A stretch of 41,058 bases of DNA from a virus. Under the pieces are notes generated by a model. It was not told the DNA's origin. It searched no databases and saw only the letters and a program-made list of their open reading frames with translations. The position numbers and the translations under genes are program-made. The stretch covers positions 1 to 41,058 of IMG/VR virus record IMGVR_UViG_3300028809_000035. The stretch is one strand, 5' to 3'. This document shows, piece by piece, positions 1-41,058 of this stretch (positions within the stretch are counted from its first letter, which is position 1; each line of letters opens with the position of its first letter).

Positions 1-37
1 AGTCGAGCCTGCTGCAGTGACCTCCCCCCCCTGGGGG
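1..37. other. Left end; probable cos neighbourhood with C-tract and short hairpin
   Basis: No gene lies here. The stretch holds a run of eight C and a GGGGG-TTATT-CCCCC hairpin (33-47) that takes in the HNH stop codon and is followed by a T run (50-55). Joined to the last 56 bases of the window, it forms a gap of about 93 bases between HNH and the small terminase gene. In HK97-type phages that gap holds the cos cleavage site, so the physical genome ends probably lie here. The exact cut site cannot be read from sequence. Confidence 0.4.
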
Positions 38-349
38 TTATTCCCCCGATTTTTTATTCCAGTGGTGGCCTGGGGAAGAAGGCCATCCGTTTGCGTCGGC
101 GCCGTCGTGCACGCGCCCGCCCTTGTCGGCGTGTCGCTTGCCGTCGCAGTCGACGCAGAGGACGCGCAGGTTGGAGAGGACCAGGGCCAGCGCGGGGAAG
201 TCCCTCCGGGTCTGGATGTGGTCGACGCGGGCAGCGCCGGGCCTTCGCACCGAGCGGTGGCACCACTGGCACACACCGCCTGCATTGCGCAGCGCTTTCG
301 CCCGCAGCTCACGCCACGGGGCCGAGTAGTAGAACGGATCGTTGGGCAT
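38..349 (-). CDS. HNH homing-type endonuclease, terminase-associated
   Basis: This 103-residue protein has the HNH/zinc architecture of phage packaging nucleases such as HK97 gp74. A first Cys pair is at 27/30, the catalytic DH at 43-44, the conserved Asn at 60, a second Cys pair at 65/68 and a His at 73. The cysteines should bind structural zinc and the DH...N...H residues the catalytic metal. In HK97-like phages the protein stimulates terminase cutting at cos. It is the last leftward gene before the window end; the next leftward gene across the joined ends is the small terminase subunit, which fits that role. It starts 12 bases after the methyltransferase stop. Confidence 0.85.
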   Translation of the reverse strand: MPNDPFYYSAPWRELRAKALRNAGGVCQWCHRSVRRPGAARVDHIQTRRDFPALALVLSNLRVLCVDCDGKRHADKGGRVHDGADANGWPSSPGHHWNKKSGE

Positions 350-361
350 GGGCTTGGCATG

Positions 362-1999
362 TCAGGCATGCACCGTGGTGCGACGCTCGGCCGCGATGTT
401 GTCGAAGGTCGAGCCGCTGGCTTCGAGCGTGGCTTCCTGCAGCGTGAGCGCCTGCCAGCGTTGCACGATGACATCGCAGAACTCGGGCTGCAGCTCCATG
501 GTGTAGCAGCGACGGTCCACCGACTCGGCCGCGATGAGCGTTGAGCCCGAGCCACCGAAGGGCTCGACGCACAGGCCATCGAGCGGCAGGGCCGACAGCA
601 GCGCGCGCTGCATCATCGCCACCGGCTTCGGTGTGGCGTGGCCGTGGCGCTCGTCACCGCTCACGCGCGGGAACTCCCACACGTCGCGCATCACGTCGTG
701 CGCGTTGTCGAAGTAGCTGCGGGTGCCCTCGACCTTGTTGTGGAGGCGGGCGCGTGCGCTTCCCTTCACGCGGTCCCACTCGGCCTTCAGCGTGGCCCAC
801 GGACGAGTGAAGCGGCCCGGGTATGCAGCCGCGAGCGTGGCGTGGTGGCGCTCCGGCATCAGGGTGTACTGCGCACGCGTGAACCAGTGGCTGAACATGC
901 CGCAGCCGCACACGCGCTGGATGTCCGCGGGCACGATGCCCGCCGCCTTTGCCTCGGCCTCGAAGTAGGCGCGCAGCGGCTCCCACGCCTCGGGGAAGTC
1001 CTCCACGTTCACGTTCCCGATGAACTGCTGACCGAACTGGAAGAACAGGCACCGCTCGCTCGCCTCGGGGAACTGCGTGAGGTCGGGCGAGGCCATGCCG
1101 GCGATGGACTTCTTGTCCCACACGATCTCGTTGCGCAGTTCGAACCGCTCGGTCTCGCCGAGGCCGGCCACGTACCACAGGCGCCACAGGTCGGGCGCGT
1201 TACCCCACACGAAGGCGCTCGCGTTGCTTGCCAGCCACGGCCGGAAGGCTTGCCACCACCGGAGCTGAAACGCGTCGAGCTTGGCGCGGTACAGGTTGTC
1301 GTTGACCACGCCGTCGGCCTCCTTGCCCATGCCGTAGGGCGGATCGGCGTGCATGAGGCCCGCGGTCTTGCCGGCCATCAGCAGGGCCACGTCGCCGGGC
1401 ACCGTCGAGTCGCCGCACATGACCCGGTGCCTGCCGAGCACCCACACGTCGCCCAGGCGCGTGACGGGCCGCTTCGGCGTGGCCGGTGCGCTGTCGAGGT
1501 CGGGCGAGTCCTCGTCATCGTCGGCGAGCAGGTCGCGCAGTTCACGCGGCGCGAACCCGAGCAGCTCCAGCTCGAAGCCGGCATCCTCCAGCATGCCCAG
1601 CTCGGACTTGAGCGTGGCCGTGTCCCAGCCGGCGTTGAGCGCGCTCTGGTTGTCCGCGAGGATGTAGGCGCGGCGCTGCGTCTCCGTCCAACCCGTGCAG
1701 TCGATGACCGGCACCGTGCCCTCGGGCAGCAGGTCGCCGCCGGGCAGCTTGATGCGCCGGCCTTCGGCGTAGAGGGCAGCAGCAGCGAGCACGCGACCGT
1801 GGCCGGCGATGATGCCCACGTCATCGGCCAGCACCGGGTTCGTCCAGCCGTGCTCGACCATCAGGGCCTTGATCTGGTCGACCTGTCGCGGGGTGTGCGT
1901 TCGCGCGTTGTGGGCGTAGGGAACCAGCAGGCTCAGGGCCTTGAACTCGGCCAGCACGCCGGAGGGCTTGGCGAGGTCGTCGAGGGCAGCACGGCGCAT
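362..1999 (-). CDS. ParB-domain fused DNA methyltransferase (beta-class N6-adenine/N4-cytosine)
   Basis: A 545-residue fusion protein. An N-terminal ParB/sulfiredoxin-like domain (about residues 25-120) has a GHGR signature. The methyltransferase follows: the catalytic DPPYG motif is at about 219 and the S-adenosylmethionine-binding FGGSGS motif at about 480. The order catalytic motif before SAM motif marks a beta-class enzyme acting on an exocyclic amino group; the DPPY form fits adenine or N4-cytosine. Phages use such orphan enzymes to protect their DNA from host restriction. I chose the ATG at 1999, two bases after the upstream stop, because the 14 residues further upstream overlap the neighbouring gene. 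The target sequence cannot be predicted. Confidence 0.85.
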   Translation of the reverse strand: MRRAALDDLAKPSGVLAEFKALSLLVPYAHNARTHTPRQVDQIKALMVEHGWTNPVLADDVGIIAGHGRVLAAAALYAEGRRIKLPGGDLLPEGTVPVIDCTGWTETQRRAYILADNQSALNAGWDTATLKSELGMLEDAGFELELLGFAPRELRDLLADDDEDSPDLDSAPATPKRPVTRLGDVWVLGRHRVMCGDSTVPGDVALLMAGKTAGLMHADPPYGMGKEADGVVNDNLYRAKLDAFQLRWWQAFRPWLASNASAFVWGNAPDLWRLWYVAGLGETERFELRNEIVWDKKSIAGMASPDLTQFPEASERCLFFQFGQQFIGNVNVEDFPEAWEPLRAYFEAEAKAAGIVPADIQRVCGCGMFSHWFTRAQYTLMPERHHATLAAAYPGRFTRPWATLKAEWDRVKGSARARLHNKVEGTRSYFDNAHDVMRDVWEFPRVSGDERHGHATPKPVAMMQRALLSALPLDGLCVEPFGGSGSTLIAAESVDRRCYTMELQPEFCDVIVQRWQALTLQEATLEASGSTFDNIAAERRTTVHA

Positions 2000-2001
2000 G
2001 G

Positions 2002-2448
2002 TCAGAGGTCCGCGGGTTGAGTGGGCCGCACCTCGATCCACTCGGGCGCGACGAAGTCTTTCACGGTTCCGGCCTTGAGCACGTCGGTCGCGTGGGCCTC
2101 GCCGAGAACGACCTCCAGGTCTTCGGTCCCGTCGTTGGCGATGCGCATGCGCACGAGGTCGGTCGAAGGCGGCGGCGAGATGGTCGACTCGCCGACCAGG
2201 CGCGCGGTGTGGCGCGGCTCGCGCGGGTCGGGCTTGCGGCCCGTGAACAGCGAGACGACCTGCAGCAGCAGGGTGAGCACGCGCCGCACCTTATCGGCGG
2301 TCGAGAGGCCCGTCGACATGGTGACGAACTCGCTGGCGATGCACGTCAGCGCGGGCACGTAGGGCAGCAGCGTGACGACCCATCCGCCGGTGCGGGTCAC
2401 GCCCACGGCCACGTCGTCTTTGCCCAGGTTCGTGAATTTCGGTTTCAT
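2002..2448 (-). CDS. Hypothetical protein with two hydrophobic segments; possible lysis-cassette member
   Basis: A 148-residue protein of no family I recognise. Two moderately hydrophobic stretches, around residues 22-43 and 55-70, could insert in the membrane. The C-terminal half is soluble and beta-like. It lies directly downstream of the lysozyme in the same transcript, the usual place for a holin or other lysis accessory, and no better holin candidate is nearby. The hydrophobic segments are weak, with prolines and charges, so a holin role is only an inference. Confidence 0.55.
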   Translation of the reverse strand: MKPKFTNLGKDDVAVGVTRTGGWVVTLLPYVPALTCIASEFVTMSTGLSTADKVRRVLTLLLQVVSLFTGRKPDPREPRHTARLVGESTISPPPSTDLVRMRIANDGTEDLEVVLGEAHATDVLKAGTVKDFVAPEWIEVRPTQPADL

Positions 2449-2458
2449 GGTCGTCTCC

Positions 2459-2938
2459 TCAGAAGCCCGGCTTCAGGTGCCACTCGCCGGTCTCCATCTG
2501 CTTTGCCATGCGCTCGGCGCGTGCGCTGGTTTGCTTGAACCATTTGGACTGCCGCATGCCGTGCGCGGCGCCGTAGTAGTCGCGCTTCTGCATCTTCGCC
2601 AGCGTGTTGCGGAAGCCGAGCAGGCCGTCGACGCCCATCTGGAAGGCCATGCCGAAGACGACGGCCTGCCGCGGTTCGTTCATCGACGTGACCCACGGCA
2701 ACTCGCGCAGCACGCCGCGGTTGTGCTTCTCGATGTCCTTCGCCAGCGCCTCGTCGATCTGCTCATCGGTCCACACGAGGCCGGGCTTCACCTCGGGCCC
2801 GGTGTGGCCCACGCCGATGGTCCACGGCGGGCCGTTCGTGAGCGGGTCCGGGTACGCCTGATGCTCGACGCCCTCCTCGGACTTGAGCTGGTACGCGAAG
2901 GTGATCGGGTCGCCGTTCTTCGTGGTCGTGTTTGGCAT
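2459..2938 (-). CDS. Phage lysozyme (T4-type muramidase, GH24-like endolysin)
   Basis: A 159-residue muramidase that should cleave the glycan strands of peptidoglycan at lysis. Near the N-terminus are the catalytic Glu (E22, in a KSEEG context), an Asp nine residues later and a TIGVGHTG segment around 40-47, which is the active-site signature of T4-like lysozymes. The C-terminal half contains the usual aromatic helices. There is no signal peptide or SAR-type membrane anchor, so export needs a holin; the adjacent 2002-2448 gene is the only candidate. It is followed 10 bases later by that gene. Confidence 0.85.
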   Translation of the reverse strand: MPNTTTKNGDPITFAYQLKSEEGVEHQAYPDPLTNGPPWTIGVGHTGPEVKPGLVWTDEQIDEALAKDIEKHNRGVLRELPWVTSMNEPRQAVVFGMAFQMGVDGLLGFRNTLAKMQKRDYYGAAHGMRQSKWFKQTSARAERMAKQMETGEWHLKPGF

Positions 2939-2957
2939 GGTGGTCTCCTCGTGGTGG

Positions 2958-3794
2958 TCAATCGCCGCAGAAGCACTCGATGTCTTCTTGCCCGTCTGCG
3001 AACAGCGGACGCTGGTCGTGCGCGAACTGCAGCATGTCGGCGTAACTCGGGCGGTCGATGCGGAACAGGAAGCCGTTCGGCTTGCTCGCCAGCCCCATCG
3101 CCTCCATGCGGGCCCACCACACGGCGCGCTGCGGCTCCTCGGCGATGAGGCTTGCGACCTTGCTCGGGTTCTTCAGGAAGCAAAGGTCGCAATTGCCCCA
3201 GGGGGTCTCGCCGTTGTGGCACGGCAAGCCGAGGTCGAACGGCTGCGCACGCCAGAAGGCGACGATGTCGGCCTTCGTCACGCCAGCCCGCGCGAGCGGT
3301 GCGTCACGGGTCTCGTGCTTTCCGTAATCCTGATTCCCGATTCGAGCGAAGCGCCTCGCCTCGTCCGCGCGGATGCCGATCCACGACTCCCACTCGGTCC
3401 AGCCGATCGAGCGGAGGTAACGATGCGACGTGCGGACCTTTAGCTCGACCGTGCAGAAGCGCTTCACCGGGTTGGGCAGGTACTGCCGCTTGCGGATGAG
3501 CGCCTCGAAGGGCTCACCCTCGCGGCTCGCGGTCTCGAAGGTCACAAGTTCGAACTTCGCCTCGGTGCCGCGGTACTCCAGCCACACGATTGGCACGCTC
3601 CAGCGCTGCGAGCACTCCTCGACGAAGCGCAGGGTCTCCTCGCGTTCCTTGCCCGTGTTCTGGAAGCTCACGATCGCCTCGGCCGGCAGGCCGCCGTTCG
3701 CCTGCAGGGTGCGCCACAGCATGTAGGCGCTCGTGCGCCCGCCGGAGAAGCTCAGGCACGTAGGCCCGTCGATCACGAACGGGTCGCGGCTCAT
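2958..3794 (-). CDS. PAPS reductase/DndC-like adenine nucleotide alpha-hydrolase
   Basis: A 278-residue PP-loop ATPase-like protein. SGGRTS at 17-22 is the ATP pyrophosphatase loop and GIRADEARR (140-148) is the second signature shared by PAPS reductase and DndC proteins. Cysteines at 114, 192, 202, 205, 274 and 276, including CDLC, could ligate an Fe-S cluster or zinc. The family covers sulfate assimilation, tRNA thiolation and DNA phosphorothioation; many phages carry it with no proven role. Its start overlaps the RusA stop in an ATGA, and it lies two genes before the ParB-methyltransferase, so a nucleic-acid modification role is plausible but unproven. Confidence 0.8.
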   Translation of the reverse strand: MSRDPFVIDGPTCLSFSGGRTSAYMLWRTLQANGGLPAEAIVSFQNTGKEREETLRFVEECSQRWSVPIVWLEYRGTEAKFELVTFETASREGEPFEALIRKRQYLPNPVKRFCTVELKVRTSHRYLRSIGWTEWESWIGIRADEARRFARIGNQDYGKHETRDAPLARAGVTKADIVAFWRAQPFDLGLPCHNGETPWGNCDLCFLKNPSKVASLIAEEPQRAVWWARMEAMGLASKPNGFLFRIDRPSYADMLQFAHDQRPLFADGQEDIECFCGD

Positions 3795-4285
3795 GCGATC
3801 AGCTCCGGCAGCAGGGGCCACACCGCGATCTCGATGCGTGGGCTGATCGGGTCGTGCCCGCGGGTCACGCGCTTGTGCCAGACCTGCCGGTCGTTGAGGT
3901 ACACGCCGGCCCGCAGCAGCACCCGGTTGCCCTTGCGTTCCTTCGGTGCCGGCGCGAAGCGGGCCTGCATCACGTCGAGCACGATCGACTCGTCGAGGTC
4001 GGGCAGCAGCGAGGCGTAGAACATGCGCATCTCGACGCCGACCCATCCGACGTACATGCGCCGCGCCTCGACCGGGATCTGCAGCAGGGCCGCGGCCTCG
4101 AAGGCGATCGCCTTGTCCGACTTGCGGAACAGCGTGCGGCGGTTGTCCTTCGGGCCGACCGTCACCAGCTCGCGCGAGTTCGCCTTGCTCGCGGCCTCGC
4201 CGCGGATCGTGAACCGCACGGCGTTCTCGGGCACCGCCATCGCGCCCACGTCGAAGGTCGGGAGCTGATGCGCGGTGCGGCTCAT
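3791..4285 (-). CDS. RusA-like Holliday junction resolvase
   Basis: A 164-residue protein with the RusA endonuclease pattern: an N-terminal beta strand carrying the SKANSR segment, an acidic PDLDES-LD block at 95-104 and a GVYLNDRQV block at about 127-135. The conserved aspartates (96, 98, 104, 132) would bind the metal ions that cut four-way junctions. Lambdoid phages use the enzyme to resolve recombination or replication intermediates before packaging. The ATG at 4285 overlaps the previous stop (ATGA), and its own stop overlaps the start of the PAPS-reductase-like gene, so the block is translationally coupled. Confidence 0.8.
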   Translation of the reverse strand: MSRTAHQLPTFDVGAMAVPENAVRFTIRGEAASKANSRELVTVGPKDNRRTLFRKSDKAIAFEAAALLQIPVEARRMYVGWVGVEMRMFYASLLPDLDESIVLDVMQARFAPAPKERKGNRVLLRAGVYLNDRQVWHKRVTRGHDPISPRIEIAVWPLLPELIA

Positions 4286-4581
4286 GGCAGCGCCTCGGGG
4301 TTGACCAACGTGCGCTGCTGCACACCGCCGATCGCGGCCATGATGATGTCGACCATCAGGATCGGGAACAGGCTGGTGGGGAACGTGGTCGACAGCACCT
4401 CGATGACCTCCTCGCGGGTCATCGGCGGGCCATCGACGATGACCGCGGGCGTGGGCTTGACCTGGAAGCCGATGAAGCTGGCCGGCGCCCCCTCGCGGTC
4501 GAACGTCAGCGAGAGCACGTAGTGCACCGACGCGAGGTGCAGCTTCGGGCGCGAATCCCAATCCTTCGGGTGGTCGTTCAT
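4282..4581 (-). CDS. Hypothetical protein, 99 aa
   Basis: I do not recognise a family. The protein has a beta-rich N-terminal half and a hydrophobic C-terminal stretch (about residues 60-90, with LFPILMVDIIMAAIG) that is more likely a buried helix than a membrane anchor. The start at 4581 is fixed by a TGA/ATG overlap with the upstream gene, and its stop overlaps the RusA start. The position between replication and resolvase genes suggests an early DNA-metabolism accessory, nothing more specific. Confidence 0.7.
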   Translation of the reverse strand: MNDHPKDWDSRPKLHLASVHYVLSLTFDREGAPASFIGFQVKPTPAVIVDGPPMTREEVIEVLSTTFPTSLFPILMVDIIMAAIGGVQQRTLVNPEALP

Positions 4582-5033
4582 GCGCGGTTCTCCTCGTCGA
4601 AGTCGTGGGAAGGGCGGTGCGGCAGCGCGGCGCGGTAGGCGCGGACCTCGGCCTCGGTGAGTTTCTCCCCGGCCCGGTGCCGTTCCTGCAGCGCGTAGGC
4701 CCATGCCCTCGGGTCGGCCGGCAGGCGACCGAACCCACGCAGCCCTTCGAGGATCGAGCGTCGACCCTCACGCGTGAGCGGCCGGGCCGGCGCCGCCTCG
4801 CGGTTCGTGCGCTCAATCGCGCGGTCGACCTGATCGCGCAGCAGCCGCTCGGTGATCGCTGGCCAGTCGGCGGGATTCGACCAGTAGTGCGCGCTGCAGC
4901 CCTTGCCGCGGTCGCCGTGCACCGACCAGCGATGCGGGCACCCGTAGGCCGGGCAGCGCAGCTCCACGTCGTCCTCGACGACCTCATCGGCGATGCGTGC
5001 ATCGCGGGCCTTGGCGTAGGCGGATTGCTTCAT
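4578..5033 (-). CDS. Hypothetical protein, 151 aa, with a Cys/His cluster
   Basis: The N-terminal third has a CPAYGCPHRWSVHG...GC cluster (about residues 28-47) with three Cys and two His, which could bind zinc. The rest is helical and charged (Arg/Glu-rich). No family is recognised. It overlaps the replication protein stop by four bases (ATGA) and is followed by another ATGA overlap. As a small basic zinc-binding protein right behind the replication protein it could be a replication or recombination accessory; this is inference from position. Confidence 0.7.
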   Translation of the reverse strand: MKQSAYAKARDARIADEVVEDDVELRCPAYGCPHRWSVHGDRGKGCSAHYWSNPADWPAITERLLRDQVDRAIERTNREAAPARPLTREGRRSILEGLRGFGRLPADPRAWAYALQERHRAGEKLTEAEVRAYRAALPHRPSHDFDEENRA

Positions 5034-5911
5034 CGTTGTCCCCGCGTGTCGAGGTAGTTGCCGTCGACGACCTTGGCGAAGTTCGTCGGGCGCATGAGCC
5101 AGTCCCAGGTGCAGCGCCAGGGCTTCGCGTTTTCGCGCGCCTTGCCGTGGCCCATGAGGAACGAGGACGCCTTCACGCGCTCGACGAGCAGCCACCGGAA
5201 CCAGTCGATCCCCTCGGCGCGGTCGAAGCCCGAGGAGGAGCAGACCTCGCGCCATCGGGTTGAGAGCGCTGCGCGCCGTGCCTCGTTGAGCACTCCGACC
5301 TCGGGCAGCGGCGGTGCGCAGTGCTCGTGCCACAACGCGACAAGCGCATCGGTCGGAACGTTCGGAACCGTGCGTCGGGTCGTTGCGGCGCGAGCCGAGA
5401 CGACGAGACCCTGAGGGCCCGAAGGGTCCGAAGGGTCTAGGAAGCTCGAAGACGAAGTCTGAGAGCTTCTATCCGCCTCCGCCTCCGCCTCAGGCCGTCG
5501 TGTGCCCGCAGGTTGCCGTCGTGTGCCTGACATTCTGGAAGCTAAGTCATTGAATTCGCTCAGATAGTCAGCACCCTGGTCGGCGACGAGGTGAAGCGGA
5601 GGCAGCGGGTGTTTCGTCCGAGCTGCACGCATGCGTTGACCGAACTTCGTCACGATCCCGAACGACCGCGGCGTCCTCGCATCGGGCTGGTAGAGCCGCA
5701 CGAGGTCGGCGTCGGCCATCGCGTTGAGCAGCGCCGGCACGTGGTCGCGCTTCACGTCCCCGCGCTTGGCGAGCTTGAAGGGCGTGGCCTCGAAGAGGCC
5801 GTAGTCGTCGGCCGACAGCAGGATCGACACGTAGAGCCATCGGCCCTCGGGAGGGAGCGACAGCACGGCCTCGCTCTCCAGCAGGCCGTCACGCATGAGG
5901 CGCGTGGGCAT
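5030..5911 (-). CDS. Phage replication protein, winged-helix N-terminus and primosomal-type C-terminus
   Basis: A 293-residue protein with two conserved ends and a poor linker. The N-terminus (about 1-110) looks like the winged-helix DNA-binding domain of phage replisome organisers. The C-terminus (about 190-285) has the WREVC...WF...S.FL.G...KPW..TWDWLMRPTNFAKV..GNY pattern shared by many phage replication proteins. The linker (about 125-180) is Ser/Glu/Pro-rich with short DNA repeats near 5410-5520. It probably opens the phage origin and brings in host helicase, since no helicase or polymerase gene is present. The start at 5911 follows the Cro-like stop by five bases. Confidence 0.7.
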   Translation of the reverse strand: MPTRLMRDGLLESEAVLSLPPEGRWLYVSILLSADDYGLFEATPFKLAKRGDVKRDHVPALLNAMADADLVRLYQPDARTPRSFGIVTKFGQRMRAARTKHPLPPLHLVADQGADYLSEFNDLASRMSGTRRQPAGTRRPEAEAEADRSSQTSSSSFLDPSDPSGPQGLVVSARAATTRRTVPNVPTDALVALWHEHCAPPLPEVGVLNEARRAALSTRWREVCSSSGFDRAEGIDWFRWLLVERVKASSFLMGHGKARENAKPWRCTWDWLMRPTNFAKVVDGNYLDTRGQR

Positions 5912-5916
5912 GGCGC

Positions 5917-6288
5917 CTACGCCGCTTCTTGACTGGCCTGGGTGACGGTGCCCCGCTGCGACTTCGCCGCGAACTTCGCCTTGCGCCGGTTGGCGATTCG
6001 AGCCGCGAGGGCCTCGGCGTTGCAGCGCTTTGCCTCCTCGACGCGTGCCATGAGCGCCTCGTGCCACAGGTACGCGAACAGGTCGGGATGCAGGCTCACG
6101 TTGCCCGTGAGGCCCGCGGCGGGCCGGTGCGTGAAGTGCTCGCGCACCGAGGCGGCGATGACGCGATCGACGAGCCGTGACGGCAGCTCGCTGGGCCACT
6201 TGCGCACCGCAGCGCCAGTGCATCCGACACGCCGAGCCACGTCGTCGGCTGTCGGCCCGAGGAGCTTCATCGCGATGGTTTTTTTCAT
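5917..6288 (-). CDS. Cro/YdaS-like helix-turn-helix regulator
   Basis: A 123-residue protein. Residues 10-50 form a compact helix-turn-helix like those of Cro and YdaS proteins: ADDVARRVGCTGAAVRKW is followed by a helix starting SRLVDRV. The C-terminal part is helical and basic. As the first leftward gene after the divergent control region it is placed like cro and probably binds the repeated sites just upstream, repressing the early promoters. The ATG at 6288 is preceded by a weak GGGCAGAG ribosome site; starts further upstream would run into the repeat region. Confidence 0.75.
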   Translation of the reverse strand: MKKTIAMKLLGPTADDVARRVGCTGAAVRKWPSELPSRLVDRVIAASVREHFTHRPAAGLTGNVSLHPDLFAYLWHEALMARVEEAKRCNAEALAARIANRRKAKFAAKSQRGTVTQASQEAA

Positions 6289-6606
6289 GTTCTCTGCCCT
6301 GACGAATGGGGGGACCAATTGAACGCTCAAGATTTTTTTTCCGCAACAGAGCCGTCGAACTTCTGCATCCGCGTGACGCAATAGTTGCGGAGGAACTTGT
6401 TGCGGCAAGACCTTCCAACGACCACATCGGCCATTGGTGCGGCAACGAAAAACGACCTGCCTTCGGTCCGTAACCTAGGTTGCGGAAAGTAAGTTGTTCG
6501 CAAAATCCTCTCTCACGACAGGCCCATTTTTTCGAGCGTTGACAGGGCCTGCAGCGAAGTTGCCCACTCGCGTTCCCGCTTCATCCTGTACCTCATGAGG
6601 ACGCGA
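6289..6606. promoter_or_regulatory. Divergent early control region with iterated GTTGCGG sites
   Basis: About 318 bases without a gene separate the leftward Cro-like gene from the rightward nuclease gene. GTTGCGG occurs at 6384-6390, 6399-6405 and 6479-6485 and inverted at 6341-6347, with a one-mismatch copy at 6436-6442. Dyads are visible: CGCAA-TAG-TTGCG (6377-6389), TTGC-G-GCAA (6400-6408) and TTGCG-N14-CGCAA (6480-6503). A TTGACA hexamer at 6539-6544 has no convincing -10 box. The region must hold both early promoters and is the best place for operators or a replication origin. Confidence 0.75.
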
Positions 6607-7542
6607 ATGACGAACGAAAAAGCAGCGAGGCCGTCGGTAATTTTTTCGCCAAGTTCGTCACCTCCAGGACCACGATCCTGGCCTCTCGGGTTCGTGCACG
6701 ACCTGCCGAACCACGACTACCACCGCGGCCCTGGCCTGTCGAACAGCGGACTCAAGCTGCTGCGGAAATCGCCCTGGCACTACCACTCGTTGAACGGCAT
6801 CGAGCTGCCGGCGTGGATGCTCGATGAGGTCGACGGCGAGGGCAGCGCGGCGATGTTCGCGGGCACCCTCTGCCACTGCGCCACGTTGGAACCGTTCGCG
6901 TTCGACGACCGCTACGCCATCGGCCCGGCGTTGAACAAGAACTCGAAGGAGTGGAAAGCGTTCGTCGAGGCCGCGAAGCCCCGGCAGGTCATCAGCCGGA
7001 AGCAGTACGAAGTCGCGCGGGCCCAGGCCACGTCGTTGCGCAACCTCGCGGACGTGCGCGAGGTGCTCGACGACGGCGAGTTCGAAGTCTCGGGCTACTG
7101 GCTGGACCAGGCGACCGGCGTGCTGTGCCGGTGCCGGCCGGACTGCATGAACCGCGGGTTCGGCATCAGCTCGCACGGCGTGTCGTCGCCGGCCTCGATG
7201 CTGCTCGACGTGAAGACCACGCAGAACGCGAGCAGCACCACCGAGCTTCGCCGCACGATTGCGAACTTCGGCTACCACCATCAGGCGGACTGGTACAAGC
7301 GCGGCGTCGAGACCATCACGCGCGCCCCGGTGTGCGGGTTCATCTTCGCGTTCGTCGAGTCGACGTACCCGTTCGCGGCCCGCGTGGTCGAGCTAGACGA
7401 ACTGTCCATGCGCATCGCGCGGGAGCAGAACGACGAGGCCCTGCAGATCTACGCGCATTGCGAGCGCATGGGCGAGTGGCCGAGCTACCCGCCGGAGCTG
7501 GAGACCGTCTCGCTGCCGCGCTGGGCAGGCGGTGAAGCATGA
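6607..7542 (+). CDS. RecE/exonuclease VIII-like PD-(D/E)XK nuclease
   Basis: A 311-residue nuclease, probably the 5'-3' exonuclease of the phage recombination system. Motifs in order are an early YHRGPGLSNSGLK segment, GTLCHCATLEP (His 90), Glu 160, the RPD motif near 177-179, the catalytic LLDVKTT (Asp 201, Lys 203) and QADWY (226-230), the layout of RecE/DUF3799 nucleases. I prefer ATG 6607 over 6595 because GAGGA sits about seven bases before it. It is the first rightward gene. The next large gene could be its annealing partner. Confidence 0.8.
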   Translation: MTNEKAARPSVIFSPSSSPPGPRSWPLGFVHDLPNHDYHRGPGLSNSGLKLLRKSPWHYHSLNGIELPAWMLDEVDGEGSAAMFAGTLCHCATLEPFAFDDRYAIGPALNKNSKEWKAFVEAAKPRQVISRKQYEVARAQATSLRNLADVREVLDDGEFEVSGYWLDQATGVLCRCRPDCMNRGFGISSHGVSSPASMLLDVKTTQNASSTTELRRTIANFGYHHQADWYKRGVETITRAPVCGFIFAFVESTYPFAARVVELDELSMRIAREQNDEALQIYAHCERMGEWPSYPPELETVSLPRWAGGEA

Positions 7543-7574
7543 CGCGACTCGCAGACGCTGGAGGTGAGGCATGA
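7539..7574 (+). CDS. 11-codon bridging mini-ORF
   Basis: This tiny frame starts in an ATGA overlap with the nuclease stop and ends in an ATGA overlap with the start of the next gene, and contains that gene's GGAGGTGAGG ribosome site. Its start context (GGTGAAGCATGACGCGAC) is a near copy of the downstream start context (GGTGAGGCATGACACGCGAC), as if a start region had been duplicated about 32 bases apart. It may serve only translational coupling. Confidence 0.3.
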   Translation: MTRLADAGGEA

Positions 7575-7777
7575 CACGCGACCCGTTGACCGAGCGGTTC
7601 AAACACGAGCTGCGCGAGATTGACCCGGACCCGAAGGATTGGTTCGAACGCCCCGACCCGCTGCACCGGTTCAGCGCCTGGGGCGCCGTGGCGCTCGCCA
7701 TCGCGTTCTCGGCCGTGCTGGTCGGCATGGTCGTCGTCGGATTCCTGTGGGGGCGCTGGCTCCTGCAGCAACTGTGA
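7571..7777 (+). CDS. Small single-pass membrane protein, 68 aa
   Basis: The first 33 residues are charged and soluble, followed by one strong transmembrane helix (about residues 37-62) and a short C-terminal tail, so the protein probably sits in the inner membrane with its N-terminus in the cytoplasm. The ribosome site GGAGGTGAGG is strong. No family is recognised. Small early phage membrane proteins may act in superinfection exclusion or membrane signalling; nothing here selects among these. Confidence 0.7.
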   Translation: MTRDPLTERFKHELREIDPDPKDWFERPDPLHRFSAWGAVALAIAFSAVLVGMVVVGFLWGRWLLQQL

Positions 7778-7806
7778 GTTCCCGATGGTGACGGCACCGT
7801 GACGCA

Positions 7807-7878
7807 TGGCAGATGCGGGCGCCTTCACTGCCCCTCGTGGGCTGCATGACACCGATGCCCGCGGTGATGAATCTGCCA
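7807..7878 (+). ncRNA. Structured leader before the 375-aa recombination-region gene
   Basis: The 153-base gap between two rightward genes holds a long-range stem: TGGCAGAT (7807-7814) pairs with ATCTGCCA (7871-7878), and directly inside it GCGGGC (7815-7820) pairs with GCCCGC (7857-7862), with an eight-base bulge on the 3' side. There is no T run, so it is not a terminator. It could be a regulatory leader or a small RNA. Confidence 0.35.
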
Positions 7879-7930
7879 GGGCCAGGGGTGCGTCTGTAAC
7901 GCGCACTGAATCCCACAAGGAGCTTCTCGC

Positions 7931-9058
7931 ATGAATGAACTCGCCGTCAGTCCCTTCGCCGTGGCCCAGGCCAACGGTGACACCGCCGCAGCGGCGTCCG
8001 CTGCTCACGCTCGCGCGCTGGTCGAGGCGCGGTACGTGGTCGCGCTCAAGCGACCCCGCGACATGGACGCCGTACGCGCCCGCATCCTGAAGGAGTGCAT
8101 GCGACCGAGCTTCGCCGCGGTGGCCCGCTACGTGAAGCCGATCGGCAAGGACCGTTCGAAGTGGCCCACGGGCCCGAGCGTGCGCTTCGCCGAGGCCGCG
8201 ATCCGTGCCATGGGGAACGTGACCGTCGACACCACCACGACGCACGACGACGCCGAGCGCCGCATCGTGCACGTCGAGGTGGTCGACCTCGAATCGAACG
8301 TGCCCTATGGCCTCGACGTGCCCGTCGCCAAGACCATCGAGCGCAAGCGCGCGAAGGAGGGCGACCAGATCGTCGGGCAGCGCACGAACAGCTACGGCGA
8401 GATCGTGTTCATCCTCGTAGGGACCGACGACGACGTTCTGAACAAACAAGCTGCGCTCGTGTCGAAGGCAATCCGCACGCTGGCGCTTCGCCTCGTGCCC
8501 GGCGACCTCATCGACGAGGCCATGGAGCAGATCATGGTCACGCAGAGCACCGAGGACGCGAAAGACCCGGACTCCGCGCGCCGCAAGCTGTTCGACGCCT
8601 TCGGCGCGATCGGCGTGTCGATCGAGCAGCTCAAGCTGTACCTGGGCCACGACGCGAGCACGCTCACGCCGAAGGAGACCAGCGACCTGCGCGCGCTGTA
8701 CGCCGCGCTGCGCGATGGCGAGACGACGTGGCGGGAGGTGATGGACGGGCGCGAGGGTGCGGCCACTGAGGGCGGGACGTCGGCACCGAAGACCAGCGCG
8801 GCCGATGCCGTGGCCGCTCGCCGTGCAGCCAAGCAGAAGGTCGCACAGGCCGAGGTCGACAAGGTGCAAGCGAAGGCGCCGACTCCCGCCCTCGATGACG
8901 CGAGCGCCGCGGTGCTGAAGTACCTGTCCGCGATCGAGAACGCCCCGGACGCCGATGCCGCCGCGCTCACGCTCGACGAGGCGCGCTTCGCCGAACTGAG
9001 CGACGAGGCGATGTCTCAGCTCGGCGCGGCCTACAGCGCGAAGTGGCAGACCTCATGA
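7931..9058 (+). CDS. Conserved phage protein, candidate single-strand annealing protein
   Basis: A 375-residue protein. The core (about 30-270) is well structured, with a KRPRDMDAVRARILKECMRPSFA segment in two parts, a basic GKDRSKWPTGPSVRFAE segment and a LVSKAIRTLALRLVPGDL helix. Residues 270-375 are Ala/Glu-rich and low in complexity with a short helical end. I do not recognise a named domain. Its place behind a RecE-like nuclease and before conserved recombination-region genes is where RecT/Erf/Redbeta-type proteins sit, and the basic core fits nucleic-acid binding, so an annealing role is a reasonable guess. AGGAG precedes the ATG by about eight bases. Confidence 0.6.
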   Translation: MNELAVSPFAVAQANGDTAAAASAAHARALVEARYVVALKRPRDMDAVRARILKECMRPSFAAVARYVKPIGKDRSKWPTGPSVRFAEAAIRAMGNVTVDTTTTHDDAERRIVHVEVVDLESNVPYGLDVPVAKTIERKRAKEGDQIVGQRTNSYGEIVFILVGTDDDVLNKQAALVSKAIRTLALRLVPGDLIDEAMEQIMVTQSTEDAKDPDSARRKLFDAFGAIGVSIEQLKLYLGHDASTLTPKETSDLRALYAALRDGETTWREVMDGREGAATEGGTSAPKTSAADAVAARRAAKQKVAQAEVDKVQAKAPTPALDDASAAVLKYLSAIENAPDADAAALTLDEARFAELSDEAMSQLGAAYSAKWQTS

Positions 9059-9312
9059 ACGCGCCCGGCACCACCCGGCTGTACGTTGTCGCTGCCACCG
9101 ACACGGGCAAGGAGCGAATCATCCGTGCCGAGTCGAAAGCTAAGGCGGTGGCCGCGTCCGCGGTGGCCCGCATCGCCTCGCAGAGCGATCTGGAGCGCCT
9201 GCTGGTCGACGGCGTGTTGCCCGAGAACAGCGAAGCCTTCGAGCGCGCCAACCCTTCACCCACGCGGGCAAAGGCTCGCACCACGACCCACAGGAGCACC
9301 CGCAATGTTTGA
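9055..9312 (+). CDS. Hypothetical protein, 85 aa
   Basis: A small beta-alpha protein: the N-terminal RLYVVAATD...KERIIRAESKAKAV pattern is followed by a helix, and the last 20 residues are basic and disordered. The start overlaps the previous stop (ATGA) and the stop lies eight bases inside the next gene, so the three genes are coupled. No family is recognised; the coupling suggests a recombination-module accessory. Confidence 0.65.
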   Translation: MNAPGTTRLYVVAATDTGKERIIRAESKAKAVAASAVARIASQSDLERLLVDGVLPENSEAFERANPSPTRAKARTTTHRSTRNV

Positions 9313-9874
9313 ACTCAAGACCCCCACCACCGTGCAGCTCGTCAGCGTCACGAACCGCAGCGAGCACCACGGCGAGGAGCTGACCCCGGCAGTGTCCTTC
9401 GGCCTGAAGTGGGAGGGCAGCGCCAGCATTCTCGACACGCTGTGCCCCGAGGTGCGGCCCGTGCTGATCGTGCCGGCGCTGGAGTCGCTCGCGCTGAAGA
9501 CCGTGTGCCAGGGCTGGACCGTGCTGGTCGAGCACGGCATCGACGAGAACGCGCCGATCCGCCTCGGCGCCTGCAAGGTCGACAAGTTCAAGCTCACGCC
9601 GAAGAACGACGGGATGATCGAACTGAAGATGCGCGTGGCGTCGTCGGACCTCGACGCGATGCGCCTCGGCCTCCTCGGCATGAAGGTCGGACAGGAGGTG
9701 GTCGTGAAGATGACGGCGCCGAAGGGCGCGACGATGACCACCACCGATGCCGAGGCGAAGGCGCTGGCGAAGCAGAAGGATCAGGAGGCCGCAGGGCAGA
9801 CCCGCATCGACCAGGCCGACGCCGCGGGCCGCGAGTTCGCGCGCTCGGTGAAGGCGAACGCCGCGCGGGCCTGA
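9305..9874 (+). CDS. Hypothetical protein of the recombination module, 189 aa
   Basis: Residues 1-135 look like a compact beta-rich domain with alternating hydrophobic strands; residues 140-189 are a charged Ala/Lys/Gln-rich helical tail. The protein may be a DNA-binding or annealing accessory judging by position, but no motif shows this. It overlaps the 85-aa gene by eight bases and is followed two bases later by the GTG of the methyltransferase gene. Confidence 0.65.
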   Translation: MFELKTPTTVQLVSVTNRSEHHGEELTPAVSFGLKWEGSASILDTLCPEVRPVLIVPALESLALKTVCQGWTVLVEHGIDENAPIRLGACKVDKFKLTPKNDGMIELKMRVASSDLDAMRLGLLGMKVGQEVVVKMTAPKGATMTTTDAEAKALAKQKDQEAAGQTRIDQADAAGREFARSVKANAARA

Positions 9875-9876
9875 GC

Positions 9877-10614
9877 GTGAATGAGCTGGCTTTGTTCGCG
9901 GGCATTGGTGGCGGCCTGCTCGCAGGCCACTGGCTCGGCTGGCGAGTCGTCTGCGCTGTCGAGGTTGACCCCTACGCCGCAAGCGTACTTGTCGCCCGAC
10001 AGAACGACGGACTTCTCCCGCCCTTCCCGGTTTGGGATGACGTTCGCACCTTTGACGGACGACCTTGGCGCGGCCGTGTTGACGTGGTGTCTGGCGGCTT
10101 CCCTTGCCAGGACATCAGCAAGATCGGAAGCGGCGCCGGCCTCGACGGCGCCCGCTCCGGCCTCTGGCGCGAGTTCGCGCGTGTCGTGGGCGAGGTTCGA
10201 CCCGGCTTCGTCTTCGTGGAGAACAGCCCAGCGCTCCTTGTTCGCGGACTCGGACGACTCCTCGCTGACTTGGCCCGCCTCGGGTATCGCTGCCGGTGGC
10301 GAGTGTTGGGAGCTGCCGATGTCGGCGCCCCGCACGAGCGCAACCGGATCTGGATCGTCGCGGACCTCGAAGGCGGGGCCGCGCTTCCCGACGCCGATCG
10401 CGCGGGACTACCGCAGCGGGAAGGCATCGGCCGCGACGATGGCGAAGAACTGCCGGCCGCTGTCGGAGCACGTTGGTGGGCTGTTGAACCCGACGTGGGT
10501 CGAGTGGCTGATGGGTTTCCCTCCCGGGTGGAGCGGATTCGAGCCCTTGGAAACGGACAAGTACCCGCCTGCGCTGTCGAAGCGTGGCGGTCGTTGACAC
10601 AATCGAGAGCATGA
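9877..10614 (+). CDS. DNA cytosine-5 methyltransferase
   Basis: A 245-residue C5 methyltransferase. Motif I, the SAM site, is LFAGIGGG (6-13); motif IV with the catalytic Cys 77 is GGFPCQDIS; motif VI is VENSP (114-118); motif VIII is APHERNRIWIVA (151-162); and motifs IX/X are represented by RVERIRALGNGQVPA near the C-terminus. The target recognition region is unusually short (about 165-215). The start is GTG, two bases after the upstream stop. The enzyme would methylate C in phage DNA against restriction. The whole gene is overlapped by a second frame starting four bases later. Confidence 0.85.
   Translation: MNELALFAGIGGGLLAGHWLGWRVVCAVEVDPYAASVLVARQNDGLLPPFPVWDDVRTFDGRPWRGRVDVVSGGFPCQDISKIGSGAGLDGARSGLWREFARVVGEVRPGFVFVENSPALLVRGLGRLLADLARLGYRCRWRVLGAADVGAPHERNRIWIVADLEGGAALPDADRAGLPQREGIGRDDGEELPAAVGARWWAVEPDVGRVADGFPSRVERIRALGNGQVPACAVEAWRSLTQSRA
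9881..10597 (+). CDS. Overlapping frame product, methyltransferase-associated protein (possible dual coding)
   Basis: A 238-residue frame lies inside the methyltransferase gene, one base out of phase. It starts with ATG four bases after the other gene's GTG and stays open to almost the same end. Its sequence is not random: it has FDPASSSWRTAQ...TWPASG near the middle, then FPTPIARDYRSGKAS and, near the end, LNPTWVEWLMGFPPGW. I recognise these motifs from a protein family found beside phage cytosine methyltransferases. The same bases encode canonical methyltransferase motifs in the other frame. Function unknown; it may be a genuine overprinted gene. Confidence 0.5.
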   Translation: MSWLCSRALVAACSQATGSAGESSALSRLTPTPQAYLSPDRTTDFSRPSRFGMTFAPLTDDLGAAVLTWCLAASLARTSARSEAAPASTAPAPASGASSRVSWARFDPASSSWRTAQRSLFADSDDSSLTWPASGIAAGGECWELPMSAPRTSATGSGSSRTSKAGPRFPTPIARDYRSGKASAATMAKNCRPLSEHVGGLLNPTWVEWLMGFPPGWSGFEPLETDKYPPALSKRGGR

Positions 10615-10623
10615 GGAGCAACC

Positions 10624-10893
10624 ATGATCGGCACACAACCCACGGGCGCGCTTCCTGGCGTGGTCATCAGCAGCGTCATCAGCGAGGGGCTCACGGTGCG
10701 AGCGAACGGCAAGCCGGCGCGCCTCGCAGTGATCGACGACGAGGGGCACGTACTCGCGAGTGGCGATCAGGTCGCGCGTGAGGCCGAGGCGGTGGCAATC
10801 AACGCCTACCGGAACTTCCTCGAAGGCGAGGGGCGGCTGCGCGTCAGCTCGAAGGCGATCCCCTTCGTGATGCCGCCGGAGGACCGCTCGTGA
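10624..10893 (+). CDS. Hypothetical protein, 89 aa
   Basis: A small protein with a beta-rich N-terminal half (alternating hydrophobic residues through LAVIDDEGHVLASG) and a helix carrying EAVAINAYRNFLEGE. No family is recognised. The start follows the methyltransferase by nine bases with a GAGGAG ribosome site, and the stop overlaps the next GTG start. It is part of the early rightward transcript and ends shortly before the terminator at 11194. Confidence 0.6.
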   Translation: MIGTQPTGALPGVVISSVISEGLTVRANGKPARLAVIDDEGHVLASGDQVAREAEAVAINAYRNFLEGEGRLRVSSKAIPFVMPPEDRS

Positions 10894-11171
10894 GGTATGC
10901 GGTGCGCTGTTGCTGCCAGCCCGAGCGCGTGCTCGGCTGGCTTCACCTCCCGGCCGGCGTGCACACGATCGAGGTGCCCGAGGCGTGCGGCTGGACCTCG
11001 GGGCTCATCGTGCCGCGCGAGTCGCCCCACCGGCATCGCGTCGAGGTGCGTGAGTATCAGCACGAGGACGGCACCCGCGAGTGGGCCGTCTACAGCGAGG
11101 GGCGCGCGCTGGACTTCTGGTCGAAACTGTCGGGCTTCGAGCCGGCCGGCATCCGGCAGGCGTCCAGATAG
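10890..11171 (+). CDS. Hypothetical protein, 93 aa
   Basis: The GTG start is set by a GTGA overlap with the previous gene. The protein has a Cys-rich beginning (three Cys in residues 7-9), a middle containing IEVPEACGW and a beta-rich end with EWAVYSEGRALDFW. No family is recognised. It is the last gene before a strong terminator and so closes the first early rightward block. Confidence 0.6.
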   Translation: MRYAVRCCCQPERVLGWLHLPAGVHTIEVPEACGWTSGLIVPRESPHRHRVEVREYQHEDGTREWAVYSEGRALDFWSKLSGFEPAGIRQASR

Positions 11172-11193
11172 ATGCCATTCAGACCCCAACGAG

Positions 11194-11219
11194 GCCCGGT
11201 TCGCCGGGCTTTTTCTTTT
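11194..11219 (+). terminator. Rho-independent terminator closing the first rightward block
   Basis: The stem GCCCGG/CCGGGC (11194-11199 and 11204-11209) encloses a TTCG tetraloop and is followed at once by TTTTTCTTTT. This is a strong intrinsic terminator, 22 bases after the stop of the preceding gene. It separates the recombination/methyltransferase genes from the small-gene cassette downstream. Confidence 0.9.
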
Positions 11220-11267
11220 ACGCTTTGCGTTAAATAATTCCACCTGCGGTTTACGCATTGCGTTAAA
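11217..11267 (+). promoter_or_regulatory. Two-copy dyad operator and probable promoter of the small-gene cassette
   Basis: TTTACGCTTTGCGTTAAA (11217-11234) and TTTACGCATTGCGTTAAA (11250-11267) differ at one base and lie 33 bases apart, three helical turns. Each is a near dyad (TTTA-CGC...GCG-TTAAA). The first overlaps AATAAT (11233-11238), a good -10 box in the only AT-rich patch nearby; the -35 is weak. A repressor bound to both copies would block this promoter. The first cassette gene starts at 11302. Confidence 0.65.
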
Positions 11268-11301
11268 GTCTAACCATCGCAACACGCAACCGGACCAGAC
11301 C

Positions 11302-11505
11302 ATGACCTCCTTCCCCGTCACCGTTTCCTACCTCAACGAAGCCGGCCAGACCGAGCAGGACACGACCGTGTTTTTCAACGCGGCGAAGGCCAACGCCTTC
11401 TGCGTCGAGGAGATGAAGTGGGAGGGCACCGTTCGCGTTGTCTGCCTGCCGCTCGGCGTGGATGTCGAGGGCGACTACGTCGGCGTCTCGCACACCTTCG
11501 CCTGA
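11302..11505 (+). CDS. Small hypothetical protein, 67 aa (cassette gene 1)
   Basis: A small acidic beta-alpha protein beginning with a strand-like TSFPVTVSYLNEAG and carrying a NAAKANAFCVEEMKW helix. No family is recognised. It is the first gene after the dyad operator. Like its neighbours it lacks a purine-rich ribosome site and starts in a GACCATG context. Size, acidity and position fit a small inhibitor such as an anti-defence protein, but sequence alone does not show it. Confidence 0.65.
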   Translation: MTSFPVTVSYLNEAGQTEQDTTVFFNAAKANAFCVEEMKWEGTVRVVCLPLGVDVEGDYVGVSHTFA

Positions 11506-11567
11506 GTCTTCGAGGCCCGCCACAAAGGGGCCACCTCCAAACACCCGCCACCGACGAAAGCCCGACC

Positions 11568-11774
11568 ATGAACACCGCCACCGCCCTGACCACCGTGAAG
11601 AACACGTTCACCACCTTCGACGGCAAGACGGTCACCCTGGTGGTCGAGCCGAAGGGTGACAAGTTCCGGGTGTCGGCCCGCGACGAAGGCGGCTACCACC
11701 TCCGCTTCATGTTCGGCGTGAAGTACGACACCAGGGCACAAGCCGACGCCGCCATCAACGACTACTGCGCCTGA
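11568..11774 (+). CDS. Small hypothetical protein, 68 aa (cassette gene 2)
   Basis: This protein resembles the preceding one in size and likely fold: a beta-rich N-terminal half (KTVTLVVEPKGDKFRVSAR) and a C-terminal helix (TRAQADAAINDY). The two may be distant paralogues. The start context is CCGACCATG with no clear Shine-Dalgarno. A 62-base gap separates it from gene 1. Function unknown. Confidence 0.65.
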   Translation: MNTATALTTVKNTFTTFDGKTVTLVVEPKGDKFRVSARDEGGYHLRFMFGVKYDTRAQADAAINDYCA

Positions 11775-11805
11775 GACACCGGGCCACCACCAGCGGACCA
11801 CCACC

Positions 11806-12021
11806 ATGAACATTCGCCAGCAGTACCCCGCAGCCTGGGTTCAACGCCTCGACGACGACATCCTCGACATGCCGACCGACTCGGTGTGCGGCGGCGAGTG
11901 TGCCCACGTCATCGGCGCCGCCATCACCTTCCTCGAAGCCTGTCCCGACCTGATGACCGAGGCCCGCGAGGCAGTGGAGCGCGCCGCCCGCCTGCAGTGC
12001 GTGACCCTCTACTTCGGCTGA
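11806..12021 (+). CDS. Small hypothetical protein, 71 aa (cassette gene 3)
   Basis: An acidic, mostly helical protein with four Cys (28, 32, 46 and 65). The start context is ACCACCATG without a purine-rich ribosome site. It sits between two beta-alpha small proteins and the HTH gene. No family is recognised. Confidence 0.6.
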   Translation: MNIRQQYPAAWVQRLDDDILDMPTDSVCGGECAHVIGAAITFLEACPDLMTEAREAVERAARLQCVTLYFG

Positions 12022-12028
12022 CCAGACC

Positions 12029-12250
12029 ATGACCGACATCATCCAACCCAACCCCGACGAGGTGCGCGCGGCCCGCGAGGACGCGAAGCTCGACCGCGCC
12101 TCGGCGGCGTCCCTCGTCCACCTCGGCCACGCCGTGCGTTGGGCCGAGTACGAAACCGGCCAGCGCTGCATCGACACCGCGCGTTGGGAACTGTTCCTGC
12201 TGAAGACCGGGCAGCACCCCGATCAGAAGCTCATCCGCCGCTCGGCGTAA
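12029..12250 (+). CDS. Small XRE-like helix-turn-helix protein, 73 aa (cassette gene 4)
   Basis: The pattern PDEVRAARED...L-x-RASAASLVHLGHAVRWAEYETGQR, followed by ARWELFLLKTGQH, matches a common family of tiny XRE-type regulators on phages and plasmids: recognition helices at about 20-45 and a closing WELFLLK helix. It probably binds the dyad repeats at 11217-11267 and represses its own cassette. A small HTH gene behind several small unknown genes and a dyad operator is the arrangement of aca regulators in anti-CRISPR operons. The start context is CAGACCATG. Confidence 0.7.
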   Translation: MTDIIQPNPDEVRAAREDAKLDRASAASLVHLGHAVRWAEYETGQRCIDTARWELFLLKTGQHPDQKLIRRSA

Positions 12251-12295
12251 CCCGCGGCCCCGGCCGCTTCCCCACCTCAACCTGAGAACCTGACC

Positions 12296-12454
12296 ATGCG
12301 AATCATCCACACCCTCGGCTACGCTTTCGCCGCCCTCTTCGCCGCCGCCATCGGCACCTCCTTCATGGGCAACCCCTCGCTCGTGCAGCGCATCGGCATC
12401 GCGCTCGTGTGCGCCGTCATCGGTGGCTTCGTCGGCTGGAAGCGCAAGTCGTGA
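12296..12454 (+). CDS. Small two-helix membrane protein, 52 aa
   Basis: A short gene with two hydrophobic helices (about residues 6-24 and 32-48) joined by a MGNPS turn and ending in a KRK positive patch, so both ends probably face the cytoplasm. The start context is CTGACCATG. Its stop overlaps the GTG start of the next gene. No family is recognised. Confidence 0.6.
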   Translation: MRIIHTLGYAFAALFAAAIGTSFMGNPSLVQRIGIALVCAVIGGFVGWKRKS

Positions 12455-12639
12455 GCGCCGACCTCGAACGCCCGCCGGCCGTGTGGCGCGTGACCTACTT
12501 CAACCCGGTCACGGACAAGCGGCACGTCCTCATCGACGACATCGACGAGGCCACCGCGGACGCCGTGGTCGCGCGCTTCGGTGACACGGCCGGGCCCTAC
12601 TTCCGACTGCCCGACGTGGCGAAGGAGCAGCGCGCATGA
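12451..12639 (+). CDS. Small hypothetical protein, 62 aa
   Basis: The GTG start is set by a GTGA overlap with the membrane protein gene; its stop overlaps the next ATG. The sequence VWRVTYFNPVTDKRHVLIDDI followed by a helix of acidic character suggests a small two-strand, one-helix fold. No family is recognised. Confidence 0.6.
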   Translation: MSADLERPPAVWRVTYFNPVTDKRHVLIDDIDEATADAVVARFGDTAGPYFRLPDVAKEQRA

Positions 12640-12839
12640 ACATCCTCGGCACCCGCAAGCCCGCACCGCGGCGCCCGAAGGCGTGGGACGTGCCCATGCT
12701 GCACCCCGTCACCGGCTCGCTCCAGTGGACCCTGCGCGCCTACTCGAAGCGCGATGCGCTCGCAGAGCAGGCGCGCAACGTGAGGCCCGACCGCGCGCCG
12801 GGTGAGCTGCGTCCCGTCTTCGGAGGTGCTGGCCGATGA
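12636..12839 (+). CDS. Small basic hypothetical protein, 67 aa
   Basis: A basic protein with a Pro/Arg/Lys-rich N-terminus (residues 6-16) and a central VTGSLQWTLRAYSKRDAL segment. Overlaps on both sides (ATGA) couple it to its neighbours. Its charge could mean nucleic-acid binding, but no motif confirms it. Confidence 0.55.
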   Translation: MNILGTRKPAPRRPKAWDVPMLHPVTGSLQWTLRAYSKRDALAEQARNVRPDRAPGELRPVFGGAGR

Positions 12840-13078
12840 GCGCTCCTGACCCGATCAAGGTGCGCGAGGCGATGCACGCCGCTGCGCTGGCGAACGTCGC
12901 GTACTGGGATGCCATGGAGGTGCTCGCGCACGCCCTCGTGCCCGAAGGCGACCTGGGCGACCGCGCGAACGACAAGATCGTCGACCTCATCGACACCCTC
13001 TCGGTGAGCGTGGGCCAGGACATCGAGGACATCCCGATGGAGAGCGTGCAGCGCGCGATTCACCTCGCGGAAATCTGA
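12836..13078 (+). CDS. Small acidic helical protein, 80 aa
   Basis: An all-helical, strongly acidic protein, the last gene of the cassette before the terminator at 13144. It has no Cys and no membrane segment. The start overlaps the previous stop (ATGA). No family is recognised. The acidity is of the DNA-mimic kind but not extreme. Confidence 0.6.
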   Translation: MSAPDPIKVREAMHAAALANVAYWDAMEVLAHALVPEGDLGDRANDKIVDLIDTLSVSVGQDIEDIPMESVQRAIHLAEI

Positions 13079-13091
13079 CCCCCCCGCGACG

Positions 13092-13131
13092 GACTGGTGC
13101 ACCACACGTCGCACTAGAAATCGCACCAGTC
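13092..13131. repeat. Perfect 9-bp inverted repeat, 22-base spacer
   Basis: GACTGGTGC (13092-13100) is matched by GCACCAGTC (13123-13131). The spacer contains TCGCACTAG, a near copy of the right arm's TCGCACCAG. It lies between the cassette and the serine integrase gene, just before a terminator. It could be a regulatory hairpin or one candidate for the phage attachment site. Confidence 0.55.
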
Positions 13132-13143
13132 GACCCCTTGACA

Positions 13144-13169
13144 GCCCGGCCAGCGCGCCGGGCTTTTTT
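13144..13169 (+). terminator. Rho-independent terminator closing the small-gene cassette
   Basis: The stem GCCCGGC/GCCGGGC (13144-13150 and 13157-13163) has a six-base loop and is followed by TTTTTT. It closes the 11302-13078 cassette and isolates it from the integrase gene. Confidence 0.9.
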
Positions 13170-13337
13170 GTCGCCCGCTATATGAATGGCGGGGAGAGCG
13201 CCGCCGAATTTGCGTCAAGCCACAAAATTCAGGAACGAAGTAACAGTCCCAGGCGGCTTATATTTTCGGACCCCTTCGCCTTCGCAGTTGTTGCCTCATA
13301 TATGATGGCCACGGCTCCACTTACATCTGTCCCGACC
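13170..13337 (+). promoter_or_regulatory. Integrase upstream region
   Basis: The 168 bases between terminator and integrase are AT-richer than their surroundings and hold two -10-like boxes, TATATT (13259-13264) and TATGAT (13301-13306), neither with a good -35 at the usual distance. The integrase frame stays open through here, but the extra residues do not look like part of the enzyme. The integrase promoter is probably here. Confidence 0.4.
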
Positions 13338-15050
13338 ATGAAGCTCCAACCCTTCGTCATCAGCTACGCCCGGTACTCCTCCACCGCTCAACGCGAGGGC
13401 ACGAGCCTGGAGCGGCAGGCCGAGTATGCACAGCGGTGGGCCGACGCCCACGGCATGACCCTGAACACGACCCTGCGCGATCAGGGCATCTCGGCGTTCA
13501 AGGGCAAGCACGCCGACAAGGGCGAGCTAGGCGGCTTCCTGCGCGATGTCGAGGACGGGAAGGTGCCCCGCGGCTCGGTGCTGGTCGTCGAGGGTCTGGA
13601 CCGCCTGTCGCGTGAGAAGGCGTTGAAGGCCATGGGCCAGTTCGCCGCCATCATCGACAAGGGCATCACGATCGTGACCGCGAAGGACGGCATGACGTAC
13701 AACGAGCAGACGATCCGCGCGAACCCCGGGAACCTGTTCATGTCCCTCGGCGTGATGATCCGCGCGAACGAGGAGAGCGAGACAAAGGCAGACCGGGGCC
13801 GCAGCGCCATCCGTCTGCGCGCGAAGGCGTGGATCGCGGGCGACCGGACCCTGCGCACGATCAAGGGCGGCTTCCCTCCGGCGTGGCTGCGCCGCAAGGG
13901 CGACACCTTCGAACTGCACCCGGACCACGCGCACGCGACCCGCACGGCGATCGACCTGTACCTCGCCGGGGCCGGCATGGTCGGCGTGGCCGCAGCGCTG
14001 ACCGAGCGCGGCCTGATGCTCACTCCCCGCGGCTCGCACGTCGCCCAGGTCGAACGCCTGCTGCGCAACCAGGCGTTGATCGGCGAGCACGTCGTCGAGG
14101 TGCGCGAGCCCGACAAGCCGGTCGAGCGCTACGTGCTCGAAGGCTACTACCCCCCGCTGCTGAAGGTCGCGCAGTGGCACGAGCTGCAGGACGCGATCAA
14201 GGCCCGCGCGCTGCCGACCTTCAGCACCAAAGGCACGATCCCGCACGTTCTGACCGGCTTCGGCGCGACCGTCTGCGGCTACTGCGGCTGCGCCGTCATC
14301 GGGCAGGTGCTCACGCGCCGGCCGGGCACGCAGATCCACGATGAGGCCGGCCGGCTGCGCGACCCGTACCGGCGCCTGCGCTGCGCGCACGTCAGCCGCA
14401 GCGACGTGACCTGTCTCGTCGGCGGGCACTCGGTGACGGCGGCGCCCTTCGAGCGCGCGGTGATGGAGTTCTGCTCGGACCTGATGAACCTGCGCGGCCT
14501 GCACGGCGGGAGCGGTGACGCGGCGGCGCGTGTCGCACTCGACGCCGCGAAGGAGCGGGCCGCGAAGCTCACGCAGCAATTGGACAAGCTCACCGACCTG
14601 ATCCTGGAGGCCGACGACAAGCGCACGGTGGCGACCTTTGCGAAGCGCGCGGCGGCGCTCGAAGCCGACAAGGCGGTCGCGGTCGAGGCCGTCGACGCCG
14701 CGCAGCGCGCCCTCGCCCGCGTGAGCCGCTCGGACCTCAACAGCGTCGAGGCGAAGTTCAGGAAGCTCACGAAGGGTGTCATCGCGCAGGAGGTCGAGGC
14801 CCGCCAGCAGGCGCGCCAGCTCATCGCCGATAACTTCGAGCAGATCGTGCTGTTCTCGAAGGGCATCCGCCCGAGCGAAACGCCGGCCGGCGTGGCCCAC
14901 CTCGTCCTTCGGGCCCGCGGTGGCGTCGAGCGCATCCTTCAGATCGACGCCGAGGGAAAGTGGGACGCAATGTCGGAAACCTACCTGCCTTCCGGCAAAG
15001 CTGCTGCGAAGCAGGCACCGAAGCGAGCCCGAAAGACCACTGCAGCCTGA
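13338..15050 (+). CDS. Large serine recombinase (phage integrase)
   Basis: A 570-residue large serine integrase. The resolvase catalytic domain (about 1-155) starts with ISYARYSST, where Ser 14 is the probable nucleophile, and contains GLDRLSR (86-92). A recombinase DNA-binding domain follows (about 165-290), then a zinc ribbon with Cys 313, 316, 349 and 359. A coiled coil (about 405-500) is of the kind that controls integration versus excision. I chose ATG 13338 because YARYSS normally lies within the first 15 residues. It makes the phage temperate. No excisionase-like directionality factor is obvious nearby. Confidence 0.9.
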   Translation: MKLQPFVISYARYSSTAQREGTSLERQAEYAQRWADAHGMTLNTTLRDQGISAFKGKHADKGELGGFLRDVEDGKVPRGSVLVVEGLDRLSREKALKAMGQFAAIIDKGITIVTAKDGMTYNEQTIRANPGNLFMSLGVMIRANEESETKADRGRSAIRLRAKAWIAGDRTLRTIKGGFPPAWLRRKGDTFELHPDHAHATRTAIDLYLAGAGMVGVAAALTERGLMLTPRGSHVAQVERLLRNQALIGEHVVEVREPDKPVERYVLEGYYPPLLKVAQWHELQDAIKARALPTFSTKGTIPHVLTGFGATVCGYCGCAVIGQVLTRRPGTQIHDEAGRLRDPYRRLRCAHVSRSDVTCLVGGHSVTAAPFERAVMEFCSDLMNLRGLHGGSGDAAARVALDAAKERAAKLTQQLDKLTDLILEADDKRTVATFAKRAAALEADKAVAVEAVDAAQRALARVSRSDLNSVEAKFRKLTKGVIAQEVEARQQARQLIADNFEQIVLFSKGIRPSETPAGVAHLVLRARGGVERILQIDAEGKWDAMSETYLPSGKAAAKQAPKRARKTTAA

Positions 15051-15060
15051 CCCCCTATAA

Positions 15061-15122
15061 GCGCAACCCTGGTTGCGCAAATGCACCGGCATCAGTTACC
15101 CTCCCCCGCAATCCGCGCAACC
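15061..15122. promoter_or_regulatory. GCGCAACC-CT-GGTTGCGC palindrome plus half-site
   Basis: A perfect 8-bp palindrome with a two-base centre spans 15061-15078, and a further GCGCAACC half-site lies at 15115-15122. TATAAG (15056-15061) resembles a -10 box and touches the palindrome. The arm GGTTGCG(C/G)AAA also occurs at 6478-6488 in the divergent early region. It lies between the integrase and the Myb-like gene, so it is probably an operator; the palindrome with an asymmetric dinucleotide centre could instead be an attP core. Confidence 0.55.
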
Positions 15123-15153
15123 ACTGTGCGGTCAATAAGGGAGAGGGCATCGA

Positions 15154-16443
15154 ATGGACAAGCGGACGTACCTCCGTTGGACCGGTGAAGAATGGATGGC
15201 AGTGCTGGCGATTGCGCTGCCGCTGATCGACGGTGGCACCCAAAAGATAGACGCGCTCCTGAAGGCGCAATACGAAGCGCTCCCGAAGCCGAGGCGCCGC
15301 ACCCGGGAAGGGATGTTGAAGGTCACGGCGCCGAGCAGCGCGGCCTACGCCACGGCGGTCGAACGGTTCGGCGCCCTCACTCCGAAGCAGCGCGCTGCCC
15401 TCCTCCCCACTTCCGATGCGCCGGCCGGCGAGCCCGCGCAGTCGACGACGAAGACCCCTCCTCCTGATTCTGCTGGTGCCCGTTGGACGGGCCGCGAGCG
15501 TGCCCTCATGGCTGCAGGCGTCAACCTGCTGCGCAAGGAACCCGGGCACGAGAGCCTGCCCCTGCACACCCTCTACATCAAAGCGCAGGGGATGATCCTC
15601 CCCGCCGACCGGCAGCGCAGCGAGGCCGGGATCAAACAGGCCGGCTACTCGAAGGAGCGGCTGCTGCAGAAGCAGCACGACGAGGGCGTGCAGGACGCCT
15701 GGAAGTACCCCGAGACTTCGAACCCCTTCCGCGCTGCGCCGGCCCCCGAGGTCGTGAGCGCAGCAGCAGCAGCACCGGTCGAGGTGCCCGCCGCGGTGGC
15801 GCCGGCCTCGACCCTCGGCGATGCCGCGGTGCTGTTCGGCACCACGATGATGACCGCCCTCGATGCGCTGCTGAAGACCCGGGACACGCAGCTGGCGCAG
15901 ACCGTCACTGAGCAGGTCGCCCGCCTCACGGCCGAGCAGACCGAGTCGCTAGTCGAGCGCATGGGGCAGACCGTGCAGGACTTGCTGCAGGTCCAGATCA
16001 CGCACATCGCTTCCCAGGTCACGCAGGGCCTACGGACGGTGCTGCTCGATGTTGTCGGCGGGCCGGCCACGACGCCCGCCACGCCTCCAGCGGCCGAGGT
16101 GCCACCTACCCCGCCTGCCGCTCAAACAAACGGCGCCACGGCCCCGAAGGGCCTGCGCGTGGACGTGTTGGGCACCATGCCCTCCGAGTGGATGCAGCGC
16201 ATCCGCGATGCCGCCTCGCCGAACGACGAGGTGCGCTTCGTCGACTTCGGCTCGGCCAACATCTTCGCGCCCCACCGCGGCCGGCATCTGATCGTGATGG
16301 CCCAGGGCAAGATGCCCCGCGCGCTTCAGAAGAAGTGCGAGGCCGCGGGCGTCACGCCGATCAGCGTGCGCGACGGCGGCGGGCACGTCCTGCGCGTCCT
16401 GCAGGACTTGAAGGGCGGCGCCGCGGGCGCCACGCTGCAGTAA
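15154..16443 (+). CDS. Duplicated Myb-like domain protein with DUF2325-like C-terminus; candidate regulator
   Basis: A 429-residue protein in four parts. Two related modules, residues 8-58 and 110-165, both begin RWTG and share an L-x3-AQ-x4-LP pattern ending in an Arg-rich segment; they look like Myb/SANT-type DNA-binding repeats. A Pro/Ala linker leads to a helical, probably coiled-coil region (about 222-300). After a second linker, residues 333-420 form an alpha/beta domain with RHLIVMAQGKMPRALQKKC and GVTPISVRDGGG, resembling DUF2325. I infer an oligomeric DNA-binding regulator, possibly the immunity repressor. A palindromic operator lies just upstream. Confidence 0.6.
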   Translation: MDKRTYLRWTGEEWMAVLAIALPLIDGGTQKIDALLKAQYEALPKPRRRTREGMLKVTAPSSAAYATAVERFGALTPKQRAALLPTSDAPAGEPAQSTTKTPPPDSAGARWTGRERALMAAGVNLLRKEPGHESLPLHTLYIKAQGMILPADRQRSEAGIKQAGYSKERLLQKQHDEGVQDAWKYPETSNPFRAAPAPEVVSAAAAAPVEVPAAVAPASTLGDAAVLFGTTMMTALDALLKTRDTQLAQTVTEQVARLTAEQTESLVERMGQTVQDLLQVQITHIASQVTQGLRTVLLDVVGGPATTPATPPAAEVPPTPPAAQTNGATAPKGLRVDVLGTMPSEWMQRIRDAASPNDEVRFVDFGSANIFAPHRGRHLIVMAQGKMPRALQKKCEAAGVTPISVRDGGGHVLRVLQDLKGGAAGATLQ

Positions 16444-16471
16444 AGTTTTCGGGCGCGCGCTGGCGTAGATA

Positions 16472-16512
16472 GCCACCACCCTCATTCCTCCCCTTTTTCG
16501 GACGGTGGTGGC
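16472..16512. repeat. Perfect 9-bp inverted repeat GCCACCACC/GGTGGTGGC
   Basis: The arms lie at 16472-16480 and 16504-16512 with a 23-base pyrimidine-rich loop. No T run follows, so this is not a classical terminator. It stands upstream of the terminator at 16554 in a 171-base gap without a gene, and may stabilise the mRNA end of the Myb-like gene. Confidence 0.45.
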
Positions 16513-16553
16513 GCGCATTACCTCCCTGTGCGTTCAGGCATTTGACGCCAGCC

Positions 16554-16589
16554 CCCTGCCCTCGCTGACGGCAGGGCGCCCAATTTTTT
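16554..16589 (+). terminator. Rho-independent terminator after the Myb-like gene
   Basis: The stem CCCTGCC/GGCAGGG (16554-16560 and 16570-16576), loop of nine bases, is followed after CGCCCAA by six T. It ends the integrase/regulator block before the next run of small genes starting at 16615. Confidence 0.75.
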
Positions 16590-16614
16590 CCCCCTCCGAC
16601 TGAAGGAGCTGCGC

Positions 16615-16848
16615 ATGTCAGACCCAAACCAGCCTGTAGTCGAGGCCGGCCCCGGAAAGTACGACGACGAGGCGACCTTCGTCCGCGCGCTAACCAGCGC
16701 CGCGTGCGTGGGTCTCATCGTGATTGGTGGCAACCGCGGCACCGGCTTCGCGGTCCAGGGCACGCCCGAGTTCGTGCTCGCGCTCCCTGACCTCCTCGAA
16801 GCATTGGCCCGCGACATCCGCGCGCAGAACCACCGGCAGTCAAACTGA
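16615..16848 (+). CDS. Conserved small phage protein, 77 aa
   Basis: It has the pattern YDDEATFVRALTSAACVGLIVI followed by GG.RGTGF, then a LALPDLLEALARDI helix, which I recall as a small conserved family of unknown function in proteobacterial phages. AAGGAG lies six bases before the ATG. It is the first gene of the last rightward block. Confidence 0.7.
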   Translation: MSDPNQPVVEAGPGKYDDEATFVRALTSAACVGLIVIGGNRGTGFAVQGTPEFVLALPDLLEALARDIRAQNHRQSN

Positions 16849-16860
16849 CAGGAGGCCGTG

Positions 16861-17535
16861 ATGGTCACCCCCTACCGCAAGGACTTGCCGGAGGTTCCCT
16901 CCCGCATGCTCGACCTCGATGTGGACGACCGGGGCTATCCGGTGCCGTACTTCGTCGCCGTCATCGACGGCAAGCCCGACCACCGCGTGGCCGACCCCAT
17001 GAAGCTGCTCGTGTGCGTGCGCGACAAGCTCTGCTGGGTCTGCGGCCGGCGCATGGTGTTTCCCCCCGTGTGCGTCATCGGGCCCATGTGCGGCGTGAAC
17101 CGCGTCAGCAGCGAACCGCCCGTGCATGAGGAGTGCGCGCGCTTCTCCGTCATGGGGTGCCCCTTCCTTTCGAGGCCCCATGCGAAGCGCCGCGAGGCGG
17201 GCATGCCCGGCGGCCTGGTTCTACCGCCCGGGACGATGATCGCCCGCAACCCGGGCGTGATGCTGCTGTGGTGGTCGCAGGGAGTCTCGATGTTCGAGAC
17301 TGACCGGGTGAAGCACGGCCGCGACTTCCTGTTCGACGTGGGCAAGCCGCTCGCGGTCGAGTGGTGGACCGAGGGACGGATGGCGATGCGCCGCGAGGCG
17401 GTGATGGCGATCGAGAGCGGCTTGCCAGCGCTGGAAGCGCTGTGCGAGAACGACAAGGACCGCAAGGTGCTCGGCGAGCTTGTGGGCGAGCTTCTGCGCT
17501 GGTTGCCCACGGACCCGCGTGGGGCATTGGCATGA
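16861..17535 (+). CDS. Conserved phage protein with Cys-rich zinc-binding segment, 224 aa
   Basis: A Cys-rich module near residues 57-105 (CWVCGR, GPMC, HEEC, GCPFL) probably binds zinc. The C-terminal half is mixed alpha/beta with a Trp-rich MLLWWSQG and a helical end. I recognise it as a conserved hypothetical of GC-rich phages. I prefer ATG 16861 to GTG 16858 because GGAGG at 16851-16855 is better spaced for the ATG. The stop overlaps the next start. Confidence 0.65.
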   Translation: MVTPYRKDLPEVPSRMLDLDVDDRGYPVPYFVAVIDGKPDHRVADPMKLLVCVRDKLCWVCGRRMVFPPVCVIGPMCGVNRVSSEPPVHEECARFSVMGCPFLSRPHAKRREAGMPGGLVLPPGTMIARNPGVMLLWWSQGVSMFETDRVKHGRDFLFDVGKPLAVEWWTEGRMAMRREAVMAIESGLPALEALCENDKDRKVLGELVGELLRWLPTDPRGALA

Positions 17536-17912
17536 TCGCGGAAGGCACGCCTGCCGAGGTGGTGTTGGAAGCACTGCGGGAAACAGAGCAGCTCGACGCC
17601 GAACTCACGCAGCAGCGCCGCCACGAGCTGCGCATCGTGTGGACGATCCGCCTCTGCATGTTCGGGCAGGTTACCTGCGCCGCTCTTTGCGCCGCTGTGC
17701 TGTCGAACGGGTACGCGATGACCTGGGGCAGCGTTGTTGTGTTTGGGCTTGCCGTGTGGGTGTTCGTCAATGCTCTGCTCCCCGCAGAGCGGCGATGGGC
17801 CGCGTTTCGCAAACGCCACGAGAACCTGCGCGATCGACTGCAGCGCCTGACCGATGAGCTGGTGCGAGCCCTGAAGGGCCCGCTCGTGAACGAACAACCC
17901 GAGAAGGAGTAG
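17532..17912 (+). CDS. Membrane protein with two transmembrane helices and a coiled-coil tail, 126 aa
   Basis: A charged N-terminal helix is followed by two hydrophobic segments (about residues 35-58 and 66-84) and a basic/acidic helical tail (90-126), probably cytoplasmic. The start is set by an ATGA overlap. The topology is reminiscent of small exclusion proteins, but no family is recognised. Confidence 0.65.
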   Translation: MIAEGTPAEVVLEALRETEQLDAELTQQRRHELRIVWTIRLCMFGQVTCAALCAAVLSNGYAMTWGSVVVFGLAVWVFVNALLPAERRWAAFRKRHENLRDRLQRLTDELVRALKGPLVNEQPEKE

Positions 17913-17915
17913 TCC

Positions 17916-18266
17916 ATGCGAATGGTCATCCGCTGCGATGGAACGATCGAGCAGCTCGACGCGCCCGTCAGCATCAAAGACATCTGCCGCATCATCGGCG
18001 CCGACACGCTCGACACGGTGAACCTGCGGCACCTCGGCCATCCTCTGCAGGTAATGTGCGTCGACGATCTCGGGTATGAGACGCGAGCCGAGGACATCCC
18101 AGGCGCAGACAACGCGACCTTCATGCGCCCGGTTCGCGCGCTCAAGCCGGTGAACGTGAAGGCCACCGCGCTGTACCACGCGAGTTGCATCCCTGGCACC
18201 ACGCACCAGATCGTCGGCGATGTCGTGGTGGTGCCCGATGGTGACTTCGCGGGATATGGGTTGTGA
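17916..18266 (+). CDS. DUF3846-like protein, 116 aa
   Basis: The sequence has a SIKDICRIIGADTLDTVNL segment, a VMCVDDLGYE segment and a THQIVGDVVVVPDGDF segment, the pattern of DUF3846-like phage proteins of unknown function. GAAGGAG precedes the ATG. The stop overlaps the GTG of the next gene. Confidence 0.6.
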   Translation: MRMVIRCDGTIEQLDAPVSIKDICRIIGADTLDTVNLRHLGHPLQVMCVDDLGYETRAEDIPGADNATFMRPVRALKPVNVKATALYHASCIPGTTHQIVGDVVVVPDGDFAGYGL

Positions 18267-18655
18267 ACCGCCGCCGCATGTCGGCGCGGTATGTCCTCGA
18301 CGGGCACGAACCGCGCAACGAGCCTAACCCCAAGAAGTGGGCCATGTGGTTCGAGACTGCTGACCGGCGAGTGGCGCGCACGATGCTGCTCGACGGGTCC
18401 GTGGTGTCGACGGTGTTCCTCGGCCTCGACCACCAGTTTGGCAACGGGCCTCCGCTGCTTTTCGAGACCTGCGTTTTCTACGCCGAGGAGACCCAGCCGG
18501 CCACGCCCTCGCCGTATGACCGCGGGCGCCCGATGCAGGCCAGCGAAGTGCAGACCCGCCACGCGACCTGGGCCGAGGCCGAGGTCGGGCACATGGCGAT
18601 CGTCGAGGAAGTGACCGCGGCGCTCGCGGCCTGGATGCCGAAGGTGACCCCATGA
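18263..18655 (+). CDS. Conserved phage hypothetical protein, 130 aa
   Basis: The core YVLDGHEP...WAMWFETADRRVARTMLLDGSVVSTVFLGLDHQF, given here in parts, is a conserved phage protein pattern of unknown function; the PPLLFET strand follows it. A Pro-rich stretch and a C-terminal helix end the protein. The GTG at 18263 makes a GTGA overlap; an internal ATG at 18278 is an alternative start nearer the conserved core. Confidence 0.65.
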   Translation: MNRRRMSARYVLDGHEPRNEPNPKKWAMWFETADRRVARTMLLDGSVVSTVFLGLDHQFGNGPPLLFETCVFYAEETQPATPSPYDRGRPMQASEVQTRHATWAEAEVGHMAIVEEVTAALAAWMPKVTP

Positions 18656-18930
18656 AGACCTATCGACAGCCCGAGGCACAGTGCCCGAAGTGCAAGGCGA
18701 AGCTCGATGCAGCCACGCGGACCGGGGGCTCAGTAGGGCGACCCGAAGCCGGAGACGCTTCCGTGTGCGCCTACTGCGCCGCGGTGCTGGTCTTCACGAA
18801 CGACGGCACCCTGCGCCTCGCAACGCATGTGGACCTCGCCGCACTGCCGCTCACGCTGCAGCTCAAGATCGGGCTGATGGTGGGCTTCGTAGAGAAACGA
18901 CTCATGGAGGAACGACATGGAAAACATTGA
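18652..18930 (+). CDS. Small zinc-ribbon protein, 92 aa
   Basis: CPKCKAKL (about 11-18) and CAYCAAVL (about 39-46) form a four-cysteine zinc ribbon. The rest is a VDLAALPLTLQLKIG-type helix pair ending in basic residues. Such ribbons bind nucleic acid or proteins; there is no closer family. The start overlaps the previous stop (ATGA), and the end overlaps the next gene by 14 bases. Confidence 0.65.
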   Translation: MKTYRQPEAQCPKCKAKLDAATRTGGSVGRPEAGDASVCAYCAAVLVFTNDGTLRLATHVDLAALPLTLQLKIGLMVGFVEKRLMEERHGKH

Positions 18931-19324
18931 CGAGGAAGTAGAGGGCGAGCGCCTGCGCCATGTGCGCGCGCTGATCGAGGATCTGCTCCGCGAAGCCGAC
19001 GTGTGCGCCTTCGTGGTGCTCGCCGGCAAGGCAGGACGCATCGAGCACTTCGCGCATCTGAGCGCGAGCTGGTCGAACCTGCGGCTGGAAGCGCTCCCGG
19101 ACGGCGGCGAGTACCTCGGGCTTCGCTCGAAGGCTGCGGACTACGGCGGCGATGTCGAGGCACAGCGCCAGCACCAAGCCTGGAGCGTGGGCGTGGTGTC
19201 CAGCCTGGGCTTGATCCTCGGCGAGTCCGCGATGGCCTACCTCATGGCTGCCAAGCAATTCGACAAGATGACCGGCGCGACCCACACGCCGTTCAAGCGC
19301 GTCGACCCGAGGGACAAGCGATGA
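18917..19324 (+). CDS. Hypothetical protein, 135 aa
   Basis: An acidic helical protein with a central SASWSNLRLEALPDGGEYLGLRSK part (given in pieces) and a hydrophobic SVGVVSSLGLILGESAMAYLM helix near 90-112 that is probably buried. GGAGG lies just before the ATG. The stop overlaps the next gene start. No family is recognised. Confidence 0.6.
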   Translation: MENIDEEVEGERLRHVRALIEDLLREADVCAFVVLAGKAGRIEHFAHLSASWSNLRLEALPDGGEYLGLRSKAADYGGDVEAQRQHQAWSVGVVSSLGLILGESAMAYLMAAKQFDKMTGATHTPFKRVDPRDKR

Positions 19325-19509
19325 GCGACCCGAAAGACCTGCACGCCGAGTTCTATTTCTCGCTCGGCGTCGTGGCCGGCGAGCTGCTCAAGCCCGAAGC
19401 CTTCGAGCACCTCGTCGACAGCCTGCGGCGTGCAGCGCTGCCGCGCGACTACGTGCGCCTCGTGCGCGATGCGCTCACGCGGGCGCTGGAGGAGGCCGAC
19501 GAACCATGA
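19321..19509 (+). CDS. Small helical protein, 62 aa
   Basis: An acidic all-helical protein (AEFYFSLGVVAGELLKPEAF, then LRRAALPRDYVRLVRDALTR). ATGA overlaps bind it to both neighbours. No family is recognised. Confidence 0.6.
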   Translation: MSDPKDLHAEFYFSLGVVAGELLKPEAFEHLVDSLRRAALPRDYVRLVRDALTRALEEADEP

Positions 19510-19862
19510 GCGACGACGACAACGTGAAGCCCTTCCCGAAGGGCGGCGACCTGCCCGACAACCCGCTGCGCATCGAGCCGATACCCACGCGCTTCTGCAC
19601 CCACGAGGCGGTCTCGCTCGACCAGCACACGCGCACGATCCGCTGCGCCGACCTGAACTGCGGCGCCGTGCTCGACCCGTTCGACTTCCTGCTCACGCAG
19701 GCCCGCACGATCAGCCGCGCGTGGCAGAACTACGCGCAAGCCGCGCGGCAAGCGGCCGAGGCCGTGGAGCGCGTGAGCGTCCTGTTGAAGGAGGAGAAGC
19801 GCCTGCGCGCTGCCGTTCGGCGCCTGCAGGACAAGAGCGGATCAGTGAGGGGGCGCACATGA
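19506..19862 (+). CDS. Hypothetical protein with CxH/CxxxxC metal-like site and coiled coil, 118 aa
   Basis: An N-terminal CTHEAVSLDQHTRTIRCADL segment, with another Cys (NCG) just after, looks like a zinc-ribbon-type fold. Residues 65-115 form a long charged helix, probably a coiled coil. It overlaps both neighbours in ATGA pairs. The pattern is familiar from other phages but has no known function. Confidence 0.6.
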   Translation: MSDDDNVKPFPKGGDLPDNPLRIEPIPTRFCTHEAVSLDQHTRTIRCADLNCGAVLDPFDFLLTQARTISRAWQNYAQAARQAAEAVERVSVLLKEEKRLRAAVRRLQDKSGSVRGRT

Positions 19863-20524
19863 AGGCGGTAAACGTCAAGGTCCACAGCGAGCAGCTCGCC
19901 AACTGGTTGAACGAGGCGCCGCACAAGAGCGCGCAATCGGCGCTCGGCCTGCATGTGGAATTCGAGGGGAACTTGCGCACGGCCCTGGCCGAGTACCCGA
20001 ACAACGAGGAGGGCATCGCCGCCGGCTCGCATGAGTTCATTGACGAGATGGTGATCGAGCAGCGTGCTCGCGCGCCGGCCACCGATGCCAAGGTTTCATG
20101 CCGTCGCGGCTGCGGGCATTGCTGCCGGCTGAACGTGACGGTCACGGCCGGCGAGGCGAAGCTCGCGCTTATCGCCGCGGAGGAATACGGCTGGCGCATC
20201 GACCCGCAGCGCCTGCGCGTGCAAGCCGCGGTCGACGGCATCGAGGGATGGAACGAACTGGACGACGCCGACCGCGCGTGCGTGTTCCTCACGTCGGGGG
20301 AAGACTGCGCGATCTATGAGCACCGGCCGATGGCGTGCCGCAAGTACATGGTGGTCAACCCGCCGGACGACTGCGACAGCATCCGCAAGCCGGAGCAACG
20401 CATCATCCAGTGGATCGTGCCCGAGGCCGAGGTCGCGTTCTCGGCCTCGCTGGAGGTCTTCGAAGGCGGGCCCATGGCGGCGATGCTGCTGGCCGAGTGC
20501 GAACACGAAGGGGAGCTGTCATGA
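19859..20524 (+). CDS. YkgJ-family cysteine-cluster protein
   Basis: A 221-residue protein with the YkgJ (Fe-S or zinc oxidoreductase-like) pattern: CRRGCGHCCR at about 81-90, ACVFLTSGEDCAIYEHRP at about 140-157 and CRKY at 160-163. Eight conserved Cys could hold a metal cluster. The biochemical role of the family is unsettled. The first 75 residues and the C-terminus are helical and phage-specific. The start and stop both overlap neighbours (ATGA). Confidence 0.8.
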   Translation: MKAVNVKVHSEQLANWLNEAPHKSAQSALGLHVEFEGNLRTALAEYPNNEEGIAAGSHEFIDEMVIEQRARAPATDAKVSCRRGCGHCCRLNVTVTAGEAKLALIAAEEYGWRIDPQRLRVQAAVDGIEGWNELDDADRACVFLTSGEDCAIYEHRPMACRKYMVVNPPDDCDSIRKPEQRIIQWIVPEAEVAFSASLEVFEGGPMAAMLLAECEHEGELS

Positions 20525-21009
20525 GCGAGATGCCATCCATGGTCCTGATCGGGGGCATGCACGTCGAGACGATCGAGTCGTTCCACGAGTCGTTGCTTGA
20601 CATCCATTGCAAGGGCATCGAGCGCGGCAAGGAGCAGACCGAGCCGGCGTTCTACGTGCTCACGACCAGCGGCGAAATTGCGATCATCTCTGGCTCATCG
20701 TTCGCGGACATGGGTGACGCCGCGCTGTTCCAGCAGCACCTCGTGAAAGAGCCCCTTGTGCGCGCGTGCGCGATCGTCAGCGAAGCATGGGTTGCAGCGC
20801 GCACGAAGGGGCAGAACGAAACGATGAAGGACGTGCGGCCGAAGGACGACCCGAACCGCACCGAGGCGGTCGTCGTGTCGATCCTCACGGCGGGCCGGCA
20901 GGCGCTGACCATCAGCCCGATCAGGCGCCCCGCGAACATCGTCGAGCGCGCGCCTTTCCAGTGGCTCGACGAAGCCAAGTACAAGTCCGGCGGGAGGATG
21001 GTCCGGTGA
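20521..21009 (+). CDS. Hypothetical protein, 162 aa
   Basis: A mixed alpha/beta protein with PAFYVLTTSGEIAIIS and EAVVVSILTAGRQALTISPI strands. No family is recognised. The start overlaps the YkgJ gene (ATGA), and the stop overlaps the following GTG. The folding pattern suggests a small sensory or immunity-like protein, without proof. Confidence 0.65.
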   Translation: MSEMPSMVLIGGMHVETIESFHESLLDIHCKGIERGKEQTEPAFYVLTTSGEIAIISGSSFADMGDAALFQQHLVKEPLVRACAIVSEAWVAARTKGQNETMKDVRPKDDPNRTEAVVVSILTAGRQALTISPIRRPANIVERAPFQWLDEAKYKSGGRMVR

Positions 21010-21242
21010 AGCGCGGCGACGAGGTGTTGATCGAGTACCGAGGGCAGACGATCCGCGGTGAAGTCGCGCTCGTGTCGTGGAATCAGCGCAGCGTGATGCT
21101 CAAGTTCGACGGCATGCTGCTCGAGGCATCGGGCGGCGCCTTCATCGGGTACATGGCCGCGATGAGGGACGAGGCAGGCACCTACCGCGACTTGAAGGGC
21201 GAAGACGTGGTGACGATCGAACCAGTGAGGAGCGAGGGATGA
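21006..21242 (+). CDS. Small SH3-like hypothetical protein, 78 aa
   Basis: A GTG start is set by overlap. The pattern VKRGDEVLIEYRGQTIRGEVALVSWNQRSVMLKF (in parts) suggests a small beta-barrel of SH3/KOW type, which often binds nucleic acid. No closer family is recognised. Confidence 0.55.
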   Translation: MKRGDEVLIEYRGQTIRGEVALVSWNQRSVMLKFDGMLLEASGGAFIGYMAAMRDEAGTYRDLKGEDVVTIEPVRSEG

Positions 21243-21439
21243 AGAAGCAGAACGACGGGTTCCTGTACGTGCCGGTCACGCCCGGCGACACGCCGTGCAC
21301 GTGGCTTGCGAAGCCGACCGAGGCCGAGGCGTGGGCCGCGCTGCTGAAGGATGCAGCGCACATGCCGTACCGGACCATCGAGGGGTTCATCCTCCGCGGC
21401 TACACGATGGAGCGGTGGCCGGCCGACCTCGTGCCGTGA
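21239..21439 (+). CDS. Small hypothetical protein, 66 aa
   Basis: A short protein with the pattern PCTWLAKPTEAEAWAALLKD and TIEGFILRGYTMERW; the repeated aromatic/acidic helix and final strand recur in small phage proteins. Overlaps (ATGA and GTGA) couple it to both neighbours. Confidence 0.6.
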   Translation: MKKQNDGFLYVPVTPGDTPCTWLAKPTEAEAWAALLKDAAHMPYRTIEGFILRGYTMERWPADLVP

Positions 21440-21783
21440 AGCCGAGCGACGTTGCGATGACGCGCCCCTGCGCGCACTGCCCGTTCCTCCGCGAAGGTGC
21501 GATCGAGCTGATGCCCGGACGCCTCGACGGCATCGTGGCCGGCCTGCTCGCTGATGACCACGAGGGGTTCATCTGTCACGAGGTGGCGTATGCGCCCCGG
21601 CCGCGCCGGGTGCAGTGCGCCGGGGCCATGGTGATGCTGCTGAAGGCAGGCCAGCCGAGCGTGCTGATGCGCCTCGGCGCCGTCTACGGCCTCGTCGACT
21701 TCGAGGCCCTGCGCGACCAGGCCGACGACGTGATCGACCCGCCGTGCAGCGCCCCAAAAGGTGAAGGCCCGACCCTCGGGTAG
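21436..21783 (+). CDS. DUF6283-like cysteine-motif protein, 115 aa
   Basis: RPCAHCPFLREGAIELM at about 10-27, ICHE near 46 and CAGAMV near 61 match a small phage family with CxxCP(W/F) and CH...CxG motifs, probably binding a metal. The start is GTG 21436 by overlap, or ATG 21460 next to the conserved Cys motif. It is the last rightward gene, and its stop codon lies inside the loop of the convergent hairpin. Confidence 0.65.
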   Translation: MKPSDVAMTRPCAHCPFLREGAIELMPGRLDGIVAGLLADDHEGFICHEVAYAPRPRRVQCAGAMVMLLKAGQPSVLMRLGAVYGLVDFEALRDQADDVIDPPCSAPKGEGPTLG

Positions 21784-21797
21784 AGAGGCGGGCCTTC
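21763..21797 (-). terminator. Hairpin between the convergent arms, terminator for leftward transcription
   Basis: GAAGGCCCG (21763-21771) and CGGGCCTTC (21789-21797) form a perfect 9-bp stem with outer GCCCC/GGGGC support. Read leftward, it is followed by ACCTTTT, so it ends the long structural transcript. Read rightward, no T run follows, although it may still protect the early mRNA. Confidence 0.7.
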
Positions 21798-21890
21798 GGG
21801 GCACGTGATGCTTGGGGAAGCTCTGCACAGCCAGTTGGTAGCCGGTGCAGTGTAGCCGGGCCCCTGCAGGCCCACAAGCCCTTCAGCGGC
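21784..21890. other. Convergent intergenic stretch
   Basis: About 107 bases between the last rightward and last leftward genes. It holds the right half of the terminator stem and no gene or other signal that I can see. Confidence 0.5.
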
Positions 21891-22361
21891 TCACGTCAGA
21901 GGGGCCGGGCTGGTCGACGGCGCCGGGGCCTCTGCAGGCTCGGCATCGGCCGGGGCCGGTGCTGGTGCCGGCGCGGTGGCCGGCTTGGCGAGCGCCTCCT
22001 TGAGCTTGCCTTCGAGGACCACGATCTGCGCGCGGAGATCCTGCTCGACGCCATCGCGCCGCGACAGCTCGGTCGACACCTCGTGATCGCGCACGAGCCG
22101 CTGCTGGTCGCGCTCGTCGAGCTGCGCCAGGAGCGAGTCACGCTCCCGCAGCGCATCGACGTGCAGCACCTGCAGCGCGTCGGCCAGCGGGAAGCCCTGC
22201 TGTTCGGCCACCGCGACCGACAGCGCATCGCCTTCCCGGCTCGCGATGACCTTGCCATCTTCCAGCACCTCCTCGCTGAAGATCGCATGCGCCGCGTAAA
22301 GCTTGCCGTCCCTCCAGCGGAACAGCAGCTCGGTTGGGGTGGTGCGTTTTTCGAATGCCAT
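21891..22361 (-). CDS. Small protein after the tail fibre, 156 aa, coiled coil
   Basis: The N-terminal 50 residues (ELLFRWRDGKLYAAHAIF...) are compact; residues 75-130 form a charged coiled coil; and the end is a Pro/Ala repeat tail. It follows the fibre gene by 17 bases and is the last gene of the leftward transcript, the place of fibre assembly chaperones. A chaperone role is inferred from position only. Confidence 0.6.
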   Translation of the reverse strand: MAFEKRTTPTELLFRWRDGKLYAAHAIFSEEVLEDGKVIASREGDALSVAVAEQQGFPLADALQVLHVDALRERDSLLAQLDERDQQRLVRDHEVSTELSRRDGVEQDLRAQIVVLEGKLKEALAKPATAPAPAPAPADAEPAEAPAPSTSPAPLT

Positions 22362-22378
22362 GGTGTTCTCCTGTCGGG

Positions 22379-23734
22379 TTAACCGATGCGCCAGTCGGCG
22401 CCGTTGCTGAAGACCGGAAGCTTGTTTGCGCCGCCGCCGACCGGGACCGAGTTGAAGACGGTCGCGTTCGCATCGCTGACCATGGCGGTGCCGTTGATCC
22501 ACGACACCGCAGACGGCAGCGTGGCGACGGTGTAGGAGCGCCGGACGATCGGGGCGCTCATTACCAAGCCGCCGGACACCTCGACGGTGCCGTCCAGAAT
22601 GATGCCGTAGCCGACCCGCGGCTTGATGGACGTTCGGCCGTCGCCGAGCTGTTCGATGATCGAGTCGTCGCTCGCCACGTCACCGACAGAGCCGAGGCGC
22701 AGCGCGCGGCTCCCGGCGTTGCCCGAGATGCGGACGCCATAAGCAGCACCCGCCCGAGGGGTGATCTGGAAGTGACCGTTGGTCGCGTTGTAGCCTGCGG
22801 TCGCGTAGACCGTCCCCACCGTGTCTCCGTACTGCAGGATCTCGGCGAAGTAGGACCGGGGCGTGAGCGACTTGACGCCCCAATTGTTCGCGCCGCGCGT
22901 CAGGTTCAGGATCAGCGCGCCGTACATGCTGGTGATGGCGCCGGCCCCGAGCGGGTTGTTCACCTTGACGCCGCTCGCCTCCGTGATCGTGCCGGCCGTC
23001 GCATCGATCTGCGACCAGAAGCTCGACAGCACGCCGATCGTGCCCGCGGTGCCGTAGTGCGGATAACTCTGGTAGCTGTGGTGGTGGTCAGAGCCGTTGA
23101 CACCGATGAACTTGATGTTGTCGTTGAAGCTCGCGTGCCCCTGGAAGCCCACGCCCGCATAGTTCACCGTCGAGTCGTCGGCGAACGCGTAGTGGGCGTG
23201 CTCGGTGATCGTCTCCAGCGCGTAGAACAGCGAGCTACCCGGGCCCGGCGACCACAGCCAGTTGCCGGTGCGGAAGCCCTGCGCGCGGATGTTGCCGGCG
23301 AAGTTCGTCACCAGCTCCTGCCGCAGCCCGTACACGCTGTCGGCGCCGGTCGGCGTGCGCTGCCAGCCGGTCACGTTGTCGAGGAAGGTCACGAGGTCGC
23401 CGACGATGGTGTTCTGCCCGGCCACGCCGGTCCAGCTCGCGTGAATCACGCCGGACACCGAGGAGGCCCACTGATCGCCTCGCTGCGGGCCGGGCGGCGC
23501 CGGTTGCGTCAGATCGCGCGTCCCCTTGTAGTAGATCGCGCCGGGCAGGTTCGCGCCCGCGAAGGGCAGCTCGCTGTAGCGCCGGCCACCGTTCCCAATT
23601 TTGAAGCGCGGCGCGGTGCTCGGCGAGGAGGGCCGCTCGATCGCCACCTCACCGTCACCGAGCACCAGGTCGGAGGTGTTCCACTCGGCCGAGGTGCCGA
23701 TGATCGACCGCGTGCGGGCCAGGATGTCTGCCAT
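22379..23734 (-). CDS. Tail fibre / receptor-binding protein
   Basis: A 451-residue protein. Residues 1-60 (RSIIGTSAEWNTSDLVLGDG, then FKIGNGGRRYSELP) resemble the Mtd-type N-terminal domain that attaches fibres to the tail tip. The middle is beta-rich, Gly/Asn/Thr-rich and likely a trimeric fibre, with His-rich GSDHHHSY. The end (VATLPSAVSWINGTAMVSD then GGGANKLPVFSNGADWRIG) is a common C-terminal fibre module. It should set host specificity. The gene lies 11 bases behind the tip protein gene. Confidence 0.75.
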   Translation of the reverse strand: MADILARTRSIIGTSAEWNTSDLVLGDGEVAIERPSSPSTAPRFKIGNGGRRYSELPFAGANLPGAIYYKGTRDLTQPAPPGPQRGDQWASSVSGVIHASWTGVAGQNTIVGDLVTFLDNVTGWQRTPTGADSVYGLRQELVTNFAGNIRAQGFRTGNWLWSPGPGSSLFYALETITEHAHYAFADDSTVNYAGVGFQGHASFNDNIKFIGVNGSDHHHSYQSYPHYGTAGTIGVLSSFWSQIDATAGTITEASGVKVNNPLGAGAITSMYGALILNLTRGANNWGVKSLTPRSYFAEILQYGDTVGTVYATAGYNATNGHFQITPRAGAAYGVRISGNAGSRALRLGSVGDVASDDSIIEQLGDGRTSIKPRVGYGIILDGTVEVSGGLVMSAPIVRRSYTVATLPSAVSWINGTAMVSDANATVFNSVPVGGGANKLPVFSNGADWRIG

Positions 23735-23745
23735 GTCGTTCTCCT

Positions 23746-24279
23746 TCAGGCCACCGTGACGGGCTTCGCCACGGTTCCCGGTTGCGTGAGGTCAGTGGGC
23801 GACGTGAGCGGCGTGCCGCCGAGCACCCAATCGAGGGAAGGCGCGAGCGGCGAACCGCCGACAATCCACTTGCCCGCGAAGACGGGAGCGATCTGCTCGG
23901 CCGTGGGCAGGTACTCGGCTTCGACGCGCACGCGCCACCACCAGAGCCGATGCACCGGCAGCAGTTCGGCGCGCGGGTCGCTCATGAAGCGCACCGCAAT
24001 GGCCGCGGTGTTCACCCCGAGGCGGCTCGCCACGAGGCCGGGCAGTTTCATGTTGACCCAGTCGTCCCAGGCGTTCTCGTTCACCCAGGTCAGCCACCCG
24101 GCATAGTCCGGCTGCTCGATCATGAAGGTGAGCGCGATGCGCGTGGGCAGCATGCGGTGCGTGCGCCGCTGCCGCGAGTTGCCCGCCTCCATGGGCGTGC
24201 GCACCAGGCCCGCGCTCATGTCCTGGCTGTGCCCCTCAATGCGCGACGGGCACGGGAAACTGGCCGGATAGTCGATCAT
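23746..24279 (-). CDS. Tail tip-associated protein, 177 aa
   Basis: A basic N-terminal half with MLPTRIALTFMIEQPDYAGW and a Trp-rich RLWWWRVRVEAEYLP near the middle mark it as a structural protein found next to the tip protein in similar phages. Its precise place in the virion is unknown. ATG 24279 forms a TGATG overlap with the tip gene stop, and GTG 24282 is an alternative. It ends 11 bases before the fibre gene. Confidence 0.6.
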   Translation of the reverse strand: MIDYPASFPCPSRIEGHSQDMSAGLVRTPMEAGNSRQRRTHRMLPTRIALTFMIEQPDYAGWLTWVNENAWDDWVNMKLPGLVASRLGVNTAAIAVRFMSDPRAELLPVHRLWWWRVRVEAEYLPTAEQIAPVFAGKWIVGGSPLAPSLDWVLGGTPLTSPTDLTQPGTVAKPVTVA

Positions 24280-26741
24280 CACGCGCCTCCTTGATGTGGC
24301 GCGGCCCGGTCCCACACGGACGGCGCGTAGTTGATCGCCTCGATGGTCACGGTCGTGCCGCTCGGGGCCATGCGCTGCACGGTCCAGTCGGTGACCTCGG
24401 TGCCCACGACGCCGAACGCGAGGTGCGTCGGCTCGCTCGGCGATCGCGAGTCGCGGATGGCGAACGGTGCAGCCCCGGGCAGGACGAGGATGTCTGCGCG
24501 CGCTCCCTGCGTGACACCGACTACGGTGTGCGGCTGGCCCCTCGGGTCGCGCAGCAGCACCGCGTGCGGCCCGCCCGTCCAGTCCATCGGCACGGAGAGC
24601 TGCAGCGCGAGGCCCTCGGCGCGCACGACCCACGCAGCGGCGCCCCACCGCATCGTGCGCGACTGGATGCCGATGCGCTGGCCCGGCAGGCAATTGAGCC
24701 CTTCCAGCTCCGTCGCGAAGGTGGCCGTGGTGCGCTGGAGCTGGCGGCGGTCCATGATGAGGTTCGCATGCTGCTCCGCGACCTCGCGCGAGGTGCAGCC
24801 GAACAGCGTCATGGACTGGTAGTCGGGCGCGTTGACTGGCTCGAAGACGGCATCGGCCGAGAAGGTGCGCGGGTCGCGGAACTCCACGCGGGCGCCGGCA
24901 GGGGTGCCCGCACGGTCCCACTGGTGCGTGACCTGCAGCGAGCCGGCCACCGTGTTCACGTCGGTGAACAACTGCACCCGCACCGGCTGCGGCGCGTCCT
25001 CGATGACGGACATGCGCGAGCCCACGGGCAGCGGCGCCGCGCTCACGGTCTGCACCGACAGGGTGAGCGCCTCCCACACCGTAGACGGCTGATCGAACAC
25101 CGCGTTGAACCCGTTGTGGTACGCCCACTTGGCGCGCAGCGTGGCGAGCAGCGGCAGGTCCAGCTCCTCGTTGTTGACGGGGCGGTTGCCACCGTAGGCC
25201 GCGGTGAGGATGTCGACGAATGCGTCGGCCGGGTTCACCGTTGCGGCGGTCGCGCCGACCCCGAGCGGGGCCAGCTTGCGCGTGACGCGGAAGCGGATGC
25301 TCGACGCCGCATCGCTGGCGATGCCGTTCGATGCGCGCAGAGTCACCGCGGCCATCGTCACGTCACCGTACACGGGCAGCACGATCAGCTCGTCCAGTTC
25401 GAACTTGAGCCCGGTCCAGTGAACGCGGTCGAGCGTGCCGGCGCGCCCGTCGCTGTCGGTCGAGCGCGAGGCGCGCACCCTGTAGCGGCCGAGCGGGACC
25501 ACCCGCTTGCGCGTGAAGCGCAGCGCCGTGTTCGTCTTGCCGAGGAAGCTCTCGTCATAACCGACCGTCGGGCCGATGTCTGCACCGCTGTCGTCGATCG
25601 GCGTGTACTCCACGCGCACCGTGATCGCGCGGTCGCCGAGGTTCCCGCCGCTGTCCATGATCGCCAGCCCGCCGATGAACACGAGGTCCAGCTCGATCGA
25701 GCGGCCGGCCTGCCCCGGCTTGCAGGTCTCGAAGGGGCCGACCCACTTCGTGATGCCGATCGTGGTGCTCCCCGGCGGCGGGATGAGCGAGCCGGCCGGC
25801 ACCGGGTCGCCGGGGACGTACGGCGTCGAGACGAAGGTGTTGAGCTGCCAGATTTCCGGGTCGACGTTGAGCTGGTACATCACGGCCTGCACTGTGGTGC
25901 CGAACGGCGGGTCGTCGGGCAGGATGGCGAGCTGCGTGGTCAAGTCCCAGGCGCCCGTCAGATCGTAGGCCGGCGGCGACGGTGGGAAGCCGTTGTGGGC
26001 CTCCTGCGCCGTCAGCGCCCAATACCACGTCGAAGGCGTCTGGTTGCTCGTCTCGTTCGGTGCGAGCAGCTCTTGGTCGGCCACGTCGACCGAGGTGGAG
26101 ACGTTCTCGCGCACGCCGGTCGCCTCTTGAATCACTCCGAACGTCGACGCGTGCGCGGCCGGGCTGAAGATCTCGTAGCGCACCACCTCGGGCGGAAGCG
26201 CGGACGAGTCCGAGTCGCCCACCAGCATCGCGTGCACGTCGTAGTCGCCCTGGCCGATGCACAGCAGCGCCTTCAGGTACTGCTCGTTGTTCTCGTACTC
26301 GGTGTACGGCTGCGCCGCATAGTCGGGCAGCGTGAGCACCGAGCCGTAGGCGACCGGGATTGGTTCGCCGAGGCGCGCGGTGTTCTTCGGCGGCGCGATG
26401 CCGTAGACCTGGGACGGGCTCGGGGTGTTGCCCGCCGAGGGCCGCTTAGGGCCGAAGATCAGGTTCAGCGCGTAGGAGATGGCCGCGGCGATCAGCGCCT
26501 GGGCGATGTAGACCAGAGCCCACTGCCCGGGGCGGTGGACCACGAGGATCTGGTCTCCCACCTCGACGCGGTAGCCCTCGGCCTCGATCGCCTTCCCGTG
26601 CACGTAGACGAACTGCTGGAGCGATCCGCGCACGGGCTCGTGCTCGGCGAGCCACGCGCCCAGCTCGGTGCCCTCCTCGATGTCGTGGATGCGGCGCCGC
26701 GTCGTGTCCAGCGGGTTGTAGAGAACGATCAGGTGCGCCAT
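24279..26741 (-). CDS. Tail tip protein, lambda J-like central fibre
   Basis: An 820-residue tip protein. The N-terminus (1-100) resembles the beta-grasp/hydrophobic part seen in phage tip proteins, including VYIAQALIAAAISYALNLIFG (in parts), a segment likely buried or membrane-contacting. A SPSQVYGIAPPKNTARLGEPIPVAYG motif (in parts) marks the J-type family. Long beta domains follow, including fibronectin-like regions. It should cap the tail and touch the cell. It lies between the NlpC/P60-like peptidase gene and the tip-associated gene, the normal order. Confidence 0.8.
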   Translation of the reverse strand: MAHLIVLYNPLDTTRRRIHDIEEGTELGAWLAEHEPVRGSLQQFVYVHGKAIEAEGYRVEVGDQILVVHRPGQWALVYIAQALIAAAISYALNLIFGPKRPSAGNTPSPSQVYGIAPPKNTARLGEPIPVAYGSVLTLPDYAAQPYTEYENNEQYLKALLCIGQGDYDVHAMLVGDSDSSALPPEVVRYEIFSPAAHASTFGVIQEATGVRENVSTSVDVADQELLAPNETSNQTPSTWYWALTAQEAHNGFPPSPPAYDLTGAWDLTTQLAILPDDPPFGTTVQAVMYQLNVDPEIWQLNTFVSTPYVPGDPVPAGSLIPPPGSTTIGITKWVGPFETCKPGQAGRSIELDLVFIGGLAIMDSGGNLGDRAITVRVEYTPIDDSGADIGPTVGYDESFLGKTNTALRFTRKRVVPLGRYRVRASRSTDSDGRAGTLDRVHWTGLKFELDELIVLPVYGDVTMAAVTLRASNGIASDAASSIRFRVTRKLAPLGVGATAATVNPADAFVDILTAAYGGNRPVNNEELDLPLLATLRAKWAYHNGFNAVFDQPSTVWEALTLSVQTVSAAPLPVGSRMSVIEDAPQPVRVQLFTDVNTVAGSLQVTHQWDRAGTPAGARVEFRDPRTFSADAVFEPVNAPDYQSMTLFGCTSREVAEQHANLIMDRRQLQRTTATFATELEGLNCLPGQRIGIQSRTMRWGAAAWVVRAEGLALQLSVPMDWTGGPHAVLLRDPRGQPHTVVGVTQGARADILVLPGAAPFAIRDSRSPSEPTHLAFGVVGTEVTDWTVQRMAPSGTTVTIEAINYAPSVWDRAAPHQGGA

Positions 26742-27106
26742 GCGAACGCCTCCAGATCGGTGAAGTGCGTGGCGTAGTCGCTCGGGCGCATCGCCACCAC
26801 GCCCGAGAAGCGCTGCGACGTGACCGCGAACCCGTGCGCCATGATGGCGATGTGGCCCGCGCGCTCGCTCATCAGCAGCACGCCGTCGGCCAGCTCGGTG
26901 GTGCGCACGCAGTGAACGGGGAAGGCTTCGCCCATTAGCGCGCGCTGACGGCTGCGCGTCATCTCATCGCTCGCCCAATCGGGCAGCGGCAGACCAGGCC
27001 GCATGCGCTGCAGCACCTCGCGCACGAGCCCCCAGCAGTCGTAGGCGTCGGGGCCCCGCGCGCCGAGGCGCCAGGGCTTTCCGATGAGGTCGTTGATGTC
27101 GGTCAT
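26729..27106 (-). CDS. NlpC/P60-like tail peptidase (lambda K-like)
   Basis: A 125-residue protein with the catalytic Cys in AYDCWGLVREVL (about 23) and the catalytic His in AGHIAIM near 80. It should cut peptide stems of peptidoglycan during entry or help assemble the tip. The ATG at 27106 overlaps the upstream stop. It lacks the JAMM protease domain present in lambda K. Confidence 0.75.
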   Translation of the reverse strand: MTDINDLIGKPWRLGARGPDAYDCWGLVREVLQRMRPGLPLPDWASDEMTRSRQRALMGEAFPVHCVRTTELADGVLLMSERAGHIAIMAHGFAVTSQRFSGVVAMRPSDYATHFTDLEAFAWRT

Positions 27107-27597
27107 CGGTCGAGCCCCGGGAAGTGCTGAACGTCGTACCACACGCCTGGGAAGCGGCGGTTCAGCACGTCACTGCGGCCGGCCACGCCGCTCACGGCCT
27201 CCTCGGTGATCTGGATGGCGTTGAACACGAGCCGCACCGGAGCAGACTGCGGCGCGCCTGGGTCGCTGCCGAGGAACTCGCGGTAGACGGCCTCGATGCT
27301 TGTGCTCGGGTCCGCGTGCGCGGCCCGCACGGCGTCGGCGATTTCCTGGTCCGCGTTCGTGAGCGTGATCTGCATGTCCTGCTGGCCGGCGCCGTCGACG
27401 GTCGGCAGGATGACGCCGAAGGGGAACGGGTTGAACGTCACCGTGGGCCCCGACTCCAGCGTCGTCGTGAAGGCGCGCGGGTAGTTCGTGAGGTAGTACG
27501 GCGCCGCCCACAGCGGATGCGACAGCTCCAGCGTTTGAAGGATAGTCTCGCCCGAGGGCGCCGACGCGCGTGCTTCCTGAAGTGCAACGGTTGCCAT
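27103..27597 (-). CDS. Tail protein, DUF1833-like, 164 aa
   Basis: The sequence has the beta-rich pattern of minor tail proteins that follow tape measure genes: TILQTLELSHPLWAAPYYLTNYP (in parts), TFNPFPFGV and DMQITLTNADQEI. The family is DUF1833-like, with a role at the distal tail. It starts 10 bases after the tape measure stop and overlaps the peptidase start. Confidence 0.75.
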   Translation of the reverse strand: MATVALQEARASAPSGETILQTLELSHPLWAAPYYLTNYPRAFTTTLESGPTVTFNPFPFGVILPTVDGAGQQDMQITLTNADQEIADAVRAAHADPSTSIEAVYREFLGSDPGAPQSAPVRLVFNAIQITEEAVSGVAGRSDVLNRRFPGVWYDVQHFPGLDR

Positions 27598-27606
27598 GGC
27601 GCTTCC

Positions 27607-29664
27607 TCAGAACGCCGCAGCGCTGCCGCGGCTCAGACCCCACGCGCGCTCGGCCGCGGTGGCGAAGTCGTTGCCCCCGCGCATCACGTCAGCGGCGAGC
27701 GATGCCTTGATCTCGTCGATCGTGATCGTGAGCCCCCCGTTCGTCTGTTGCGTGCTGACCGACACGGGCGCGTTGTTGTTGATCGTCACGTTCAGCGCGG
27801 GCTGTTGCGCGACGATCCCGAGGTCGCCCGAGGCCGTGCGCTGCAGCGGCATGATGGCCTCGGGGCCGGCCTCGCCAGCGAGCGCCATGGGGAAGGTGGT
27901 CGGCCGCGTGAGCACGCCGCCCTTGGCGAAGGGGACGACGGCGCCGGAGTCGAAGGCGAGGCCGAGACGCCCCGCAGCGCCACCACCACCGCCGGATGCA
28001 CCTCCGAACGCGTTGGTCAGTGCGTCGATGATGTACTTCTTAGCCCACAGCTTGAGCAGCTCCGCGATGATGGACTGGACCATGCGCTTGAACAGATCTT
28101 CGACATCGGCGGTGCCGCTGGCGAGGTTGTCGAAGAAGTTTTCGAACCCCTGCGTCAGCACGTCCACCTCTGATGTTTGCTTGGCGATGGTCTCGCCTGC
28201 CACCGCGGTGGTGGTCGCCACTTCGAGCTGCGAGCGGGCATAGGCGCGCTGCGCTTCGGTGGCGTTCGCGTACACGTCCGAGGTTTCGTCGAGGAGGTCA
28301 ACGAGGTACTGCTGCCGGGCCCCCTCCTCCTCGATCCTGTCGAGCCGCTCCTCGGCGGCGCGGTCGACTTCGAGGATCGCCTTCTCGTAGGCCGAGAGCT
28401 TCGAGGTGCGGGCCACGAGCGCCTCGTCCGCGCGCTTCTGCGCGTCCTCGGCAATGCGTGCCTGCTCGGCGAGCTGCTTCCACGCTTCGTCCTCGACCTT
28501 CTGGTGCTCGCGGATTGCCTTCGTCCGCGCGGCCAGCGCCTTCGCGGCGGCGGCGTCGGCCTCGCGCTGTTTCTTGGCGAGCGCCTCGGCAGCGGCTGCA
28601 GCCTTGAGCGCCGCGCTCGCAGGCCCGTCGCCCGCGGTGTCCTGCGGCGCGCCGGCCTTCGTCGATTCCCTGAAGCTCTTGTAGTCGGCTTCGAGCTTCT
28701 TGAGTTTTTCGTTCGTCGTGCGGTCGAGCGCGTTGATGTCCTCGACCAGCGCCGTGAAGATGGTGCCGGCCTGACCAGGGTTCGCCGCTGCCGCAGCAAC
28801 TGCACCGATGACCAGACCGAAGGCCTTGAGGGTCGCGCCCGCCTTGAGCGCCACGCCCGTGAGGTTCACGAGTACCTCGCCGATCGCGTCTCCGGTTTCG
28901 ACGAAGCCGTCGCCCGTGCTGGCCGAGTCGACGAAGCTCTGGCTGATGGCCTGCAGCGCCGGAAGCAGGCCGGCGGTGATCTGCTTCATCACGCCGCCCA
29001 TCACGCCTTCGAGGCGCGACAGGTTGTCGTTGAACGCCTCAGCGGCCTTGAGCGTGCCGCCACTGAGAACGACGCCGTAGCGCTCGGCCTCGTCCGTCAA
29101 TTCCTTGAGGCCCGCGCTGCCACCGTTCAGGAGCGGAATCAGATCCTTACCGGCCTTGCCGAAAATCTCGATCGCAAGCGCGGTCTTCTCGATGCCGTCG
29201 GGCATCTTGGCGAACTCGTCTGCGATCTTGTCGAGCGCCTGCACCGGGCTGTCGCCGGACTGCACGCCGATCGCGCGCAGCGCCTTGTGCGCGCCGGTCG
29301 TGCCGGTTTCGAGGTCCGCCATCGAGACCGCGAGCTTGCCGATCGACTTGTCGAGGTCTTCGGCCGAGAGCCCCGAGAGGTCCGCAGCGTAGCGCAGCTT
29401 CTGCAGGTCTTCGGCCGCGATGCCCACCTTCGACACGCTCTTGGACAGCTCGTCCATCGCATCGATGTTCGACTTGATCGACGAGAGGACGGTGCCCACG
29501 GTGAAGCCTGCGGCGAGCGCGCCGGCTACCTTTTTGATCGAGGCCGCGGCGGCGTCGAAGCGCTTTTCCGCGTCCTGGGTGGACTTGGCGATGGCGTTCA
29601 GGTCGCGGGCCGCTTGCGCGCCGTCGACCGTCAGCTTGTAGATCCGTTCGATGGTGTCGGCCAC
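27607..29664 (-). CDS. Tape measure protein
   Basis: A 685-residue tape measure protein. Residues 1-150 are an assembly domain; hydrophobic helices lie around 270-310; a long Ala/Lys/Glu coiled coil covers about 340-470; and the C-terminal part has Gly-rich AFGGASGGGGGAAG and AKGGVLTRPTTFP, which is characteristic of the family. Tail length scales with this protein; by the usual rule of about 0.15 nm per residue the tail would be near 100 nm. It is preceded by chaperone genes and followed by tip genes, as usual. Confidence 0.9.
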   Translation of the reverse strand: MADTIERIYKLTVDGAQAARDLNAIAKSTQDAEKRFDAAAASIKKVAGALAAGFTVGTVLSSIKSNIDAMDELSKSVSKVGIAAEDLQKLRYAADLSGLSAEDLDKSIGKLAVSMADLETGTTGAHKALRAIGVQSGDSPVQALDKIADEFAKMPDGIEKTALAIEIFGKAGKDLIPLLNGGSAGLKELTDEAERYGVVLSGGTLKAAEAFNDNLSRLEGVMGGVMKQITAGLLPALQAISQSFVDSASTGDGFVETGDAIGEVLVNLTGVALKAGATLKAFGLVIGAVAAAAANPGQAGTIFTALVEDINALDRTTNEKLKKLEADYKSFRESTKAGAPQDTAGDGPASAALKAAAAAEALAKKQREADAAAAKALAARTKAIREHQKVEDEAWKQLAEQARIAEDAQKRADEALVARTSKLSAYEKAILEVDRAAEERLDRIEEEGARQQYLVDLLDETSDVYANATEAQRAYARSQLEVATTTAVAGETIAKQTSEVDVLTQGFENFFDNLASGTADVEDLFKRMVQSIIAELLKLWAKKYIIDALTNAFGGASGGGGGAAGRLGLAFDSGAVVPFAKGGVLTRPTTFPMALAGEAGPEAIMPLQRTASGDLGIVAQQPALNVTINNNAPVSVSTQQTNGGLTITIDEIKASLAADVMRGGNDFATAAERAWGLSRGSAAAF

Positions 29665-29668
29665 GGTG

Positions 29669-30406
29669 TCACCTCACGCGGAAGCGAGGCCGGATCGTGA
29701 TGACCCCGGTCCCGTGTGCATAAACCTCGCCGGCCACCGCGTGGCTCTTGGTGAACTCGGCGTAGACGGCAAATTGCTTGAACTCGCTGCGGCGGCGAAG
29801 GGCCGCGGTGGTGGCCGCGAGGAAGCCCATGCGCTGCTGTGACTTCGGCGGCGACTTCCTGCGGCCCGTGGCCTTCGGCGTGAGGCGCCCCGAGTTCGCC
29901 ACCGCGCGGTTCACCGCGGTCGCGTACGGCACTTGCGCCGGCACGAGCACGAGCTTGTCGCCCTGGCTCAAAGTGGAGGGCGGCGTGCCCGAGGTGACGA
30001 CCCGCGGCGAGCCACCGCGCGGGATGAAGCGCCACTCCCAATTGGCCTGCACGTTGGAGAGCCGGCCCGTGCGCAGCACCGTCGCGCGGCGGATGTTCGC
30101 CGCCAGCTCGGTCTCGGCCATCCGCATAGCTGCGCGGGCGAGCGCGGTGCCGAAGATGACCACGACCTTGCGCTCCACGGACTCGACCGGGCGGTTCGTC
30201 GTGTTGTCGACCTCGACGAGCTGCGGCGGGTTGCCCATGCGCTGCTGTTGCGCGGTGTCCTCGCGCGTGATGCCCACCAGCATCGAGTGCAGGTCGGCCT
30301 TCGACTGGATGTTGATTTCCGCCGCCAGCGTGGCGCGCGTGAACTGCTGACCGCCGAGGGTGGTGGTCTTGTTCTTCGAGATGACCGTCGGCATCGGGAA
30401 AGCCAT
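29669..30406 (-). CDS. HK97 gp10-like neck/tail completion protein
   Basis: A 245-residue basic protein with MAETELAANIRRATVLRTGRL and VPYATAVNRAVANSG segments, followed by a basic linker (about 185-205) and a beta-rich end. The pattern resembles HK97 gp10-type proteins, longer than usual. Normally this gene precedes the tail tube gene; here it follows the chaperones and directly precedes the tape measure, which is unusual. It ends four bases before that gene. Confidence 0.6.
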   Translation of the reverse strand: MAFPMPTVISKNKTTTLGGQQFTRATLAAEINIQSKADLHSMLVGITREDTAQQQRMGNPPQLVEVDNTTNRPVESVERKVVVIFGTALARAAMRMAETELAANIRRATVLRTGRLSNVQANWEWRFIPRGGSPRVVTSGTPPSTLSQGDKLVLVPAQVPYATAVNRAVANSGRLTPKATGRRKSPPKSQQRMGFLAATTAALRRRSEFKQFAVYAEFTKSHAVAGEVYAHGTGVITIRPRFRVR

Positions 30407-30411
30407 GGCCG

Positions 30412-30792
30412 TCACTCCAGCGCCACGCCGATGCTCGTGTAGTCCCCTGCGATGCGCCACGCGCGGAAGCTGGCTTCGTAGTCGTCCGTCTCGGCCGACA
30501 GGCGCCAGCCCCCGGCGCCGAGCACGATGGCGCGGACCTGCGCGTTGAGGTCACGCCCGAACTCGTACACCGCGTGCCATGTGTGGACCTGAATCGACGT
30601 GTCGACCAGCGGCGCCTCGGCCTCGCACATATCCCACCAGGCCGCGCCCGACGCGACGGTGCGCTGCACGGTGACGAGCGGCAAGCCGGGTGGCAGCTCG
30701 GCGTACTCCGCAGCCTTCCACCCCCATCGCACGTCGGCCACGCCAGCGAGGCCGGACGTGAGCGCCTGAACGAGTTCGCGTTCGGTCGCCAT
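30412..30792 (-). CDS. Tail terminator-like protein (DUF3168-like)
   Basis: A 126-residue protein with RELVQALTSGLAGV at the start, then LPLVTVQRTV, DTSIQVHTW, LNAQVRAIVLGAGGW and FRAWRIAGDYTSIGV, the pattern of tail completion/terminator proteins that cap the tail tube at the neck. It lies after the chaperone genes instead of before the tube gene. It starts two bases after the T-frame stop. Confidence 0.7.
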   Translation of the reverse strand: MATERELVQALTSGLAGVADVRWGWKAAEYAELPPGLPLVTVQRTVASGAAWWDMCEAEAPLVDTSIQVHTWHAVYEFGRDLNAQVRAIVLGAGGWRLSAETDDYEASFRAWRIAGDYTSIGVALE

Positions 30793-30794
30793 GG

Positions 30795-31001
30795 TCAGTG
30801 CCTCCCCGGGAACATGCTGCGCAGCTCATCGCGCGAGAGCGAGGACAGCTCGATCGCGTCGTCCTCCTCCACGGCCGGCTGCGGCGTCCAGTAGTCGAGC
30901 CACGCCCACACCTCCCGCGGACTCATCGCCTCGACGACGGTCACGGGTTGATGCAGGCGCTCGGCGATGCTGAACATGAGGCGCAGGTCCGGGGCTAGAC
31001 G
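30795..31001 (-). CDS. T-frame extension of the tail assembly chaperone (made by -1 frameshift)
   Basis: This frame lies -1 relative to the upstream G-like gene and is open from the slippery site onward. It encodes RLAPDLRL, then MFSIAERLHQPVTVVEAMSP and a Trp-rich WAWLDYW, the classic T extension. An ATG occurs at 30977 without a good ribosome site, so I expect expression mainly as a G-T fusion of about 184 residues (116 from G and 68 from here). G and GT guide tape measure folding and tube assembly and leave the virion. Confidence 0.8.
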   Translation of the reverse strand, partial: RLAPDLRLMFSIAERLHQPVTVVEAMSPREVWAWLDYWTPQPAVEEDDAIELSSLSRDELRSMFPGRH

Positions 31002-31348
31002 TTTGGGCCTGCAGCGGCCTCGGCGCCCGAGGAGGTGCCTACCCCCTGGCCGTCCTCCTCGGCGGGCTTGGCGGCCCGCTCCAGCCCGTGCACGCGCATG
31101 GTCTGCGTGAGGGCGTCGGCGATGGCTGCAGAGAAGCGGCCGGGCAGCGAGCGAATGCCCTCGTAGCCGAACGGCTGGCCGTCCACGTACAGGCTCGCGC
31201 CGAGGAGGCGCTCGGCGCTCTGCCCCGGCGCCTCGCTCGCCGCCATCGTGTCTCGCATGGCGCCGTAGGTCAGTTCGCGGATTTCGACCACGGCGCCGAG
31301 CGCGGCGAGCCCGGCCGGGGCGGTTTCGGTTTGGAGTTCGTACGTCAT
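30995..31348 (-). CDS. Tail assembly chaperone, G-like
   Basis: A 117-residue protein starting MTYELQTETAPAGL, with EIRELTYGAMRDTMA and LPGRFSAAIADALTQ, typical of lambda gpG-like chaperones. The last 25 residues are low in complexity. A CCCAAAC slippery heptamer lies two codons before its TAG. It follows the tail tube gene with only one base between. Confidence 0.8.
   Translation of the reverse strand: MTYELQTETAPAGLAALGAVVEIRELTYGAMRDTMAASEAPGQSAERLLGASLYVDGQPFGYEGIRSLPGRFSAAIADALTQTMRVHGLERAAKPAEEDGQGVGTSSGAEAAAGPNV
31001..31007 (-). other. Programmed -1 ribosomal frameshift site CCCAAAC
   Basis: On the leftward strand the end of the G-like gene reads GGC CCA AAC GTC TAG, so the heptamer C-CCA-AAC is in the exact phase needed for -1 slippage. 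After slippage the ribosome continues in the T frame without a stop to 30797. The lambda site is GGGAAAG; this is another member of the XXXYYYZ type. Confidence 0.85.
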
Positions 31349-31349
31349 G

Positions 31350-32039
31350 TCACAGGGCCCACGAGTAGGTCGGCATTTCCTTGAACACGCCCGAGCCGGA
31401 GAACTGCAGGCCCTGCGCGGTCTGTGCCGTGATGGTGATTTCGCCGATTTCCACCGGCCCGAAGATGTAGCCGCCGCCGACCGTGTAGTCGATCAGCATG
31501 TAGCGCTCGGTCTTCGGCGATTCGAGCGAGGCTTGCATGAGGTTCTTGAACCCCGGGCTGTCCTTGTCGACGAAGCCGGTGAAAGTGAAGGTCGGCGGCT
31601 TCGGCGAGCCGAGCACCGTCTCGCTGCCGCACATATCGTCCATGGCGATCGAGTCGGGCGCCACGCCGGCCACCGTGATCGACACCATGCAGACTTCGAG
31701 CAGCGCGCCGTCGCCGGCCTTCGAGAAGACCTGCGCTTCGCCGACGGCGCCGACCGCAGCCGTGAGGCGCGTGCCGTCGAAGTCCGCGAGCGTGACCTCG
31801 GGCGCGGCCGGCGTGGTCACGTCGAGCGCCGAGATGCGGAAGGCGTAGCCGTCGAGCAGCGGCTCGCCCGTGTCATCGAGCACGATCATGTCGCCGACCG
31901 CGGTGCCCGCCGGCAGGGCGGCGGACAGCGTGACCACCGCGGGGTTCGCGTTCGTCACGCTCGTGATGTCGATCGGGGTGGGTGGCGCGTCACCGGTCTG
32001 CGTGAGGTACAGGTGAGCGTCGGACTTTACTTTTGCCAT
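31350..32039 (-). CDS. Major tail tube protein
   Basis: A 229-residue beta-rich protein beginning MAKVKSDAHLYLTQTGD. The middle (VSITVAGVAPDSIAMDDMCG, then FTGFVDKDSPGFKNLMQASLE) and end (EIGEITITAQ...LQFSGSGVFKEMP) match phage tail tube proteins, which stack as hexamers around the tape measure. It precedes the chaperone pair, the usual order. Confidence 0.85.
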   Translation of the reverse strand: MAKVKSDAHLYLTQTGDAPPTPIDITSVTNANPAVVTLSAALPAGTAVGDMIVLDDTGEPLLDGYAFRISALDVTTPAAPEVTLADFDGTRLTAAVGAVGEAQVFSKAGDGALLEVCMVSITVAGVAPDSIAMDDMCGSETVLGSPKPPTFTFTGFVDKDSPGFKNLMQASLESPKTERYMLIDYTVGGGYIFGPVEIGEITITAQTAQGLQFSGSGVFKEMPTYSWAL

Positions 32040-32051
32040 GGTGCGGCTCCT

Positions 32052-32399
32052 TCAGGGTTGCGATTGGCCGGACGTGGCCGCGATCGTGAGGTCGTTGCGC
32101 GCGTGGCTCGGCAAGACCGCGATGAAGTCGAACATTCGCTCGACGTTCCCGTCGACCTCGATGCCGCGCCAGCCCGGTTGAATCGAGATGCCGGGCAGTT
32201 CGCGCAGCGTGATGCGCCATGTGATGCCGGCCAGCTCGCGGTCGGCCGCCATGAACTCGCGCCCGCTCACGCTGTCGATCGCCACGTCGACCGTGACCAC
32301 CGGGATGAACGAGCGCACCTCGCCCGCGTAGGCGTCGAGCGGCACGGTCGGGTCCGGCATCTCGATGCGCATGCGGTGACGAAGGCGACCGGCTTTCAT
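32052..32399 (-). CDS. Head-tail adaptor / head closure protein
   Basis: A 115-residue protein with the head closure pattern: AGRLRHRMRIEMPDP at the start, GREFMAADRELAGITWRITLR in the middle, and a strand pair (VERMFDFIAVLPS) near the end. It connects the portal-side adaptor to the tail. The ATG at 32399 overlaps the previous stop by four bases. Confidence 0.75.
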   Translation of the reverse strand: MKAGRLRHRMRIEMPDPTVPLDAYAGEVRSFIPVVTVDVAIDSVSGREFMAADRELAGITWRITLRELPGISIQPGWRGIEVDGNVERMFDFIAVLPSHARNDLTIAATSGQSQP

Positions 32400-32956
32400 G
32401 CGTCGGGCCTCCACATGCCCATCAGCTCGTTGGCGAACGTGTCGCTCCAGAGGTCGCCGCTTGCCTCGCGGTTCTCGTACAGCGCGCCCGCGAGGCGCAG
32501 GATGATCGAGAGGAAGTAGGGGGCGAGCTTCGTCGAGTCGTCGACGCCGACCGCGAGAGTCAGCCGTGTGTCCAGCGCCAGGATCGCGGGCGGGGGCACC
32601 AGCACCGCCACCGGGAACAGGTAGCTGGACGCGTTGCCCCCGAAGTCGGCGCTGCTCAGTTCGTAGTCGGCCGACACGTCGGTGCCGTCGGCCGTGATGG
32701 TGAACTCGCGCACGTTGTTGAACGGCAGGCGCGCGCCGCAGCGCAAGCCCACGGGGCGCAGTTCAACGGCGGTCAGCTCGTAGGTGGCCGGGTTCAGCGA
32801 CACGTTGCACTTCGACTCGACGGTGCGGATCGCCGCCTGGGTGTAGGTCGTGAGCAGCGCATCGTCGCGCGTGAACTCCACGCGGCAGTGAGCCTTGACC
32901 GTGACGAGCAGCGCCGCCGGCAGCGAGGTCAGGTCGACGGACGTGCGTTGAATCAC
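32396..32956 (-). CDS. Head-tail connector, HK97 gp6-like
   Basis: A 186-residue protein. LLVTVKAHCRVEFTRDDALL and QAAIRTVESKCNVSLNPATYEL are the helical part of gp6-like connector proteins, which form a ring below the portal. A beta part follows, then a helical end. The GTG start at 32956 is set by a GTGA overlap with the upstream gene. Confidence 0.75.
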   Translation of the reverse strand: MIQRTSVDLTSLPAALLVTVKAHCRVEFTRDDALLTTYTQAAIRTVESKCNVSLNPATYELTAVELRPVGLRCGARLPFNNVREFTITADGTDVSADYELSSADFGGNASSYLFPVAVLVPPPAILALDTRLTLAVGVDDSTKLAPYFLSIILRLAGALYENREASGDLWSDTFANELMGMWRPDA

Positions 32957-34110
32957 GGCGCTTCCCCTTGCTGCTGATCGAGCAGCAGCGTGTCCAGCTC
33001 CTCGGCGCGCTCGCTGACCCACCGCTCGGTGGTGGCGCTGCGCAGCACCGCCTCGGCGCCCTCCTCGGCGATCCACCGCTCGGCGTTCGCGGCCGTGCGC
33101 TCGATGCGGTCGACCCGCGGCGCGAGCCCCTCGGCGGTGCGCCGCGCGACCTGCGCGTGCTCCAGTGCCGCGGTCGCGTTCGCGTTCGCTGCTTTGAAGG
33201 GCCGGTCGATGTCGGCCTGCTTCAGCATGCGGGGCACGAACAGCGTCGTGGTCTGCCCGTCGTGGATGAACCGCGCATCGCCCTCGGTGAACCAGTCGCC
33301 CGGCTCCAGCGCCTCGGGCTTGGACTTCATGACCCGCAGCCCGTGCGAGCCGATGCGGCGCCAGACCTCGGGGTGCTCGCCCGGCTCCTGCGCCATCGAG
33401 GCGGCGATGCCCTCGCGCAGTTCGTAGGTGCGCCCCACGTAGCAGGACACCACCGAGCCGGGGCCGTAGAACGCCGTGCGGCTCCAGTTCTGCGCGCCAC
33501 CGAGGCGCAGCGCCTCGCGGGTGACGTGCGCGACGGTCTCCCCGCGGACCTCCCCGCCGAGCGCGGCCACGGCCCGCTTGACCTCCTCGGCCATGCGCTG
33601 CAGGAGCGGGCCGAGGTTCGCCTTCGTGGTCCCGCTGCGCTGCACGATGTTGAGTTCTCCGTCGGAGTCGACTAGTACCGCGCTGATGGCGGGCACGCCC
33701 GCCTCCTCGCGCGCCGCGTCGAGGTCGCGCTGGAGCTGGTCTGCGCGCTCCTCGCTGCGCTGCACGGCGGTGCGCACCTCCTGCGCCATGCGCTGCACCA
33801 CGGGGCCGAGGTCGGCCTTCAGCGTGGTGCCGCCACGCTGCACGAGGTTCAGGTCGCCCGCGCTGTCGATCAGGATGGCGCTGATCGGGGCCTGCGCCAG
33901 CGCCTCGCGGGCGTCGTCGAGGTCTCTCTGGAGCTGGTCGGCTCGCTGCTCGCTCGCCCGGTGCGCCGAGCGCATCACGTCGAGCTGGGCATCGGTCGAG
34001 CGCTGCACCTCGGCGAGCGCCTGGGCGTGCTCCTCCCGGACGGCGTTACACGCGAGCGCGATCGCTTCCTGGATCGCCTGCGCCATGCCGGCGCGTTCTT
34101 CGGGTGTCAT
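32953..34110 (-). CDS. Coiled-coil structural protein with internal duplication and CBM5/12-like domain
   Basis: A 385-residue protein. Two copies of a module of about 68 residues (about 46-185) each have QRADQLQRDLDxAREE coiled coil, then ISAxLxDSxGxLNxVQRxGTT, then LGPxxQRMAxEV. A domain of about 60 residues around 208-265 (NWSRTAFYGPGSVVSC, VGRTYELREG, then WRRIG) resembles carbohydrate-binding module family 5/12. The C-terminus is again coiled coil. I infer a decoration or whisker-type virion protein that could bind surface glycans. It lies between portal and connector and overlaps the portal end. Confidence 0.6.
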   Translation of the reverse strand: MTPEERAGMAQAIQEAIALACNAVREEHAQALAEVQRSTDAQLDVMRSAHRASEQRADQLQRDLDDAREALAQAPISAILIDSAGDLNLVQRGGTTLKADLGPVVQRMAQEVRTAVQRSEERADQLQRDLDAAREEAGVPAISAVLVDSDGELNIVQRSGTTKANLGPLLQRMAEEVKRAVAALGGEVRGETVAHVTREALRLGGAQNWSRTAFYGPGSVVSCYVGRTYELREGIAASMAQEPGEHPEVWRRIGSHGLRVMKSKPEALEPGDWFTEGDARFIHDGQTTTLFVPRMLKQADIDRPFKAANANATAALEHAQVARRTAEGLAPRVDRIERTAANAERWIAEEGAEAVLRSATTERWVSERAEELDTLLLDQQQGEAP

Positions 34111-35600
34111 GCTCGGACCTCCCTGGCAGTGCGGAGAGCGCGCTGCATCGCGCTGCGGGCCACGTCCTCGGCGACCTCGGGGTCGACCGGCTCGTCGTCC
34201 GGGTTGTCCTCGGGCTCGGGCGCCGGCTCAGGCGCCGGAGGGGGAGGCGGCGGTGGTGGCGGGGGCGGTGGCGCGGTGAGCTGGTCCAGCTCGGCCTGGG
34301 CGAGCTGCGCGGCGAGCGTGAGCGGCACCATCTGCCGCTGCACCATGAGCTGATCGCCGCCGGGCAGCGGGCCACGGCCGAGCGTGCCGCGCGCTTCGTT
34401 CGCTGCGACCACGCCGCCCGTCACCAGGGTCGACAGCGCGGTGGCTTGCGCGGCGAGGTCCGAGCGCAGCAGCGCCTCGGTGCTCATCTCGATGAGGTCG
34501 TGCCGGCCGTCGAACCGGAACAGGCGGTCCAGCTCGCGCTCGAAGCGCTCGATGAGGCCGCCGAGCGACACCGACAACCAGTGCCGCACCAGCGTCTCCG
34601 AGTTCACGATGGCGCCGGCCGAGAGGTCGCCGTACATCGGCGGCGGGACGCCGGCCGTGCGCGCGATTTCCTCGTTGGAGAAGCGCAGCGAGCTGATGAC
34701 CGACTCGTCGATCGCAGCGAGGTTGGAGCTGCTCATCTTCAGCCCGCCGGACAGGATCGGGATGCCGCCCGTGGCCCACTTCGCCGCCTGCAGGTCGAAG
34801 GCTTCGCGCAGTTCGCGCATCTGCACGCCGTTGAGCACGGTGTCGGTGGTGAGCACGGTCGAAATCCGGCGCATGTTCTCGACGAACATGAGCTGGGTCC
34901 GCGAGAGCGCGACGTTCACGCCGGCCGCAAGCCCCGCTGCTGCGAACGGCGACTCGCCGCACAGCGGGTGCCGCGGCGTGCGCCAGCGGAAGTGCATCAC
35001 GTTGAACGCCGGCACCACGAACAGCCGGCCATCCTCGATGTCAGCCACGCCCGCGGCCGGGCTGAACAGCAGCTCCGGGTCGTTGCTGCCGAAGTAGTAG
35101 ACCTCCCGCGTCAGCGGGTCAATTCGCGGCGTCCAGGTTCCTCGTGGAACGAGGTGCAGCGAGGCCGGCTCCTGCCGGTCGTTGAGCAGCGCGATCACCA
35201 GGGCCTCGCCTTGCAGCAGGTCGCACGCGATGCGCGAGAACAGGGTGGCGCCCGACTCGTAACTGTTCGGCTGGATCAGCAGCCGCGAGGCCGCGGACGT
35301 GGTGACCTCTGTGACCTCGCCCGTGTCGAGATTGATGCGCTTGTGGTGCGGCCGGAGCTGGGCGAAGGCGTTCGCGTACAGCGTGTAGATCGCCTCGATG
35401 ACCGGGAGGTGGCCGGCGCCGAGGATCGACAGGTTGCGCTGCCAGCCGGTTCCGTCGAGCGGGTTCAGGTCGTGGACGCCGCCGCCAAGCGTGCGGTCGA
35501 TTCCGAAGGCGGTGAACAGCGGGCCCATCTGCGGCTGCACGTTCCCCCACCCGAAGCCGAGTGCCCCGAACATCGAGCGGGCGACCGAGAGCGCGCCCAT
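34107..35600 (-). CDS. Portal protein, HK97 family
   Basis: A 497-residue portal protein. It has PVIEAIYTLYANAFAQLRPH, then LLIQPNSYESGATLFSRIACDLLQGEALVIALLNDR (in parts), a typical clip/wing pattern, and SGGLKMSSSN and GVPPPMYGDLSAG toward the C-terminus. Twelve such subunits form the DNA-passage ring. The last 50 residues carry a run of twelve Pro and an acidic Pro/Glu tail. The start at 35600 leaves one base after the upstream stop. The gene follows the capsid gene, the reverse of the usual order. Confidence 0.85.
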   Translation of the reverse strand: MGALSVARSMFGALGFGWGNVQPQMGPLFTAFGIDRTLGGGVHDLNPLDGTGWQRNLSILGAGHLPVIEAIYTLYANAFAQLRPHHKRINLDTGEVTEVTTSAASRLLIQPNSYESGATLFSRIACDLLQGEALVIALLNDRQEPASLHLVPRGTWTPRIDPLTREVYYFGSNDPELLFSPAAGVADIEDGRLFVVPAFNVMHFRWRTPRHPLCGESPFAAAGLAAGVNVALSRTQLMFVENMRRISTVLTTDTVLNGVQMRELREAFDLQAAKWATGGIPILSGGLKMSSSNLAAIDESVISSLRFSNEEIARTAGVPPPMYGDLSAGAIVNSETLVRHWLSVSLGGLIERFERELDRLFRFDGRHDLIEMSTEALLRSDLAAQATALSTLVTGGVVAANEARGTLGRGPLPGGDQLMVQRQMVPLTLAAQLAQAELDQLTAPPPPPPPPPPPPAPEPAPEPEDNPDDEPVDPEVAEDVARSAMQRALRTAREVRA

Positions 35601-35601
35601 G

Positions 35602-35883
35602 TCAGGACTCCAGCAGGGAGGCGCGCTGCGCCTTGCGCCGCGTGACGCCGCGCACTTCGACCAGGCCGCGCGTGTCGCGCGCCTCGCGCAGTTCGTTCGC
35701 GGCCCGCAGGTGCTCCGGGCTCCCGCGCACGTAGCGCATCGAGCACGTCGCATGATCCTCGATCCGCTCGGCGCGGTGCTCCTCGATCAGCCGCTTGGCG
35801 AGCACCTCCTCGACGACGGCGACCCCGGCGCGGCCTTCCAGCTCCTCGACGGGCTCGAAGGCGTACAGCAGAACGGTGCCCAT
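35602..35883 (-). CDS. Hypothetical protein upstream of portal, 93 aa
   Basis: A helical, charged protein (VEELEGRAGVAVVEEVLAKR, CSMRYVRGSPEHLRAANELR), basic at the C-terminus. ATG 35883 makes a TGATG overlap with the upstream stop, and GTG 35886 is an alternative. No family is recognised. Its place before portal suggests a head-assembly accessory. Confidence 0.6.
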   Translation of the reverse strand: MGTVLLYAFEPVEELEGRAGVAVVEEVLAKRLIEEHRAERIEDHATCSMRYVRGSPEHLRAANELREARDTRGLVEVRGVTRRKAQRASLLES

Positions 35884-36188
35884 CACGTCCCCTCAGGGGC
35901 CGGGGCGGGCGCGGGCTCAGGCGCGGGCGCGGGCTCAGGCGACGGGGCCGGTTCGGGCGACGGTGCAGGCGACGGGGGCGGCGCCGCGACGTACGGCTCG
36001 AAGGGCAGCGGCGCGTCCGGGTGCACGAAGAACGCGCCGGGCAGGCGGGGATCGTTCATCTCGTAGGCGTGGTGGTTCTCGACCAACCAGTCCGCCTCGG
36101 CGTCGTCAGCGACGAAGCGCCACTCGCCGACGGGCGTGTGGTACGCGGTGGACACCACCGGATCGGTCATCAGCAGTGCTCGTCCCAT
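35883..36188 (-). CDS. Hypothetical protein with Pro/Ala/Glu repeat tail, 101 aa
   Basis: The first 70 residues are a compact domain (YHTPVGEWRFVADDAEADWL, NDPRLPGAFFVHPDAPLP). The last 30 are PEPAP/SPEPAP repeats encoded by an almost perfect DNA repeat (35893-35975), so copy number may vary. The gene starts just beyond the capsid terminator. No family is recognised. Confidence 0.6.
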   Translation of the reverse strand: MGRALLMTDPVVSTAYHTPVGEWRFVADDAEADWLVENHHAYEMNDPRLPGAFFVHPDAPLPFEPYVAAPPPSPAPSPEPAPSPEPAPAPEPAPAPAPEGT

Positions 36189-36203
36189 GTCGGCCCCTTT
36201 GCG

Positions 36204-36225
36204 AAGGCGCCGGGGGTGGCGCCTT
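36204..36225 (-). repeat. Second hairpin after the capsid terminator
   Basis: AAGGCGCC/GGCGCCTT (36204-36211 and 36218-36225) with a six-base loop directly follows the terminator in the direction of transcription and lies in the 5' region of the gene starting at 36188. It may stabilise or control the mRNA. Confidence 0.5.
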
Positions 36226-36226
36226 T

Positions 36227-36257
36227 GAAAAAGGCCCCGGCCTGGGGAGACCGGGGC
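36227..36257 (-). terminator. Terminator closing the capsid unit
   Basis: Read leftward, the stem GCCCCGG/CCGGGGC (36257-36251 and 36240-36234) has a ten-base loop and is followed by CTTTTTC. It stands 36 bases after the stop of the small membrane protein gene and splits the leftward structural transcript after the capsid gene. Confidence 0.75.
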
Positions 36258-36292
36258 AGGAGAAGCGTTGCGGCTCAGGCAACGGGGAGGGA

Positions 36293-36442
36293 TCAAGGGG
36301 GCCACAGGCGCAAGAGGTGCGCGAGCACCACCAGCGCCAGGGCCAGCGGCAGGAGCTGCACGCGGCTGTTCGTGATGCCGAGCGAGGCCACCACCAGCAG
36401 GAGGAAGCCGAGCAGCACCAGAACGAAGGTGAGCAGGGCCAT
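36293..36442 (-). CDS. Small two-helix membrane protein, 49 aa
   Basis: Almost the whole protein is hydrophobic: helices at about 3-21 and 30-46 joined by GITNSRVQ. It starts five bases after the capsid stop and ends before a terminator, so it is co-expressed with capsid. No family is recognised. A late-expressed two-helix protein could even act as holin, although it lies far from the lysozyme. Confidence 0.6.
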   Translation of the reverse strand: MALLTFVLVLLGFLLLVVASLGITNSRVQLLPLALALVVLAHLLRLWPP

Positions 36443-36447
36443 CGCGC

Positions 36448-38559
36448 TCACCACGTCGTGCCCGTGACCTGCTGGACGGCGCCGGCACGCGTGATGCCGA
36501 AGCTGGCGGGCACGACCAGCCGGATGCCGGTCTGCCACGTCTGCCACAGCGAGAGGGCGACCGAGCCTGCGATCGAGGCGCCATTGCCGCCAGCGACCGG
36601 GATGCCGCCATCGGGGACGACCTGCCCCGCGGTGCCGAGCGCGCCACCCAGGGGTGAGGCGCCGGCCTGGGTCGGGGCCGTGCCGTCAGCGTTCGCCATC
36701 GTGATGGTGGCCTGATCGCTCGTGCTGTAGTCGAAGCCGTCGATGGCGCTGGCGAACTTCTCCGCGGCCACGCCGATCATCGTGTTCGCGGCGATGAACT
36801 CCGAGCCGACGATCTGGAAGCCGAGCGCTTCGCTGTCACCGTTCGGGAAGATGAACTGCCCGAGGGCGTTCGTCATCGTGCGCAGGGTGAACAGCTTCGA
36901 CTGCGGGACCAGAATCACCGGCTTCGAGCCCACGCCCGCGGCCGTGAACGCCGAGTTGATCGCATCGAGGTCGGCGTGGAACGCGTTGTACCCGCCGCCG
37001 GCCGCGCCCGGGATGGCGACCACTCCGTTCAGCAGGCCGGCCGGGCGCACGCCCACCACCTCGGCACTCGCGTCGAGCATCGAGGTGTCCAGCAGGTTCG
37101 AGAGGAACTGCCGGAGCATCTCGCGCATGACCGCGACCGCGGCCGGGTCGCTCGCGCGCTCCAGCTCCTTCGTGATCGGGATGATGCCGGCGAGCTTGTA
37201 CTTCCAGAGCCGCTTGCCGGTGATGGCGCCCTTCACCACCGGGATGGTGCCGGCCTCGCCGACCCACGCGGTGGCGCCCGTGCTCACGCCGATGTTGGTC
37301 TGCGGGATGAGGATCGACTGCGCACCGCCGAAGGTCATGGACTGACCCTGGCGGGCCAGCGTCGGCCAGATCGAGTTCGGTCCCGCGGCGGCGTCCAGCA
37401 GGGCCTTCGCCTCGCTGCGCACCAGCTCCGCGGCCCACCCGACGGTCGTGGTGTCGGCCGAGCCGACCAGCGAGCGCGCGACGGCGATCACCTCGCGCTC
37501 CTGCGCGAACAGCTCGGAGGCGACTTGGTCCACGCCGCAGCCGCGCGAACGCGCGATGTGGGTGGCGAGGGTCATTTGCGCGAGCAGCGTGCCGGCAGGC
37601 CGCTGCTCGGCCTCGCCACGACGGGCGATGACGGCCGGCGCGGCGACGGTGGCGACGGCGCGCGAGACGGCGGCCTGGGCAGCGGGCGCGGCGGCGGCGG
37701 CCGGCGCAGCGGCGGCGCGGCGCGTGGCGGCGGTTTCCGCAGCGCGCAGCGTGGTGAGGCGCGCGAACAGCGAGTCGGCCTCGGCGGTGGCGCGCTGGAC
37801 GGCCTGGAGGTTCGTGTCCCCGGCGTCGGATTCGAGCGCGGTGATGGCCGTGGCCTGGGTGGCGAGCGCGGCCTCGTGTGCCGCCTGGGCGGCGGCGATC
37901 ATTTCAGCGAGTGTCATGGTGGTGGTCCGAGCATTCGCACCGGCGACAGCCGTGGTGGTGCGGGCGATGGATGCCGGCGGGGGCACGGGGCGCGACAGCG
38001 CGGCCACCTCGGCGTCGTTGAACCCGAGCGAGCGCGCGACGGCGACCGCTTGAGGATTCGCGGGGAACTGTGTGAGGGTCACCTCGGTGACCTTGCCTTT
38101 GCGGTAGCGGTTGCCGCGCTGCGGCTTGCCGTCCGGGCCCGTGCGGGTGATCGGCTCGATGTCCTTCGGCGCGATGTCGAAGTTCACCGAGGAGGCGATC
38201 GGGAACCCGCCGGCGTGGAGCGCGCGCACGAGGTCGGCCATGCGCGAGGCGCCCGGGGGCAGCAGGCGCAGAGAGGCGAAGGTCTCGCCGATGCCGCGCT
38301 CGATGTTGACCCACTCGCCGACGGCGGCGTCGAGCTGCTTCACATGGTCGGCCACGGCCGGCACCTTCGGCGGGAACTCCAGCCCGGCCTGCACCACGAC
38401 ATCGCCGTAGTAGTCGACGGCCTCGGAGCTGATGCGGAAACGGATGAGGTCGCTGGAGGTGGTGGCACCACCCTGCGCGCCCGTCGAGGGGACGGGAAGC
38501 CCGCCGCGCTTCTCAACGCGGATCAGGTCAGGGGCGTCAAGTCCGGCCACGGTCGGCAT
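36448..38559 (-). CDS. Fused HK97-type prohead protease and major capsid protein
   Basis: A 703-residue fusion. Residues 1-190 are a prohead protease: His 72 in VADHVKQL and the Ser pair 123-124 in IASSVNFDI, a Ser/His protease that trims the scaffold. Residues 195-315 are an Ala/Gln-rich helical linker resembling a delta scaffold domain. Residues 320-703 are an HK97-fold capsid, with WVGEAGTIPVVKGAITGKRL, then ELERASDPA and LLNGVVAIPGA. Separate proteins are presumably released by cleavage. AAGG abuts ATG 38559 with no spacing; GTG 38550 has better spacing and is an alternative start. A promoter lies upstream and a terminator downstream. Confidence 0.85.
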   Translation of the reverse strand: MPTVAGLDAPDLIRVEKRGGLPVPSTGAQGGATTSSDLIRFRISSEAVDYYGDVVVQAGLEFPPKVPAVADHVKQLDAAVGEWVNIERGIGETFASLRLLPPGASRMADLVRALHAGGFPIASSVNFDIAPKDIEPITRTGPDGKPQRGNRYRKGKVTEVTLTQFPANPQAVAVARSLGFNDAEVAALSRPVPPPASIARTTTAVAGANARTTTMTLAEMIAAAQAAHEAALATQATAITALESDAGDTNLQAVQRATAEADSLFARLTTLRAAETAATRRAAAAPAAAAAPAAQAAVSRAVATVAAPAVIARRGEAEQRPAGTLLAQMTLATHIARSRGCGVDQVASELFAQEREVIAVARSLVGSADTTTVGWAAELVRSEAKALLDAAAGPNSIWPTLARQGQSMTFGGAQSILIPQTNIGVSTGATAWVGEAGTIPVVKGAITGKRLWKYKLAGIIPITKELERASDPAAVAVMREMLRQFLSNLLDTSMLDASAEVVGVRPAGLLNGVVAIPGAAGGGYNAFHADLDAINSAFTAAGVGSKPVILVPQSKLFTLRTMTNALGQFIFPNGDSEALGFQIVGSEFIAANTMIGVAAEKFASAIDGFDYSTSDQATITMANADGTAPTQAGASPLGGALGTAGQVVPDGGIPVAGGNGASIAGSVALSLWQTWQTGIRLVVPASFGITRAGAVQQVTGTTW

Positions 38560-38781
38560 CCTTCAGCGGAAGCCCTGGGGCTTGTCGCTGTGGTGCCGAG
38601 CCGGTGAACCGTCGCTCGGGTTGCAGAGGTGGAACGGACCTGCGCACGCCTTGCGGCGGTCGGCTGCGGTTCGTCATGGCCGGCAGTGTAGGCCGGGTTC
38701 GGCAAGGAATCAATCGCGACGGCGAAGGGCGCGCGCTTGTCAAGCCCTTTCGCGCTCGGCGTCGAGACCCCGAGCGCGGCC
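38560..38781 (-). promoter_or_regulatory. Capsid promoter region: TTGATT-N17-TACACT
   Basis: In the 222-base gap between large terminase and capsid gene, the leftward strand has TTGATT (38713-38708) and TACACT (38690-38685) exactly 17 bases apart, each matching four of six consensus positions. Transcription would start near 38678 and give a leader of about 120 bases. A 46-codon Arg/Pro-rich frame (38677-38537) begins right at that point, but I doubt it is translated. A TTGACA at 38743-38738 has no -10 partner. Confidence 0.6.
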
Positions 38782-40536
38782 TCAGGCGATCATCGAGCCT
38801 ACGTTGACCAGCGTCGGCGCGCGCCGAGCGCCGACCGCCATCGTCAGCGCCACGAGCCCGTCGATCCGCCCGGTCGCCTTGCGCTTAGAGAAGATCCGCG
38901 ACTGGTGCAGGTCCGTCTCGCACACGGCGCTCGCCGCCGCCCATGTGAGGCACGGGTTGTCGTCGATCTCAATCTCGCCCCGCATGAGGGCGCCCTCCAA
39001 CTCGTTGATCGACTGCGGCATCCACAGCGCCGAGGTGCGGGGCTTGACGAAGGTCTGCGGGTGTTCGGTGAGCGAGAGCATCACACCGATGTCCTCCAGC
39101 TCGCGCTTGAGGTACGACATGCGGTAGCGGTCGAACACCAGCTCGGCCACGTCGAACACCTCGGCCAGCTCGGCGATGCGCGCGGCCACCGGCCCGTACT
39201 CCAGCGTCGAGCCGGGCACGGCATGGATGTGGCCCTGCCGGACCCACAGCATGTAGTCAACGCCATCGCGCTCGCCGCGCGCACGCATCGTGTCGCCCGG
39301 GGTGAAGAACTCCACCGCGGCGAACAGGTGGCCGTCAATCTCGACGACCATGGCGAGCGCCGTGAGGTCGGTCGTCGTCGACAGGTCGACCGCCAGCGTG
39401 ACCCGCGCGCCCGCGAACCGCGTGACGAACGGCGTCTCCGGCTTGCGCACGCACGCGCGCCACGCATCGCCGCTGATCCACGGCGAGGAGGCGTCGACCC
39501 ACTCGCAGAAGTGCAGCCGGCGCACGACCGACTCCTTGCCGGGCATCTGCCGCGCCTCCAGTACCTGATCTCGCAGGTAGTCCTCGCGGATGGACACGCC
39601 CAGGTTAGGGTTCGTCTTCGGCCAGCACCGCTCGTCGTGCAGCGGATCCTCGCCGCGGTCCAGCGCGCACACGTAGGAGAAGAACCGGTCGTCCTCCAGC
39701 ATGCGCTCGGCGATTTTGATCGCGCGGTCGTGATACCTCCAGCACACCGACTGCCGGTCCACGCCCGCGTTCGTAATCATGAACATGAGCGGCGAGCGCC
39801 GGCCCTTGAAGCCCGCGCGCATCATCTCGACCACGGTGTCGTCCTTGTGCTCGTGCATCTCGTCGATCAGCCCACAGTGGGGCCGCGGGCCGCTCTGCTT
39901 ATCGTCGGCCGCGATAGGCTTGAAGAACGAGTCGCGGAAGACCATATTCCACGGCTGCACGCCACCGATCAGCCGCACCCGCTTCGACAGCGCGGGCGAC
40001 TGCTTCACCATCGCCACCGCGTCACGGAACAGGACCATGGCTTGATCCTTCTTCGAGGCGGCGGCGTACACCTCGCTGCGCGCCTCGCCGTCGGCCACCA
40101 TCATCAGGAGGCCGATGCCGGCAGCAAGCGGCGACTTGCCCGAGCCCTTGCCCGTCTCGATGTAGCAGACCCGGAAGCGCCGCGAGCCGTCGGCCGCGCG
40201 CCAGCCGAACAGCGAGCCGACGATGAACACCTCCCACGGTGAGAGGTGGAAGGGCATGCCTTCGAACTCGCCCGCGTTCAGGCGCAGCACCTCGGGGAAG
40301 AAATCCATCGCGCGCTGCGCGAGCCCCACGTCGAACACGTAGCCGCGGGCCGCAGCGTGCTCGCGGTCGTCGAGGTGGCGCTTGCAGGACGCGCGCACAT
40401 GCGGCCCGGCCATGATCTTCCCGGAGACGACGTGCTGCGCGTAGACGCTCGTCGGGTCGCGGTAGCGGCGCGCCTTCGGTGCCGGTGCTGTCGCCTTCGC
40501 GGCTTCAGCGCGACGAAGGGTTGAGGAAGCGGTCAA
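38782..40536 (-). CDS. terL: Terminase large subunit
   Basis: A 584-residue packaging motor. The ATPase domain has Walker A GKGSGKS (129-135) and Walker B CGLIDE with Asp 226 and Glu 227. The nuclease domain starts near 380 with LAVDLSTTTD (Asp 384), then ELVFDRYR (Asp 469) and a late GRIDG Asp, the usual metal-binding set. It drives DNA into the prohead and cuts the concatemer. The first 50 residues are basic and variable. It overlaps the small subunit gene by 32 bases. Confidence 0.9.
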   Translation of the reverse strand: MTASSTLRRAEAAKATAPAPKARRYRDPTSVYAQHVVSGKIMAGPHVRASCKRHLDDREHAAARGYVFDVGLAQRAMDFFPEVLRLNAGEFEGMPFHLSPWEVFIVGSLFGWRAADGSRRFRVCYIETGKGSGKSPLAAGIGLLMMVADGEARSEVYAAASKKDQAMVLFRDAVAMVKQSPALSKRVRLIGGVQPWNMVFRDSFFKPIAADDKQSGPRPHCGLIDEMHEHKDDTVVEMMRAGFKGRRSPLMFMITNAGVDRQSVCWRYHDRAIKIAERMLEDDRFFSYVCALDRGEDPLHDERCWPKTNPNLGVSIREDYLRDQVLEARQMPGKESVVRRLHFCEWVDASSPWISGDAWRACVRKPETPFVTRFAGARVTLAVDLSTTTDLTALAMVVEIDGHLFAAVEFFTPGDTMRARGERDGVDYMLWVRQGHIHAVPGSTLEYGPVAARIAELAEVFDVAELVFDRYRMSYLKRELEDIGVMLSLTEHPQTFVKPRTSALWMPQSINELEGALMRGEIEIDDNPCLTWAAASAVCETDLHQSRIFSKRKATGRIDGLVALTMAVGARRAPTLVNVGSMIA

Positions 40537-41002
40537 GCTCGTCCCCCTCCTCGACGGGCTTCTGCACGGTGATGCGCGAGCGCGACATCGGCGTGAGGCC
40601 GAGTTCGACCAGCAGCGGGCGCATCTGGTCGTTGATCCGGCGAAGCTCCCGCATCAGCGGGTTCGACAGCATGCGGTTGTTCGAATCGTTCGACTTCACG
40701 AGTACCTGCATCCCCGTCTCGATGTAGAGCGCCATCGCTTTGTCGCGCGCCACCACGAGGTTCACGTAGTTGACGAACGTGTCGTAGTCCGAGCGCGCCA
40801 GCAGACCAGGCGCGCAGTCCTCGATCAACCGGGACCAGACCGCGAGGTGATCGGCGCTGAACTTGGCAGGAGGCGCCCTCAACCCGAGCGACGGCTGAGG
40901 GCTGTTTTCGTGCTTCTCCCGGCGCTCCTTCGGCATCTTTTTGAGGTTGCCCTCGATGACGTGCAGCGCGAGGGGCTTAGGCTTGCGGCCGGTGGTCGCC
41001 AT
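40505..41002 (-). CDS. terS: Terminase small subunit, P27-like
   Basis: A 165-residue protein that begins ATTGRKPKPLALHVIEGN, the hallmark of P27-family small terminases. A helical core (VWSRLIEDCAPGLL, NYVNLVVARDKAMALY) and a variable acidic end follow. It should recognise cos and load the large subunit. It is the first packaging gene after the HNH gene across the joined ends. Confidence 0.9.
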   Translation of the reverse strand: MATTGRKPKPLALHVIEGNLKKMPKERREKHENSPQPSLGLRAPPAKFSADHLAVWSRLIEDCAPGLLARSDYDTFVNYVNLVVARDKAMALYIETGMQVLVKSNDSNNRMLSNPLMRELRRINDQMRPLLVELGLTPMSRSRITVQKPVEEGDELDRFLNPSSR

Positions 41003-41058
41003 CGTTCGCTCCGTTCAACAGTAAACCGAAACGTTCGGCATTTCGCGCCGCTGCGAGT
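41003..41058. other. Right end, small-terminase upstream region with a dyad
   Basis: The 56 bases before the small terminase gene hold CCGAA-ACG-TTCGG (41026-41038), a perfect short dyad in an AT-richer patch. It could be a terminase binding site next to cos. A purine-rich GGAGCG ribosome site precedes the terminase ATG. Together with bases 1-37 this completes the presumed cos gap. Confidence 0.4.

Follow-up and report, generated by a model that had tools for sequence, protein, structure and literature searches.

In the window, by which we mean the whole stretch of 41,058 bases analyzed here (the GC-rich viral record IMGVR_UViG_3300028809_000035), one piece of DNA at 9877–10614 is open in two frames of the same strand. 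The overlap of the two frames and the selection acting on both are established at the sequence level. We consider it very probable that the two frames together encode a single two-chain C5-cytosine methyltransferase, in which a beta chain, contributing motif IX and probably target recognition, is nested almost wholly within the gene of the alpha chain. The translation of both chains, their binding, the need for both, and their target-recognition and biological roles are what we infer from the comparisons below. The features of the locus are as follows.

9877..10614, + strand: alpha, the C5-cytosine methyltransferase frame with motifs I–VIII and X, 245 aa (PF00145, phrog_363, profile alignment, AlphaFold)
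9881..10597, + strand: f2 (beta), +1 frame, 238 aa, proposed source of motif IX and probably of target recognition (phrog_1008, phrog_26627, synonymous tests)
9877..9883, + strand: double start GTGaATG, with the alpha GTG at 9877 and the f2 ATG at 9881 (conservation of RTGnRTG)
10093..10110, + strand: alpha motif IV, GGFPCQ, with the catalytic cysteine (synonymous sites free)
10211..10285, + strand: f2 block SSWRTAQ...TWPASG, overlying alpha motifs VI–VII (constraint in both frames)
10363..10476, + strand: variable region from alpha motif VIII to f2 motif IX, probable target-recognition segment (length variation, exchange, disorder, GC3)
10484..10531, + strand: f2 LNPTWVEWLMGFPPGW, assigned to C5-methyltransferase motif IX (profile-profile alignment to LTPRECARLQGFPD)
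10540..10566, + strand: alpha motif X, ALGNGQVPA (aligned to canonical motif X; ordered in the AlphaFold model)

A preliminary description of this DNA had proposed that GTG 9877 and ATG 9881 open two frames overlapping for 717 bases, and this layout was confirmed, with frames of 245 and 238 codons, 97% of alpha covered, and each of the quoted motifs present in the frame given for it. The upstream gene stops at TGA 9872–9874 and the alpha GTG begins 2 nt later. The upstream TGA, the alpha GTG and the f2 ATG all lie inside 12 bases (9872–9881), which suggests translational coupling. The window copy of the double start, GTGAATGAG, stands directly behind the upstream stop codon and has no strong Shine-Dalgarno site. 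Two starts of the form RTGnRTG, offset by 4 nt, were found in most of about 120 close loci (ATGAATGAGC in 43, GTGAATGAGC in 17 and ATGAATGAGT in 15); among these the commonest double start is ATGAATGAG, and a GGAGG-like site often precedes it. The codon of alpha Asn2 is nearly always AAT (entropy 0.14 vs 0.96 expected). In a distant clade, the f2 start lies further in and the first ~70 residues are absent.

The identification of the first frame as a C5 methyltransferase was borne out by database searches, in which alpha matched DNA_methylase (PF00145, 7e-31) and phrog_363 (8e-65). It carries the C5-methyltransferase motifs I, IV (PCQ), VI (ENx), VIII and X. The canonical order in these enzymes is motifs I–VIII, a target-recognition region, motif IX (LTPRECARLQGFPD) and motif X (GNAVP). 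When alpha was profile-aligned to eight canonical enzymes, E. coli Dcm among them (1.5e-46), the alignment ran through motif VIII and resumed at motif X. Motif IX was not found in the alpha frame in this alignment, and its place is in the +1 frame. The AlphaFold model of alpha has a pTM of 0.77 and a core pLDDT of ~95, and its best PDB matches are M.HhaI and M.HaeIII. Residues 175–215, which overlie the variable region and f2 motif IX, are disordered in the model.

An open second frame might come from mistranslation of a methyltransferase gene, its conservation being a by-product of alpha and of GC-rich codon usage. Spurious long ORFs are indeed frequent in the window; its other long ORFs lack the kind of evidence for coding that alpha and f2 have, and length by itself is unconvincing. 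Stops in the f2 frame were counted in 64 non-redundant loci from viral contigs, which were retrieved by the methyltransferase protein only and were thus not selected for f2. From alpha codon 3 to motif X, 4 f2 stops were found, against 220 expected from within-gene synonymous codon shuffling, while the unused third frame of the same 64 loci held 728 stops against 631 expected. Two of the 4 f2 stops sit 3' of f2 motif IX. Loci with a stopped second frame beside an intact methyltransferase, which the preliminary description had named as evidence against overprinting, were limited to 2 of the 64, with one true internal stop each. In these two (L116:1841-2755 and L141:2001-2745) alpha is intact and f2 is conserved on either side of its internal stop, so that recent loss, a sequencing error or readthrough may account for it. 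In a prophage of E. coli PCP07014 (L326:2501-3262), alpha and f2 are each interrupted by one internal stop, and the two stops almost coincide in position; both frames were therefore lost together.

Synonymous variation was then mapped in 105 aligned alpha genes, with the expectation taken from the codon usage of each gene. At 97 of 146 conserved degenerate alpha codons the variation was below expected (z<-3), and at none was it above. The ratio of observed to expected synonymous entropy was 0.29 over alpha 200–222, where f2 reads LNPTWVEWLMGFP, 0.64 over alpha 104–135 (SSWRTAQ...TWPASG in f2), and ~1 at the invariant catalytic GFPCQ (alpha residues 74–78). Alpha Val114 is encoded by GTG in 84/84 genes (f2 Trp113), and alpha Ala133 by GCC in 94/94 (f2 Pro132). 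Conversely, the synonymous ratio of f2 was 0.24–0.27 under alpha motifs I–IV, 0.87 in the variable region and 0.59 at motif IX. The dominant frame is thus alpha over the first 80–100 codons and at motif X, and f2 over the variable region and at motif IX; the stretch between these parts is constrained in both frames. Given these reciprocal constraint maps, two proteins divide the DNA.

Scored with a profile made from the f2 of 25 distant loci, the f2 of the window reached 171 bits, while 1000 synonymous shuffles of alpha gave a mean of 56 bits (sd 10.7, maximum 98). With a shuffle background of 56 bits, part of the resemblance of f2 to its relatives is a by-product of alpha conservation, as the mistranslation reading would have it, but most is not. 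The proposal that two motifs from the same bases exceed chance therefore holds, and overprinting kept by selection on both frames is strongly supported by the stop counts, the constraint maps, the conserved register and the shuffles. The synonymous-constraint test across homologous loci, which had been put forward as a check, places both frames under purifying selection. Mistranslation fails these synonymous tests, since alpha synonymous sites are frozen at f2 motifs and free elsewhere, and it does not agree with rearranged loci (below) that put the f2 domain in one chain with alpha or with motif X. We regard it as extremely improbable, and as an artefact it is ruled out, on the letters of the DNA, by synonymous shuffling and codon-constraint maps.

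The translation of each frame was also searched separately, as the preliminary description had advised, and while alpha hit PF00145 and phrog_363, f2 hit phrog_1008 (2e-19), phrog_26627 (4e-11) and other PHROG families. No Pfam match and no catalytic motif were found for f2. All of the aligned f2 proteins (111/111) matched phrog_1008, a family labelled DNA methyltransferase. In profile-profile alignment, with no position given, f2 LNPTWVEWLMGFPPGW fell on canonical motif IX (E 0.019 at full length, 5.7e-4 for the C-terminal part); the alignment spans 29 columns, and 0 of 200 column permutations scored as well. Judged by this alignment, f2 LNPTWVEWLMGFP is the motif IX that is missing from alpha, and the frames therefore look like two chains of one enzyme.

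We further examined 55 C5-methyltransferase ORFs from 27 bacterial and archaeal genomes, scoring motif IX by regular expression. An in-frame motif IX was present in 0/29 ORFs with f2 and in 15/26 without f2 (Fisher 6.5e-7); the 27 genomes were picked for holding an f2 locus, so that the proportions are not a census, though the exclusion is still informative. The remaining 11 of the 26 ORFs without f2 also had no match to the motif IX expression.

Conceivably f2 is a genuine protein with a job of its own, for instance as a regulator or an anti-restriction factor, and no subunit of the methyltransferase. Accessory roles are frequent among phage genes, the N-terminal half of f2 has no counterpart in canonical enzymes, and f2 lacks a structural match: its model found none in the PDB with Foldseek, and its profile found no relative among PDB sequences. 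Modelled alone in AlphaFold, f2 has low confidence (pTM 0.28), with the motif IX segment forming a helix at a pLDDT of ~80. Such a poor solo model could fit an obligate partner, yet it is neither positive evidence nor proof of one. The separate-job reading is set against the similarity of f2 to motif IX, the mutual exclusion of f2 and in-frame motif IX, natural fusions in canonical order, and the finding that among the loci examined none has f2 without alpha. We consider it very unlikely, an independent accessory protein being disfavoured by the motif IX match, the exclusion and the fusions. The idea of two cooperating proteins, raised in the preliminary description, stands as the best-supported model, with the refinement that f2 is better seen as the second chain of the same enzyme than as an unrelated accessory.

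The +1 register was present in 254 of 261 alpha-bearing loci, the other seven comprising six Dcm genes of the canonical kind and a single copy with a frameshift (L225). In this set 80 loci were fetched by alpha alone, all of them with f2, and most others were fetched through f2. The GC content of loci with the +1 register is ~44–67%. Several loci are rearranged. The f2 ORF runs on into motif X in seven (L004, L007, L156, L157, L212, L243 and L247), and in L037 a single chain consists of alpha motifs I–VIII followed by the f2 domain. In mycobacteriophage Nyxis (L163:1420-1953 and 1928-2515), gp78 holds motifs I–VIII, and gp77, in the +1 frame, holds an f2-type domain and motif X; both are annotated as DNA methyltransferase. 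Combined, these rearranged loci give the canonical order of motifs I–VIII, recognition region, IX and X. Many mycobacteriophage records have two adjacent methylase genes at the same place as Nyxis gp78 and gp77. A locus from Verrucomicrobiales (L271, 1120-2037 and 1191-1856, both on the - strand) has PF00145 positions 1–167 in one frame and 175–297 in the +1 frame, which includes a canonical-looking motif IX (LPSEYERLQGFP); it is either an independent split or a frameshifted gene. As to the origin of the overlap, we infer one of two routes: either a single-chain gene acquired two compensating frameshifts around its recognition and IX segment, or a Nyxis-like split came first and both frames were then extended. 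The rearranged loci show that such shifts occur.

The fusion in L037 bears on a further possibility, programmed ribosomal frameshifting that would lead from alpha motif VIII to the C-terminal domain of f2 and give one chain with motifs I–VIII, the target-recognition domain and motif IX. L037 holds such a fusion in one frame, the position of f2 and its +1 frame are right for such a shift, and f2 lacks the first ~70 residues in distant loci. However, f2 has its own conserved start, 4 nt past that of alpha, and an open N-terminal half, and motif X remains in the alpha frame, so that the frameshifted product would be without motif X. We regard frameshifting as very unlikely and favour two separately started chains.

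The variable region, read in the f2 frame as FPTPIARDYRSGKAS at 10385–10429, ranges from 29 to 126 aa across 62 loci and is swapped between relatives whose flanking DNA is ~90% identical. In one pair (L046 and L084) both flanks are 93% identical, with 90 vs 31 aa between them. Read in the f2 frame, the region contains (W/F)PTPxAxD modules, and in the window its GC3 is higher in that frame (0.93) than in the alpha frame (0.68). Both frames run through the region; codon bias, constraint and disorder point to f2 as the frame that reads it. A target-recognition role for the f2 segment before motif IX can reasonably be proposed. In three loci (L004:3001-4437, L007 and L212), f2 ORFs have several PTP-type modules and large insertions between motifs IX and X; these modules are perhaps multiple recognition units.

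In the enzyme that we propose, alpha would supply the catalytic, AdoMet-binding domain with motifs I–VIII and the C-terminal motif X, and beta would supply motif IX (LNPTWVEWLMGFP) together with the preceding target-recognition region and its modules. The chains would be started 4 nt apart at GTGaATG, and the pair would form an active enzyme for the methylation of phage DNA, probably as a defence from host restriction. It is possible, though we put it forward only tentatively, that this is a whole phage-borne class found in phages and prophages of many bacterial phyla, with one C5-methyltransferase fold split over two frames, the overlap kept by selection, cassette exchange altering the recognition region of beta and leaving alpha intact, and the paired starts balancing the chains.

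A comparable arrangement is found in M.EcoHK31I, where the gene of the large chain contains, in an alternative frame, the coding sequence of a small chain of ~176 aa; the two systems are alike in having the small chain in an overlapping frame, and they differ in that here only 4 nt separate the starts, the overlap is almost total and f2 is longer (238 aa). M.EcoHK31I (YGGCCR) is described as a two-polypeptide C5 methyltransferase, with motifs I–VIII and X and a predicted target-recognition domain on the large chain and motif IX on the small chain (PMC3404938, citing Lee 1995). Compared with that description, alpha likewise has motifs I–VIII and X without IX, and motif IX is on a second, smaller polypeptide, whereas the target-recognition domain described for the large chain of M.EcoHK31I differs from the variable region here, which is apparently read in the small-chain frame. 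M.AquI is a natural split whose break lies between motif VIII and the target-recognition region and precedes the second half of the variable region (PMC3404938). It differs from the window, where alpha, rather than the second chain, carries motif X and the overlap is almost total; a form of the M.AquI type, whose second chain joins an f2-type domain to motif X, is found in L156, L004 and Nyxis gp78/gp77. The two-chain principle is therefore already known from M.EcoHK31I (1995), and what is new is that the overlap is almost total, that the double start RTGnRTG is conserved, that the arrangement extends across phages and that it is misannotated. PHROG matches the two frames with phrog_363 and phrog_1008, both labelled DNA methyltransferase, and is silent on the two frames forming one gene. 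In the literature we found no paper describing the phage alpha/f2 overlap.

Of the two frames, each record inspected annotates only one. It is alpha in Salmonella phage S9-5, Leptospira plasmid p2 and others, and f2 in Pseudomonas phage phPA-G (hypothetical protein) and in Stenotrophomonas phage SOVA965, where it is labelled DNA-cytosine methyltransferase. Long same-strand overlaps with both frames clearly selected are rare in annotated prokaryotic genomes because pipelines retain one frame only, and the alpha/f2 pair recurs in hundreds of loci. We predict that the annotation of many phage "DNA cytosine methyltransferases" omits the second subunit, and that such proteins could prove inactive if expressed alone. 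The interest of the locus lies in its scale, in an overlap that is almost total and in how cleanly constraint is divided; it would offer a two-chain enzyme made by nature, whose recognition cassettes can be exchanged, and a clean setting in which to study the sharing of constraint between two frames.

The record has early genes on the + strand and structural genes on the - strand, and the following genes were recognized outside the methyltransferase locus.

6595-7542, + strand: exonuclease VIII
13182-15050, + strand: serine-type integrase
24279-26741, - strand: tail protein
27607-29664, - strand: tape measure protein
36448-38559, - strand: major head protein
38782-40536, - strand: terminase large subunit

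Given the integrase, exonuclease VIII, terminase, head and tail genes, the source of the record is probably a temperate tailed phage. A terminator-like hairpin with a T-rich tail is located at 11191-11212 (+ strand), 3' of the methyltransferase gene cluster.
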